Positions 1 through 64,000 of a DNA stretch of 64,000 bases are shown here, in pieces. Source of the stretch: Microcyclospora pomicola. Its lineage: Eukaryota; Ascomycota; Dothideomycetes; Capnodiales. The DNA is taken from contig NHNY01000010.1 of NCBI GenBank assembly GCA_002786065.1, positions 124,001 to 188,000 on the forward strand, read 5' to 3'. Every line of letters begins with the position of its first letter. The first letter of the stretch is position 1. Below the pieces are notes generated by a model. It was not told the origin of the DNA. It ran no database searches and saw only the letters and a program-made list of their open reading frames with translations. Both the position numbers and the translations under genes were made by a program.

Positions 1-3000
1 CTCGGGAAAATGCCAGTGGCACAACACACACAGAGCAAACTGTCGTATGCTCGACGCTTTGCGTTCTATAGGACAGCATTAAGTCAGACGGAAGTGCCTG
101 CTGACTTTGCATGTGTTCAGGTCAGTCGCACTTCTACAATTCCACGTAAGTATCGTAGCTGATGGTAAGGATTTCTTCTCAGACTGTTCATCCCCTCAAC
201 AATCAGCCTCTCATTCAGCATTCATCACAATTCATCGTTCAAGCATTAATTGAAGCTATTATTCATGATGCAGAGCATGAGAGCTCGCTAGTTCTTGGCG
301 CCTTGGACGATATAAATTCGAATCAGAACTTTAACCAGAAATTGAAACGAGTAGAGCGTGCCGTCATCTCGAAGGCCACCAAACACAGAAATGACTACAG
401 AGCGCACTCGACTGGTCTTGTTGATACCGTATACGGCGTCGTCAAGACGACTTTGGACTGGATCTACCAGGCTGATGGGATTGCACCCACTGAAACAGAT
501 CGTGTGCGGAGGGCCGTGTTCCATCTCAACGCTTGCTGGCAGTGCTTGCTCTACATCATGCGAGATATCAACTTCGATCAGGCCTTGTTCAATGCCTGGC
601 TCTCAGTATTGAACTCGACTCTTGCGGACATTGCGAAGGTGGTGCCACAGGCAATGCAAGTCTTGCTTGATCGTATTCAAAGCGCATTCCTCAAGTTCAA
701 TCAGGACAATCATCCACTAGTTGCGATGGCGTGCGAACCTATGTGGAAAGCACTTCGATCTCCAGTGCCCGCAAATATGGATCAACTCAATTCCGTGCTA
801 GCATTCGAGGATTTGATAGATCGATTCGACGCCTCTTGTCGCCGATTCACGGTCCCGGTCCAAAGTCTTGGTGACCTGAGACTGTCTTTCGCTCGCACGC
901 TCCAGGTGGTGCAGATTTCACCTTCGGCCTTGGACACTTTATCTTCAAGGCTAGAAGGCTTGATCCCAGCCCATGCATCCGATGACGAGCGCGAAGTTTC
1001 CTCCACCAAGACTCCTTTCTTCCGCCCGGTGTTCGAACGGCTTTGCCAAGAAGTGGCATCTTGGGGAATGGATAAACGTGAAAATCCAGCTTCGAACAGT
1101 GCTGTGCTTGAGGTGCTGGCTTTACATCCCACAAAATTTAGTAACCTCGCGACACCGCATCATGTTAATGAACTTCCTCGAGTGAGTCTTGGATCGTTGA
1201 GGCATCTGCTGCCTTCACTGCCAGGCAGCGATTCAGATTCAGATAGCGAGCAGCCGTGGTCGCAGATCTTGCTAGGACAGCTTCGCTCTGTGAAGCACGT
1301 CGACCTCGGAAGCTTGGATCTACTCGAGTCGGAATTCGCGGTGCTCGGCCAAACTTTAGGTCTGTCTGGTCATTTCTTGGCTGTTGATACTCTACCGTGT
1401 CTGGATGTCTGTCTCGAGCGCCTCCTCCGGTCTTTGCTGGAAACGCTTTTGCATTGTTCTGGCGGAGAAGAGCTGCAAAATGTCCTGAATGCCATTAGAA
1501 AGATCCTAGAACATGGACGTGATGCGGACGTACATGTTAATCAAGATGCCCTATTCCCGCTCCCCGAGCACGTTGCTCACTGCGCGTCTTGGCTGGAAAG
1601 CCATCTGGGCTTTGTAGCAAGCTATCTCACAAACACCCAGGACGCCCCCAAGAGACAAATGCGCCTCCATCATGCTGCTCAGGCATGGTCTCGATTCGCC
1701 ACAGTAGCGCTGACTTTGTATCTACCGGCGGCGCCATTCGATCCTGCCATCAAGCCACATTTGGCTCGAAACATGCATAGATACATGCTTGACGATCTGA
1801 CTGGTCAAAGAAAAGCGCTGCAGCAACTCGGAGCTGCTTTGAGTGGAAGTCAGCAGTCCCTTCGCACTAGATTGATCACCACAGACATCGAGGCAATGGG
1901 CTACGAGCCAGCCGTTGACGAAGTGTGCCGCCCACAAGTGTCTGAGTTACCACAGCTGCAGGGTGAATTTGATGGTTTGACCAGAGTCATTCAGGCAATA
2001 CACACTGATTCGGGGACTCATTCACGACTACCCGCAAGGGACTCCGTCGTGTGGAGGAATCTCGAGCACATTCGATCAAGACTGCTGCAGCATTACCGTA
2101 GTTACGATGATCTGACGGAGCCTGTCATTGGATTTATTGATTCATTGCGTGTGGCTGAGAGCCTACAATTTCAAGCCCAGTCTCCGAGCTTCGAAACCGA
2201 GACAGCATCCGCTCTCGCCAAAATCACGCCATTCGTGGGCAGCTCTCTGAAGTTGTGGCAGGCTGATGAAACCTTCGTTGGTGCCATGCAAAATGTGCGA
2301 AACATGCAAGAAAGTATCTTCACATTGTCGATTCTCGCGGTGCGCTGCGATTTGATGCCAATGACCCAAGCGTCTAATGAGCTGGCACTGGAAGTGGACA
2401 ATCAATTCTTGCGTATCTATGACCAATGGAAACTCACCCTCAGCCAAGACCAGAAGAGAGAAATGGCCAACAGCAGCTTATACCGATACCGCGGCGATGA
2501 CGACCCTCTGGAAGACGATTCGTTGGAAGAGCTGGAGGCACTCTTTCCTGCCAACGAGGGACCTTCGTTGGAACTCACTACCAAGCGGAAAATTGACGAT
2601 CAGGAGCTCGCTCACCATTTGGCAAACGCCCACCGCAACATTTTCGTACAGGGTTCTAGCAGTGATTGGTCTGCTATGGTCGAGCTTCTGCAGAATTTCG
2701 GATCCGTGGTCGGAGACTCCATTCGCAGCATCGATCTGAAAGAGTTGATACCAACCATCCTACTATCCATGATCAAAGCTTCACCCAGCTCTCTGGCGCA
2801 GTCACCCATTCCCTACAACATATATGTGGACGCAAACATACCAGAGATGAAAAAGCTCGTCAGACTTCTCTTCAAGATCGAAGCGCGATTTAGCGAGCTT
2901 CATTCAGCTTGGCCAGAGCATGCCACACCGATCGATGTTCTTCGTCTTTGCGACCACATAAGGGCGTTGCATCATGTCGATCCTCTCATACAAGTCCTAC

Positions 3001-6000
3001 CTCATCTGGAGAAACTTCATTCGACAATTAATGACTGGCAGCGCGTTGCAAGCAAAGAGTTTTCGGCCGCTGAAGTCCACGAGGATCTTACTGACACCAT
3101 CATTCGATGGCGCCAGGTCGAACTGTCAAGTTGGGCAGGCTTACTGGAGCATGAGACTTCGGCATGCCACAGAGCCGCGAGCTCATGGTGGTACATTGCG
3201 TACGAGACTATAATCCTCGCTACCGACCAGTTGCGCTCCGATGTCGTAGAGCTAAAGCAACACGCGGAGGGCTTGGTCAAAACATTGGAGACTTTCATGT
3301 CCAATTGTGGCTTGGGAGAATTTGTCCCGCGCTTGACCATGCTTCGCGCTTTTGAAGGCCATCTTGCCTGTGCCGCAACTCAAGCTCCTGCTCTAAGCGT
3401 TGTACATCATTCGATCGCCAACTTCATCGCCTACTTGGACAACTACACTTCATCAATAGCTGAAGTGATCTCGAAAGGCCGCAGCGAGATCGAGAAGGAG
3501 ATCAAAAACGTTGTCCAAGTGGCAAGCTGGAAAGATCGCAACATCGCAGTCCTGAGGCAGAGTGCGCAGACTTCGCACAAGAAGCTGTTGCGTCTTGTGC
3601 GCAAATACCGCAGGCTTTTAGCCCAGCCTGTTGCCACCCATGTTCAAAGCATCATATCAATCAAGTCTGCTCCTACGCGGGCAGATTCAAATTCAGCCGG
3701 ATTGCCACTTGCAGGAAGTCACCCTATCCTGTCACCGGTTGATCTTTCTTCGCACCACGTCCAGACTTGGATCTCAAGACCAGACCGCTACAAGAATGTC
3801 GCAAAAACTGTAACGCTAATGCGGACCAAGCTTACGGATGTTACCAAGGGCTCAAGTCTGGCGGATCGTCTACCTTCTTTTACCAGTGATCTCCAATCAA
3901 ACATCAAGGAGCTCCAGAAGGCCACTCCAGCAACACTCACGGAAAAGAATAAAAATTTGGTGCAGCATCTCAAGACCAGAAAACGTCGCTTGCTCGCAGA
4001 CGTGATGAAAGACCTCAAGGCAATGGGCTTCCAATCAAATCTCAGTGGAGACATTCTGGCTCGACAGAGCGGTCTTCATCGTGTACTGGCGCATACCCCT
4101 GCACTTTCATCTCTTACGAAGTCAACGGTGTCAACAGATGCGGCCGATCAAAGCTTCTACCAACTCTTGAGCATCTTCCCAACAGTACGAGAAAGCGCAA
4201 GGAAGCATTCTGAAGATCTGACGCCAGCTGAGACGGCACGATGTCTTGCGCTTCTTGAAAGCATACTTCACACGTCAGTACTACAGCGGATTGTGCTCGG
4301 CGAAGTGATAGCACGACTTTCTAGCTTGGGAGTTCTGGTTCGCCAGTTTGAAGCTTTTGCTTCCTCGATGGACTCGTCAGTGGCGGGCACGTCAATGAAC
4401 ACAAGTGCGACTGGTCTGAAAGCTCGTTGTCTAGCTCAGGCCTTGAATCTGTGCTCGAGCAATGTTAGCGTTCAGCAAACGTTATCAAACGCGGACTATA
4501 GTTCCACTCTTGAAGAGCTGGGTCGAATTCTCGGATCTGTGTCAGAGCTTGTAGCTGGTTTGAACATTGGGCCACAATTACCGACTGGATTGCACGATAA
4601 GATCACCACTGACGGTGCACTTACGCTGCAGGAGATTGGCGCAAACGTCTTGCTTTTGGTCAGTTCAGCATCCGATAGGCATCCCGAGCTAGAGCCTACG
4701 TTACACCAGATGACCAAATGGATCGAAACTCAGAGCGAGAGTCGGGCTTCAGATATGGTCAACACGGTTCCCAAAGACGACGCAGAATCATGGGTTGCAG
4801 ATCTTCTAGCAATGCTTGACCAGAGTCTAGGCAGCCTCGAGGAGATACAAAAAGTGGCCCATGTCTCGTCACAACCGCAAGGGAAGGCGTGGCTCATAGG
4901 ACATCAGAGACAGCTGAACCATCACTTCGACCTACTCCGACTGGGAGCAATGGAACATGAGCTAGCTTCGCTCTTGAACCGCCTCAGGAACTTTTGTAGC
5001 GAGCCTGCCAGCCTACTTTCCGGCCTTTCAGCAGCGTCTTGGACCGTACAGCCAATTCTCCGAGAGTACATAGGCGCTGGCAGGCTATTCTCTGACGAGC
5101 TGTACTCAATGCATGTTGAGACCAATCACATGGCATTCCAGCTAGCCACATCGTTCGTCCAGCTAGCGCAAAATGGATTCTGCACGCCATCGGAAAAAGA
5201 ATCAGGCAAAAATGAAAACTCTGGAGAGCTAGAAAGTGGTACAGGCCTTGGTGACGGCGAAGGAGCGGAAGATATCAGTAAAGACATTGGCGACGATGAA
5301 GACTTGGGTGATGTTGCGCAACAACCTCAAGGCGAAGAAAAGGACAACGAGATAGAAAATGAGAAGGATGCTGTAGACATGGCAGATCAGGAGATGGAAG
5401 GAGCTTTAGATGACGGAGATGCCGAGTCCGGTGACGATGAGAAGGATGGTGACAGCGACGGCGACGGCGACGATGAAGTGGAAGAAGAAGCAGGCAATGT
5501 GGATGATCTTGGTCCTTCGACCATCGATGAGAAGATGTGGGATGAAGGCAAGGACGAGGAGCTTAGGGATAAGCAGGCCGATAGCGGGAAAGGGACAGAC
5601 GCTGAAAAGGATCTAGCTGCTGCAGATGAAGGCGGCAGTAACAGCGATGGAGGTCAAGACCAGAATGAGATGGAGGCAGGCGCTGATGAGGATGAACACG
5701 TTGACCAGCACGATTTGGAAAAACCCGATGCGCACGTTGAAGAGCAGTCAACTCTTGAGCTGCCTGAGGATCTAAACATCGAAGGCGAGAAGCCTGTTGA
5801 TGAAGGATCTGATGAAGAGTCAGTACGCGGTGACGACATGGATGAACCTACTAATGTTGAAGATGGGGAGGAGGAGGCAACTGGCGAGGCGCAACCCGAG
5901 CTGGAACCTGACCGCGAAGAGAGCGAATTTGGCGACGAAGCCGATCAGAATGGCATGGGCGAGGAAGACAAAGAAGACGCCGATGGGGGAGACGACGCTC

Positions 6001-7679
6001 AATCAGATGTTTTGATGCTGGATAATGACCAACGTGAGGATGATCGCATGCAAGAGGATGAGATCTTTGGTGAGAGTGGATTTGGCCCGGAGCAGAAGCA
6101 AGATCAAACAAGTAAAGTCTCGGACGCTCCAGCCGCGCAAGAGAAAGATGCCGATATGGAACCAGGCGAAGGTGATGCTCAAGAAAACACAGGAGCCGCT
6201 GGTGGGCAGAGCGAGGTTCAGGGTGAAGACTCGGGAGCGGATCGGGATGTGCAGAACCAGGCACAATTACCCTACAAGCAAATCGGCGATGCGTTAGATG
6301 ATTGGTACCGTCAAAACAAGGCTATTCAGGACGCGCAGCCATCGAATCAGAATCCTGAACCTGAGAAGACTGTTGATATGGCTGACGCTGAATTCGAGCA
6401 CCTCCCGGACGCCGATACTCATGCAGATGCACAAGCTCTTGGAACAGCAAACACCGAGCAAGCTACAGCCATCGCGGAAGAGGATGGTTTGGCCCACAAC
6501 GATCAAGACCAGCCTGAGCAACCTCCTGTGGAGGATGGACATGATGAACCGATCGTCGACGGTGATGACCACCTGGACAAGGATATGTCAAACGTCTTTC
6601 CCGAAAGCAACCTACGCCCAGATGACCTCTCGAAATCGTTCGTAGGCGAATCGAAGAACACGGAGGGAGACATTGACATGGAAGACGCAGTATCCCGAAG
6701 CGAGAGCGAAGAAGTCGACCGCGTGGATGAGCAAATGCTGAATGTCCACATCTCGCCAAACGATGCGCCCGCTGGTCTGACGATTGAACAAGCCCGCGCT
6801 CTCTGGTCTGAACATGAAGCGAACACTCGAAGTCTGTCGCTCATGCTGACCGAGCATCTACGCCTCATCTTGCATCCAACTCAAGCGACTAAGATGAGAG
6901 GCGACTTCCGCACGGGAAAGCGACTCAACATCAAAAGGATCATACCGTACATCGCATCGTCGTACAAGCGTGACAAGATATGGATGCGACGCTCTGTACC
7001 CAGCAAACGTTCTTACCAGATCATGCTGGCCATAGATGACTCTCAATCAATGGCAGAAAGTGATAGCCGCAACTTAGCTTTCGACACACTGGCACTGGTC
7101 GCCAAGAGCATGTCAATGCTCGAAGTGGGCGAGCTTGGCGTCGTACGATTTGGCGAAGATGTGGATGTTGCCCATGACTTCCAGACGCCTTTCACCACGG
7201 AGGCCGGAGCCGAAGTCTTTCGCAACTTTACCTTCGCGCAAAGCAAGACTAACGTGCGCAAGTTACTTGGCGAATCGATCGAATTGTTCCGCAATGCCAG
7301 ACTCAAGGCAGCCGGCTCCGCAAGAGATCTGTGGCAATTACAGCTGATCATCTCTGATGGTGTTTGCGAGGATCATCCGACCATCCGCCAACTTGTCCGG
7401 CAAGCGCATGAGGAGAGAATCATGATCGTCTTCATCGTTGTGGATTCTACCATAACAGCATCCACGGTGTCCGACGGTCCGAAACAAAGCATCCTTGATT
7501 TACAGACTGCTGAGTTTACCAAAGATGCCGCAGGCGAGATGCAGCTGAGGATGGTCAAGTACCTAGACACCTTCCCATTCAACTACTATCTGATTGTACG
7601 AGACGTGCACGAGTTGCCAGGTGTCTTGGCTGCGGCTTTGAGGCAATGGTTTGCAGAGGTTGTTGAGACCAGTGGCTAG
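1..7679 (+). CDS. MDN1: Midasin (Rea1/Mdn1), C-terminal half, 5' partial
   Basis: Midasin is the giant nuclear AAA+ ATPase that strips assembly factors from pre-60S ribosomes. Only the C-terminal half is visible, about 2,538 residues. The first exon fragment (1-120) joins in frame across a 62-nt intron at 121-182 (GTCAGT donor, GCTGAT branch, CAG acceptor) to one long exon, 183-7679. The ATG at 162 lies inside that intron and is not the start. The long exon encodes the helical linker, then a very D/E-rich region (about nt 5200-6700), then a VWA domain. The VWA MIDAS motif reads DDSQS (about nt 7030), and the domain ends near ELPGVLAAALRQWF. In this family the VWA/MIDAS module binds the UBL domains of Ytm1 and Rsa4, which lets the motor pull. 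The six AAA modules lie upstream of the window. Identity is secure from the acidic-linker plus terminal MIDAS layout. Confidence 0.93.
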
Positions 7680-8142
7680 GCAGGGGGAGGACCCGACCGT
7701 GACTAAGAGTGCCTCACATGACTGTCTCAGATAGACTTGTATACTGTAGTAAGACAGCGTACATACATGATTATGGTTCTTCGTTGATTTTAGAAGGCCA
7801 GGCGTCGTGATGATCGTAAGACCACCTGAGCGAAAGGGTCAAGACCCTGAACGCATTACTAGAGGCAATCTTCATTTCGTAACATCTCTAAACACCATTC
7901 CAGCTGTCTGTCCGCGAGACTTCATTCATAATGTCAGCTATGGAGGCACTGGACAGAAGCCCAAAAATGTAGCGAAGGAGATCGGACTCAGACATGACCA
8001 GGTTGCCCAGGTCTTCCTCTTAGGATGTCCTCTCCCCCGATTCCCGCCTATTACCCCAAATGTTAGTTAGCCGAACGACGTTTCGGATCACAGAAGAACG
8101 CAAAAAGATCAAAAGATTGAGCTGCGACACTCTGAGGTTACT
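7680..8142. other. Intergenic, MDN1 3' flank to tRNA-Lys
   Basis: I see no supportable gene here. An 87-codon frame on the + strand (7807-8070) has no recognisable features and is probably chance. The first part presumably holds the midasin 3' UTR and poly(A) signals. Confidence 0.5.
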
Positions 8143-8238
8143 CCCGCGGAGAGGCTCGAACTCTCAACCTTGAGATACCAGTGACTCCGAATACAGAGCT
8201 TAAAAGTCTCACGCGCTAGCCAATTGTGCCACGCGGGA
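8143..8238 (-). tRNA. tRNA-Lys (anticodon UUU) with a 24-nt intron
   Basis: The minus strand folds as a tRNA. The 7-bp acceptor stem is TCCCGCG/CGCGGGA, and the D-arm is GCAC...GCGC with one A-C mismatch. The anticodon stem is TGAGA/TCTCA around loop C-T-TTT-A-A, the variable loop is AGGTT, and the T arm is GAGAG-TTCGAGC-CTCTC. The anticodon TTT reads lysine AAA/AAG codons. An intron interrupts it at the canonical place, one base 3' of the anticodon: 24 nt at 8177-8200, to be removed by the tRNA splicing endonuclease rather than the spliceosome. The discriminator base is G. Internal A and B boxes (TGGCACAATTGG-type and GGTTGAGAGTTCGAGCC-type) would drive RNA polymerase III. Both stems flanking the intron pair perfectly, so the call is firm. 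Confidence 0.93.
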
Positions 8239-8756
8239 CGGAGCAAACCATTTAGAGTATTGAAATTTTCGGAAAAATATAATTCTATGTGCAGTCACCG
8301 CCGAAGATTTACCGACATCCGGCTTGCTATAAAGTGCCCATCACCGTCCCAATTGCCAATGTGCTTTCAGGTATCAACGCATTGCACGATGTGCTTCGTG
8401 GAGAGTTCAAGGCTAGTGGCTCAAAGGGTAGTTCGATCTCTGAAGGATTAGCCGCGGTCGTAACATCATTACACAGCAGCTCGACACGGCCTGGCGAAGA
8501 GATGTGTGAAGTCCAGTGTACGACATTGAAGGCGAAACCTTACATCATGTCATTGATTGACAAGTATTGCGTGAAAGTCCTATGAACACGAGGCAAAGCC
8601 CTTGAATGTATGATACCCGACCTCTGTTTTAACGAATGCGATATATGTCTGTGCCTGGGTTACACACCAAACCGCCCTTGCGTCCCTTGCTCCCTGGCGT
8701 GGCCAAGATTCCACGCCCACGCCTGCAAGGGATATGGCCTCGACTTGCCGCGTGAT
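8239..8756. other. Intergenic, no supported gene
   Basis: A 98-codon + strand frame (8289-8585) and its 75-codon neighbour show no motif, signal peptide or homologue that I recognise. Nothing else stands out. Confidence 0.4.
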
Positions 8757-9333
8757 TCATGAGGACATACCACTGAGGCCGTCGTCATCGTCTGCATCGG
8801 GCAGCACATCTGCATCGGAACCTTCTGAACTTCCACGCGAGGACATGCCTGCGTCTGGCAAGATATCTGGGTCTGGATCGTCTGGATAATCGTCTGCGGA
8901 AAATGGGTTGTATGACACTGTGCGGAATATATCCAGCTGATACAATTGCACCAGAAGCTCGATGAAGTCGGTCGTATACGCGACCCAGTCGATGAGCATG
9001 TCGGAGAAGTTCGGGACCTTGGACGCCGCCGTCTAAGCCAGCTCGTCTCTGTCATTGTGCAAGTCTTCTCTGGTATATGTCCTGTTATCCTCGTCTCTGC
9101 TCGACTCGACAAGTATGGATAGGAAACGACAGGTGTATTCGCAGAAAGTCTCGCGCTTCCAGACGTTCGCATCGCTGCTTTTGTTAGCAGGACCTTGACT
9201 GTTGCTGGTGACGGCTACACTACCCTTCCTGTCCGAAGTATGCCTTGACTATTTCTTCAAAGAGACCAAGGAACTCTTCGTCTACAGCGTATTCGTCGCC
9301 GAAAGGTGCGGTCGCCTCCGAGATATGGTCCAT
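8757..9333 (-). CDS. Hypothetical acidic protein with one in-frame TAG
   Basis: I do not recognise this gene. Exon 1 (9224-9333) starts MDHISEATAPFGDEY. It is followed by a textbook 49-nt intron (9175-9223; GTAGTG donor, GCTAAC branch, CAG acceptor), and exon 2 (8757-9174) continues in frame. Exon 2 carries a single TAG (9033-9035), after which the same frame runs on for over 90 codons into an Asp/Pro/Ser-rich tail (DDYPDDPDPD, later a D-D-D-D run). Either the TAG is a true stop giving a protein of about 84 residues, or it is the AG of a second, 78-nt in-frame intron (9033-9110, weak GTCGAG donor, ATAAC branch), or it is a point mutation of CAG. Composition on both sides of the TAG looks like one protein. 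The region is gene-poor and accessory, so a lineage-specific or decaying gene is likely. Confidence 0.45.
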
Positions 9334-10760
9334 CCTGGGGAGTCGGCTAGATCCGATGCTGGTCTTCAAAGGCGAAGCTAAGCAATGCAATGATGTATGT
9401 CTGCGGTGAAGTGATAGATCGATGCACAGAGTTCAACGACTCCGAAAATACCAGGTCAAGCAAGACGAGGTAAACTTCGTTGCTGCTGTTTTGTTGAGCC
9501 TTTTCAATGCAAGTGCAAAGCAAGACAACGTCAGGTCCAGTATGGGACCGGGGAAGGACTGATTCATGCTTGATCAGACTCGATTGGCGCGTGTCGAATA
9601 TGATGTTGTTTGCCAACATCACTGCCTGCTCTGTATATAAGATGTCTTACGTATAGAGATGATTATCGTTATCTCTAGGCACACTTCACCTTTCGAAGTT
9701 GGTCTCTGAACTGTTGTGCTTTCACGCCATCAGCCCGGCGCATCATCCCGTCAAGACACACAGCTTCGTCATGCGTCTTTGTGTCCGTACATGTAAGCCA
9801 TCATGGCATCGGACGAATGCGATAAAGCACGGAGTATGATGCACATGCTCCGTCATGCTGACCCAGTATGGAGTGTTGGGACATACAGCATATGTAATTC
9901 CTGGCTGGTTGTGTCGTGCCACTTCCAATCGGTCGTACTATGACCTCGTCACCTCCTTGTTTCTGCGCCCACAACAAAGGATGGGTTTTCTGTCTCCTTA
10001 CCGTACTGATCGTATGTGGCGGGATATTGAGTGTAGGTACTCATGCATTACGGATGAAAGAGCACGCCACTGCTGAACAACAGTGCATTACAATTACACA
10101 CCAAACCGGCGTCGTCCTCTGCGACACCGAGGTCACGGATGCCGGCCAAAGACGAGGAGGACAATGCTTCAATGAGTTCAGCCAAGGTATCGCGAAGGCT
10201 GAGGCCTCAGCACCATTGCTGGTCCCGGGCTAAGAGGCTTGTACTGATTCCTGGCTGGCGGTGTTGCCTCCATGCGCCGCCATACAGCATCCATCGACGA
10301 ACTGGCGCACAGAGATATGTATGGACTGGTAGCATTCGTCAGCAATAAAGATCGTCTTTTGCGCACGCATCATATGTGTTGCGCAAGGTGTGTTTCCCCC
10401 ACGATGCACTGCGCCAACGCATCATTGACGTTGACTGCTGTCCGCAGACATGCAAGGACATCAGAATAAAGCGAGTCACCGCTGGCATTGATACACGATA
10501 TGACTACCTACAGCTGCCATATTGTAGTAGACTTATTTATATGGTGCCTGGCATGATCGATCTGGATGTGGCCCATGATATGTTGTACGATGTCAGGCAA
10601 GGTCGGGCTGTCTCTCGAAGCTAAAGGTTACACTCAAAGGCTTCAGTGCCTCCACGCCACTGTCATGCTATCATTGTTCGAAGGATCTTCCTTCAGGCCA
10701 TGTGCCTATTGAAACAGTAAGCTGGGACTCAGCTTTCCCGTGGACTTGTTCCAGGTCAAT
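9334..10760. other. Gene-poor stretch of 1.4 kb
   Basis: Frames of 60-105 codons occur on both strands (for example 9347-9622 minus, 9916-10233 plus), but none has a recognisable domain, a consistent splice structure or a signal peptide. No terminal repeats or transposase-like frame were seen. The last part should contain the promoter of the secreted-protein gene starting at 10761. Confidence 0.4.
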
Positions 10761-13700
10761 ATGTTTTCATTTCCGCTTCACGTCTTGAGCTGGCTAGGTG
10801 CTTCTGGTAGCAGAAAACCGACCGCCCTCTTACATCGAAGTCCGTACTAATTTGATCTGCAGTGCCTATGTTCGCTTCCGTTGATCATGGTACTTTGCAT
10901 CTCGAGCAATCGGGTAAGAACTGCATGATGAGATCTCTTGGTCCGGACTGATACTTCAATCAGCTCGCAACATATCCATGAATCCCGCGGGAGCCAATGC
11001 ATCAATGTTTCCAACGGGAGGTACGATTCCAATAACAAGAACCCATCCTGGGGATGAGCTTAGGAGTGATAGCAAGGCCTTTGAGACAGAGCGGAAGATT
11101 TCAGACCAAGTTATTATAACAGCAAGCACATACCACGGCTATCTCCCCATAGACTCTCCTCAACGAACAAGCCTGGACATACCTGTGACAACCCTGTCCC
11201 GAGCATCAACGAGCTATATTCAGGTTCCAGATCTGGGGCACCAAGCAATAGCGGCATTCGTGTCAGTTCGAAAGGACGTTCCTTCATCTCGAGGAGACCA
11301 CAACTTGCCGCAAATTACTCATCCATCGCATATTACTATAACATCAAGTGCAGTCCGAGTCGTACCTGTAAGAAGCTCAGTCGCAGCTGGTGTGAGTTCG
11401 ACTGATGCCATTAACTACGCCAATGACTTCACTCCGCCACGTCTGCTTAGCAATCCAGGACAAGCTACCAGCATAGGGCACCCGAGCACATTTCCAAGTA
11501 AGAAGCGCCGCTCTCTTGGCAGCTCTTTAAGTTCCTCTTCAGCGAAGAGACTTCCAGTGGCACCAGCTGCCAGAAACCTCCATATCGAACCAAAAGCATT
11601 GTTCCCTCGAGCGCTGCTAGGTACTGGACCCGTACCACCTTACGAGACATCTCCTCCGCGAAACGATAATACGGGCTTTGGTTCCTTCGGAGCCGCTCCC
11701 ACTGCTCTCCGTCCAGATATACGAGTCGAGCAACTTCCTCAGAATAAGCTTGCGCATAATGTGACCAGTACACAGTCTGTCGCCTCGGAAGACTCTAGTA
11801 AGTGCTTACCATGTTTCAGTCTTTCGATCCCCGATCTAATCCGTGGTAGTGGACGGACCGTACTGTGCTATAGGCGGATTTGATTTCGACGCCGAGTCAG
11901 GCGAGAATGGACCGCCTCTCGAGCGTTCTGGCGATGACGAGAACAATGGTATGTTGCCTGCGCTATCCTGTTCAGCGCACATCCTGTCTCTGACATACCA
12001 AGTAGATGATATAATCTCTCAAGACGACGACGACGACGAGGGTGTAGAGGGACCAGGAATAGGTCCTGTTCCACCATATCCGATTTACCCTCTGTTGAAT
12101 AGTACCGTGGCTCCAGGTACGCCGTTGAACGGAACTCGTCGTGATGGTCGACCTAACGTGTTCATGTAGGTGGCAATATGTCTAATGGCACAGGTCAGTC
12201 TCCGTCGCTGCACATGGCAAGTCAGCTGTTCTAATATACAGCTGGGTTGAAGATTTCTTTCCCGACGAAGACGAAGGTCTTGAGGGTGCCGGTCCGATAA
12301 GCCTCGGTATAGGTAGGCTGCTATGAATGATCTTTGACTCGTGACTCTTGTCTAACTCGTCACAGGAGGGGATGACTCGACGGAAGATGAAGGCGAAGAA
12401 GGCCCTGCCCTGGAAGGCTCCGGTGAGATTCACTCCCAAACACAACCCTTGCCATGAACGACACCCTAACTTGCGGCTCGAAAGTAGACGCTCTCGACGA
12501 AGACGAAGGCCAGGAAGGCACCGTTGCACCGGGAGTAGCTATTTGTAGGTCGTCTGTCAATGTCTGCTATCAAACAAGACGTTCTTACGTGGAAGATAGA
12601 CGGAGGAGCTTCTATTATCGAGCCAGACGAGGATCAGGGTGAGGACGGCCCTCCTCCTTACCCACTTGAAGCCGGTGAGCCCACCCCGTCCAACAGCGAT
12701 ACCCGCGGTGCTGACCTGTGATATGAAAGCTCCGGCATGTAGTGCAGTATTCGACTATGATGAAGACCAGGGTGGAGACAGCACTTCATCTTTGAGCAAC
12801 GCAACAGGTAAGTCCACCTAACGGTTATTGATGTGGACGTACTGACTTTCGACTCAGTTGGTGAGTAACATACCCTGGACGTCGATTTGGGAGAGAACTT
12901 GGGGTGAGGTCGACGTTATGCCGAGCGGAGACACGAGTGATCCCCCGATGTCACAGTCGAGACATTCTGACGGTCGCCACAGATGGAGGCTCTTGCCACA
13001 TTCCTATCGGGGATGATGACGAGGGCGAAGATGGTATTGAATCCGCCGACCCCAGTTCAGGTAGGTGCTAGTATTATGCTTGTCGTATGATGAGATCTAA
13101 CGTGGGACATAGCTGGGACCGCTGCCGACGGCGATGAAGGTGAAGAGGGCGATGCTCCTACGTGTAGCCCGACTAGAAGTACGAGCTATGTGGTCTCATG
13201 CACTTCTCCACCTGCAAGCTCTACACGAATTTGTAGCACAACGGCAACGATCATTCAGACCGTATTGGGTTCTGGCTGCAGTACTACAGCATCGCCTAGT
13301 AAGTGTGATTGCCCCAGAATTCTGTCTACGCTTGCTCTAAGTATGTGATCTAGAAACAACGCTCTGTCGAAGTCCGCTCGACTACAATGCTGCCCAAGGC
13401 GACGATACTTATGGCAATCTCACTAAGGCGGAGATAACCTTGACATCTGCGACACCAGTGGTGACACCCGATTGCATACCAGCAGCGTCAGGGATCTATC
13501 CAACTAAATCGGCAGTTCCGGCTGTGCAGAATTTCTGCAACGAGATCACGTCCGAGGAGTCTCTTATGCTATATCCTGGGTGTGGCTATGAGAAGAACCA
13601 GACCTATCCTCTCGAAGGGGGTCTATTCAAGCTGCAGCTTGTCATGAACTGGCAGGGTAATGGGCAGAATACAACGATCGGGGATAGTCTTAAGATCAGC

Positions 13701-14602
13701 CAGTGCAATTCGTACTTTGAAGACATGATGAAATCTTGTAAGTGCGGAGATGTAGCGTCCAGGATCGTGACTTCCGCTAATGCTCTACAAGGTCGCGATG
13801 TGAACGACGAGGGCAGCTCCACGCCTGGCATCGCAACCTACGGAGGCTGGGGAACGTGGATAATTCTGCTCGGGGCAGGTAGGTCTCCAAGTCTGATGAA
13901 GCGTGATCGTTGTTCGGCAACCAATATTGATGTGCTTATACTCAGAGAATACTGGTCCAGCAGTCTCCTCATCCTCCGCTTCCAGCACCACAAGTCTCGC
14001 CAGTACAACTTCGATAACCACATCAAGCCCTGCCGCCACCACATCTATTGGAACCGCGGGCAATCCGCCCGTAGGTGCCGGTTGGGCTACATACTGTGCA
14101 CCGAATCCCGACACTGATAACTCCCAACTCGCGTTCAGTCGAGATGTCCTGCTCGTCGCTTACCAAACCTTTTGCGATGAACTTATACAGCTGAAGTCCC
14201 CTCTCGTGTTCGGTGGGCCAGCTGATGCCTCACACAGCCTGAGCTATACACCTAATTCAGCTGACGGGCTCGATCCAGTGCGTGACTCGACTCAGGTCCT
14301 CTTGTCCGCTACATATAGTGCTCACGATCAGGGGCTGTGCCCAATCCTCACATTCAATGACACCCAAGGCCTCGACGAATGCGAACAAGCCTTTGGCAAG
14401 ACCCTGGACGGTTGTGAGTTGTCCTATGTGAATTGGTAGGGTGGTGAACGATATAAGGCTGACGGCATTGGCAGGTGACACTTCTAACCCCAACAGTTAC
14501 TACTATTGGAAGCAGGGCGGCATAACTACTGGATACTGTATTGAGTGGAAGATGGGAGCAGAGGGCATGACGTTTCCAATGACAAGCGGATCCAAAAAAT
14601 GA
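10761..14602 (+). CDS. Secreted multi-exon protein with acidic mini-exon array and two C-terminal Cys domains
   Basis: This is a predicted secreted protein of about 941 residues from 17-18 exons, and I do not know a named homologue. The start at 10761 gives a signal peptide (MFSFPLHVLSWLGASVPMFA). Exons: 10761-10806, 10863-10913, 10964-11797, 11850-11948, 12006-12116, 12170-12193, 12253-12312, 12366-12422, 12488-12544, 12600-12674, 12730-12807, (12858-12860), 12983-13060, 13113-13298, 13354-13737, 13792-13878, 13946-14413, 14475-14602. Exon 3 is a Ser/Thr/Pro-rich region of about 278 residues. Exons 4-14 each carry about one acidic unit (DEDEGLEG, EDEGEEGP, DEDEGQEG, DEDQGEDG, DDDEGEDG, DGDEGEEG). 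The C-terminus holds two related domains (FCNEITSEES...YGGW and TFCDELIQLK...LDGCD...YWKQGG) of the kind attached to fungal chitinase-like and cell-wall proteins, separated by a Ser/Thr linker. All introns fall in phase 1. Secretion and wall association are inferred; the function is unknown. Confidence 0.75.
11850..13168 (+). repeat. Tandem array of short symmetric exons encoding acidic repeat units
   Basis: Exons of 99, 111, 24, 60, 57, 57, 75, 78 and 78 nt, plus the beginning of the next one, are all multiples of three and are all bounded by phase-1 introns. Most encode one degenerate copy of [DE]-D-[DE]-[GQ]-x-[ED]-G. Introns are 52-65 nt with clear donors, except one longer gap of 122 or 175 nt (12808 or 12861 to 12982). 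The pattern fits repeated duplication of one exon-plus-intron cassette. Confidence 0.75.
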
Positions 14603-14932
14603 AGTCATGCGAGCCTGGTGGCAGTACTACTAGTACTGAGTCCTTGCATTCATGGAGCATTGTTGGGTGTGATGGCGACCGCAATAATCATAGAGCTCTT
14701 CAAACAATGTCCGGCGCATGTTCCGTGCAATATTTGAACAGCAGATTCATGTCTCGGTAAGATGGTAGCTGCAAGTCCAAGAAAGACTGTCTGAAACCTC
14801 GCTGAGAACGCCCTGGGATGCGAGCAAAAGTCACCAGCCACTTGTCCCAAGCTAGAGTGTTTCGTTTATGTTGGAGAATGTAACGCGTACTGTTTAGTCC
14901 AGAGCATCAATATGTGATACGTGTCTCAGTGG
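14603..14932. other. Convergent intergenic region
   Basis: This lies between the 3' ends of the secreted-protein gene and CHS5. No gene is supported; it presumably holds both 3' UTRs. Confidence 0.5.
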
Positions 14933-16139
14933 CTACAGCGCTACCTCATCAAACTTGCCGTCCTCGCCAGCGCCATCATCCTCTACTTCTTGCGCTTTGT
15001 GGCTATGAGTTGAATCTGCGCCTACTTTACTTGCAGCAGGAGATACCTGTTCCTCTTCTTCATCACTATCATCTTCGTCCTCTTCGTCGTCAGTATCCTT
15101 CGCTGCTTTTGGCCGTTCGGGAATCGATGCTACAGCCACCGCTGGTGCACTGGTCGGCTCGCTTCGAGCTTGCGGTGGCGCTGAGTGAACACTATCCTCG
15201 TGTGTAGCTGTGTCTGGTGTCGGCGGGGTGTGCTCGATCCTGGGACTATTCCGGGACTGCGGCGGCGCTTGTGTATCGATGCGCTGCTGGACCGAAGAGG
15301 GCCCCATCTGTCGATCCTTGGGATTTGCGTCCAGGTAGTATGCTCTTACTCCCACAAGCCTGCCCTCCCTTTCACAGCCTTTTAGCCAGTCTGGAACGAC
15401 AACAGGCACGTTGAGTTCCACTGCCTTCTCCCATGCTTGGCCGCGACGCTCGGTACAGACAAAGTGTGTGGTGTCAATGCGGACTGTATCGATCATCTTC
15501 GCTCCGATCTTCTGCACCGTCTCGGCCAGACTGTCCTTCAGCGCCGAGGGCATGACGCCTGGGGTGATCGTGATACCAGTGAGGTCCGTCATCTTGTGTG
15601 TGCGGACGGTCAACTTCTCGCTGCTGTACTGCCCAGCGCTCGTGCGCAACACCAAATGAAAGGTGTATTCTGTATCCAACGCCAAGCCAGAAATCTTCGT
15701 GCTCAGCTTGTCGCGAGGAATCACACCAGCTTTGGTGCCGTTCCGATAGAGACTCAGGCTCCGCAGCTCGGCCGTGGCGAGGTTGATTGGGTCCCATTCT
15801 AGCACAACGGAGGTCTGAGTGGCATTGCGACACCGCAGAACTGGAGCAGTGGGGGAGGCATTGCCGAAAGTGTTGAAGATCTCATTTTGTAAAGTCGCGA
15901 ATGTCTGGTCTGCAACAAGCTCGGCTTGGGAGTTGTGTGAAACGTTGATATCGACGATACTGCCCGAGTGGATGTCCGGTGGTAAGAGGATGGAGGGAAA
16001 CTCGATCTAGGCATTGGAATACGTATTAGTTCATTGTCGAACAACGTACAGGTCAGAGAATACGCACCAGACGCTTATCTTCGGTGAGAAGCACCGCGAC
16101 ACCGGCATCGACCTTGCCAACGGTAAGTGAGACAAGCAT
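14933..16139 (-). CDS. CHS5: Chs5-type exomer scaffold (FN3-BRCT)
   Basis: Chs5 is the scaffold of exomer, the coat-like complex at the trans-Golgi that sends chitin synthase and other cargo to the cell surface. Exon 1 (16068-16139) encodes MLVSLTVGKVDAGVAVLLTE. A 61-nt intron (16007-16067) follows, and exon 2 runs to the stop. About 381 residues are predicted. Visible parts are the N-terminal beta strand/helix assembly segment (about 1-75), an FN3 domain (about 80-165, LEWDPINLATAELRSLSLYR), a BRCT domain (about 170-260, GAKMIDTVRIDTTHFVCTER...VVVPDWLKGC), and a low-complexity Pro/Ser and D/E/K-rich tail. This order is diagnostic of Chs5. The tail is shorter than in yeast (671 residues) but normal for filamentous fungi. 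Start choice is firm because the short first exon matches the conserved family N-terminus. Confidence 0.92.
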
Positions 16140-17020
16140 TGTGTTCTTCGATATCATGAAACGTGCATGCTATAAAGACAACTACCTGGAGCCATCTCCC
16201 CAACATTCGTCAGGACAAGCTTCGGGCTGACTAATCGACACGTGGCTGGGTCGTGTCAGTTTGTAGACTAGTCACAGTTCAGGAACGCGATTATGCCGAT
16301 CCAGACATGATTGTATTAAAAGTTAGGAGGCATCGCAGATGCTGCTAGTCGCGATCGTGAAGTGCGTCATCTGTGTCCATGGCCTGGATTCGAGATGCAG
16401 TATGCTGTAGTCTGACCGGCGCCCGTTGCGAGATCTCTGGGATCAGTGATTGACGCCAGAAACGACGGTACACCGTCGAAACTCCCAAGGGTGTAACAAG
16501 AGTGTTCTGGCAAGCTATCTGTACCAAGTTCGGCATTACAAGAATGACGCTTGAGCAATGAAGAACAGCCATGGCCTTTTGACCCCTGAAAATATTGCAC
16601 AGACTTTCATCAGAATGTACTTGACCGATCTCCCCAAGACATGATATCGCTTCCATGCTGTATCACTGGATCAGCAAGGACTGATCCAACGTGGATCGCA
16701 CAGCGGGCAAAGGTGACGAGGAACACGACAATCACAACGAGAGGAGCGAATAGCGCGGGTCAAGCTTTCATTCGAGTCGCCGAGAAACTGGTGGATGTTT
16801 CGTCAAGGCCAGCGTGACGCGCAGTATCTAGATTCCCAAGACGATACAATCGTAAAGTCTTGCCTGCGCCTTCTTGCGCTACCCTTTGGCCGTCCTCGTC
16901 GGGGATAAGCAGGAAACCCTCATGGGGGAGAAAACCTGCTTCCCGACTCCCAGTGGCCACCCTGTCCCACTCCTCAACGCTGCATCGTAGTCCACAGGGT
17001 CACGATCCAGCACGAAGCTA
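16140..17020. other. Intergenic, one weak minus-strand fragment
   Basis: No solid gene is present. On the minus strand a 66-codon frame (16760-16960; FLPHEGFLLIPDEDGQ) has protein-like composition and could be a 3' exon of the neighbouring coiled-coil gene, but no donor/acceptor pair that keeps frame was found. A 103-codon frame at 16345-16656 looks like chance. Confidence 0.35.
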
Positions 17021-17471
17021 TCAGGCAAATGCGCTGAGGACGTCAACCATCTCCTCCAGCTCGGCGATTCGGGCCTGCAGCCGTTCGATTTCCATGGTAG
17101 CTTTGTCGTCGACCCTACTCTCGACGATCTGCGCCGCTACGGGTTCGATCACCCGAGCCTGTGAGTGTGCGGTCTCCAGTCCAGCGCGGTCTCTGCTGCG
17201 CTTTTCTTTGGCCTCTTCTGTAAACATTTTGGCCTGGACAAGCAAGGTCAGCGTGGGGTCGTTCAGATCTGGAGATGAGCATATCACGACTTACCTCATA
17301 GACTGCCCGAGCTGGCGCCCATTTGCTTGCCCACAATCCCGCGAACTCCAGCTTGATCTTCAGTGCTTTGTCAGTATGTATTCTTGGACTAGGCTCTGTC
17401 CATGCACAACTTACTGGTTGCTCAGAGATTGACATTTCTGACATGCTGATCACGAAAGCTTCCGAAGACAT
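17021..17471 (-). CDS. Small coiled-coil hypothetical protein
   Basis: This is an unrecognised gene of about 129 residues from two exons (17295-17471 and 17021-17233), joined across a 61-nt intron (17234-17294, GTAAGT...CAG) in phase 0. The N-terminal half contains KALKIKLEFAGLWASKWAPARAVYEAK. The C-terminal half is a predicted coiled coil (ATMEIERLQARIAELEEMVDVL). Exon 1 contains a second canonical-looking intron (17366-17414, GTAAGT, branch TACTGAC, acceptor AAAG), but removing those 49 nt shifts the frame straight into a stop, so I keep it as coding. It could be an optional intron. The start at 17471 is the only ATG whose frame stays open. Confidence 0.55.
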
Positions 17472-18819
17472 GTTGCCGACTAGAAGTGTATCTAGTCAGC
17501 AAAATATCTTTAAATAAGAAGAGCAGGCAAGAGAAGCGGAGCTCATCGCACGCACGTGTGTGTTCAGATTGAGATTCTGAGTGGTAATTGCACTGTCGTG
17601 CTTGTTTGCGTATCCGTGTGTGGAAGTGGGAGATGAAGTGATATCGGCTGTAGTCTGCAGTGTTTTGATGGTAACGGACTGTGGTACTTGATCGAGCGAG
17701 AAGACTGGAGAGTGTAGAGATGAGAAGATGGAAAGTCAAGCAGAGGGCGAAGACGACATATCTTTATACCTCGAGCTTCGCCACCGTCCAGTAATCACAG
17801 CGTCTAGTATACGCGGGCTCATGGGTATGACTGTGCCAGCTGCACGGTAGTAGCTGTATGGGAAGCATACTGCCCGGCTTTTGTCTTGGTCGTAGCCAGT
17901 GGACGGTTGAGGGATTCTGCTGAGTATCTGCGTCGAGGAGCTTTAGACCACACCGTCACAGAAAACTTGCTCAGCTCGGATGATAAAGACTTCATATGGC
18001 TGGCTCGAGCTGCGCATCTCTTCGGGATTTTCGCTCAGCGCCTCAGTACTGTTTCGTTACGGACCCTCCTAGGCGTACGTGATGGGATATAGACGAGCCT
18101 CTCACCGATCGTCGCTACATGTTCAGACTGGACCAGTATTCCTTGGAAAGAAGAGAAGGTACTGTGCGCCGTTTAATCTGTTCCGGACAGTGTTGACCCC
18201 ATCGAAAGACCTTATAATCGCTCATGAGCTCTTAAAAATGCTAGTAGCATAAATTTGGTGAAGACGTATTCGACCGCACCCAGCTGTTGGGGATGACCGT
18301 ACATCCATCAACCCGAGCATTGGTGGACGGATGAAAAGGGGTCAAAGCTGAAGCTGCGACTGTGCTCAGCTTGCAAAAGAGGGAAAAGAATACGCACGGA
18401 CATTCAGACAGCTGTTCACGACTTATCAGTTGTCGGCAGAAGAGGTGTGCGACGATTGAGACGATCAAGAGAGAATGTAGGCGTGCGGGAAGGGAGCGAG
18501 GTGAAGTCAAGATCGAGGAGCTTGGCAATACAAACCCTGGTACGAAAAGATCTACAGCACGAGGTTGGACGAATGCGTCGGCGATCATCTGCACGATCCG
18601 TTATAAAGACAGTTTCGGCTATCATCAGGCGTCATATGGGCGCCCAATCAGATCCTCTACGAATGTAGAAGCTAGCCACGCTTTGCGACAGGCTCAACGC
18701 GGCAGATACAGCTACCTCAAGAGCGTCATGAAGATGTCGCCCCTTAGTTTTTCCCCTCCCACAATAATTGTAACATCTCGTCTCGTTCGTGTGTCTCGTG
18801 ATTAGCATTGTCCAACTCT
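17472..18819. other. Intergenic, no supported gene
   Basis: Overlapping open frames on both strands between 18241 and 18805 (117 and 147 codons) have composition typical of non-coding sequence and no motif. The segment should include the promoter of the coiled-coil gene (near 17472) and the 3' UTR of the G-patch gene (near 18819). Confidence 0.45.
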
Positions 18820-20056
18820 TCAAAATGCCGTCTCGCTGCCTGCATATGTGTCGCTGGTATCGGTCGAGCGCGCGAACCTAGGCATCTTTCCCTTGGCCGT
18901 GTTACTCTGCGACGAAGGCGCCGAACCGGAAGCATGTCGTTTGCCTTTCTTCTTGGAGATCACACATCCTAGTCCTGCAGTCCCTGTACGCACGATCTGC
19001 TCCACCGGCTTCAGCACTCCACTACCATCCTTTCCAAGTGCTTCACCCTTGGTCCAGCCCATCTTGAGTAGCAGTTTGTGCCCAATGCTGTCGCTTCCGA
19101 TCTCTTGCGCATGGTCGCCGACGCGTTGTCCATTTCGTACATACACCCCACAACGCCTAGTTTTCTTGCCAGGCTGCGAGCTCTTAGCTGGATGTCCTGC
19201 AGGAAGTATCGGACCGATCAGCCTTGGCCTGTTCGGCACGTTCTGCGCAGCGGCTCTGGCTTGCGACAACTTAGTATGTGAGTTTCGCTTACGAGCAATT
19301 CGACGAGCCAGGCCCTGCGCGCGCGATGGTTCGACGGTTGTGTAAAATACGTCCAGCTCGATCTTGGGAATCTTCGTGGGGAGTTCGGCAGAGTTGTCGG
19401 ACCGAATGCGGCGTTTACCCAAGAACTGCTCGGGCGCAAGGTTTTCTTCCTCATCATGTGCCCATCTCGAAGCAGAGAACCCAGACGGTGGTAGCTGCAG
19501 TGGTGAAGTTCGGGGGGACACGCTCGAGACAGAGACAGTCGCAGCCTCGTATGGAGTGAGCTCCTCCGGAGGCGCGTCTGGCATCTCCTCATCCATGATC
19601 ACCAGATTCCTGAAAAACTCCTCAATCGGAGGGTCAGTCGGTCTCTCTACTGGTTGGAACGGCGTGAATGACGGAACGGTCAAACGTGGCTCGGGCTCTG
19701 TGACTGTGAAGGTGGGATTCGGGCGCTGCGACGACGATTAGCCTGGTGCTAAGTATATTATGCACATATGACAGGAATACCTCTGGCCTGCGTGAGACCT
19801 GTCGGTCCTCCTGCTTGTGGCTCGGCGCCCAAATGGACCTGTCCAGACCTTTCACAAAGCAATGCTCCCAATGCTCGGTGTTCATGGCGACGGAGGGCGT
19901 GCATCTGGACGTGGGAATGGACGTGAATGCTTCACGGTCTGCTTGTTGAGCGTTTAGACTCCTTGACCCAAAGGAAGCTGGCGATGCTGGCAATGATGGC
20001 GGCGTCTTCTCTTGTGGCTGCGCCCATCTTGAAGCCATTAGACTGTGAGAAGCCAT
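18820..20056 (-). CDS. G-patch domain protein
   Basis: This is a predicted nuclear RNA-processing protein of about 393 residues. Exon 1 (19781-20056) starts MASHSLMASRWAQPQEK. A 55-nt intron (19726-19780, GTATTC donor, GGCTAAT branch, CGCAG acceptor) joins it in phase 0 to exon 2 (18820-19725). The G-patch lies near residues 304-346 (IGHKLLLKMGWTKGEALGKD), followed by a Lys/Ser-rich tail. Before it are basic stretches (RRIARKRNSHTK; GKKTRRCGVYVRNGQ) that could bind RNA or act as a nuclear signal. G-patch proteins commonly activate DEAH helicases such as Prp43 or Prp2; the arrangement recalls Sqs1/Pfa1 but no R3H domain is evident, so I give no symbol. A second ATG at 20038, in frame six codons later, could be the true start. 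Confidence 0.78.
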
Positions 20057-21749
20057 GTCTGGAACGATATGGATAGCTAAGGTATACGAGTGTTCGATGG
20101 CGTTCTTGGGCTGTCCTGACGCGTCGTTGGATGTTGAAAACGCGTCGGAGGAGGTCAAGCTGGCGCCGCGTGCATCACATCGCCGCTCGTCACTTCTCAT
20201 CATATATCCTTCGATGACTAAGGTGAAGACCATCAGCCATTTCGTGCTCATGTTTCCATCTCCCCATCTGTTCCTCCTCGTCAACATGCAAGTCATCATG
20301 TTGTGATATGGATTATAACCAACAGATCTGCCTATGGCCTTATACAGGTACCTCGGACCGCCAGCACTGAAGACCATCAGATCATTATGACCGGGACAAA
20401 CACGTGAAAGTGCATGAGACCTCAACCAGAGTGAAGTAAATGCGCTTCATCTGCTGCAGGACTTCGTCGTCCGTCACTCACTCACTCTCCCCTTCTCTCG
20501 CTCAGATTACACGGCAGCTCAGGGGTAATCTGAGCGCACAAGTCACATACGAGAGTTTTTCCATACAAGAAGGGAGACGACCAGTCCGCAACCTGCGAGC
20601 ATCGTTAGCATGTGTTTCAGCCTCAGCAGACATGCGTCCAGATACAAAATCTGTTCTCACCATAACTTCACTGAGAAGCCATCGGATCAACAGCTACAAG
20701 GGACCCAAACGCTCATTTCTACTGAGCTAGGCATGAACGATGTCCAAAGCATTGAGATGTAAGACATCTAAGTATGCACTCCGTTCCATCTGTACAGGTA
20801 TCGAGCATGCATCAACCTCGCTTTTTACTGCAAAGCGCCTCTGTACATCTTCACGTCGCAAACAAAATACTGCTCCGCGTGAGCACAATGCAGTATCCGT
20901 GGGCGAGGCAGAATTAGTACAGCACCCATGCGACACATCACATCTCGATCCCAACGGCACGCTTGGCAAGAAGATTACCCAATAGGACCATTTGCCAGTC
21001 GATCTTCGCTCAGGCATGACAGGCAAGACACTCTTCCACACGAGAGCCACGTCAGTCGGTGATGTGTAACGAAGGGCAACATCAGCAACGGTGAACGGAC
21101 GTTGGTAGTTCAGCTTCCCGACTGAGTGGAACGGAGCACGCGCAGATGTTCCAACCCCTGCCGATGATCCAAGCACGAAACCACTTTACCTTTCAGGTAT
21201 CCATGACCTCATGATCCTAGCGTATGCCGCATTGTCCGCAGGACGCGGTCGTGGAGCCTCGAGCATTATTCATACCGGGCATGTGGTCTGCAAGATGAGG
21301 ATCATTCCGATTTAGATGACATGTCGCAGTCAACAGATATCTTGTGGTTATCTTGGAACAATAGTGTGAAGTGGTACATTGTCACGTTGAACCAATGTTC
21401 TATCTCAGTCTAAATCCTCCCGCGTCTTTGATTGACAATCACTACACCGCGGGAAACACTAACACCGAACATTCCTTACCCGCTTGCTTGATAACATGGT
21501 GGTTTAGTCACCTCACTTCCGTTTCTTAAGTTTGTTCTCGATACCTTTCCCGTACCATCCGTGAAGGAGGTTATATGTTCGAGACAGTCGGGATGCGAGC
21601 GATGTCATTGAATCACGCAACTTAATCCACAGCACTTCTCTGGAGCTTTATCTGCTCCACCTCCGTGACACGCTCCGCCTAGGTCGCAGTACCTGACATC
21701 CTCCCTCTACGATCGGCGCGGTCATCTCGAGCTTCGCAAAGCGTTCGTC
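20057..21749. other. Divergent intergenic region (G-patch gene / MFS gene)
   Basis: This is a 1.7 kb region between two divergently transcribed genes. A pyrimidine-rich patch with TCAC repeats lies near 20470-20515. A 149-codon minus frame (20727-21176) has no recognisable feature. No transposon ends were seen. It probably holds both promoters. Confidence 0.45.
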
Positions 21750-23703
21750 ATGGACACGGCTGACGGTGCCATCGAGGCCGAAATCGATCTTGATCAAGAA
21801 GCGATCCAACGGCGCGAAGAGGAACGGAGGTCTCGGACGAGTGGGAAGCTAGCAGCGCAGGTTGCCAAAGGAGGTGTGGATGCATCAGTCGAGTCGACGA
21901 GAGATAGCGCAGACGAGAACTCGCCGTTGCTACCGCAAAGAGACGAAGATGATGCGGACGACGAAGACAATGGATCATCGGAGGTTTGGACGGGTTTGCA
22001 AGAGTTCGCACATCTGCCCTGGTACAAACGACCTTCAGTGCTATGGATGCTACCACCTTTCTTTCTCATTGCTGTCGCGTTTGGAGGCGCCATAATTCCA
22101 AAAATCAACCTTATTTGGCAGCTGGTCTGCCGGCAGTATATCGCAGAGCAAACCATTGCCCATCCAGGCTTTACGATGGCACCAGTCGACTTTGCAAATG
22201 GTGGCAAGAACGATCAATGCCACATTCCAGCGGTCCAAGCCCGCGTCTCCACATTCTTGCTCTGGTGCAGTCTTGTTGCGGGTCTGATCTCAGCCATTAC
22301 AAGTCCGAAGCTGGGCTCGCTCTCTGACCGCTATGGAAGGAAACCGATTTTGATGTTCGCCAGCGCAGGGATGATATTGTCGGAAACGGTCACCATTTTC
22401 GCGGCTGAATACCCCGAAAGCTTCCCCGTGGAACTGCTGCTGGTGGGATATGCCATGGAAGGATTGGGCGGGTCTTTCATCCTAGTCATGGCCATCGCGA
22501 ACGCATATGCGACCGATTGCACTGCACCGAATATGCGCAATGTCATCTTTGCATACTTCCACGGGTGTCTCTTCACCGGCATAGCCATTGGGCCTGTGCT
22601 GGCCGGCTATGTTGTCCGCTGGACCGGACAGATCGTCATCGTGTTCTACATCTTGCTAGGTGTACACATATTCTTCGTGCTGTTCATTGCTATCCTGGTT
22701 CCTGAATCTCTATCAAAGAAGCGCCAAACACTCGCGAAAGAAAAGCATAGGAATCTAATGGAGCTGCTTGGCCCCGATGCAGACTGGATCAACCAGGTCC
22801 GCTCCATGAACCTCCTCGAGCCGCTAAAGGTCCTGTTTCCTACAGGACCGGGCACAAGCTCTGCTTTGCGATGGAACCTCATCATTCTTGCCGCCGTCGA
22901 CACCATCATGTTCGGCGTGGCAATGGGTAGTATGACCGTCGTCATCATCTATACCGAAGCTCAATTCGGCTGGGATACCCTTGAGACCGGCCGGTTCAGT
23001 TCCATCGTGAGCAGCAGCCGCGTCATCTGCCTGCTGATCGTTCTTCCCATCATCACTCGCCTGGTGCGTGGCAAGCCAGGCTTGTACAAACCGCGTGCCA
23101 CAGGCAGTGACACGTTCGACCTCAGCACAATCCGCATCGCCGTACTCTTCGACACAATCGGCTATCTCGGGTATACACTTGCACGCACGCCAGCGCTCTT
23201 CACGCTCTCCGGCGTCACGGCAGCCATTGGCGGGATAGGCTCCCCATCTTTGCAATCAGCCCTTACGAAACATGTTCCTGCTTCCAAGACTGGCCAACTT
23301 CTCGGCGCCATCGGTTTGCTCCATTCGCTTGCCAGAGTTGTCGCGCCCGCCATCTTCAACGCCATCTACGCCAAGACCGTGGGCAAGTTCACCCAGACGG
23401 TCTTCGTATGCCTGACCGCCACGTTCGGCTTGGCTTTTCTCATCAGCTGGTTCATCAAGCCTCATAGTATGTCTTCCTTTTCTTCTGCCTATGCATCAAA
23501 CTTCCCACTTCTGTAATACCCACTAACATATCTCCCGCGCAGTCTACCTAGATGAGAACGCCACCGATGCAGACGACGACAACTCCGAACCTCCGCCTCG
23601 CCGTTGGAACGAAGGCCGCGTGCCTATCATCTCGGCTGTCGTGGGTGCTGTGTCGGCCGCCTTCATGTTCCTGCTCGGTCGTGGCTCATCTGCAGCCAAC
23701 TAA
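21750..23703 (+). CDS. Major facilitator superfamily transporter (DHA1-like)
   Basis: This is a 12-helix MFS transporter of about 625 residues in two exons (21750-23466, 23543-23703) split by a 76-nt phase-1 intron. The long acidic N-terminus (about 95 residues) is cytosolic. The first helix begins near VLWMLPPFFLIAVAFGGAII, and a large loop (PVDFANGG...) follows helix 1. Motif A is clear between helices 2 and 3 (LGSLSDRYGRKPIL). The final exon supplies the last helix (RVPIISAVVGAVSAAFMFLLG). The architecture, including the acidic N-terminus and the long first loop, resembles the fungal TetA/Hiat1-like DHA1 group and the vacuolar-membrane YCR023C type. The substrate cannot be read from sequence; a drug/H+ antiporter or vacuolar transporter are the likely options. 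Confidence 0.88.
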
Positions 23704-24417
23704 GCGACTTTCTCTGCTAGAGTCGACTGGCATCCTTTTGATACTTCTGGCCATATACATTGATTACCAGCTGGGCTTTCTGCAAATGGCGCATTTGATC
23801 CGGATTTGGACTTACATGATGGTGGGTTGGAGAACATGGGCTTGCATCCCATGCGGTGCATCATAGGATATATACTGCCACTGGCGTCCGGGGGATTTCC
23901 ATGGGAATCACTACATATAGCCTGCAGGGCTCGAAGATCTGTACACAGCAACGACTTTAATGTTCACGAGATGTGTTTCACTTCGAAACGACTCGAGTAT
24001 GAAGTTGTGTGATGGCTTTATTGGTATTGGCGTTGACGATGTTGTGGCAACACCTGAGAATGCTATCCATCCTTGGAGGGTGAAACACAGAAAAATAGAG
24101 GGACGGGACAACGTAGCCATGCAACGTAGGCACGCAATGTCGTAAAATTGATAACCGTAAAGTGATGATAAGCATGCCTCGTGGCAATAGCACATATGCC
24201 GCGACAAGCACATCTCCCTTCTCCATGACATCGACGCTGTTCTATCGACAAGCCCACAGCCCCAGAAGACTCCGCAGTGCTTCCCCTCGTTCCATCCGAA
24301 CCGACTCAAAATCCTCCGAGATATGCCACCTCCCATGCATGACTCCTCCTGCTCGCTCCCCCACTTCGCCATCATGTCGTCCCATGCAGCCCCAGGCGAG
24401 GTATCTGCCCTCCCACT
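23704..24417. other. Convergent intergenic region
   Basis: This lies between the MFS gene and the PLDc_N-like gene. Short frames on both strands show no motif. Nothing else was seen. Confidence 0.5.
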
Positions 24418-24858
24418 CTACCCAGCAATCGGCTCGTAATCCGACTTGTGCGCCTCGCGGTTCGAGAACAGCCAGTAGATGATGATGCCGCCGATGGGGA
24501 AGATGAAGACCAGCAGCGCCCAGAGCACCTTGTGCAGCACGGGGCGGTTGGACTTGAGGACCTCGACTGTTGACGCACGCATGAAATTAGCTATTGCTCA
24601 CTGTCGAGAAGAGTCTATGATATCGCTGCTGGGGTGTGCTTTGCTTTGCTTTGCCATGCTGGTGGCTGGAGAAGGATAACGGGACGACTTACTCCACACA
24701 ATCACATCGAGCACCAGCACGATGAAGCCGATGATACCGCCGCCGGTGCCGTACTGCCAGGCGTCGCCGCGGGTGGTCTGCAGGCGGATCTCGTCGGCGA
24801 GGGGCGCGGCGAGCGCCATGGCGGCTAGGCAGAAGGTGAGGAGGGCGGGGAAGATCAT
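24418..24858 (-). CDS. Small PLDc_N-type membrane protein
   Basis: This is a predicted protein of about 104 residues from two exons (24693-24858, 24418-24566) across a 126-nt phase-1 intron. It starts with a hydrophobic signal or anchor (MIFPALLTFCLAAMALAAPLA). The mature part has a helix (GGIIGFIVLVLDVIVW), the stretch EVLKSNRPVLHKVLWALL, and a second helix (FIFPIGGIIIYWLFSNR). The D-x-x-x-x...EVL-KS-RP-x-x-x-K-x-x-W-x-L pattern followed by P-x-x-G-x-x-x-Y-x-L-F is the PLDc_N motif, which normally precedes the catalytic HKD domains of bacterial cardiolipin synthase. Here it stands alone. The frame is open upstream of 24858, but those residues look like translated leader, so I chose this ATG in front of the signal sequence. 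Function is unknown; it is probably an ER or plasma membrane protein. Confidence 0.72.
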
Positions 24859-25422
24859 GGTTGCGAGAGGCGGCTTTGGTGGTTTTGCGGTGGGAGGGGT
24901 GGTTGTAGTTTGTAGTATGCTCACTGATGATAGTGAGGAGGGGAGAGTAAGATGGTGGAGTGAGACTGGTGGTGGAGATGCAGGCAGCAGCAGCAGCAGA
25001 AGGATTCGGGGACGTGCTATCTCCGCGTGATGTTGATACGAGCTTGGAGCTTTGCCTTGGAAGGTGGAGTCACGTTGGAGGCACTTTGATGGTTCGGGTG
25101 ACGTACACATGGTCACGCGACTGTGGGGGGGCTCGACATGGCACGTGGCATGCCGTTTATAGTCGATGTTGATGATAAGGTCAGATGGAGAGGCTGCATT
25201 GAGTCGTTGTTGACGAAGATATCATGCTGTCGCTGTCTAGGTATCTATATAACGGGAATGCAAAGGAGATTGTACATGCTGAAAGACCATGATGAGGGTA
25301 TCGTGACGCTGTAAAGGCAGATAAAAGTGAGAGATGAAGCCGTAGTGGCTGGAGGCGAACGCGCAAGCGCTGCCACAAATCTTGAACAAGAAAATGTATC
25401 GGGTGTAGGTTCCAAAAACATC
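24859..25422. other. Upstream region of the PLDc_N-like gene
   Basis: This contains a short CAG-type microsatellite (near 24975-25000) and CT/GA-rich leader sequence, and presumably the promoter of the minus-strand gene. No gene is supported. Confidence 0.45.
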
Positions 25423-28400
25423 TCACCGCCCTCGGATGAGAAGATCTACCGCCCGGTCGACGCGAAGACCATCTCCCATGTCCGTGATTCGAAGCGCTTC
25501 AGCGGCTTGTGCAGGGGTGAAGCCCATCTCGACAATCTTGTTAACTGCCATACCGCTGGTGTCCTCGGCAATACCATTCCCGTAGCGTCGTAGAGACATA
25601 CGGTTGAACGTCTCGACGCGACCTTCGATGATGGGCGAGATCTTGCGCTGATGATGAGTGATCGGGGTCTTTGGCTGGCGGCGATGTTGTCGTCGTGGAG
25701 GAAGCGGAGGGACGAATGCGGTGCGAGAAGGGGACGAGGCGGCGGCTGAAAGAGGTGTTGGCGGTAGGGATGGAGACGTTTGTGAGAATGGGCGAGCCGG
25801 TAGAGGAGGTGAAGCGGTGCTGGGCAACAACGGTGAGACGAGGCAACTTCGAGGCTCGGTGGCGCTCATGCTGCCATCTTGTGCGGCAGGACCTTCAACG
25901 CTGACCCTGCGGTCTGCCATGCTCATCGCTCGTTCCGAGTACATGTCAATGAGCGGAAGGCGTTTGTAGCTGCTGGCTTGACGGGCAAGGCGGATCTCTG
26001 CGGCCAGACTGGCGACTCGCTTGCGGCTCATCTCTTTCCTTTCCTTCTCGAGCGGGCTCTGAGATTGGACGGCAGCAGCAATGACTCGCTCTTCGTACAG
26101 GCGTGACACAGGCTCCTTGAGGAAGGTGCTTCGGCTTGCATCGTACTGAGGAGGACTCCAAGTGGTCCAGCCATTACGTCGTGCGATGGTAAAGCCTGTG
26201 CCATTGTGGTCGTTGACATGTTCGGCCATTTTGGCAACAACAGCAGGGCCTAATGTAAGGATGTGGTTCAGCCACTCCTCCAGGATTTGACCTTCCTTCT
26301 CAACATCACCAGCCTGTACGTCACATCCATCGAACACCCCATTATCTCTAGCTTGGCCAATCCGTCCGTGGTAGCCAGAAAGAAGAGCCGTGAGGCAGGT
26401 CCAGATTTCGGTCATATCGTAAAGTTGCTTCGCAGAAAGACCCTGTGGATTGCCTTGGGCGAAGAAATCAGGGGCGTTCAACAGCACACTGCTCAATTCG
26501 TAGTCGAGGTTGGTATTGACGGTCGCCACACATCCTTGATTCTCCGCAAGCAAGCCGCCTCTAAGCCAGTCGAGCTGACCAGTGACGTCCTCAAATCTTC
26601 CTTTCTTCCCGCCGAAGATTTCACAGAAAGCCCAAATGCGCCAGAATGCGTCCGTGAAGCGTTGTGCATTCGGATGCGACGGAGTCGAGATGGCGAAAGC
26701 AGTTTCGCGACGAATGAAAGACTGGCAGTGACCAAGAATCTGCTTTTTGAGCGACTCGATCACGGCCAAATCCCGGTTATGGTGGTGCATGTATGTGATG
26801 GGTGTGAACTCGACCTGACGCAATCCAGCACCATCATCCTCTGGAGGACACCATTCCCGGAATTCCCATGCGGCCGGAGACTGGTTATAGGCTACGGCAC
26901 GTATGAGATGCATGGAGTTCTCTCGATAGACGCGGTACATGCCCTTGTTGATTTGAGCTGTGCTGAAAAGGTCCTGAGGATTTTTCAGTGCTTGTAGGAT
27001 TTGCAAAAGCACGTCTTCTGCTGAGGCAGCTCCTGCAGCATATTGGTCTTCCACTTTGGCAATTGATCCTCCCGTTGATGACGGGGCTTCGACAACGACC
27101 AGGCCATCATCGATCACGATTTGAGGTACGGCCACAATCGCCTCTGGGGCATCTGCTGACGAAGATCGTGCTTTCGCGATGGAAAGCTGGCTGTCGCTCC
27201 TGCTCCTTGCGACAGCGCGACCACGAATACAAGACCCATCGACAGTCTTTTCGCTGCCAGCCGCGTCCAGCTCGTTCGACGATATTCGCAGCTCTGAGTC
27301 CGAATGGCTTCTAGATGGCACTATTTGCGATTGTACCCTCCGACCTTGTGGCGACCGACACCATTCTCGCTTTCTAGAGCGTCTAGGGACAGTAGGTGCA
27401 CGCTCTGGAGGCTGCATGACGCTGCGAACACTGTCGCCCCTTCCCATGGTCACTGTTGTGGGTGAAGCTGCTTCATCCTGTGCGTCCGCGTCGGGTGTGA
27501 TGTGTGACAATTGAGCTTGGATATTGTTCTCGACCTCGCTTAATGTTGGACTAATGAAGTTGGAGATGATGGGTGGCTGTTGGCCAGAGGTGATAAACTC
27601 CTGATCGTAGCGATCAAGCACGGAGACGGATCGCCGAGCGACTGTCGGTTGCACCTTCAACGTACTGGGAGCTGACCTTGTGCTCGGCGCAATGCGTTGT
27701 TTATTGCTTTCGAAGTCCGCGGGAGGGAGCACAGAGACTGCATACACTGGCTCACATAGGATAGGAGAAGACGCCGGAATTGGAGGCAGAGGCTTATCAG
27801 TATAGGTATGCGGATGAGCGTCTGCCAATTGGCTCATCGTTCCATCCACCTGACGTCCATGGTCTGCTGCCTTTCCCGCGAGTGTTCCTTGCAAGATTGT
27901 TTCGGTGGAAGAGCTGTCAACTGCGACACTTGTCGCGGAGCTGTTGTCACTTTTGATAGAGGCATTGTCCTGCTCGGTAGCAGAGCTGCAAGAGGATGAT
28001 GATGGACGAGCAGTCTTCCGTTCCTGACTTGCTGGCGATCCATCGTTTCTGGTGGAGACTTGTAGTTGTCGGATGCTTGGTGGAGGGGTACACGATTTGC
28101 GCCGATCGAATCTGGGTAGTGAGGCAGCATTCCATCTATCTCCCTTGATGTTCGCAGGGGGAGGTATGCTGAACTTGGATACGGCGCTCGGCGGCGTCAC
28201 GCGCAGTCTGGCTCGTGATAAGACTGGCTTCACGACCGTGGCAATCGCTGTGTCGTTGATGAACAGCTGGCTGGATGGGATGGATACAGAAAGATCCCGT
28301 TTGTGAGCGGCGGTAACGGAGGCTGGCTTCTGGGCTGATTTCGAGAGCACTTCGCTGTCTGCTTTCTCCACCGTGGTGCTCGTCATATCGTCCCAATGTG

Positions 28401-28938
28401 TGACTCCGCTCACCCACACTCCAATTCTGTTGGCCTGCTCTCGTCGCTTCGTCGAGTCCGATCTCTCGGCTGGAGATCTAGAACCATTATTCCAAAAGGT
28501 TCTGTGTTGAGAGGGTGAGAGCTTGTCGGGCGAGTTCGCAAACACAAGTCCTCCCGGTGGTGATTGTTCTGTGACAGCAGAAATGATCTCGAGGTTGGGG
28601 CTGGTCGACATTTCCTCTTCTAAGGCTTTCATGTTGAACTTCGCCGCGGCTGGCACAGCGTGCAGTACCGTCCCCCTGTTTTTTTTGAGATTGCTGCCAC
28701 TGATGCCCTTTTTCTTGCCTAGCCATCTTGCTTGACGCTCGGACATCCGCTTGGACAGAGTTGGAGTGTGTGCCACCTCTTCAGCACTGAAAAGTGATGT
28801 CTTAGGTTCGGGCAGCTCTGTGCCTCTCCTCGAGAAGATGCTGATGGATCGCCGGGCGATATTATCAGAGTCTGTTGGTGCTTTCGCAGCACTCTGCATC
28901 GAAGTGTTGTTTTGAGATGTGGGATTTGATTCAGCCAT
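25423..28938 (-). CDS. Large F-box-like and UBA domain protein
   Basis: This is a single-exon gene for 1,171 residues. The first ~630 residues are Ser/Pro-rich and probably disordered. An F-box-like helix set follows (AEDVLLQILQALKNPQDLFSTAQINKGMYRV), then a folded region of about 300 residues (RAVAYNQSPAAWEFREW; RFTDAFWRIWAFCEIFGGKKGR; EEWLNHILTLGPAVVAKM; GFTIARRNGWTTWSPPQYD). A Pro-rich linker follows, and the protein ends in a UBA domain (NKIVEMGFTPAQAAEALRIT...DRAVDLLIRGR). UBA domains bind ubiquitin, and F-box-like helices may recruit Skp1. A role in ubiquitin-dependent regulation is therefore inferred, not shown. The family looks conserved in related ascomycetes but has no name that I know. 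Confidence 0.75.
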   Translation of the reverse strand: MAESNPTSQNNTSMQSAAKAPTDSDNIARRSISIFSRRGTELPEPKTSLFSAEEVAHTPTLSKRMSERQARWLGKKKGISGSNLKKNRGTVLHAVPAAAKFNMKALEEEMSTSPNLEIISAVTEQSPPGGLVFANSPDKLSPSQHRTFWNNGSRSPAERSDSTKRREQANRIGVWVSGVTHWDDMTSTTVEKADSEVLSKSAQKPASVTAAHKRDLSVSIPSSQLFINDTAIATVVKPVLSRARLRVTPPSAVSKFSIPPPANIKGDRWNAASLPRFDRRKSCTPPPSIRQLQVSTRNDGSPASQERKTARPSSSSCSSATEQDNASIKSDNSSATSVAVDSSSTETILQGTLAGKAADHGRQVDGTMSQLADAHPHTYTDKPLPPIPASSPILCEPVYAVSVLPPADFESNKQRIAPSTRSAPSTLKVQPTVARRSVSVLDRYDQEFITSGQQPPIISNFISPTLSEVENNIQAQLSHITPDADAQDEAASPTTVTMGRGDSVRSVMQPPERAPTVPRRSRKREWCRSPQGRRVQSQIVPSRSHSDSELRISSNELDAAGSEKTVDGSCIRGRAVARSRSDSQLSIAKARSSSADAPEAIVAVPQIVIDDGLVVVEAPSSTGGSIAKVEDQYAAGAASAEDVLLQILQALKNPQDLFSTAQINKGMYRVYRENSMHLIRAVAYNQSPAAWEFREWCPPEDDGAGLRQVEFTPITYMHHHNRDLAVIESLKKQILGHCQSFIRRETAFAISTPSHPNAQRFTDAFWRIWAFCEIFGGKKGRFEDVTGQLDWLRGGLLAENQGCVATVNTNLDYELSSVLLNAPDFFAQGNPQGLSAKQLYDMTEIWTCLTALLSGYHGRIGQARDNGVFDGCDVQAGDVEKEGQILEEWLNHILTLGPAVVAKMAEHVNDHNGTGFTIARRNGWTTWSPPQYDASRSTFLKEPVSRLYEERVIAAAVQSQSPLEKERKEMSRKRVASLAAEIRLARQASSYKRLPLIDMYSERAMSMADRRVSVEGPAAQDGSMSATEPRSCLVSPLLPSTASPPLPARPFSQTSPSLPPTPLSAAASSPSRTAFVPPLPPRRQHRRQPKTPITHHQRKISPIIEGRVETFNRMSLRRYGNGIAEDTSGMAVNKIVEMGFTPAQAAEALRITDMGDGLRVDRAVDLLIRGR

Positions 28939-30937
28939 GTCGAAATGTATGCTGCGGGAATAGAGACCAGGAAGAAACTCGTGTCCAGGGTTGCAGAGCC
29001 GTGCCAGTTTGCGATGCTCTAGGTGGCAATACTGCTTGCGATCCCGGAAGAGCTTACAGCACGAGCGACGTAATCAATTCTGATGCTGGTCGAGCTGCAA
29101 GGTTCGTGTCATGTCCTTGCCAGTAGTCAAATGCAGAAACATATGCAATGCAGGTAACAAACTCAGCACTTGCATGTATTTGTTTCAGGTGAGGTTGTGT
29201 AGGTCGCAGCTCGAAAGACCAATGTACTGTACAAGGACAGCAGAGTGATCTAGAGCAAGGAAGAAGAAGAGATGTCAATTGTTGATGAGCAATACTCACT
29301 CACCGCACAAGCCTTCTTGCTATCATTCCCTTGACTCTAAAAAGGTACCTCTGGTGGCCGTTGTTGCTGGCATTTAGACTTCTGACGATCGCTGCACGGT
29401 ATGCATGGCCACGGCGTGTTGGAAGCCGTTGGGTCCATACCACATGTAGTATCGGGCAGTGCCCTGTCTACTTGGCCAGCACTTCCCATTGGCGATAGAC
29501 GCCGCAAATGCTAATTGTAGCAGAAGCTGATGCCGCATGGCTGTTTAGCACATCTGCATCGGCCGCAGCCCGGGCTGTGTTGAAGCTGGACGATAGATCT
29601 AGCTTCGACTGTGCCGCCAACCCTTTCACCGGGTAGTACCATCAGGCGACCCATCACAGCAGAGTCCAACACACACAAAGCTGCTGCAGGCCAGATTATG
29701 ATGGTCGGTCTCTGCAGCTCATGCGCAAATTGCAGTGGTGACGAGGCTGTCACAGGCACACAGCAAGGCTCTGTCCTTGGTGATGGAGAGACGCACAGTG
29801 GTGGCTGTAGGTCCCCTTGGAACTTGACATGGCAGAGATCGACGAAGAGCATGCTAGTCATTCTGGTGATTTGGCGCTTCAGCGTATGGAAGGATTCGGG
29901 ATCAATTCCACTCATCCACCCTACCGGTTTGACTGTGCACGCCGTTGTCAGCAAATTACGGAGCTACGAACCCATCGTCCTAGCTGTGTTTTGCGAGGCG
30001 AAGTGCCTTCCATTCTGAACGGCTATGCATCGCGGATACTGTATTGTATATTTAGCCAAGACATTATCGATGAACATCCAAGGAAAGTGGTTTGCTCGTT
30101 GCGACGCGATGAGGGTGTGGCCCCCGCAACAAATCCAACCGACTCAGCCTCATGTTGGTTTACGTAGGTGTGCAAGATGTGATGACAGGGATGCATTGCA
30201 TTGCATAGACGGGCCACAGTTCGAACCCTGATAGGAGGCCTCATGATAATATCTGCTGTCTGTACAGCATCACAGACCCACAAGCCGCGAACTGGTGATT
30301 GTGCTGGAAAAGCTATTCGGTGCGTCGGTCTGGATGTCGAAGGATCTTACCCAGCCCTGATAAACACGCCACAACCCTCATTGTTAGCGTCATTCCTACT
30401 TCATTTCGATGTTTTGCAATAGCTTTGGCTTGCTATGGTCTTCACTGTATGAGCTAGTGCTCGTCACTGTGCGTAGGGACCCAAGCGGCCCCGAGTGCAC
30501 GTGGCGCGGCCCAAGGGACTGTCACGCAGGATCCCTCGTGCTGACGAACACATCAACCAAGAGACAAGCTATGAGGAAGACGAAGCGAAGAGGGGAACAC
30601 AGCATCACGAAGCAGTGACTGCTTTCAGCCAAATGTGTAGAAAAATGCTCGATGCTTACGGGTGAAAAGGTCTTGGTACTGTCAATCGCTCGTCAAAAGA
30701 AATGGCCTTTCCCATCCTTGTGCCGACTTGCTTGGTGAGCCACGATCGCGGATCTACTCCGGGTGAACGCATAGGCTGTTCCTCTCCATGGAATTGACGA
30801 CGCGAACTATACATACCGATTACCATCGCAACAACCGGGTGGTTGGACTCTTTGGGTGCAGATGACGTTGCAGTGCTGGCGTTTCTTCTGCTCGCTATAC
30901 AACGACGGGCTGACCCGCCTATGAGCAGACGGACTCA
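28939..30937. other. Gene-poor stretch of 2 kb
   Basis: Only short frames are present, the longest being overlapping 147- and 135-codon frames on opposite strands near 29511-30018 with no recognisable domain. I looked for terminal inverted or direct repeats and transposase-like motifs and saw none. A GTTCGAACC box near 30219 does not sit in a foldable tRNA. The segment adjoins the WD40 remnant, which suggests accessory, decaying DNA. Confidence 0.4.
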
Positions 30938-31570
30938 TTGGATGTAGCGCACTGCTTTAGGTCCCATACTCGATTGATAGGCCACTGTCCAACTACAGCA
31001 ACCAGTGACGAGGTCCAGATGTTCGGTAGCTATTATCCTGTTCTTGATCTAGCATTCTCACCGGACGGACGAGTCATCGCGTTAGCAACATCCTCTGGGA
31101 CAGTAGAGCTATGGAACATGTTCCCGAAAGAGCTGGTATCGAAGCTCCAAGCATCAGACACCCCGATTGATTCAGTCGTCTTTTCGTCGGATGGACGGGT
31201 CGTCGCATCATTATGCGCCCGAAAAGGATCAGTATGGCTGTGGGACGCGACGACGGGCGAGACGATACAGGTGATCCACACTTAGGAACCAATCTCAGGG
31301 ATAGCGAAGATCACGTTCTCCTCCGATGGGAAGTCCTTACTCACCAGTTCAGGTCTTCTTGTCCTCGAGAATGCTGTCTCAAGCTCATCATACGAAGATG
31401 CTGCATGGACGAGTTCCTTGGAGCTTGACGGTGCATGGGTACGTAGTCATGGCCGAGACTTGCTTTGGTTGCCATATGAGTACCGAGGACCTCGATCAGC
31501 AGCATATCAGGGAACACTTGTGATTGGAACGAAATCGGGCGGCGTACATATGTTTAGGCTTCGCTGAGAT
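30938..31570 (+). pseudogene. WD40 C-terminal remnant of a NACHT-WD40 type receptor
   Basis: The conceptual translation contains WD40 repeats (VLDLAFSPDGRVIALATSSG, then DSVVFSSDGRVVASL...GSVWLWD). The C-terminal cap typical of fungal NACHT-WD40 STAND proteins follows (GAWVRSHGRDLLWLPYEYRG and TLVIGTKSGGVHMF). Those proteins are fungal NOD-like receptors in which the WD40 propeller senses ligand and a NACHT domain oligomerises. Here only two or three blades and the cap remain, no NACHT or effector domain lies upstream, and the reading frame is interrupted about once. I therefore call it a relic. It sits in the gene-poor pocket, as expected for this fast birth-and-death family. Confidence 0.7.
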
Positions 31571-31951
31571 ATCGCCGCTTGTGGCGATCATCCCCACCAC
31601 CTAGCCAATACATCTATAGGCGCCATGTCGTAAATCCGCAAAGACTCACTGCGATGTAGGAACAACCCTCCATTCTAGAGCTCAATGATTGCACATTGCT
31701 CGCGTGGCGATCGAGAAAGAGGCACATCGGTAACGGTTCATTGTGATCCTACTGCTGCTGTGGGTATACATTGACAATGGATCATCATTTGGAAACCAAT
31801 CTACGATTACTGTTATCTCGTGCTGAGACAGGATACGAGATCGTTGCCATTAAAACATCAATATGTCTTGGTATCTTGCTATGTAATATCACCTATCTGC
31901 TCTGAAACCGCACAGCTTCATGACCCACACGAGTGTCACGCTCGAGCCCAT
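31571..31951. other. Intergenic, no supported gene
   Basis: No frame, repeat or RNA gene is recognisable between the WD40 remnant and the 3' end of the PLAC8 gene. Confidence 0.45.
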
Positions 31952-32605
31952 TTAGTACTTGGGCGGCACCGTAGCGGCGGGAGTCTGACCGATCTGCTGG
32001 CCGTTCTCAGGGTACTGAGCAGGTTGCTGATAGACCATGCCACCCTGCTGCTGCCCGTACGGGTCCTTGGTATCGAGCCTGGCCATGCCTCCGGAAGCAG
32101 TGGCGCGACTCTTCATCTCCATCTCCATCTGCGCCAGACCACAGGGGGTGCAGCATGCGGAGATCCTGTGATTCGATCAGCGATCGCCCTCACATCTATT
32201 CGTCACTCAATGAGCTCGCGAGAAGCGGCACTTACAAGCAATCAGTGCACGCATCACCCTTGACGTTGAACCTCTCCCGAATCTCGGTGCGCTTGAGCAT
32301 CATGGGGATGAAGGCCAGGGAGAAGCATGAGGCGAGATAGAAGATGGCGCATTCACCGTTGAGGAAATTGGTCGCCTCGTCATCCTGCGACGGGAATTTG
32401 CTGTAACCTGAGATACATCCAGAGTCAGTACTGACTTTCTGCTATGCTTCTTTGATAAGGTAGGAGGGCTCAACGTACGCGCAGAGGTTCGTCCAAACAG
32501 ACACGGCGAGCAACACCAGGCGCCCCAGCAGGTTCCGCAGTCGCCGCCGCAGACGTGGTCGCACATCCCGTTCTCCCACTCGCCTCGTTCTTGCATGTTG
32601 GCCAT
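31952..32605 (-). CDS. PLAC8 family Cys-rich protein
   Basis: This is a 170-residue protein from three exons (32479-32605, 32236-32407, 31952-32165) with introns of 70 nt each. The PLAC8 domain is clear: W-E-N-G-M-C-D...GDCGTCWGAWCCSPCLFGR near the N-terminus, then a hydrophobic middle (ECAIFYLASCFSLAFIPMM), then IRERFNVKGDACTDCLISACCTPCGL. A Gln/Pro-rich tail follows (DPYGQQQGGMVYQQ). Relatives include plant PCR and FWL/CNR proteins and fungal Cys-rich membrane proteins linked to cadmium/zinc or calcium handling. The short hydrophobic segments suggest plasma-membrane association. The specific role here is not predictable. Splice sites are canonical, and both joins restore conserved family residues, so the model is strong. 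Confidence 0.88.
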
Positions 32606-33794
32606 GATGTCTGACTTTTCGTACGGGGAGACAAGAACTGCGGATAAATGTGTAGAATAGCACGTCAACAAGGTGAACGGAGAGATGTCAAGTTCAAACA
32701 CAAAGAAAAAGGCAGCGCAAGGCAAGGCTGGCGATGTATACAAGACAAAGATCTCGAGAGCGGCCAAGATTGCATAACATAAACTAGGTACGGAGCTGAT
32801 CTACGTACTACTGGTCTGCAGCCATAGCACACATCAGCTATGTACAGATCAGGCGAGCCATGCACACCTCGCCCGCAGCTGAGCTCAAGAAACGACCGCC
32901 GCTGGCCCCAGCGTTGGCAGCAGAGTTTCACAGTCCACACTCTCGGTTCCTGGAAGACGTTGCACGTAGCTTTGCGGGCTGAAGCTATTCTGGGACCTCG
33001 GGAGGCGGTGCCTTGAAACTACGGAAGTGTAAGCTCTAGCGGGAGATCCCCGGGTGGAGACTTGCAGCCTTGCAGGGCGATGCATGCGACTACACGTCTC
33101 TTTGGGAATGCTTCACGGCATCCAGACACGCTTCAGATCGATCGAACAACCGGGTCCATCAATGCGTTCGATCGTGATGGCTCTCCAACCTCCCCGACAC
33201 ATGGGTGCGTGTTCAAGCAGCGCCTGAAGAAATTTTACGCCCATTCGGATGACAACCTCGCGAGGGCTGAAAAGCGGAGATTGATGTGACGCCAAGGCTG
33301 AGTCTTTTCCCTCAGTGCTCAGGACAGCTGTGCGACCCTTCTCAGCCTGATACATGTACTCTTACTACGTTCTGGACAGGGTCGGAGGAATCGACAGGCC
33401 TCGCTGACAGCCTTGCATATACTGTAGTCTGTATGTATGGTCTAGAGCTCCCACGTGCAATGGTCTGATCCATCCATGAGTTTGTGGCGCCGCGGGATGT
33501 TCACCGGTCGAAGGAATGTTTTAGTGTAAGATCTCTGGGACTTCTCACTGCTCAGCTGACATTACTGTTGCCGTACATGAACCCCAGAGAAGAGGTGGCG
33601 CTGTCCGGATCTGACTTGGCAGAACTTGATAGGACAATGATGCCCTCAGAAAAAGAACGTTCTAAAAGCTAGCTTGAGATGATCGAACAGCTCTGGATTT
33701 CTTAGATCTGATCGAAGACGATCTTACCGAATGCAGAATGTCACTAATGCGATGGTATAAGTAATGTTACAAGTGGTGATACAGCCAATCAGGG
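32606..33794. other. Intergenic, no supported gene
   Basis: About 1.2 kb lies between the PLAC8 gene promoter and the MEF2 3' end. The frames on both strands are all under 95 codons and show no motif. Confidence 0.45.
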
Positions 33795-36621
33795 TCAAAC
33801 GTATTCGCCTCGAATCTCTGTCAAGACAGCTTTCTGGCGCATGGCACTCATGCGCTCGAAACGATCCACGACCATCGTAAAGGTGCCTCGTCCGCCCGTT
33901 AACGACCGGAGATGCTTGAGATATCCCACCATCTCCTTCAAGGGGACGCGTGCGAGGATTTGCCGTTGCGTCCGTTCGCTGCCCTGTCTACTTTCCGCTA
34001 CAGTATGGCCACCGGCGAAGGGATCTGGGGGAGCGTAGATCTTGTCGGCCGGTATATCTACTCCAGTCCCAGATGGTGATGTGCCGCTAGATTCGTCTGC
34101 CGTGCCTAAGGAGACCACACTACCGCCTCTTTGAGCGGATATGTCGTGGACCACGCTGCCTAGACTCGACTCTTCGACGCTGATGGTGGCTAGCATCACT
34201 GGTTCCATCATGACCGACGGGCTGGAGTTCGTGCTCTGGCGGAGTGCTTTTTGCACGGCCAGACGCGCTGCAGAAGACAGTGCAGCAGGTGTAGTGTCAC
34301 CGAAGATATGTGCGATGTGATCGAGCTCAATTGAAATGTTTGTGCTATGCACAGGATAGCCGTGGCTTGGTCCTCGCGCAAGTGCAGCAGATGTACCGGT
34401 CTGCAGAGCTTGGACGACCGTCTGCAATGAAAGATGGGGTGGTAAGCCAGGTTGATCTTCAGCGAGAGCCTCGCCGTCGTGCCCTAATGTAGGCGTTGTG
34501 ATGATCAGATGGTTGTTGTCCTGAAGCTCGAATCTGAGATTGGTGTCTGTTGGGAGACCTGTATCAGACGACGATGGCTCCACTGACGCTCGACATCCTG
34601 CTTTGGAGCGTTTCCCTCCGACATCACGGTCGAAGATCTCTTCTATCGTACCGCTTGCGCTCGTCACTGCTTCCCGATACCCAATTTCGATGGATCCAAT
34701 TCGAGCTTTTGCTTTCAGATCGCTAACCAATCTGTCTCGAGCGATCTCGAGATGCAACTCGCCCATGCCAGCCAGATGAGTTTGCCCGCTCTCTTCATCG
34801 ACAGTGACGCTCAAACTCGGATCCTCTCGAAGTAGAAGCTCCAGCGCTTCTCGTATGTGCTTCTCTTCTGAAAGACTGTTCGCCTCGACGCTCACGAAGA
34901 AAACAGGTGGAGGAACGTTGATCGGACGGAGCTGCAAATTCCTCACTGTCTCCGGAGGTCCCGTCTTGGGATGGGCGCCAGTGTACGAAATCAGTGTATC
35001 ACCCGTGCGTGCGAATTTGAGCCCAGGTATGACACCAATTTGACCCGCAGGTATGCTCGTAACATCAACAGCATCGTTGGCGTACATTTTCAGTAGTCTT
35101 TGACATCGCTCCGTATTGCTCAGATTGGTGTTCCACAATGGGGCATTGGTGTTGAGCACACCGGAGTAGACTCGAACATAGACAAGCACGCCGCGTTTAC
35201 CATCGGCAACGACTTTAAAGGCCAGGGCGCACGCCTCCAAGTTCTGTAGCGCAAAGCTCGTCTTGTCCTTGCTCAACGCTTTACTTTTCGGATTTGATGG
35301 AACAGAAGACCTTGCAATAAGCTTGCCACCAAGGAATTCCGCAAGACCACCTTTGATGGTTCCTAAGCTGATCTCAGCATCTGGCCGCTCAATTGGTGAA
35401 GGTAGCAGGTCTACGACAGCGTCCAGTAACGGCTGCACCCCGACATTCCGGAAACTAGCTCCGGCAAAGACTGGTACCACCGTCTGCGGATGCGTCAAGA
35501 CTATCCGTCTTAAGCTGCTTATTATGTCTGCTGGCGATATGGCAAGGTGGTCCTCTTCGGCCTCGAGATAGTGTTCCACCATGGCATCGTCATGGTCCGA
35601 TAATAATTCAACGAGCGCAATCCGCGCTCTTTTCATCTCCTCTGCAAGTGACGCATCTTGCGAGACAAGATCATCGAGGCTCAACACCTGAACATCTTTA
35701 CCGTCGCCACCCTCCTTGTAGGCGAGGCCGCGAAGTCCAATAACATCGGCAACTCCTTTCAGCCCGCCTTCAGCCGTCCACCACGGAATCCCGCAAACAG
35801 CAGGCCAAGCACGAAGTCTTGTACCAATCTCACGCACAGTCTGCCCAAATGCTGCTCCGTCTCGATCTAATTTGTTCACAAAGATGATCTTTGGAATTTG
35901 ATAGGCTGACGCCTGAGCCCAGACCTTCTCTGTCTGAGCTTCGACACCGGCTACACCATCTAGAATGCAGACTGCGCCATCTAACACTCGAAGGGACCTC
36001 AGGACCTCGAATGTGAAATCAGCATGTCCAGGAGTGTCGATCAGATTGATGTTGTGCGGAACACTTGAGCGGGGCGCGGCGTTGACCGCGGTCTGGGTGA
36101 CATCGCCAGGAGGCCAAGAGAAAGATATTGCAGCAGATTGAATAGTAATGCCACGTGCACGTTCGGCTGGCAGGAAGTCGGTTACCGTGCTGCCTTCATC
36201 GACGTCTACAGGTTGTCAGCAATATTTCAAACCCTGTTGATCAACGATGAAATTTGCTCTGGTGAAGACTTGAACGAACGCGACTTCATTGGCATTCAGG
36301 CCTCCATCTCAATAGGTGATGTGTGTTTACCTCCTATTCTTCTAGTGAAACCACTATAGTACAGCATGCGCTCCGTGGTTGTCGTTTTGCCCTTGTCATC
36401 GTAAGTATTAACGTTTCTAACAATCTCGCAATATGCTAAAACATGCTTACGGCATCGATGTGGGCAATAATGCCAATATTTCGTGTCCGATCTGTGGATG
36501 TGGGTTTGGACGTTGCATACTTGCGGCACGAAGGGATTTGGACTGCAAGAGCCTGGCATTTTACTAAACAACATCGTCCATATGGTAACGCATGTAGGCG
36601 ATGACCCCTGGTAAGAGGCAT
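33795..36621 (-). CDS. MEF2: Mitochondrial elongation factor G2 (ribosome-releasing factor 2)
   Basis: This translational GTPase acts with mitochondrial RRF to split ribosomes after termination. About 880 residues come from three exons (36451-36621, 36331-36391, 33795-36205). Exon 1 encodes a mitochondrial presequence ([19 protein letters not shown]...) and the start of the G domain. The P-loop is [17 protein letters not shown], and the first intron (36392-36450) falls exactly inside it. Further G-domain motifs are [12 protein letters not shown] (G2), DTPGHADF (G3) and NKLDRDG (G4). Domains II-V follow, with the hallmark [14 protein letters not shown], a family-specific insertion in domain IV, and a C-terminal [16 protein letters not shown]. 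The C-terminal EF-G signature and presequence favour MEF2 over MEF1; the long, divergent domain IV supports the recycling paralogue. Confidence 0.92.
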
Positions 36622-36868
36622 GCCCTGATGGAATGCACTACAAGTAATGATGAAGTCAAATTGCTCAGTGGCAGTATATGTATATATATTCCGTCCACGA
36701 CATACTTGAGAACAGTCGGGACACGGGCCAATGCCGCCCGGGATTTCAGCATCGGCACCTTCCGCAGCTGTACACCGTGAGCGACATCATCCACGCCAGG
36801 ACCACGTCTATCGCCAAGCATTACTCTCCATCTGGTCGCGCGTTGAACCTTTTGTACAATGAGCTGCC
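36622..36868. promoter_or_regulatory. Compact bidirectional promoter, MEF2 / VPS17
   Basis: Only 247 bp separate the start codons of two divergent genes, so both promoters and both leaders must share this space. A TA-rich stretch (TATATGTATATATAT, about 36675-36690) could serve as a core element for MEF2 or VPS17. Confidence 0.5.
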
Positions 36869-38790
36869 ATGAGTGATTATACCGACTACGATTCTGGTCC
36901 CAGTACGAATAGTAAGGCTCGTGTTCAACCAGCCCCGCAGAATCTACGGTTTCAACGCCGCACTTCCGAACGAGCATACCTCGAAGGAGCTTTGCGAGAA
37001 GGCCCCACGCCTACGATGGAGTACCCAGCTGGCAACTCTCCATGGGCAAGCTCACCTGAGGCGGGCAGGAATAGTTTCCAGGGTGATCCGGTCCCTCGAC
37101 ATGATCTCCCAGTCCCGGCCCTAGCTGAAAGCAGCGATGCCAATGGCCAGGCGCATTCATATCAAAATCCGCATCAGCAGTGGTCGCCAGAACAGCAGCA
37201 ACAATGGCAGCAACAACAGCACGAGCAACAACGAGGAGGAGAGGAGAACAGACGGCCGCAGTCTGCACGATACCACAATGTCCAGCCCCAGCAACCTAGG
37301 CAGCACATGCCACAATACAAATTGCAGGCAAAGATCACCGGTTTAGAGCGCACGGGCAAGAAGGACTCGATCCTGAAGTTTGACGTTTATGTATGCCTTT
37401 GCGCTCACACAGCGTAGCGCTATCTGCTAATGTCTGCTTGTAGACCAACCTACCGAAGTTCAGAACCACTCAGTTTCGAGACATCCGACGTACACATTCG
37501 GAGTTCCAGAAGCTTGCAGACCATCTACAAGCGTCTAACCCGGAAGCTTTGGTGCCCGCCGTGCCTGCCTCGGCAAGCAGCGCAGGCGTAGGCACGGAAG
37601 AGGACGAGAATAGAACCAAAGCGGTCCTGCAACGATGGTTGAACACGGTATGCAGTAATGATGTGCTAATGCGCGACGAGGAAATGGTGTTTTTTGTGGA
37701 GTCGGATTTTGGGTACTCTCCGGTCGTACGAAAAAGGCAGCCTGCTACAGGTGTGCGAAGGAAAGTGCTCAAGCAGTTTGCGCCTCCGCCGGATGACACT
37801 CCTGAGCTGCTCGAAAGCCGACCAATCGTGAAAGGCTTTTACCTTGGATCTATGGATTGCCAGCAAAAGATCGATCGACTAGTGAAGAATCGACGATCCT
37901 TGGGTGTATCGGAGTCAGAGCTTGGAATCAAACTCGCAGCTCTTTCTGTCCAAGAACCTCATGCTGGACTTGCGAATGCCTACCGCAAACTCGGCAAAGT
38001 GATCCAAGGGACTGGCGACTTTCACGCTGCACAGGGTACTGCGGAGGCGGCCACTTTATCGGATCCACTGGCATACCACAGCAGCGACGCATTCATCGTG
38101 AAGGAAACACTGACTAACCGTCACATTCTCCTTCGTGAACTGCTCCAGGCGCAGCAAGCTACACGCAGCAAGCTTACTGCTGCAGACAGACTGAAAGCTT
38201 CATCGAGCGTGAAACGGGACAAAGTTGATGAAGCAATATCCGCACTCGATGAAGCCCGAAGTCACGAGTCTTACCTTCAGCAAAAGACACAGCGTGTGAC
38301 ATCAAACCTCCTGATCGAAAAGCGAAAATGGTTTGCACGTACGGCGGCTGACCTGCGAACAAGCATTCGCGAGTACGTCATTCGCGAGATTGAAGCTGAG
38401 CGACGCACTCTTGCTACTCTGGAACAAGTCCGTCCAGACGTGCGCAACATTGATGCATCTGGTGGACTATCACGACTGGGACGAGAGGCACATCCGGTAG
38501 CTAGGCGCACCTCGCTGGCTTCGTCGCAGGGACCCAAGGGTGATGCTTGGAGCGGTGTGGCCCGAAGGCCGGACGGACTCAACCGAAGCATCTCGGGGAG
38601 TTTCGTCGCCGATCCTCAGGAAGGTGATGAGGATGATGGAGTGGAGGGAGGTGCATCTGCGTCTGGCGCAAAGAATCGCAAAAGAGCTGAGAGCAGCGCG
38701 AGCAGTCTGGCAAAGCTTGCGGAGGCAGAAGACGAAGATCGGGTTGATGCAAGGAATGCGGCAAGTCGCCTAGCACAAACCACATTCTGA
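36869..38790 (+). CDS. VPS17: Vps17, retromer sorting nexin
   Basis: Vps17 pairs with Vps5 as the SNX-BAR half of retromer, tubulating endosomes for cargo return to the Golgi. About 622 residues come from two exons (36869-37390, 37444-38790) split by a 53-nt phase-0 intron. The N-terminal ~140 residues are disordered with a Gln-rich tract (CAG/CAA repeats, about 37180-37240). The PX domain follows (about 145-275, YKLQAKITGLERTGKKDS...TTQFRDIRRTHSEFQKLADHL, later DEEMVFFVESDFGYSPV). The linker RKVLKQFAPPPDDTPEL leads into the BAR helices (about 320-530). The tail is Ser/Asp-rich. The intron splits the PX domain. The assignment is firm from long stretches that match the fungal Vps17 consensus as I know it. 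Confidence 0.93.
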
Positions 38791-39009
38791 TCGCCTCGTA
38801 GTGGCGAAATTATGAAAAGACGTGTAAAGGAGAGATCGAAGGGCAACCGTATCAGCATTCTCTCCTGCAGAGCGCGGATTCGCGCTAGGCGAGGGAGGCA
38901 AATGTGACCTCCAGAAGAGACTATACGACCAGCATTTGTCATTGCACGCTCAATACAATGCGGGCAATATGTACAGCTTTCGTTCTTACACTTCCGGCTA
39001 AATCCACTA

Positions 39010-40323
39010 TCATATATACGACACTTTGACCCCCATCCCAATCGTCCGCTTTACTTTGTCCCACCCGTCCCCCATGAGCCGCCGGATCTTGATCCGCAAG
39101 TCTCGTCGTGCCGCAATGACCAGGAACGCCAATATGAACGCGAGTAGGCGTATGACCACCATCGTGTCCATGCCGCGCGACGCTTGCAGCACCATCTGCT
39201 GTAGATTGCTGAACACCGACGTCGCGCGCTGATACAGATCGCCTGCAGTCGTTTGAGCCGCTCGAGAGCCTCTTTTGGGAACTTTCGGTCGTGACGGCGG
39301 ACCTTGCGAGGAAGTCGAGCCACGACCGGTTCCACTCCCTGTTGAGCTACCATTCTGGCCGTTGGAACCGTCGGGAATCTGGGCGGCGCGACTTTGCTGC
39401 TGCCGTCGTTCGAGTTCGGCGGCTTGACGTGCCTCTTCCTCCTTCTTGGCTGCCTCTTCGCGCTCGGCAGCTTCTCTACGCTGCTGCTCCGCGGTCTCGC
39501 GTTCCCGCTGCTCTTTCAATGCTTGTTCGCGCAGGGCCGTGCCCTCTTTCTCCTCCTTGAGAGTCTCCAGCGCATGCAAGAAGGTCTCCTTGCTCTCCTC
39601 GTCCAGGATGTCGTTCATCTCGATAAATGATTGCGCGTAGTCCCACTCGTCGTTCAGCGGCAGTATATGTAGGGCGTAGAGTTCAAGGACCCTGAGACGA
39701 GTGGCTAGCGCTTTTGGGGTTTGAGCACCAGGTGGTAGGGGGCTGCCGATGCCTTCGCCGAACATCATCATGGGATTGGTGTCGTTGCTCGAGGCCAGCC
39801 ATGCTTCGAGCTTCTGCTGGTTGAGCTGTTGTGCGGACATATGTCCAAGAAGCAATGTAGACAGGTTCACGACAACATCCGCGTCCAGCTCGCCCTCTTG
39901 CCCATTATACCCATTGTGAACGATTTCATCCCAAATCGTCCCTTCACGCGCCTTGGAGGCAATCTGCCGCCACTTCGCGATCCCGAATATGGTCCTCCCT
40001 TCTTCCGGTCCGAGCTCGATGATGGAATTGATTATCGAGAGGTAAAAGACCCAGACTTTGGTCCGAGTGCCTCTAGAAGATTGAGCGACCGGAGCTTCAT
40101 CTTCCTCTGCGCCTGCATCTGCTGTCGGTGGAGGAAGGATGATGGTCTCGAGCACTTCTAGAGCATCTCTGAATTGTCGAGTAAGGTAGAGTTGAGTTGC
40201 CTGTCGATACGCGCGCACAATGAACGTGTTGGTGGAGCGCGACTTGGAGAGGCTGGTTAGGGAGCTTGAGAGGTACTGTGAGTCAAGCGTATCCTGATAT
40301 GTTGTTGTTGCCGTGGGAGCCAT
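39010..40323 (-). CDS. PEX26: Peroxin 26, filamentous-fungal type
   Basis: Pex26 is the tail-anchored peroxisomal receptor for the Pex1-Pex6 AAA complex that extracts ubiquitinated import receptors; filamentous fungi have it in place of yeast Pex15. This is a single exon for 437 residues. The N-terminal helical part (FIVRAYRQATQLYLTRQFRDALEVL, about 35-60; VWVFYLSIINSIIELGPEEG, about 95) is the family signature. A long charged coiled coil follows (KEEKEGTALREQALKEQRERETAEQQ, about 255-310), then a Ser/Gly/Pro linker. A tail anchor near the C-terminus (VVIRLLAFILAFLVIAA, about 395-412) is followed by basic residues (RRDLRIKIRRL), as in other peroxisomal tail-anchored proteins. The start at 40323 is the first ATG. 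Confidence 0.78.
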   Translation of the reverse strand: MAPTATTTYQDTLDSQYLSSSLTSLSKSRSTNTFIVRAYRQATQLYLTRQFRDALEVLETIILPPPTADAGAEEDEAPVAQSSRGTRTKVWVFYLSIINSIIELGPEEGRTIFGIAKWRQIASKAREGTIWDEIVHNGYNGQEGELDADVVVNLSTLLLGHMSAQQLNQQKLEAWLASSNDTNPMMMFGEGIGSPLPPGAQTPKALATRLRVLELYALHILPLNDEWDYAQSFIEMNDILDEESKETFLHALETLKEEKEGTALREQALKEQRERETAEQQRREAAEREEAAKKEEEARQAAELERRQQQSRAAQIPDGSNGQNGSSTGSGTGRGSTSSQGPPSRPKVPKRGSRAAQTTAGDLYQRATSVFSNLQQMVLQASRGMDTMVVIRLLAFILAFLVIAARRDLRIKIRRLMGDGWDKVKRTIGMGVKVSYI

Positions 40324-40876
40324 GGCTGGCAGCTAGGGTCCTGCCTGTCTCTTGGACAGCAAAGAAACCTTCACTGGATGTTGAGCCGCATGTGCTTCAT
40401 TGACATGCTTTGCGGACGATCGACGGGCATGTCCTTACGCCGAGGCTAGAGAGGTGAGGTCGAGCGGCTTGCCTCATACTCCGGGGGAGAGCCGCGCGAG
40501 TCATGCACGCCATAGTGAAACTCAAGGTGCTTTCCTATGCGCTCCATCAAAGACACATGCCAGCGTCGTTTGCTTCATACAGAACCACAGCACGATAGTC
40601 GTCAATTGATCATGAGTCTACAGACCTTTTTGATGGCGCGCCCGTTCTAAAGCGATCACGGTGTGTACATTGACCAGGTAAGGATGTCAAGTCTACATTC
40701 CTCGCTCCTGACTTCTTGCCGTCATCATTGAAGCAACCACAACGTCGACGAGAAAGCAACTTCTTTCATGTGTGACCCTCAGCAGTCCTTAAACATCTTC
40801 CATCGTGCCTTGGTATTCAACTTCGTGGCAGTTCTACGCATCTACATCGCCACAGCTCCGTGAATCGCACTAAAAG
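40324..40876. promoter_or_regulatory. Divergent intergenic region, PEX26 / PARN-like
   Basis: About 550 bp between two start codons presumably contains both promoters. No gene or repeat was recognised. Confidence 0.45.
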
Positions 40877-42761
40877 ATGGAGGTCGATAAGTTATCATTC
40901 TACCGTAAGTTGTACGAACCTCTCCGGCGCCGTATCGATGACTTGACGGTGAACAGCACTTTTACTGGATATCTTCACCGATATATCTGAGTCTCACTTC
41001 GTGGCGATCGATCTGGAGCTTTCCGGCGTGTGCAGCAAGACTGCCGGCTCAAACACCCGCCGGCCAACACTCCAGGAACGCTACCTCGAAACCAAGGAAG
41101 CGGCAGAAAAATATCAAATCCTTCAGTTCGGTCTTACTTGTGTTCAACAAGACGTTGAAAACCAGCAATATGTCCTCAAACCGTACAATTTCGAGATCTG
41201 CCCCATCGTTGAGGAACGCGGCTTGAACAATGACATCGAACGGATTTTCTCGTACCAATCTGGCGCAGTCGAGTTTCTGCTGAAGGTCGGATTCGACATG
41301 GCCAAGCCGTTCACTCATGGCGTACCGTACCTCTCGCGCGCGGAGGCACGCGAAGCTAGGGAGAAGTTCGACAAGAGGCAAGACAAGAACAATATCAGCG
41401 ACATTCACCTCAAGGAAACAGACATCAAATCGCTTGCGTTCATGAAACGCGTTCGTAAAGAGATCGATCATTTCTTGTGGGCGAACAAATCTGACACACT
41501 AATCATTGAATCTACCAGGGCTTCGGAGCCTACCAGCCACGTCACGGAACTTAGTCGGTTCGAAAAGCGCCTCGTGCATCAGTTGGTGAGAGCTGAGTAT
41601 CCGGATGTCGTGGCGGTGAGCAAAAAGAACTATATCCAGCTGTACAAGTTCGACAAAGAGCGCGAAGACAGGTATGCTGCAGAACGAAAGCAGGAGCTTG
41701 AGGAACGCATCAACAGACAGAAGGGCTTCCGCTGGGTCATTGATGCATTACTCGGCAGTGCATCGGTTGCCAATTTTGACGTGAAGGAATGCGCTCGCGA
41801 TCCGACAACAGGTGAACCAGTATTTGCCGACCTGGGTCACTACGGTGTCCAATTCCATCGAGCCTGTGCACGCATTCGGGGCAATCCCAAGATGATTGTG
41901 GGCCACAATTGCTTCTTGGACATGGTTTACATCTACCGAACATTCCTAGGACCATTACCTGGAACCGTGGAAGAATTCACGGAGGCTTTGCACAAGCACT
42001 GGCCCATGGTCGTGGATACCAAGTACATGTCTACGCACAACTGTGGTGACATTAGCCCTGTCAGCTCGCTCGAACAGATCGCACAGCAATTGCGTGCGGA
42101 AGAAGTACCCCTTGTTAAGGTCGACAACTATCACAAGAAATATATCGATATTGACGCCTTCCACGAAGCGGGATTCGACAGTTTCTTGACGGCTCAAATT
42201 GCCATCAGACTCTCTGCAAAGCTCAAGCGAACAAATGCCGCTTCCGATGCCCCCCGAGTCACGGCGGAAACACCCCAGTCCAGTCAAAAGCCGCTCGAAC
42301 CAGCAAGCCAAGCGCTGTCCACCGCGTTCTCTTCCTTGACAATGGTGCCGTCACTAATTGCCCAGACTTACAGATTCGGCGCAGATAACAATGGAACGCC
42401 AGAAAGTCGCGATACCGACCCGGAGCTCTCATCGTCAAGTAACGACGCTACTTTTGTCCCTTCTGATCCCAACTTTCGCTGGAAAGGCCGTGGCGATCCG
42501 TCCCTCGGGCCATGCGTTAGCGATGACGAGTTCGGAAATCGGCCTGGAAGCCTGACACAACACCACAGGTTCGATCTCGATGCGGCAGGTACCGTGGAAG
42601 GGGGTATGCCAAGAATGGACAGCAGTTTCTGGAAGCTGTATGGCAACAAATTCCGCGTGTTTGGCACGGAAGAGACTGTGTGCGTGATCGCGGATGACGA
42701 TTTCTCACCAATCTCACCGGACGAAGACGGAGACGGGGGTGTGACTGTGGACATGGACTGA
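40877..42761 (+). CDS. PARN/CAF1-type poly(A)-specific 3' exoribonuclease
   Basis: This is a DEDD-family 3'-5' exonuclease of about 610 residues. A 28-nt first exon (40877-40904, MEVDKLSFY) joins across a 52-nt intron to exon 2 (40957-42761). This restores the family N-terminus, LLLDIFTDISESHFVAIDLELSG, in which the D and E of AIDLELSG are two catalytic metal ligands. Later motifs are GHNCFLDMVYIYRTFLGPLP (third acidic ligand) and YIDIDAFHEAGFDSFLTAQI (fourth ligand with nearby His). An R3H-like insertion between the exonuclease halves (KRLVHQLVRAEYPDVVAVSKKNYIQLYKF) matches PARN. The C-terminal ~180 residues are low-complexity. It is likely to trim poly(A) or oligoadenylated tails of mRNA or small RNAs in nucleus or cytoplasm. 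Confidence 0.88.
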
Positions 42762-43083
42762 GTGATTGAGAAAGTCGCGATTGACCCCTGGAGACAAAGA
42801 GTTTTCTACAAGGTCAGCTCGAGCCCTACACTATGTAGATGGGTCAGAGCAGTGGTTGTGGCGGGCAGATTCATGATCATGATGTATTCGGAGCCAGGCA
42901 AGAGGTAGAGAAGACCTGACTTTTGCAGCTTGTAAAATAGTAACAGGATCGAGTATGGCAGGCTGAATCAGGCTCGAGACTCCTGCAACAAGGTGTCAAT
43001 CTTCATGATCCAACATGCACTGGAGATCATTGTTCATAGTCCGTGGAATGCTTCATCAAACTCATCTATCGTGATCTATGTTA
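42762..43083. other. Convergent intergenic region
   Basis: This is 3' flanking sequence of the PARN-like gene and twinfilin. Nothing else was recognised. Confidence 0.5.
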
Positions 43084-44121
43084 TTATCTTCGCCCTGGTC
43101 TCTTTGGCCTCGCGAACCCAGTACTTGCAGGCTTCGCATCTGCACCGCCTTCACTACCTCCCTGCCCTGCTGACATTTGACTTGCATCCAAAACATCGGC
43201 CGTCAACTCATTCGGCTCCGTCGCCTCCAAGCTCCTCGCGATCGTCAGCCCCGCATCGCGCTCCGCTACGGTCCTGGTCCAGCTCTTGCCCGTCGAATAG
43301 ATCATGCGCTCCTTGATCCTCGACGCCGTCGGGCAGGTATAGACAAACAAGATCTCCGGCTGCGCCCCTGTCGTGCCCGGCTGCGAGTAGAACGAGAAGC
43401 GCGGTTCGCTGGCGTGGATCCGGCTGCTCACGTCGCTGACCCGCACGTCGTCCTCGCACGAGTCGAGCGTCAGCACCTCGCCTGGCATCTCGTACTTCAG
43501 CTGCACCAGCGTGCCCTTGCATCCTTCCTCCTTCAGCAGCGCCAGCGCCTCGACCACCCCGCTTGCGACCTTGACCTCGATCTTCGCGCTCACGTGGCCC
43601 CGACGTCCCGACGTGCCTTGTGACTCGGCGGCCTCGGCGTCCTTGACCCCACCCAGCAGCGTCTCTTCTTCCGTCAACGGCGCGGACAGCGAGGTATGCG
43701 CCTGGTGTCGTCGCCAGCCGTCCGCGGTCAGCTCGTCCTTTTCCGTGACGAAGAGCGTTTCGCGGAAGCGCTCGATGCCGAGCTCGCGCACGAGCGTCAG
43801 TCGCGTCGAGGCGAAGAGCATCTTTTGGCGCACCGGCGCCGCGTTCGGCACATAGGTGACTGCCACATAGCCATCGGCGGCGTCGGGGTGGACCTTGAGC
43901 AGGATGTAGAGTGCTTTGGTATCCAAAAGGTGCGGTTGCAGCTGAGCGAAGTCGGCCGCGAAGTCTGAGGAGGACGGGGAGGAACTGGTCGAGGCGATGG
44001 TGTTGCTGACGACCAGAGCCTCGTTGGAGATCTCGGCGAGGAGGAAGCGCTGGGAAGGGGTGGAGACGAAGGACTTGAATGCGGCGAGCAGGTCTTGCGA
44101 AGCTGAGATGCCGGACTGCAT
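43084..44121 (-). CDS. TWF1: Twinfilin, actin monomer-binding protein
   Basis: Twinfilin has two ADF-homology domains and binds ADP-actin monomers and capping protein at sites of rapid actin turnover. The start at 44121 (MQSGISASQDLLAAFKSF) is conserved and gives about 345 residues; the frame is open 26 codons further, but that part looks like leader. ADF-H 1 spans about residues 1-140 (VTYVPNAAPVRQKMLFASTR) and ADF-H 2 about 170-310 (VTYVP-like YTCPTASRIKERMIYSTGKSW). A linker follows, with a C-terminal basic end (FARPKRPGRR) that resembles the capping-protein and lipid-binding tail. The middle of the gene is very GC-rich with strong C/G third positions, which leaves long open frames on the opposite strand. 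Confidence 0.92.
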   Translation of the reverse strand: MQSGISASQDLLAAFKSFVSTPSQRFLLAEISNEALVVSNTIASTSSSPSSSDFAADFAQLQPHLLDTKALYILLKVHPDAADGYVAVTYVPNAAPVRQKMLFASTRLTLVRELGIERFRETLFVTEKDELTADGWRRHQAHTSLSAPLTEEETLLGGVKDAEAAESQGTSGRRGHVSAKIEVKVASGVVEALALLKEEGCKGTLVQLKYEMPGEVLTLDSCEDDVRVSDVSSRIHASEPRFSFYSQPGTTGAQPEILFVYTCPTASRIKERMIYSTGKSWTRTVAERDAGLTIARSLEATEPNELTADVLDASQMSAGQGGSEGGADAKPASTGFARPKRPGRR

Positions 44122-44710
44122 GGTCTCGTGAGACGGAGTGCTGTATTGCGCTCCGGGAAGATATGGGGATCGTAAGGATGGGCCTATGGATGTCCTCAAA
44201 GTGTAATGTTTTGGACGGACTCGAGTTGAGCAAAGCTCATGTACGAATTACGTAGCTCCGCCTCTAAAATACTCCAATGCTACAGTCGATGTCACAGCAA
44301 GGCACATGCCAACTTCATGCTGCATGAATGATCATCGAAAGCTTCAATCTGCACGCTTCTTTCCATAATGCAATCCTCAGATCATGTTCCAGCGAACAAG
44401 CTATCCGTACCTCTTGAGCATTTCATTCCAATGCCGCATTCTGTCAACTGCCGGAAGTGGGACCGGACCGATGTCGAGGATTCGACCCCTCCATCAGCAA
44501 CGGAAGTGGATGATCAGACAGACAGCACTGGTCCATCGCGGATACGTTCCAAAACTATGTAATCTCTATGCGAAACCCGAGATCATGCAACCTATATCCG
44601 TATGGGTGAGGGAAGTTCTTTGAATGAAGAGTAAGGGACAGAGCGACTTTTCAATATTGATAATTGATGCCTCTTTCTTTGATCAAGAGCTCTACCTACC
44701 TTAGCTAGCC
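44122..44710. promoter_or_regulatory. Divergent intergenic region, TWF1 / muconate cyclase
   Basis: About 590 bp between start codons presumably contains both promoters. Small + strand frames at 44368-44623 have no motif. Confidence 0.45.
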
Positions 44711-45943
44711 ATGGACTTCATCGTAGGCACTTTCAACCATAGCCTCTTCACCCTGCACTTCCAAACAGGCCCTCAACCTCGTCTGGCAATAGTCCGCGAG
44801 ACTCCAGCCGTTGGAGGACATTCTTGGCTGGCCCTACCCAAGGACAAGAAACACCTCTACTGCACCGTCTGGCATCCCACCAAGCCCGCCGTCGCGGCAT
44901 ACCGGATCAAGGACTCTGGTCGCGAGATACAGTTCATCAACGCCAAACATGTCAAGAACATGTCCGGCTACGTGTGCGTGTCGGCGTCACACCTGTACAC
45001 CGTCGGTGGCGCGACTGGGGAGGTCTTCACCATTGGCTCTGAGGGCGAGGTTGGCGATCTCGTACAGGAGCTCGATTTCGTCAACCACGATCCGAGGAAC
45101 ATGAGTGCGCAGCGTGGTGCGGTGCCGCATGGTGACTTCGGCGGACTGAGACACGGCGCGCACAGCTGCGATTTGAGCGTGGATGGGAAGAATCTGTATG
45201 TGGCGGATATCGGACGCAACTGCATTTGGACCTACAAGATCAATTCTCGATACGGACCTGATCATCGTGGACTGAAGATCGGTTCGTGGGCTTCGGACGC
45301 CTCCTCTTCCCAGGCGTCATTACGAGAGGATCCAGAAGTGCAGCATCTCGAACTCGGCTCCAAGCATATCTCGCCACGCGCACATGACGGCCCTCGACAC
45401 ACTTGGCCACACCCGAACGGCCGCGTCCTTTACAGCTTGCAAGAGCACAGCAGCATGGTCGACGTCTTCTCCATCTCACCTAAGGATGGTACAACCCTCC
45501 GCCACCTCCAAGGCGTCCCGATCATCCCCTCGGACAAGGACTGCAAAGCATACTGGGCAGACGAGGTGCGGCTGTCCACAGGTCCGGATGCAGCTCACCC
45601 GAGATATCTATACGCGTCGACACGCGGTCTGAAGGCGGACACGAAAGGCTATGTCGCCGTGTATGCTTTGGGTGAGGACGGGCTGATCACAAGCGAGGGG
45701 CTGGAGAGAGCGCTGGACATCTGGGAGACGCCGACGAGTGGCGGGATAGCCAACGCGATCGAGCCGGCGCCGTGGCATGCGGATCATGGAAATGTCGAGT
45801 ACATCGCGATGACGGATAGCGAGCTAGGTGTGGTCTCCGTGCTGAGCTTTGACGGCACGAAAGTGCAGGAAGCTGCCCGACTGAGTCTAGGAAAGACGGA
45901 TGATGGTGAGATTGCCGGCGCTGCGACTGCTGTATGGCTGTAG
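44711..45943 (+). CDS. 3-carboxy-cis,cis-muconate cyclase (lactonase-type propeller)
   Basis: This is a single-exon gene for 410 residues. The protein matches the fungal carboxymuconate cyclase family, a seven-bladed beta propeller related to 6-phosphogluconolactonase (lactonase family). Characteristic pieces are HSWLALPKDKKHLYCTVW, RHGAHSCDLSVDGKNLYVADIGRN, PRAHDGPRHTWPHPNGRVLYSLQEHS and GIANAIEPAPWHADHGNVEY. In the fungal protocatechuate branch of the beta-ketoadipate pathway the enzyme turns 3-carboxy-cis,cis-muconate into 3-carboxymuconolactone. No other aromatic-catabolic gene lies beside it. Related propellers have other lactone substrates, so the exact reaction is inferred from the family. 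Confidence 0.82.
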   Translation: MDFIVGTFNHSLFTLHFQTGPQPRLAIVRETPAVGGHSWLALPKDKKHLYCTVWHPTKPAVAAYRIKDSGREIQFINAKHVKNMSGYVCVSASHLYTVGGATGEVFTIGSEGEVGDLVQELDFVNHDPRNMSAQRGAVPHGDFGGLRHGAHSCDLSVDGKNLYVADIGRNCIWTYKINSRYGPDHRGLKIGSWASDASSSQASLREDPEVQHLELGSKHISPRAHDGPRHTWPHPNGRVLYSLQEHSSMVDVFSISPKDGTTLRHLQGVPIIPSDKDCKAYWADEVRLSTGPDAAHPRYLYASTRGLKADTKGYVAVYALGEDGLITSEGLERALDIWETPTSGGIANAIEPAPWHADHGNVEYIAMTDSELGVVSVLSFDGTKVQEAARLSLGKTDDGEIAGAATAVWL

Positions 45944-46093
45944 TGAGACTTGTACAGTTCTTCTCGACATCGCATCCACAGAGCCGGTATAGCTTGCTAT
46001 CGTCAGTCAAGTCAGGGAGTTTTCCATGGTATTGAACATTGACTCGTCGAACGCAAGCTGTTGCAACGCATACGGCACAACCTGTACACACCA

Positions 46094-47206
46094 TCACTCC
46101 ATCCCCTCCCCAGCAGTAATATGCCGCACAAACTCCGCTGGCGTCTTCCTCCGCCACAGCTCCCCGCCCACCCCACCCTCCTCGTCACTATACGCCCCCG
46201 TATCCTCATCATATTCCTCATCATCCGACCCCGCATGATTGCGATACCCATACGTGCCCGTCCCATCCTCGTCGTCTGACGCCAGCTCATCTTCCGGGTA
46301 ATCCGCGCCATGGTATCGCTCGGCGTTCTCGTCCTCGTCCTCCGAGTCCCATCCATGATCGCTCGCGTCGTCCTCCATGTACATCTCCCACGCCGCAACG
46401 TCGTCGTCCGTCAGCACGATGTAACCCACGTTGCGCGAGGTCAGCTGCGCGGCCGCTTGTTCCTCCGTCGTGGCGCTGGCGTTCGCCGGCACGAGCACGT
46501 AGGTGTCGTAGACGTAGCTGCCCTCGTCGTCATCGTCCATTATCATCTGGCTATCGTCCTTGGTAGTTGCGGGGAGCGGCGATGATGGAGGTTGCGCCTT
46601 GGCTGTTCGCTGCCGGTGCAATTCGCGACTCCGAGCCCCGGCCAACTTAGGCATAGCGGTCATCCTAGGCTTCTCCGTCCTGTTCAGCTCGTCGAGCGCG
46701 AATTGGTGCAGTTCGTCGGCAATCTCCTGGATATCCTTACGCGGAGCATCGACCATCGAGACTGCGTTTTGATTACCCTCGCCGCGGACAGCCGCCCCTC
46801 TGCCAGGCCTTTTCAACGGCCTGTTCACATCCTCCCTCGCAGCCTCATCCTCTCTCTTCACCAGCGGCCGCACCCTCCAAGCCTTCTGCTTCGCCGTCCT
46901 GCCCTCGCCAGGTATCGACCCTTCGTCTCGAACTTTCCGCTTCCCTCCACTCGTCCGACTCAAATGGAATGTCCGTCGGGCCTCGCCATGCAGTGACGCC
47001 CCCACAGCTTTGCCGACACTCTGCACGACCGGTCCGCGCGGCGTGGTGAAGTTGTCCAGCGGCTCGACGGCCGTGTGGCGGACATATTTGAGCTGCTCTG
47101 AGTCTGTGAAGGAGCGTTTGTGCGGGGGCGGTTGATTGACGAACAGCTCGTCCGGGGGCAGGTCGCCGAGTCGACGCTTGAGGCGGAGGCGCTCGGGTCC
47201 GGACAT
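46094..47206 (-). CDS. IWR1: Iwr1, RNA polymerase II nuclear import factor
   Basis: Iwr1 binds assembled RNA polymerase II in the cytoplasm and carries its nuclear localisation signal. This is a single exon for 370 residues. The N-terminal half is basic (ERLRLKRRLGDLPPDELFV, then several K/R clusters that can act as import signals). The Iwr1 domain is near the C-terminus: YVYDTYVLV (about 235), GYIVLTDDDVAAWEMYMED (about 265-285), then the very acidic DWDSEDEDENAE-type stretch and GADYPEDELASDDED (about 300-320). The acidic motif with YPEDELASDDE is the family hallmark. It faces the muconate cyclase gene tail to tail, 150 bp apart. Confidence 0.9.
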   Translation of the reverse strand: MSGPERLRLKRRLGDLPPDELFVNQPPPHKRSFTDSEQLKYVRHTAVEPLDNFTTPRGPVVQSVGKAVGASLHGEARRTFHLSRTSGGKRKVRDEGSIPGEGRTAKQKAWRVRPLVKREDEAAREDVNRPLKRPGRGAAVRGEGNQNAVSMVDAPRKDIQEIADELHQFALDELNRTEKPRMTAMPKLAGARSRELHRQRTAKAQPPSSPLPATTKDDSQMIMDDDDEGSYVYDTYVLVPANASATTEEQAAAQLTSRNVGYIVLTDDDVAAWEMYMEDDASDHGWDSEDEDENAERYHGADYPEDELASDDEDGTGTYGYRNHAGSDDEEYDEDTGAYSDEEGGVGGELWRRKTPAEFVRHITAGEGME

Positions 47207-47551
47207 GGCGAGGGTGTGTGAGGGTGTAGGAGTCCAGTGGTGAGAAGTGCTGCGGTGGAATGCAGTGTTGATGATGTCTACTTTGACAATTTATAGATCG
47301 AGCTTCTTAGGCTCGCGAACGCCCCGCCGCTTTCACATGACAATCCGTAAAAGTACAACACATTTCACTGGACGGGACTGGTACAGAATTGAATGATAAC
47401 AGGCTCATGTAACGGAAATATGGTACTGCTTTCCGTGACACTTCGCCCCGTCGCTTGAAATCATGTCAATGCCGGTTGAAGAAATGAGCATATGTACAAA
47501 GTTTTACAATCATACAAAAGGTATATCAACCCTCACCCAAGACGGCACCAC
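47207..47551. other. Intergenic, between IWR1 start and HEM15 stop
   Basis: This holds the IWR1 promoter and HEM15 3' flank. No gene was seen. Confidence 0.5.
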
Positions 47552-48850
<1,299 letters not shown>

Positions 48851-49114
48851 TTATGGATGGGTAGAGGGAAGCACGAAGTTGTGCGACGGTGTTTACATGG
48901 AGATGTGGTGAATGATGATCCAAAGTTCCAGATCATGGAGCTGGAAACGTCGTCATTGAGAGCAGGAACCTCCGAGGAAAAGGTCAGCACAATCCGATTG
49001 GACATTTCGAGGACGATCATCACGTGAATTTGATGGTCGATCAGATAACGACATCTACGATCTTGTTGATGTATCGAATACAGCATGCATGGTTAGATGC
49101 ATGTATGTAGATTG

Positions 49115-51754
49115 TCATTGGTCTATAGAGGGCACGCTCTTGTCATCATGCATGTCGACCTTGAGACGATCGATCACGCCAGTCTTCTCTTCAACTGATG
49201 GTGGCCTGTGTTTGGCCTCGCCGTCACTACTGCTCCAATCATCTTCGACCAACGCAAATCGAACGCCCTTGCGCTCAGTCGCCTTGGTTTCAGGTGCACT
49301 GATCGGTAGCTTCGTCTCAGATTCATCTTGTGCGTTGTTCCGAGCAAGAAAAGCATCTATCATAGCAGTTTGCGTTGCAGAAATTCCAGCGCTTGCTTTC
49401 GTACCAAACACGCCCTTTACAGGCTTCGGCTTTGTCCTGACACTGCTTGTCAACCGCATCTCCAGGATGTTGAGTGCACTCTTCGCTTCCGTCCGACGAA
49501 GATGAGACATGCCACCATCCTTGATGTGATTTTGCATAGTCGCTAATTGTGAAGCAAGAGCATCGATCTGGTCGTTGAATGTCTTCTCAGCGGAGCCAAT
49601 GGCGCCTCCCTCATGCACAGAGGTCGAGAAGAGTGATTTTGTACTTAACTTGGAGTCGAGGGTGGGAGAGTCGGTCCATGCCTTTCGATCTGAAAATCCG
49701 GCGTCAATAGCAATATCCAGCACTTGGGTCAGCGATTTCAGCAGCGCATAATCAGTCTTCGGCTCAATGGCAAACTCAGGGGCGTGTTGCAAGAGATCCA
49801 TGATCACAGGATGCCAGTCTGCAGATGATGGAGGGCGCTCTTCCATTGATTGTGTTATGCAGAACAGTGCAAGTCGTCGTCGTAGTGCGTGCGCGCGAAT
49901 AGAAGATGCAGGAAACACATTCACAATCTGACATTGCATAGCAAAGCTCAGCTTGGGAATGTTGCACAACTCATCGCGCACAGATGCGTAGGAATCTTCT
50001 GTCTTGTCCAACAGAGCAACAATCGTGTCCTGGATGACGTTCCTCATTAGAGAATCAGCCTTGACACGAGTGTCAATGTTGGCAAGTGCGAGCTCTGCAA
50101 CAGCTTTACCGATCTCTGTCATACCCGTACTAGGCGTTAGGAACTCGAGTGCTCGAATGACATATCTTGAGCCTTGAGGCAAACCAGATCCTTGGTCAGA
50201 GCTGTGATCATCGCGTGTCCCCTTGCTGACAGTTCGGGGAGCACCTGACGAAGATCGCACCCCTTCTCTTACACTGCTGAGTGGTGTATGGTAGAAAGCT
50301 GTTAACGACGTAAGGCTGCTCATCATGTTCTTGCTTTCCGTGGCAGTTCGTAATATGGCGATGTACGCTTCACACAAGTCCTCCCGTTGCTCCAGTGCCA
50401 ACTGCGCTGCGAACCAGTCAATCATTTCTGCGCCCAAATGACCTTTTGACGCGAGATCTCTGACAAAACCTGTCAAACACGCCTGATCTCGTGACTGACT
50501 ATCTGAAAGCATTTTCGCACAGGTCCCGCCTGGCAGACCAGTAGTGGGGAAAGCAGACTCCTCTACGCACGGCGCATCTGCAGTGAAGAAGGAAAATCGC
50601 TCTTCCTGAACCATGGCCTCGATACGTGCCATAGCTTGCATTACCCGCTGGCCCTCATCACTGTCGTCCGCAGCAGCTGCCGCCAGTCTTAATCCATCGT
50701 CTTCTCCTAGGTCCAACCCAGCCAATTCTGCTCGTCTTGATTCTGCCACACGAACAGCCGCCTCAGCTTCCGCAATTCTAGCCTTTGTGCTCTCCGCTTT
50801 CTTGGTCTGCTTGATCATGTTCTTCAAGCTATGTTTGTATGCAGTCTGGGGAGGAGACTGCGCTCGCGAAGCGGTGGAGCTATCTTTCACAGCCTGGCCT
50901 GACTTTCTCCTGCTCTTTCTTGCTGTCGCTTGTTGCTCGGGAGTCGCGTATGTATTCGATTTCACCTCGTTCGCAGGTGGTGTCAATCGCACTCTCTTGC
51001 GCGGAACAAAGTCCAGCACATCGGCCAGGTCATCCGAGCTCTCCTCCTGATCGTCCGAATCGGAGTTGGTTATCCCCATCTCTCCATTCTTCATGATCCG
51101 TCTGCTAGAACTTTGGGAGCTCAGAGTGGTCAAAGTCGAAACCGAGGAGAACGATGTGTTAAGAGCAGTACTCGGGACAGCCTGCGGTTTTGGTCCGAAT
51201 GAAGTAGCCTTTGGGGACCGAATCTCAAGCTGCTTCGAATACTTCGGTCTTGAGCTCTCCTGGTCCGAGAAGGCAAGCTCATCACGATCCAGGTCATTCG
51301 CGGATGGCTGTTGCCTTGCTATTGTAGCTGCCATAGAGCTTGGTCGCAGCGGTGATGTTGCCAGGCTGGTCAGTATGGAATCGCTGGAAGGTGCAGGCTC
51401 GGCCGTCATGATCGCATCGTCTGATCGGAGTTCGAGATCGCGGACGATGGCATTCGGTCTCGCAGCCTGCGTTTTGGTCGAAGCCGGGTGCACCGGCGAA
51501 GTCGCCGGACTCGTCGACGAGGAAGCTCCAGAGCTCGGAGGATTCGCAATGGCTGTCGCATCGTCTGGGCGCAGCTTGGGACCATTGTTCGACACTGATC
51601 CAGGCTTGCCCAGTACTATCTCGTCCTCGATAACATCATGGCTGGGCACCTCGTGCTTCGGCACGACATAGGGCTTGAAGAATGCGGTGATTCTCTGACC
51701 GGAAGGTGGCGCACTGAACTTCTTCTTCTTAGGCGAGGTCGGCGCTCGTGACAT
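49115..51754 (-). CDS. Conserved unknown with PIP-box-like N-terminus, possible SMC5/6 cofactor
   Basis: This is a single exon for 879 residues that I do not recognise with confidence. The N-terminus is SPKKKKFSAPPSGQRITAFFKP. G-Q-R-I-T-A-F-F-K resembles a PCNA-interacting (PIP) box in which the hydrophobic and FF positions are kept and the leading Gln is shifted by one, and it is preceded by a Lys cluster. About 300 disordered Ser/Pro residues follow, then a basic coiled coil (KNMIKQTKKAESTKARIAEAEAAVRVAES, about 315-345). A helical-repeat region spans about 410-770 (AAQLALEQREDLCEAYIAIL; SRYVIRALEFLTPS; AVAELALANIDTRVKADSLM). This layout recalls the SLF2/Nse6-like group of SMC5/6 loaders, but that is a guess. 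A nuclear DNA-repair or replication role is inferred from the PIP-like motif only. Confidence 0.6.
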   Translation of the reverse strand: MSRAPTSPKKKKFSAPPSGQRITAFFKPYVVPKHEVPSHDVIEDEIVLGKPGSVSNNGPKLRPDDATAIANPPSSGASSSTSPATSPVHPASTKTQAARPNAIVRDLELRSDDAIMTAEPAPSSDSILTSLATSPLRPSSMAATIARQQPSANDLDRDELAFSDQESSRPKYSKQLEIRSPKATSFGPKPQAVPSTALNTSFSSVSTLTTLSSQSSSRRIMKNGEMGITNSDSDDQEESSDDLADVLDFVPRKRVRLTPPANEVKSNTYATPEQQATARKSRRKSGQAVKDSSTASRAQSPPQTAYKHSLKNMIKQTKKAESTKARIAEAEAAVRVAESRRAELAGLDLGEDDGLRLAAAAADDSDEGQRVMQAMARIEAMVQEERFSFFTADAPCVEESAFPTTGLPGGTCAKMLSDSQSRDQACLTGFVRDLASKGHLGAEMIDWFAAQLALEQREDLCEAYIAILRTATESKNMMSSLTSLTAFYHTPLSSVREGVRSSSGAPRTVSKGTRDDHSSDQGSGLPQGSRYVIRALEFLTPSTGMTEIGKAVAELALANIDTRVKADSLMRNVIQDTIVALLDKTEDSYASVRDELCNIPKLSFAMQCQIVNVFPASSIRAHALRRRLALFCITQSMEERPPSSADWHPVIMDLLQHAPEFAIEPKTDYALLKSLTQVLDIAIDAGFSDRKAWTDSPTLDSKLSTKSLFSTSVHEGGAIGSAEKTFNDQIDALASQLATMQNHIKDGGMSHLRRTEAKSALNILEMRLTSSVRTKPKPVKGVFGTKASAGISATQTAMIDAFLARNNAQDESETKLPISAPETKATERKGVRFALVEDDWSSSDGEAKHRPPSVEEKTGVIDRLKVDMHDDKSVPSIDQ

Positions 51755-52593
51755 GTTCCGGACATGTGTTTCAGCAACGATGTCGTAGTTCTCGTGTTGA
51801 GGGGACGCGACTGATGGCGCGTGAGTGTAACGATCACGTGAGAGATCTCAGCATAGTGCTAATCTGCGATACATTCATGATAATTTGCATCTACGGAAAT
51901 GAGGAAGAAATGCTACGATTCTCTTGATAACTCGAAAAGCCTCTGGTGCAGCAGGTAGACCTCGCGACCTGCGAGACAAAGTGTTGCACTTTGAGGGAAG
52001 GAGGCAGTGAAGAACTGCTGTCCGGAGGCAACTCCGAAGACTTCTCTGACTTCTGGTTCTCAGATCGCTCCATTGTTTAACATGGATCACTAGGTAGATA
52101 TTCCGATTCTCATCTCTCGGGTAGTCTAGCATGTCTGCTCGGCGATTATAGTGTGTGATCGTCTTGGCTGCAGAATGCGCTATAGCCTAGGTAGCATAGG
52201 TATGGCCACGGCCTTAAGATGGTGTGAAGATGAGTGTATTGTCACAGGCATCACCATCTTTCGTGTTAGACAAATTGCATGCGGTCCTATCTCTCAAACA
52301 CTGATACTCATCTTATAAGCTAGACACTCTTCTTGCAAGGTGTCTGTGATGCTCAGGAGTCAGTTAATGACGATCGGGCGGGCGCCAGCGTACGTAGAAG
52401 GTGCTTTATGTATATTCACTTGTAGCATACCGCTATGTATTCGAAAGGTCAATAGATAATCTACACGAAGCTTCCAGGTCCTGGACATTTTCCGTGCAAA
52501 TGCAGAAATTATGTCTAGTTGGTGGACATTGATCGGCCAATCCACCCACCAAGAACGCCACTTTGAGAACCCTTCCCAGGTCTGTCAAAACTT
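51755..52593. other. Intergenic, no supported gene
   Basis: About 840 bp with short frames only. The left end should hold the promoter of the minus-strand PIP-box gene and the right end the ILV3 3' UTR. Confidence 0.45.
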
Positions 52594-54531
52594 CTAAGCG
52601 TCCGTAATGCAGCCATGGCTGGCATCAGACACGATCTTTGCGTATTTGTACAATGTGCCTCGCTGGTATTTGAGCGGTGGTGCCTTAAACTCCAGCTTCC
52701 GCTTTTGGAGCTCTTCGGGAGTCGCGTCCGTGATGTCAATCACACGGTTGTCCGAGTCGATCTTGATGGTGTCTCCATCTCGTACAAGGCCGATTGGGCC
52801 ACCTGTGTGTTTATGTCAGCGTGTGAACCAACGGTACGGAACATTTGTGCCGCCAAACTTACCTTCTTGTGCCTCCGGTGTAACATGTCCAATCAAGAAG
52901 CCGTGAGAACCGCCAGAGAAACGGCCGTCGGTGATCAGGGCAAGATCATTGCCAAGACCAGCGCCCATGATGGCAGAAGAAGGCTTGAGCATCTCTGGCA
53001 TACCTGGACCACCCTTGGGTCCTTCGTAACGAATGATGACCACCACCTTCTCCCCCTTTTTGAAGGTGCCAGCTTCAAGCGCGGCGATAAAATCGTCCTC
53101 AGCATCGAAGCAACGGGCTTTACCGGTGAAGACCGTGCCCTCCTTGCCTGTGATCTTGCCGACACTGCCACCTGGTGCTAGCGAACCACGCAGAATCTGA
53201 ATGTGTCCAGTAGACTTGATAGGGTTGGAGAAGGGTCGAATAATATCTTGGTCAGCTGGGAAGTCTTGTGCCTTTTCAACATTTTGCGCAAGCGTTTTAC
53301 CGGTGACGGTCATGCCACTGCCATCCAGAACACCCTCCTTGAGCAGGAACTTGATCAGTGAAGGCGTGCCACCAATGTTGTACAAGTCTTCGAACACATA
53401 TTTGCCCGATGGCTTGAGGTCTGCAAGGAATGGAGTACGGTCGGAGACGGCTTGGAAGTCGTCAATCCTAAGGTCGATGCCAACACTGTGTGCCATGGCA
53501 ATAAGATGCAAGACAGCGTTTGTAGAGCCACCGGTGATGTTGACGAGGATCATTGCGTTCTCGAAAGCTTTTCTTGTGAGGATGTCTGATGGTCTGATGT
53601 CCTCTTTGAGCAGGTTGCGAATGGCCGGACCAGCAGCAAGGCACTCAAGTTGTTTTGCCTTACTGTCCGCCGGATTTGATGATGAGCCAGGCAAGCTCAT
53701 TCCCATCACCTCAATCACTGAGGCGAGGGTGTTCGCTGTGTACATGCCACCACAAGCCCCACGACCAGGACATGCGTGTCTGATAATATCTGCTCGCTCC
53801 TCTTCGTCGATTTCGCCAGAGAGGAACTGTCCGTACGCCTGGAACGCCGACACAATGTCCAATTTGTTGTTCCTGGGTTTTGCGCCACAGCCGGCCGAGA
53901 TTGTGCCACCGTACACCATCAAACTAGGCCGGTTCACACGTCCCATCGCCATGATGACGCCGGGCATGTTCTTGTCGCAACCGGGAATGCTAATGTTCGC
54001 ATCGTACCATTGGCCACCCATCACCGTCTCGATCGAGTCGGCGATGATGTCTCTTGATTGTAGACTGTACCGCATTCCTTTCGTGCCCATGCTGATTCCG
54101 TCACTCACGCCGATGGTGTTGAACTGCATGCCATAGAGGCCGGCCTTGACGACACCCTCTTTCACCTTGTTGTTCAACTCCATCAAGTGCATATTGCAAG
54201 GATTTCCGCTGTACCAGACGCTGGAAATGCCGACTTGCGCCTTCGATAGGTCCTCCTCGGTCATGCCAGTGGCGTAAAGCATAGCCTGCGAGGCACCCTG
54301 GGCAATGGGCTGGGTGATGTGCTTGGAAACGTGGTTGAGTCCTTTAGGGCCATCATCGACTGGGGTGGCATTATGTCTGCGGTGTGATTGCGAAAGTGCT
54401 CGTCTGGTTGTACATCAGCATTTGGCGCATGACAATTCGAGGCATAGGACAGCGTACATCGGTCCCAGCTGGGTACGAGGACACCAAGCTGGACGCGCCG
54501 CAGCACGTACTCCAACGCGTGCAGCTATCAT
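52594..54531 (-). CDS. ILV3: Dihydroxy-acid dehydratase, mitochondrial
   Basis: Ilv3 dehydrates 2,3-dihydroxy-isovalerate and -3-methylvalerate to the keto acids that lead to valine, leucine and isoleucine, using an Fe-S cluster in mitochondria. About 598 residues come from three exons (54458-54531, 52863-54376, 52594-52802) with introns of 81 and 60 nt. Exon 1 is an Arg/Ala-rich presequence ([16 protein letters not shown]). Family motifs: [39 protein letters not shown] (cluster Cys), [15 protein letters not shown] (cluster Cys), [28 protein letters not shown], the last reconstructed across intron 2. The C-terminal exon encodes the small beta domain ([22 protein letters not shown]). Both joins restore conserved residues, so the model is strong. 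Confidence 0.95.
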
Positions 54532-55276
54532 GATTGTTTGTGGTGCCAGTCTCGTCGGAGTGGTGGCAATACTTCAATGACTCGAGGCCAAAAAATATAT
54601 CTTGAGATATTGACGTTCAAAGCTGCGAGGTCAGCGGAATTGTTCCCATTGGGCGATCGCTTGGCTGCCACCCCCGAGATCGCATCGCAATGTCTGTTTC
54701 TCAGTTGCGAACATCTCTACCTTATGGATGCTTCAGGAATCGTTTATCACAGTGAGATGGATGTGTCTAAATGGAAGCCTACAAGTCATCTCTCACTGCG
54801 CCAGCAGATCGATGGAGCGACCATCTGTAATCCCACCAAGGACGAATCCATCTGCTCCGCCGCTTGATCGCACAGCCACATCACTTCTACCTCTACTGTC
54901 CATCGACCACATCACATATAATAAATGCAGGCAACAGTATTCCCGCGCGAGTCTTTCCTCTGGCACTGGTGACGATACCCTTCGGTGTACGCTGGAAGAA
55001 CTATTTCCATCACAATCAAGAATCAGCCCGGATGTATTGCGCGGCCATGTGTTGGACGCGACATCAAACATCGATTTTTGTGAAATAACGTCATTCGGCC
55101 GATCGCCGCCCTGATGGCAGAGGTAGGTTCACCACATCATCCTGAGCAAGGTATATATTATAGTATGCCTACCTACGGTATTTGATCGATCCATTGTTTC
55201 CAATCATCTCTTATTACATCTTGCAATCTACTTGAGCGCACATTTTCGAGCTCTTCATCGAATCTAAATCACAGCC
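54532..55276. promoter_or_regulatory. Divergent intergenic region, ILV3 / unknown gene
   Basis: About 745 bp between start codons. Open frames here (109 and 128 codons, plus strand) have no motif. It probably contains both promoters and leaders. Confidence 0.45.
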
Positions 55277-56512
55277 ATGGACAACAGCAGGAAGGCTCCA
55301 CCATATCCTCAGACGGGCAACGAACAAACTCCGGCTCTTCCACCACGTCCGCAGGGTGAACAATTACCAGTCTACAACCCAGCAGACTACGCTGATCAAC
55401 CAGTCGGTGGCCAACAAACCTTTGTGGCGCCACCTGGGCGGAGAAGCCAAGAAACCAACCAAGACATCAACAGCCCAATCCACTACACACGCGATCCCCA
55501 TAAGCTCGTCGCGTACCTAGTCCCCTTCCCTAAGCCACATCTCCCAGGTGTTGCAGCAGAGAATGTCCCAGCCCGTTTCCTGATCTACACCCCTCCGCCA
55601 CCTCCTCTGAATAAGCCGGCGGAAGGCGAGAAAGAAAGCAAAGTCCACAAGGTCCAGCGAAAGTGGCAAGAGGAGATCCGCGAAGCCAAGACCAGCAATG
55701 CCAAAACCATGTCCTGGAAGGGCGTCAAGGGCAGGGTAACCAAAGGCATCAACTGGGGCATGTCGCAAACCAAGAACTCCAACCTAGAATTCCTCAACCG
55801 AATCGGTGGCGGGTCTGAAGAATCCGCCTCGACCACCCCCGACCACCACGCGGAAGACGGCCACCACGAAGAAGAGCAGACCAAAGCCACCGTGAAGCTG
55901 GAGGAGATGCTCCTCGTCTACCCCTCCTCCATCACCAGCTCCACCGACACCTTGCGGACCGAGTTTGTCAGCACGATGCTACGCTCCAAGTCCAAAGCCG
56001 AGCGCGACGCGGTCATCGCCACCGGCCTGCTGCCCGTCAGCGCCGCCATCGACCTGTGCGCCACGCTCGTCTGGCCCTTCGGTGGCCTGCTCGAGATCGA
56101 CGCCGTGTGGGCTTATGCCTCGATCCGCGGCGCCAAGACCTCGCGCTCCGTCACGAAGCGCCTCACCTCGACCGCCACGTCTGGCAAGCCCGACGAGGAC
56201 ACGCTGCACCTCGGCTTCACCGCCTCGCCGCGCCTGCTGGTGTTGGAGAGGTACCTCGCTGCCCGCTGCCACGAGCGCGACCGCACCCTCTTCCCCGCCG
56301 TCGGCGCCGTGCCCACCGAGACCGAGGTGCTCGAGGCCCTGGGCTGGACGCCGAGCAGCAAAGGTGGCGCCGAGCGCAACTGGGAGGACGAGCAGTGGGA
56401 GATCTCCGAGGTCAAGGACGATCTCAAGGAGGTCATGGGCAAGGGCGGGCGCGAGTGGGCCAAGTGGTGCAAGTTGTACGCAAAGACGCCGGAGAAGGCG
56501 TTGAAGAAGTAG
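55277..56512 (+). CDS. Conserved fungal hypothetical protein
   Basis: This is a single exon for 411 residues with no named family that I recognise. The N-terminal ~90 residues are Pro/Gln-rich (PPYPQTGNEQTPALPPRPQGEQLPVYNPADY). A conserved-looking core has YLVPFPKPHLPGV and KVHKVQRKWQEEIREAK followed by a basic WKGVKGRVTKGINWGM. The C-terminal domain (about 205-410) contains LEEMLLVYPSSITSSTDTLRTEF and a long apolar helix pair (VIATGLLPVSAAIDLCATLVWPF and GLLEIDAVWAYASI) that may be amphipathic or membrane-embedded. It ends in acidic/basic helices. The 3' half (about 55900-56510) switches to extreme G/C third positions, opening long shadow frames on other frames, which are not genes. Function is unknown; membrane association is an inference. 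Confidence 0.75.
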   Translation: MDNSRKAPPYPQTGNEQTPALPPRPQGEQLPVYNPADYADQPVGGQQTFVAPPGRRSQETNQDINSPIHYTRDPHKLVAYLVPFPKPHLPGVAAENVPARFLIYTPPPPPLNKPAEGEKESKVHKVQRKWQEEIREAKTSNAKTMSWKGVKGRVTKGINWGMSQTKNSNLEFLNRIGGGSEESASTTPDHHAEDGHHEEEQTKATVKLEEMLLVYPSSITSSTDTLRTEFVSTMLRSKSKAERDAVIATGLLPVSAAIDLCATLVWPFGGLLEIDAVWAYASIRGAKTSRSVTKRLTSTATSGKPDEDTLHLGFTASPRLLVLERYLAARCHERDRTLFPAVGAVPTETEVLEALGWTPSSKGGAERNWEDEQWEISEVKDDLKEVMGKGGREWAKWCKLYAKTPEKALKK

Positions 56513-57156
56513 AGTCGGGATAGAGTCACTGATCGTGCGATCTTCACGACAACGATGATGATGAACACGTAGCATGGACTTGACATATTTTTCCGAGTTT
56601 CGCAATGCAAATTTATGGCATGCCTTTTCCCTCTCTTCATGTATGATTTGCATCTCCAACGAATCTCTTCCAACTTATATCGTCACAAAAAATCGAAGAC
56701 GTGTACGCTACTCATATTTCTCATCGTGTGTGAAGTGAAAGTTTTTCTTATAGAATCCAGGGCATTGCACGGGCAAGGATGTAAAGTACTCACGACTGCA
56801 CCGATGGCACAACACGTGTCAATGGTGCTTTACGCTGGATATGTCTATACTAGCAGAACAACCTAGACTGTCGCATAGTCACCCGCGGCTTTCTCCTCCC
56901 TTTGTGTCATCCACGCTTCCAATAATCATCTTCCAAGTTGAAGCTTTCATTGGCATCATGCGGATGTAGCTGATCTCCTGCTCGGAAATGTGGAGAACTG
57001 TGCGAGCGATGCACATGATGCACGGAAAGTGAAAGGCGAACCATCTGTGCCGTCTTCACGGACAGATTTTGGCTTTTTTCACGCCTGCACTGTCATTCGT
57101 CTCGCTCTCCTCGTCTACAAAGGTCGCCCAGGAAAATCTGAAACCCATCGCCAGCC
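56513..57156. other. Convergent intergenic region
   Basis: About 640 bp between 3' ends. Nothing recognisable; comparatively AT-rich near 56580-56760, consistent with UTRs and poly(A) signals. Confidence 0.5.
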
Positions 57157-59125
57157 TCATCTGCCAGCGGCACTGCCCGAGTTCAACCATGAGAACGCCG
57201 AAGCACCACCAATAGGGTTCGCTTTAGTCTTCGGCGGCACCGCTGTGGCGCCATTTGCAGCCGCAGAAGCTAATGGCGCTGTCAACGAAGGCGAATCCTT
57301 AGCAGGTGTGGCGAGAAGAGAAGGTGATCTACTCCAGGAGCTATTCTCCGGTCCACCACTACGGCGCCGGCCCTCATCAAAGAACCTGCTTCGTCCTTCG
57401 CTGGGACTCGGGGCAGCAGTAGTGGTGGCGGCATTGCTCGCGCTGATAGAAGCAGAGGCGGTGCGGCTGGCGAGCTTTGGCTTGAGGACCTTGATGCCCG
57501 CTTCTTTGCGCTGATAGGCGGTATCTCTGGTCTTGCCCGCATTCGCCCAGTCAAGTCCTGTCGACGGCGACGAGGTGGGTGCTGAGGGTGTTGGTCCATC
57601 GCGACGCCAGCTGCCCAGGGATGCAGAGTTGACGCCTGAGCGAACGGGAGTAGCCTGAGATGGAGACTCTGCTACTATGTCTGGGTCTTGGGGCTCGGAC
57701 CGTGTATTGAGGACTGACAAAGATGGCCGTGAAGCATTTGAAAGTCGACTTGATGGGCGTGTGTCGATGTTCATGCCAGCCACAGTAGCTTTCATCGCAT
57801 CAGAAGCGTTGGACTCAGCTGCGACGGCTCCTGGTGGGCGATATCTACCAGGAGCTGGACTTGCCGCTGTGGGAGAATTAGGCTCAACAGGAGTCGCCAA
57901 TCCTAGACCATTCAAATACGGCTGCACCTTGGACACTGCTACGGGCGTTGTGTCCAGAGGTTGTGTCGACGGTTCAAAGCTGGTGGTGTAAAGGCCCTTG
58001 AATGAAGCTTCATTCTCTGGTCGCACGAGTGGAATACTAAGCTTGCTTTGCTCGTCATCGAAAAGGCTTATGCTGTTAGATGAGAACAGAATGTCAGCGT
58101 TGTGCCGTCGAAGCACGTCACTACCAATGATGATCTGTATGGCGTGAGGGCCCGGCCCCTCTTCTGTTCGCTCCACCACCTGGAAGTCGACTGTCAAGGT
58201 GGGGAGTTGCGATGCAGGACTGCTGGAGCGAGATGATGCAGGATGTGGAACGGCCTCTGGGAAGAATACTGGCAGCTGCACCGTGCGTACAGCTTGATCA
58301 TTCACTTTGCGGACTTCTCCTTCGAAACCGAGCTTTCGTATCAGTCTCAAGTCAAGATACGATGTGTATGATCCGGTACAGACAGCAGCGTAGAGAAGTG
58401 CATCGTGCTTGAAATTCGTGTTCATCCAACACCGGATAATAGCTGGTGCGGAACTGAGGAAGCTAAGCCCAGGAGCTATCACAGGAGCGTCGAGTGGCGA
58501 TCGATTCGAGTCCGCAAAGCCATAGACACTGTCGAGATTGAGACTACTACCGCGACCAGATGCAGCAGAACGGATGGAATGCGCCGAGCTGGCACGACCC
58601 TCAGATCGATGCGATGGCGCACGCTCCGACATGTGCAGACCACCAAGACCACTACTTGTGCGGGAGAGGAAGTCCATCGATGCCCGCGAGAAATGGTTTT
58701 GGTTGGCAGACTCATCGAAGCGGACGCTGTTAGCCCTGGATGTTGACGTCAAGCCACGGCGTGGCTCCTCATCGCCGTCCAGATGTAGACTGCTCATCAT
58801 GGCGGGTGGTGCTTCGTCATCAAAGCCACGAAAATGGTCTACTGGTGGCTGTTGCAGAGCCGCTGAGAATTATTAGCGAGAGTCTCGGCCATACAGATTG
58901 CTGTGACGCACCTTGCTGGGGAGTTCCGCTCAACACACTCGGGAAAGGCGAGGACGCGCCCCATACACTCTTCATCCGAGCATCGTCGTCTTGCCGCCTT
59001 TCCAGCCTGGCAAGACGGTCGGAGTGCTCTATCTGTATCTGCTGCAGCCGCACCACGTCGTTTTGTAGACGCCAGGTCTCGTTGTTACTGCTATGCGGGG
59101 TGAAGGACTGGCTTTGCGGATCCAT
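57157..59125 (-). CDS. Unknown host protein with retropepsin-like fold and coiled-coil N-terminus
   Basis: About 639 residues come from two exons (58912-59125, 57157-58862) across a 49-nt intron (GTGCGT donor, GCTAAT branch, CAG acceptor). The N-terminus has a heptad helix (ETWRLQNDVVRLQQIQIEHSDRLARLERRQ). A Ser/Arg-rich linker follows. Residues about 190-350 look like an aspartic-protease (retropepsin-type) fold: a strand-turn near AAVCTGSYTSYLDLRLIRKLG and a second psi-loop-like IIIGSDVLRRHNADILF. The usual acidic catalytic signature is not evident, so a structural, non-catalytic role is more likely. The rest is disordered and Ser/Pro/Ala-rich. Introns, full-length frame and long host-like flanks mark it as a host gene rather than an element. 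I know no name for the family. Confidence 0.72.
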
Positions 59126-60344
59126 CACGCGTAGACCTCATGGAGTCTTCCCTCGCCCACAATCCAATTCGACCAGAGATAATCCACCGTCGAGCAATTG
59201 GCACAGCTGTTTCTTGCTCTCTTGACTCCTGTATCACCCCGAAACTGACCTGCGGCCAAGCCGCAGATTTGTGTCCGCTCTTAGACTTGCCAGGAATAGC
59301 TCGACTCGTGGTGATGCTTCGAGTTTATTGTGTTATGTTCGACCTTGAATGTGAAGGCTGATTGAAATAGTGGGCTCCAACGCGATCGAATCTGATGCAA
59401 TATGCGGACAGTTCTGGGTATCCGGATGCCGTATGGGTATTTGGGCGAGGAGACAAGCTATTGCGACGATATGTAGTGTTGATAGGTTGACACCGCGCGA
59501 GCAATGGAATGTGTTACTCCCAAAGGGAGGCGAGGAGATCAGTGGTGATGTGGCGGGGATGTGTCAAAGCGTGGCTCGAATATGAATGACCAGTCGAGCC
59601 GACGCAGGGATGATGCTTCGAAGATGTCGGTGGAGCTCTGAAGACGCCTAACGTTGGTAAATCTGACGGAAGAAGTAGGACAAGTCGCGATTCGGTCGAG
59701 ACGAAGGATTGCGAACCCTGGTCGAGAAGTCGAGCATACGCGAACGTGGAGTGTAGTGACCGCTACACGATTAGAGATTGGCAGTGCACATGATATACAT
59801 GCAGGACGTTACGCCGGGATATTTGTGCCACAGCAGTGGAGACTTAGAGTAGTCGGGCGATCGGCAGTGGCGCTTGGAACGTGGCAGTGGGAGTGGCTGC
59901 ACGTGCCACAATCATGATGGACGCCCTCTCTCAGGCATCACGCCCAGAGGACCTCACTTCGTCCCTTTTTGGCTGCACGTAGATATAGTAACGAAAATGC
60001 CAGGCCGGTATCTGCCCTGTTGCTACATTGAACAACATCATTTCGCCAGCACAAAGACTGATACGTCTGGAACAATGATTGATCCCTAGCATCATAGCCA
60101 ACAGAAGAGTGGAGATGCTGGAGGTCGATAGAGCCGCAGAGCTTCCCTGTCCACAACGACGTCACTGGCCGCCAGACTTCACTTCAGATTGCAGCATGTA
60201 GTGATTCGATAGCATCTACAATTCCGGGCCTGCCGGATAAGCTTTAAGAGTGAGAGATATCTTTGTTCATACTTTTTGTCGTGTTGTCCAGTTTGAATAT
60301 TCTCAATCACGTCCCGCACACCATTTAGGCTCGCTTTCTCAACC
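59126..60344. promoter_or_regulatory. Divergent intergenic region upstream of acetate kinase
   Basis: A 1.2 kb region between two divergent start codons. Frames of 60-90 codons show no motif. A pyrimidine-containing leader (CTCAATCAC...) lies just before the acetate kinase ATG. No repeats or mobile-element ends were seen. Confidence 0.45.
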
Positions 60345-61601
60345 ATGCCTAACGTGATTTTCGCAATCAATGCGGGCTCATCGTCCGTCAAGGTCTCAGT
60401 CTTCAGCTACGCGGATCAAAAGCCGAAAGAGCTTGCTGTGATCCAGATCGCTGGACTTACCGCACCTCCCGCGAAACTCACATATGACAGAGGCGATGAA
60501 CACATAAAAGATAAGGAACTCGACGACATTTCTTCGGCAGAAGAGGCATACGAGAAGATCTTAGAGCATCTTGTATCTGATAAAGGTCTTTCGGAACTGA
60601 ATTCCCCGGATGATATCGAGTTTGCTTGCCATCGCGTTGTTCATGGAGGTGACTACAACCGACCAGCCCGAATCAATCACGACACCTACCACCACCTGGA
60701 AGAGCTGTCTGATCTAGCACCCCTGCACAACGCAGGTGCTCTGACCATCGTCCGGGCGGTTCACTCGAAGTGTCCCAAAGCCATCAACGTCGCATTCTTC
60801 GACTCGGCATTTCACCAGACCCTGGCCCTTCCGGTCCGCACCTATGCCATCGACCCCAAGACCGCCGAGCGCAACAAACTCCGCAAATACGGCTTCCACG
60901 GCCTGTCTTATTCCTTCATCGCTCGTACTGTCGCTGCACATCTTTCCAAGCCATCCTCCGACCTGAACATCATCGCCCTGCATCTTGGCTCTGGCGCGTC
61001 TGCGTGCGCGATCCAGAACGGCGAGTCGTACGACACGACGATGGGTCTGACACCGCTGGCAGGCCTCCCTGGTGCCACTCGTAGCGGCGACATCGACCCG
61101 TCCCTCATCTTCCACTTCACGCACGATGCCGGCAAGCTCTCACCATCGAGTACCAAGGACATGCACATCACCGCGGCTGAGGAGATCCTCAACAAGAAGT
61201 CCGGCTGGGCCGCGCTCACGGGCACGACGGACTTTGGCCAGATCTCCGCGCGCGCGGAGGACGGCGATGAACAGTGCAAGCTTGCTTTTGACCTGTTCAT
61301 CGACCGCCTGATTGGGTATGTTGGTGCGTACTACGTGCGGCTGGGTGGTAAAGTGGATGCGCTGGTGTTCGCAGGTGGCATTGGCGAGAAGGGCGTGCAA
61401 CTGCGTGAGGCGGTGACGGCGAAGGTGCAATGTCTCGGCTTCGAGCTGGATGGCGCGAAGAACGGCAAGCTAGAGGATGCCCCGGTGGTAGACATTAGTG
61501 CGGCCGGAGCACGGCATAAGGTGCTTGTTTGCCAAACCGATGAACAAGAGGAAATGGCGCGGCAGTGTGTCCTTGAGGCAGACGAGCTAAGAAAGAACTA
61601 G
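60345..61601 (+). CDS. Acetate kinase
   Basis: Acetate kinase interconverts acetyl phosphate + ADP and acetate + ATP. In fungi it partners with xylulose-5-phosphate/fructose-6-phosphate phosphoketolase (Xfp), and some fungal enzymes are pyrophosphate-linked or favour acetate formation. This is a single exon for 418 residues, of normal length. Motifs in order: FAINAGSSSVKVSVF (phosphate 1), HRVVHGGDY (substrate Arg/His), FFDSAFHQTL (catalytic Asp region), YGFHGLSYSFI, ALHLGSGASACAIQNGES (phosphate 2), GLTPLAGLPGATRSGDIDP and FAGGIGEKG (adenosine). The acetate-site and catalytic residues look intact. No Xfp gene lies in the window. The 3' end is only about 50 bp from the TLG2 3' end, so their transcripts may overlap. 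Confidence 0.95.
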   Translation: MPNVIFAINAGSSSVKVSVFSYADQKPKELAVIQIAGLTAPPAKLTYDRGDEHIKDKELDDISSAEEAYEKILEHLVSDKGLSELNSPDDIEFACHRVVHGGDYNRPARINHDTYHHLEELSDLAPLHNAGALTIVRAVHSKCPKAINVAFFDSAFHQTLALPVRTYAIDPKTAERNKLRKYGFHGLSYSFIARTVAAHLSKPSSDLNIIALHLGSGASACAIQNGESYDTTMGLTPLAGLPGATRSGDIDPSLIFHFTHDAGKLSPSSTKDMHITAAEEILNKKSGWAALTGTTDFGQISARAEDGDEQCKLAFDLFIDRLIGYVGAYYVRLGGKVDALVFAGGIGEKGVQLREAVTAKVQCLGFELDGAKNGKLEDAPVVDISAAGARHKVLVCQTDEQEEMARQCVLEADELRKN

Positions 61602-61652
61602 GCAGCATTTTCGGAACGTACAAGGTAGGCGTTTTCTATACATATCAGAAAT

Positions 61653-62946
61653 CTAGGGTATTGTTACATGGTTGTGGATAACGCCGCTTCGCCGGCGCCG
61701 CTGCTTCCATTCGATGTGTCTGCGCGAACCAGTAGTCTCCTCGCCGGACAGAGCTTGCAAGCTACGCACCACCCTGGCCATGCGCGGCGGCGTGTCTATT
61801 TGGCTGGGCTCGTGAAGGATCGGTCCTGTTGGTGCATCAGGCGCCGCCGCCGCTGCGCGTCGCTTCGGCTTCACCATCAACAAGATGAACAACCCAGCAA
61901 CCACGATGATCAGCAACAAGATGATCTTCCGTTTCGTGCTCCTCTTTTGATAGCCCGTCGCGACCTTCAGCTCCTTGTCCGCCTCCTTGACGTGCTCCGT
62001 CGTGCGCTCGACGTTGTAATCAATGCGGTCCAACAGCGAGCCTTGGTCGATGACCATGCTGTTCAGCTCCTGGAAGATGTTCGACAGATCAATGACGCCC
62101 TGGGCGATCTTTTCAATCTCGCGTTCGCGTTGCTCGATTGCCGAGTCCATCACGCCGGTACGTCGGCGCACTTGCGCGGTCTGAAGAAGTGTGTTTTGCG
62201 CCGACGAGCGATCGGTCTCGGACTCGAACATGGCCGGATCGCTGTATGGGTTCTGCACCTGCGGACTGCTGGCAGAATCCATCGGCGATGTCATGCCACC
62301 CAGCGAGCGCAGTTTCTTCAAGTATGCGGATTGCTTTTTGCGGAAGGAGGAGCTCACATCGCCGACTTGTGTCGCGAGAGAGATCTTCAGGTTGCGTGCC
62401 ATCTTCTCGTCAGCGGAGGAGAGATGGCCGCCAGACTGATTCTGCTGCTCGCGCACCAACACGTCGATCTTGCGGATCCGGTTCTGACAAGCGACAAATC
62501 CGCGTGTGACTTCCGATGTCAAGTTCTCGATCTCGCGCTCTTCTCGTGCCTTGACGCTTTCATCATCGAAGCCTGGAAGGACGTGTTTGGCGTGCAGATG
62601 GTCGAGCTTCTTCATTTTGGCAGTGATATCCTCGAGGAAGCCGTTGATCTCGTCCTTGATGTCCAGCCATCTTGGAGGCAAAACGTCCATCTCAATGACA
62701 GCATCGCCATTGGTGTCCTGATCGAACATAAGCCCGGCGCGCTCTGAGTCGCCGTCATCGTCTTGAAAGCGAGCGCTCGTGAAGCGCGTGCGTTTCGCAG
62801 GATGGTGAGAATAGGATTGACGATAGCTTATGAAGCTGCATGGCTAGAGCATCAGCAACATGCTTCGGTAGCTCATCATCAAGGACAACTCACAGGTTCG
62901 TCCGGTCTCTCCATGCGCCTAGGGAAGCAACATTGGCACCCGACAT
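61653..62946 (-). CDS. TLG2: Tlg2, syntaxin-16-type t-SNARE
   Basis: Tlg2 is the Qa-SNARE for endosome-to-late-Golgi traffic. About 411 residues come from two exons (62894-62946, 61653-62835) joined over a 58-nt intron. The join restores the family start W-R-D-R-T-N-L-F-I-S-Y-R-Q-S-Y. The N-terminal Habc bundle (about 75-200) is followed by the SNARE motif (about 255-310, EREIEKIAQGVIDLSNIFQEL...MVIDQGSLLDRIDYNV) with the ionic-layer Gln in IDQG. A transmembrane anchor follows (RKIILLLIIVVAGLFILLMV, about 330). An unusually long lumenal tail of about 75 residues comes after the anchor (Ala/Pro-rich, then basic), which is a fungal feature of Tlg2 proteins. The next gene upstream is divergent calmodulin. 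Confidence 0.93.
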
Positions 62947-63534
62947 TTTCTGGCGCAGATTCGATGCTTGACAATTCTTGCAGTCATCATGTAACCGCTA
63001 GGCTATTGTGGTCAGGCTGTGAGGGTTCCATTCGACAGGTATCGTCTTATTGTCTTGTCGCAATAGCAATGCGAATGTCAATGTGAGGCCAGGTGGTGAG
63101 TGAGATTGCTTGTCGAAAGATGTGGTATGATCGGTACAATCAGTGCTATTGCTGTTGTCTTGACCAGCAAAGAAGACCTATATGAGAGTTCAAACTCGAT
63201 GATTGATCGTTCAAGATCTCAAAGTAGTGAGTTATGTCGCATTCTAGAGCAAGAGACCCAAGTTGGTGGGAGGTCGTTGTCATCATGTTCGCCCAGTAAC
63301 TTACAGCTTAAGAGATTTCCCACGACTTAAGCCTACTCGTTGCTGCTGTGTTGGGCGGAGCCCAGGCTGTAAGAAACACTCCACCACTACCACCAACACC
63401 ACCGCAACACCACCACCCTACTCAACCTACACTTCTACTCACAGAACTCCACTCGCCACATACCGTCGACTACACTCAGCGAACAGATCCTTCTCCAGAC
63501 TCTAGCAAACCGTCAGGCATATCCAACGCGCACA
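62947..63534. promoter_or_regulatory. Divergent promoter, TLG2 / calmodulin
   Basis: About 590 bp between start codons. The calmodulin side (about 63360-63510) is a long C/A-rich leader (CCACCACTACCACCAACACC and similar runs), typical of highly expressed fungal genes. Confidence 0.6.
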
Positions 63535-64000
63535 ATGGTATGCTCTCACGTTCGAAACCCCACAATGCGATACCCCGCCTACGGTGTTAACCAGAGTGCA
63601 CTCCTTATACACAACCAATACCACAACAACGCGAGAGAAAGGGCTGAGCCATGGAACTTGGCTAATGTTTCTCATGACTGCAGGCCGACTCACTCACCGA
63701 GGAGCAAGTTTCCGAGTTCAAGGAGGCATTCTCCCTCTTCGTATGTTGACCCCTAAGCTCCAGCCAATGTCCAGGGTTTCTAACGCTTTGTGTACAGGAC
63801 AAAGATGGCGATGGTATGACTTGCCCTTGGTCTTCGAGCCACTGACGTTTATACACGACCATACTGACCCTCACTGTCAAGGACAAATCACCACCAAGGA
63901 GCTAGGCACCGTCATGCGCTCGCTCGGCCAGAACCCCTCCGAGTCGGAGCTGCAGGACATGATCAACGAAGTTGACGCCGACAACAACGGCACCATCGAC
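63535..64000 (+). CDS. Calmodulin, 3' partial
   Basis: Calmodulin is the conserved EF-hand calcium sensor. Four exons are visible: 63535-63537 (just the ATG), 63684-63740 ([19 protein letters not shown]), 63798-63813 (DKDGD) and 63892 onward ([20 protein letters not shown]...). Introns are 146, 57 and 78 nt. The first exon consists of the start codon alone, as in other filamentous-fungal calmodulin genes. EF-hand 1 (DKDGDGQITTKE) is complete, and EF-hand 2 begins at DADNNGTID, where the window ends. About 66 of the usual 149 residues are seen. The sequence matches the fungal calmodulin consensus so closely that identity is certain. Confidence 0.97.

Follow-up and report, generated by a model that had tools for sequence, protein, structure and literature searches.

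Animal extracellular proteins assembled by exon shuffling carry their modules between phase-1 introns. Such proteins are mentioned in the accessible part of a discussion that sets a glycine-codon account of phase-1 introns near signal peptides beside a reply from exon shuffling, and in which fungal proteins with both a signal peptide and introns are considered too rare for that statistic (PMC1626468). Schistosome micro-exon genes (MEGs) encode products with a signal peptide from a coding region made up mostly of very small symmetric exons and, in the portion of the source consulted here, appear to be confined to platyhelminths (PMC4350168). The bicycle genes of aphids, as described in the accessible text, contain numerous small internal exons that share one phase, and encode putative effector proteins (PMC9168663). 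Small same-phase exon arrays are tied to secreted, fast-changing proteins of parasites and insects, and no fungal micro-exon or same-phase gene was recognised in the open-access literature, as judged from search records.

The locus described here lies in the window, the whole 64,000-nucleotide stretch of Microcyclospora pomicola DNA that was analysed. It was parsed with a gene finder written for this analysis, in which intron phase was unconstrained (Viterbi parse) and donor, branch-point and acceptor scores were set by the general fungal consensus. For codon scores, one run drew on the window's long open frames, those of the locus among them, and the other on other genes with the locus excluded. 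Both runs returned one plus-strand gene, 10868-14602, with 16 introns, all 16 in phase 1. A start at 10761 instead of 10868 adds one further phase-1 intron (10798-10862) and a hydrophobic N-terminus; the putative signal peptide hangs on the least certain intron of the gene, with a posterior of just 0.06-0.37 in sampled parses. The gene scored +62 and +39 under the two codon settings, while the minus strand scored 0 (no gene) in both and so did 100 of 100 dinucleotide shuffles of the locus in each. Of the 17 introns, 11 contain a CTNAY branch-point motif that begins 14-17 nt before the 3′ end. All 15 internal exons of the 17-exon model are multiples of 3 nt, and exons 3, 14 and 16 hold 1,686 of the 2,772 coding bases. 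The likeliest reading is that the locus is a real, single protein-coding gene. Its predicted product of ~910-923 residues is probably secreted, and most likely runs from a Ser/Pro-rich N-terminal region through an acidic spacer and a Cys/Thr module to two lectin-like domains, the first marginal and the second clear. The parts are as follows.

10761..10797, plus strand: exon 1 (alternative start), hydrophobic N-terminus MFSFPLHVLSWL; next intron at posterior 0.06-0.37
10863..10913, plus strand: exon 2, with the best-parse start ATG at 10868 (gene finder)
10964..11797, plus strand: exon 3, 834 nt, Ser/Pro-rich N-terminal region (gene finder)
11874..11948, plus strand: exon 4, 75 nt, acidic, without a clear unit (gene finder)
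12006..12116, plus strand: exon 5, 111 nt, unit DDDEGVEG; alternative 3′ end at 12165 (phase 2)
12170..12193, plus strand: exon 6, 24 nt, GGNMSNGT; missing in the alternative parse (intron 12166-12241)
12253..12312, plus strand: exon 7, 60 nt, unit DEDEGLEG
12366..12422, plus strand: exon 8, 57 nt, unit TEDEGEEG
12488..12544, plus strand: exon 9, 57 nt, unit DEDEGQEG
12600..12674, plus strand: exon 10, 75 nt, unit DEDQGEDG
12748..12807, plus strand: exon 11, 60 nt, unit DEDQGGDS
12808..12982, plus strand: a single 175-nt intron, or introns 12808-12857 and 12861-12982 flanking a 3-nt exon TTG; both phase 1
12983..13060, plus strand: exon 12, 78 nt, unit DDDEGEDG
13113..13298, plus strand: exon 13, 186 nt, unit DGDEGEEG followed by the Cys/Thr module
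13190-13236 and 13299-13372, plus strand: introns of the mixed-phase alternative for exon 13 (gene finder)
13354..13737, plus strand: exon 14, 384 nt, degenerate unit YNAAQGDD and most of domain 1 (marginal lectin-like)
13792..13878, plus strand: exon 15, 87 nt, end of domain 1; the intron before it splits Cys TGT after T
13946..14413, plus strand: exon 16, 468 nt, Ser/Thr linker and most of domain 2
14475..14602, plus strand: exon 17 and stop, end of domain 2 (YYYWKQGG...C); the intron before it splits Cys TGT after T

The certainty of the intron phases was gauged from sampled parses, 500 per setting under four settings; 441, 479, 480 and 496 of them reached 14602 (1,896 of 2,000). Across these settings the mean share of phase 1 was 0.957, 0.947, 0.885 and 0.871, and parses entirely in phase 1 numbered 226/441, 204/479, 58/480 and 19/496. 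Seven listed junctions between 12313 and 13112 are each in phase 1 with a posterior of 0.78-0.99 over the four settings. A codon model trained on another contig of the genome, C1, placed 15 of 17 introns in phase 1. A self-retrained splice model gave 13 of 15 and was set aside because it had drifted to 16% GC donors. An earlier note, made by eye, had reported 16-17 introns at this place, every one in phase 1 and every internal exon symmetric; this holds in the best parse, although under two of the model settings not every intron is in phase 1. The doubt concentrates in two segments. The first is 12117-12252, where the pair of phase-1 introns flanking the 24-nt exon could be replaced by a single phase-2 intron, 12166-12241, at a score 1.3-1.9 nats below the phase-1 parse. 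At 13190-13372, a phase-0 and phase-2 pair scores 3.4 nats lower or 0.7 higher, depending on the setting; the phase-1 reading is preferred here because it retains a Cys/Thr stretch like that of a gene on contig C13. Retention of the 54-nt intron 13738-13791 scores 0.2-0.5 nats above splicing, and the intron was kept spliced because the C-terminal domains then align, with introns at one Cys codon. In the best parse the modules have phase-1 introns at both sides, as exon-shuffled modules do.

As a background, 190 kb of contig C1 from the same genome (23.4 Mb) were treated by the same method, the introns there being likewise predictions. The 60 genes found hold 118 introns, with phases 0/1/2 at 38/43/37 and a longest equal-phase run of 4, and a gene with 13 introns has mixed phases. 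The other genes of the window have phases of 6/11/4. The nearly uniform phase of this gene is unlike that of the genome's own predicted genes, and to that extent the view that serial phase-1 symmetric exons are odd for a fungus was borne out. The drifted model also returned one doubtful contig C1 gene with 5/5 phase-1 introns (4/4 under the C1-trained model).

How surprising the uniformity is depends on what is expected. For 16 introns (start at 10761, 12808-12982 taken as one intron), the probability that all are in phase 1 is 2e-8 with uniform phases; taking the phase-1 share from contig C1 gives 1e-7, and taking it from the other genes in the window gives 3e-5. Weighting of splice sites on the gene's own codons gives 5e-6, rising to 3e-5 if sites must follow G and to 9e-5 for AG|G sites. 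Within the array the expected phase-1 share is 51% (PWM), 57% (after G) or 60% (AG|G); the acidic codons starting with G favour phase-1 sites, and the surprise is thus smaller than one third per intron would imply. Moreover, duplication would leave the introns of an array dependent on one another, so the odds were recomputed with the array as one event: the seven introns outside it are all in phase 1 with a probability of 0.0011, and merging the two domain introns and adding the array as one event gives 0.0015. Gene-wide uniformity at p ~0.001 is remarkable for a single gene and modest genome-wide.

The acidic spacer is built from exons 5 and 7-13, each of which encodes one unit of consensus D-[ED]-D-[EQ]-G-x-[ED]-G, and in all eight cassettes position 3 is D and position 5 is G. 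In all eight, the phase-1 frame alone is both open and rich in acidic residues. It had been proposed that most of exons 4-14 encode one unit each; these eight exons bear that out, but exons 4 and 6 lack it and that in exon 14 is degenerate. The intron cores show no clear excess of similarity to one another (maximum score 20 vs. a null of 18.7 ± 2.0, P 0.31). Mean intron similarity was 12.94 vs. a null of 11.97 ± 0.20 with branch points left in and 10.40 vs. 10.07 ± 0.18 with branch points trimmed, which is still 1.8 sd higher. Synonymous agreement among the cassettes is not above its permutation null (0.458 vs. 0.473), and Tandem Repeats Finder (score 50 or more) found no array at the locus. 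If the cassettes are duplicates they are therefore old, and with no excess similarity in introns or synonymous sites there is no sign that the array is growing at present. Accordingly, the proposal of a system of cassette duplication survives as an old duplication of modules, for which eight exons of one motif and one frame and a shared Cys-codon intron speak, and its extension to an array now growing or shrinking finds no support in the intron, synonymous-site and repeat-finder results. The 122-nt intron (12861-12982) encodes LDVDLGENLG between stops and is a candidate decayed cassette.

A second acidic array elsewhere in the genome was sought and the candidates were rejected. Exact matches to GAYGANGAYSARGGNNNNGANGG number 10 genome-wide, against 2 for a control pattern, and five of the 10 are in this gene; the other five are single, on contigs C6, C13, C14, C23 and C32, and only that on C13 looks related. 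A looser acidic pattern, allowed up to 3 mismatches, matches at 191 places against 71 for its control, and in the two stretches examined among ~100 matches listed, on contigs C16 and C31, the neighbours are unrelated genes. A DNA pattern of the DYDEDQG type has two exact matches genome-wide, one in this array and the other in a GDSL/FG-GAP gene on contig C13. The latter gene has a similar-looking Cys/Thr module and predicted introns of mixed phases, and its motif lies in a predicted exon of 190 nt that is preceded by a phase-1 intron and followed by one of phase 2. In the two candidates considered, on contigs C13 and C4, the same module with the same borders was not found in an unrelated gene.

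The C-terminal domains were compared with profile A1, built from four relatives: a paralogue on contig C4 and proteins of Polychaeton citri, Zasmidium cellare and Cercospora kikuchii, species of the Capnodiales and Mycosphaerellales (Dothideomycetidae), whose position suggests that the present fungus belongs there too. Domain 2 belongs to this group (hhalign probability 99%, E 2.4e-18), whose C-terminal domain carries a conserved Cys and a KQGG/K-GG motif as in the gene described here. Domain 1 is marginal (BLASTP E 0.007; hhalign against profile A1, probability 9%, E 0.0037). The Pfam gathering cut-off for PF18647 (Fungal_lectin_2), 26.5 bits, was not reached by the whole protein (17.6 bits) or by domain 2 alone (23.0), and domain 1 gave no score; the relatives likewise stay under it (21.2 for C4, 21.7 for P0001, 23.6 for P0003 and none for P0002), and a PF18647 search of the genome listed contig C4 only and not this gene. 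A PDB search with the domain profile returned no match up to E 10. Judged from this likeness, the C-terminal domain may bind sugar. Introns 15 and 17 (13738-13791 and 14414-14474) both split a Cys codon, TGT, after the T and fall in one aligned column (MAFFT), and hhalign also pairs the two split Cys with one profile column. Among the signs that a module bounded by phase-1 introns was doubled, this shared position is the strongest; it depends on domain 1, and the marginal similarity of that domain weakens the argument. In the contig C4 paralogue the Cys codon is TGC, the domain is without an intron and the predicted first intron is in phase 0, so the phase rule is not common to the two.

Searches of the genome for paralogues returned only the query itself for exon 3 and for exons 13-15, and itself and contig C4 for the last domain. 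The protein search queried the C-terminal half against a database including fungal proteins, with candidates of ~508-1,615 residues that shared five-residue words. For residues 450-908, 7,989 candidates were scored and none reached E <= 0.001; for residues 765-915, none of 124 reached E <= 10. Since candidates were limited by length and shared words, split or short annotated homologues escape such a search, and the absence of matches may come partly from split annotation of such genes in relatives.

We consider it moderately likely that the gene reflects an old tandem duplication of an exon cassette with phase-1 introns at both ends, together with a splice-site bias arising from acidic codons that start with G. 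Under this proposal one exon flanked by phase-1 introns would have been duplicated in tandem long ago to give the cassette array; as the ends of the cassette are of equal phase, each added copy preserved the frame. The acidic G-starting codons would have tilted splice sites towards phase 1, and the two-exon C-terminal domain was probably doubled by a like route. The acidic spacer may serve as a stalk that is adjustable in length or binds cations.

Splice-site bias might also suffice by itself, with introns gained independently and sites following G placed in phase 1 by G-rich codon starts. The expected array shares of 51-60% fit such an account, as do the little similarity that the introns retain and the modest genome-wide p ~0.001 once the array is counted as one event, and a glycine-codon version has been argued for signal-peptide regions, as far as the accessible text of the source goes (PMC1626468). 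Under independent gain, however, the probability of 16 phase-1 introns in 16 is no more than 5e-6 to 9e-5, the introns that follow A or T (11798, 12545, 13299, 13738, 14414) are in phase 1 too, and duplication better suits both the single motif in each exon and the Cys-codon intron common to the two domains; we regard bias alone as unlikely. It is improbable that the gene model is partly wrong, its frame correct and several junctions different, so that the true phases are more mixed. The alternatives at 12166-12241 and 13190-13372 would allow it, and all-phase-1 parses are a minority in three of the four settings, but the settings trained on contig C1 still put 87-89% of introns in phase 1 and the seven junctions from 12313 to 13112 hold in every setting. 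Introner-like elements, as recent mobile-intron copies inserted at one phase, are reported in Dothideomycetes in the accessible part of one source (PMC4457414); within this gene, however, the intron cores are not clearly alike and near-identical copies were not found, and recent mobile introns were rejected as highly improbable.

A further reading, compatible with the others since the readings are not mutually exclusive, takes the locus for a fungal micro-exon gene, whose symmetric cassettes would be retained for the frame-intact protein variants that combinatorial skipping yields, an idea put forward for schistosome MEGs. Skipping of cassette exons would preserve the frame, as all internal exons are multiples of 3 nt, and a stop arises at the junction in only 3 of 136 joinable exon pairs (9-14, 9-16 and 14-16). 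Introns 11949-12005 and 13738-13791 are also multiples of 3 nt without in-frame stops, so that retention is possible as well. Yet the scarcity of junction stops may equal what base make-up gives, and of the 15 internal exons only one is 36 nt or shorter, while nine are 81 nt or shorter. On balance we hold this reading to be unlikely.

Duplication with splice-site bias is the explanation we carry forward, and the gene allows a clean test of what makes phase 1 dominate: cassette duplication, the splice bias of acidic codons or harmless skipping. A secreted lectin-like protein with an acidic spacer, whose phase-1 cassettes are skipped in combination and gained or lost between strains to give frame-intact surface variants, is a rather doubtful interpretation; if true, micro-exon architecture would have arisen independently in fungi. 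A fungal case would show that such an architecture can arise amid short introns and mixed phases. Gene callers could miss or split genes of this kind, and more may therefore be unannotated.

Set against the described systems, the gene is like exon-shuffled animal proteins in having modules flanked by phase-1 introns in a protein of extracellular type, and is unlike them in carrying a short acidic motif per exon rather than a folded domain, and in a fungus. With PF18647-like proteins it has the C-terminal domain in common, the rest of the protein being unmatched. The small symmetric exons recall the schistosome MEGs, whose products carry a signal peptide; a start at 10761 would give a hydrophobic N-terminus here. 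The fungal host, most cassettes at 57-111 nt, an 834-nt exon and a lectin-like domain set the gene apart from what the consulted text describes for MEGs (PMC4350168). Aphid bicycle genes form a large family in an insect and this is one gene in a fungus; bicycle exons, in the accessible description, begin at codon position 2, which is the junction type of the phase-1 introns found here (PMC9168663). Overall, as far as these descriptions go, the gene appears to resemble schistosome MEGs and aphid bicycle genes at the level of architecture.

Translated in the cassette frame, the phase-1 frame of the small exons encoding one acidic unit each, the longest intron, or intron part, of the repeat gene (window 12861-12982) gives LDVDLGENLG with a stop on either side. 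Judged from the sequence, this stretch is possibly a decayed cassette.

Two genes that look related to the repeat gene are predicted on other contigs of the same genome:

L017 2378-7232 (C13), plus strand: GDSL lipase/FG-GAP gene sharing the acidic motif
L016 4390-6627 (C4, about 284 kb), minus strand: gene for a predicted secreted-type protein, paralogue of the PF18647-like last domain

In the former, a Cys/Thr module and one DYDEDQG motif come after the GDSL lipase and FG-GAP repeats, and the 19 predicted introns are of mixed phase. The C4 protein, whose gene model is poor in its middle part, has homologues in Polychaeton citri, Zasmidium cellare and Cercospora kikuchii.

The window also contains the following features, assigned by Rfam (RF00005) for the tRNA, by gene prediction for the Chs5-like gene and by Pfam for the last four:

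8141-8238, minus: tRNA gene
9940-10230, plus: open frame, 97 residues, just upstream of the repeat gene
14933-16139, minus: predicted gene, Chs5-like
21750-23466, plus: MFS transporter gene
44711-45940, plus: 7-bladed lactonase gene
47555-48751, minus: ferrochelatase gene
60345-61563, plus: acetate kinase gene

The tRNA gene spans 98 nt, exceeding the 71-position model, which suggests that it contains an intron. The 97-residue frame, with an N-terminal hydrophobic stretch and several Cys, may encode a small secreted protein; it had no Pfam match at E 0.001. Downstream, the repeat gene lies tail to tail, at ~330 bases, with the minus-strand gene, whose fibronectin-type and BRCT-like sequence we take to resemble Chs5.
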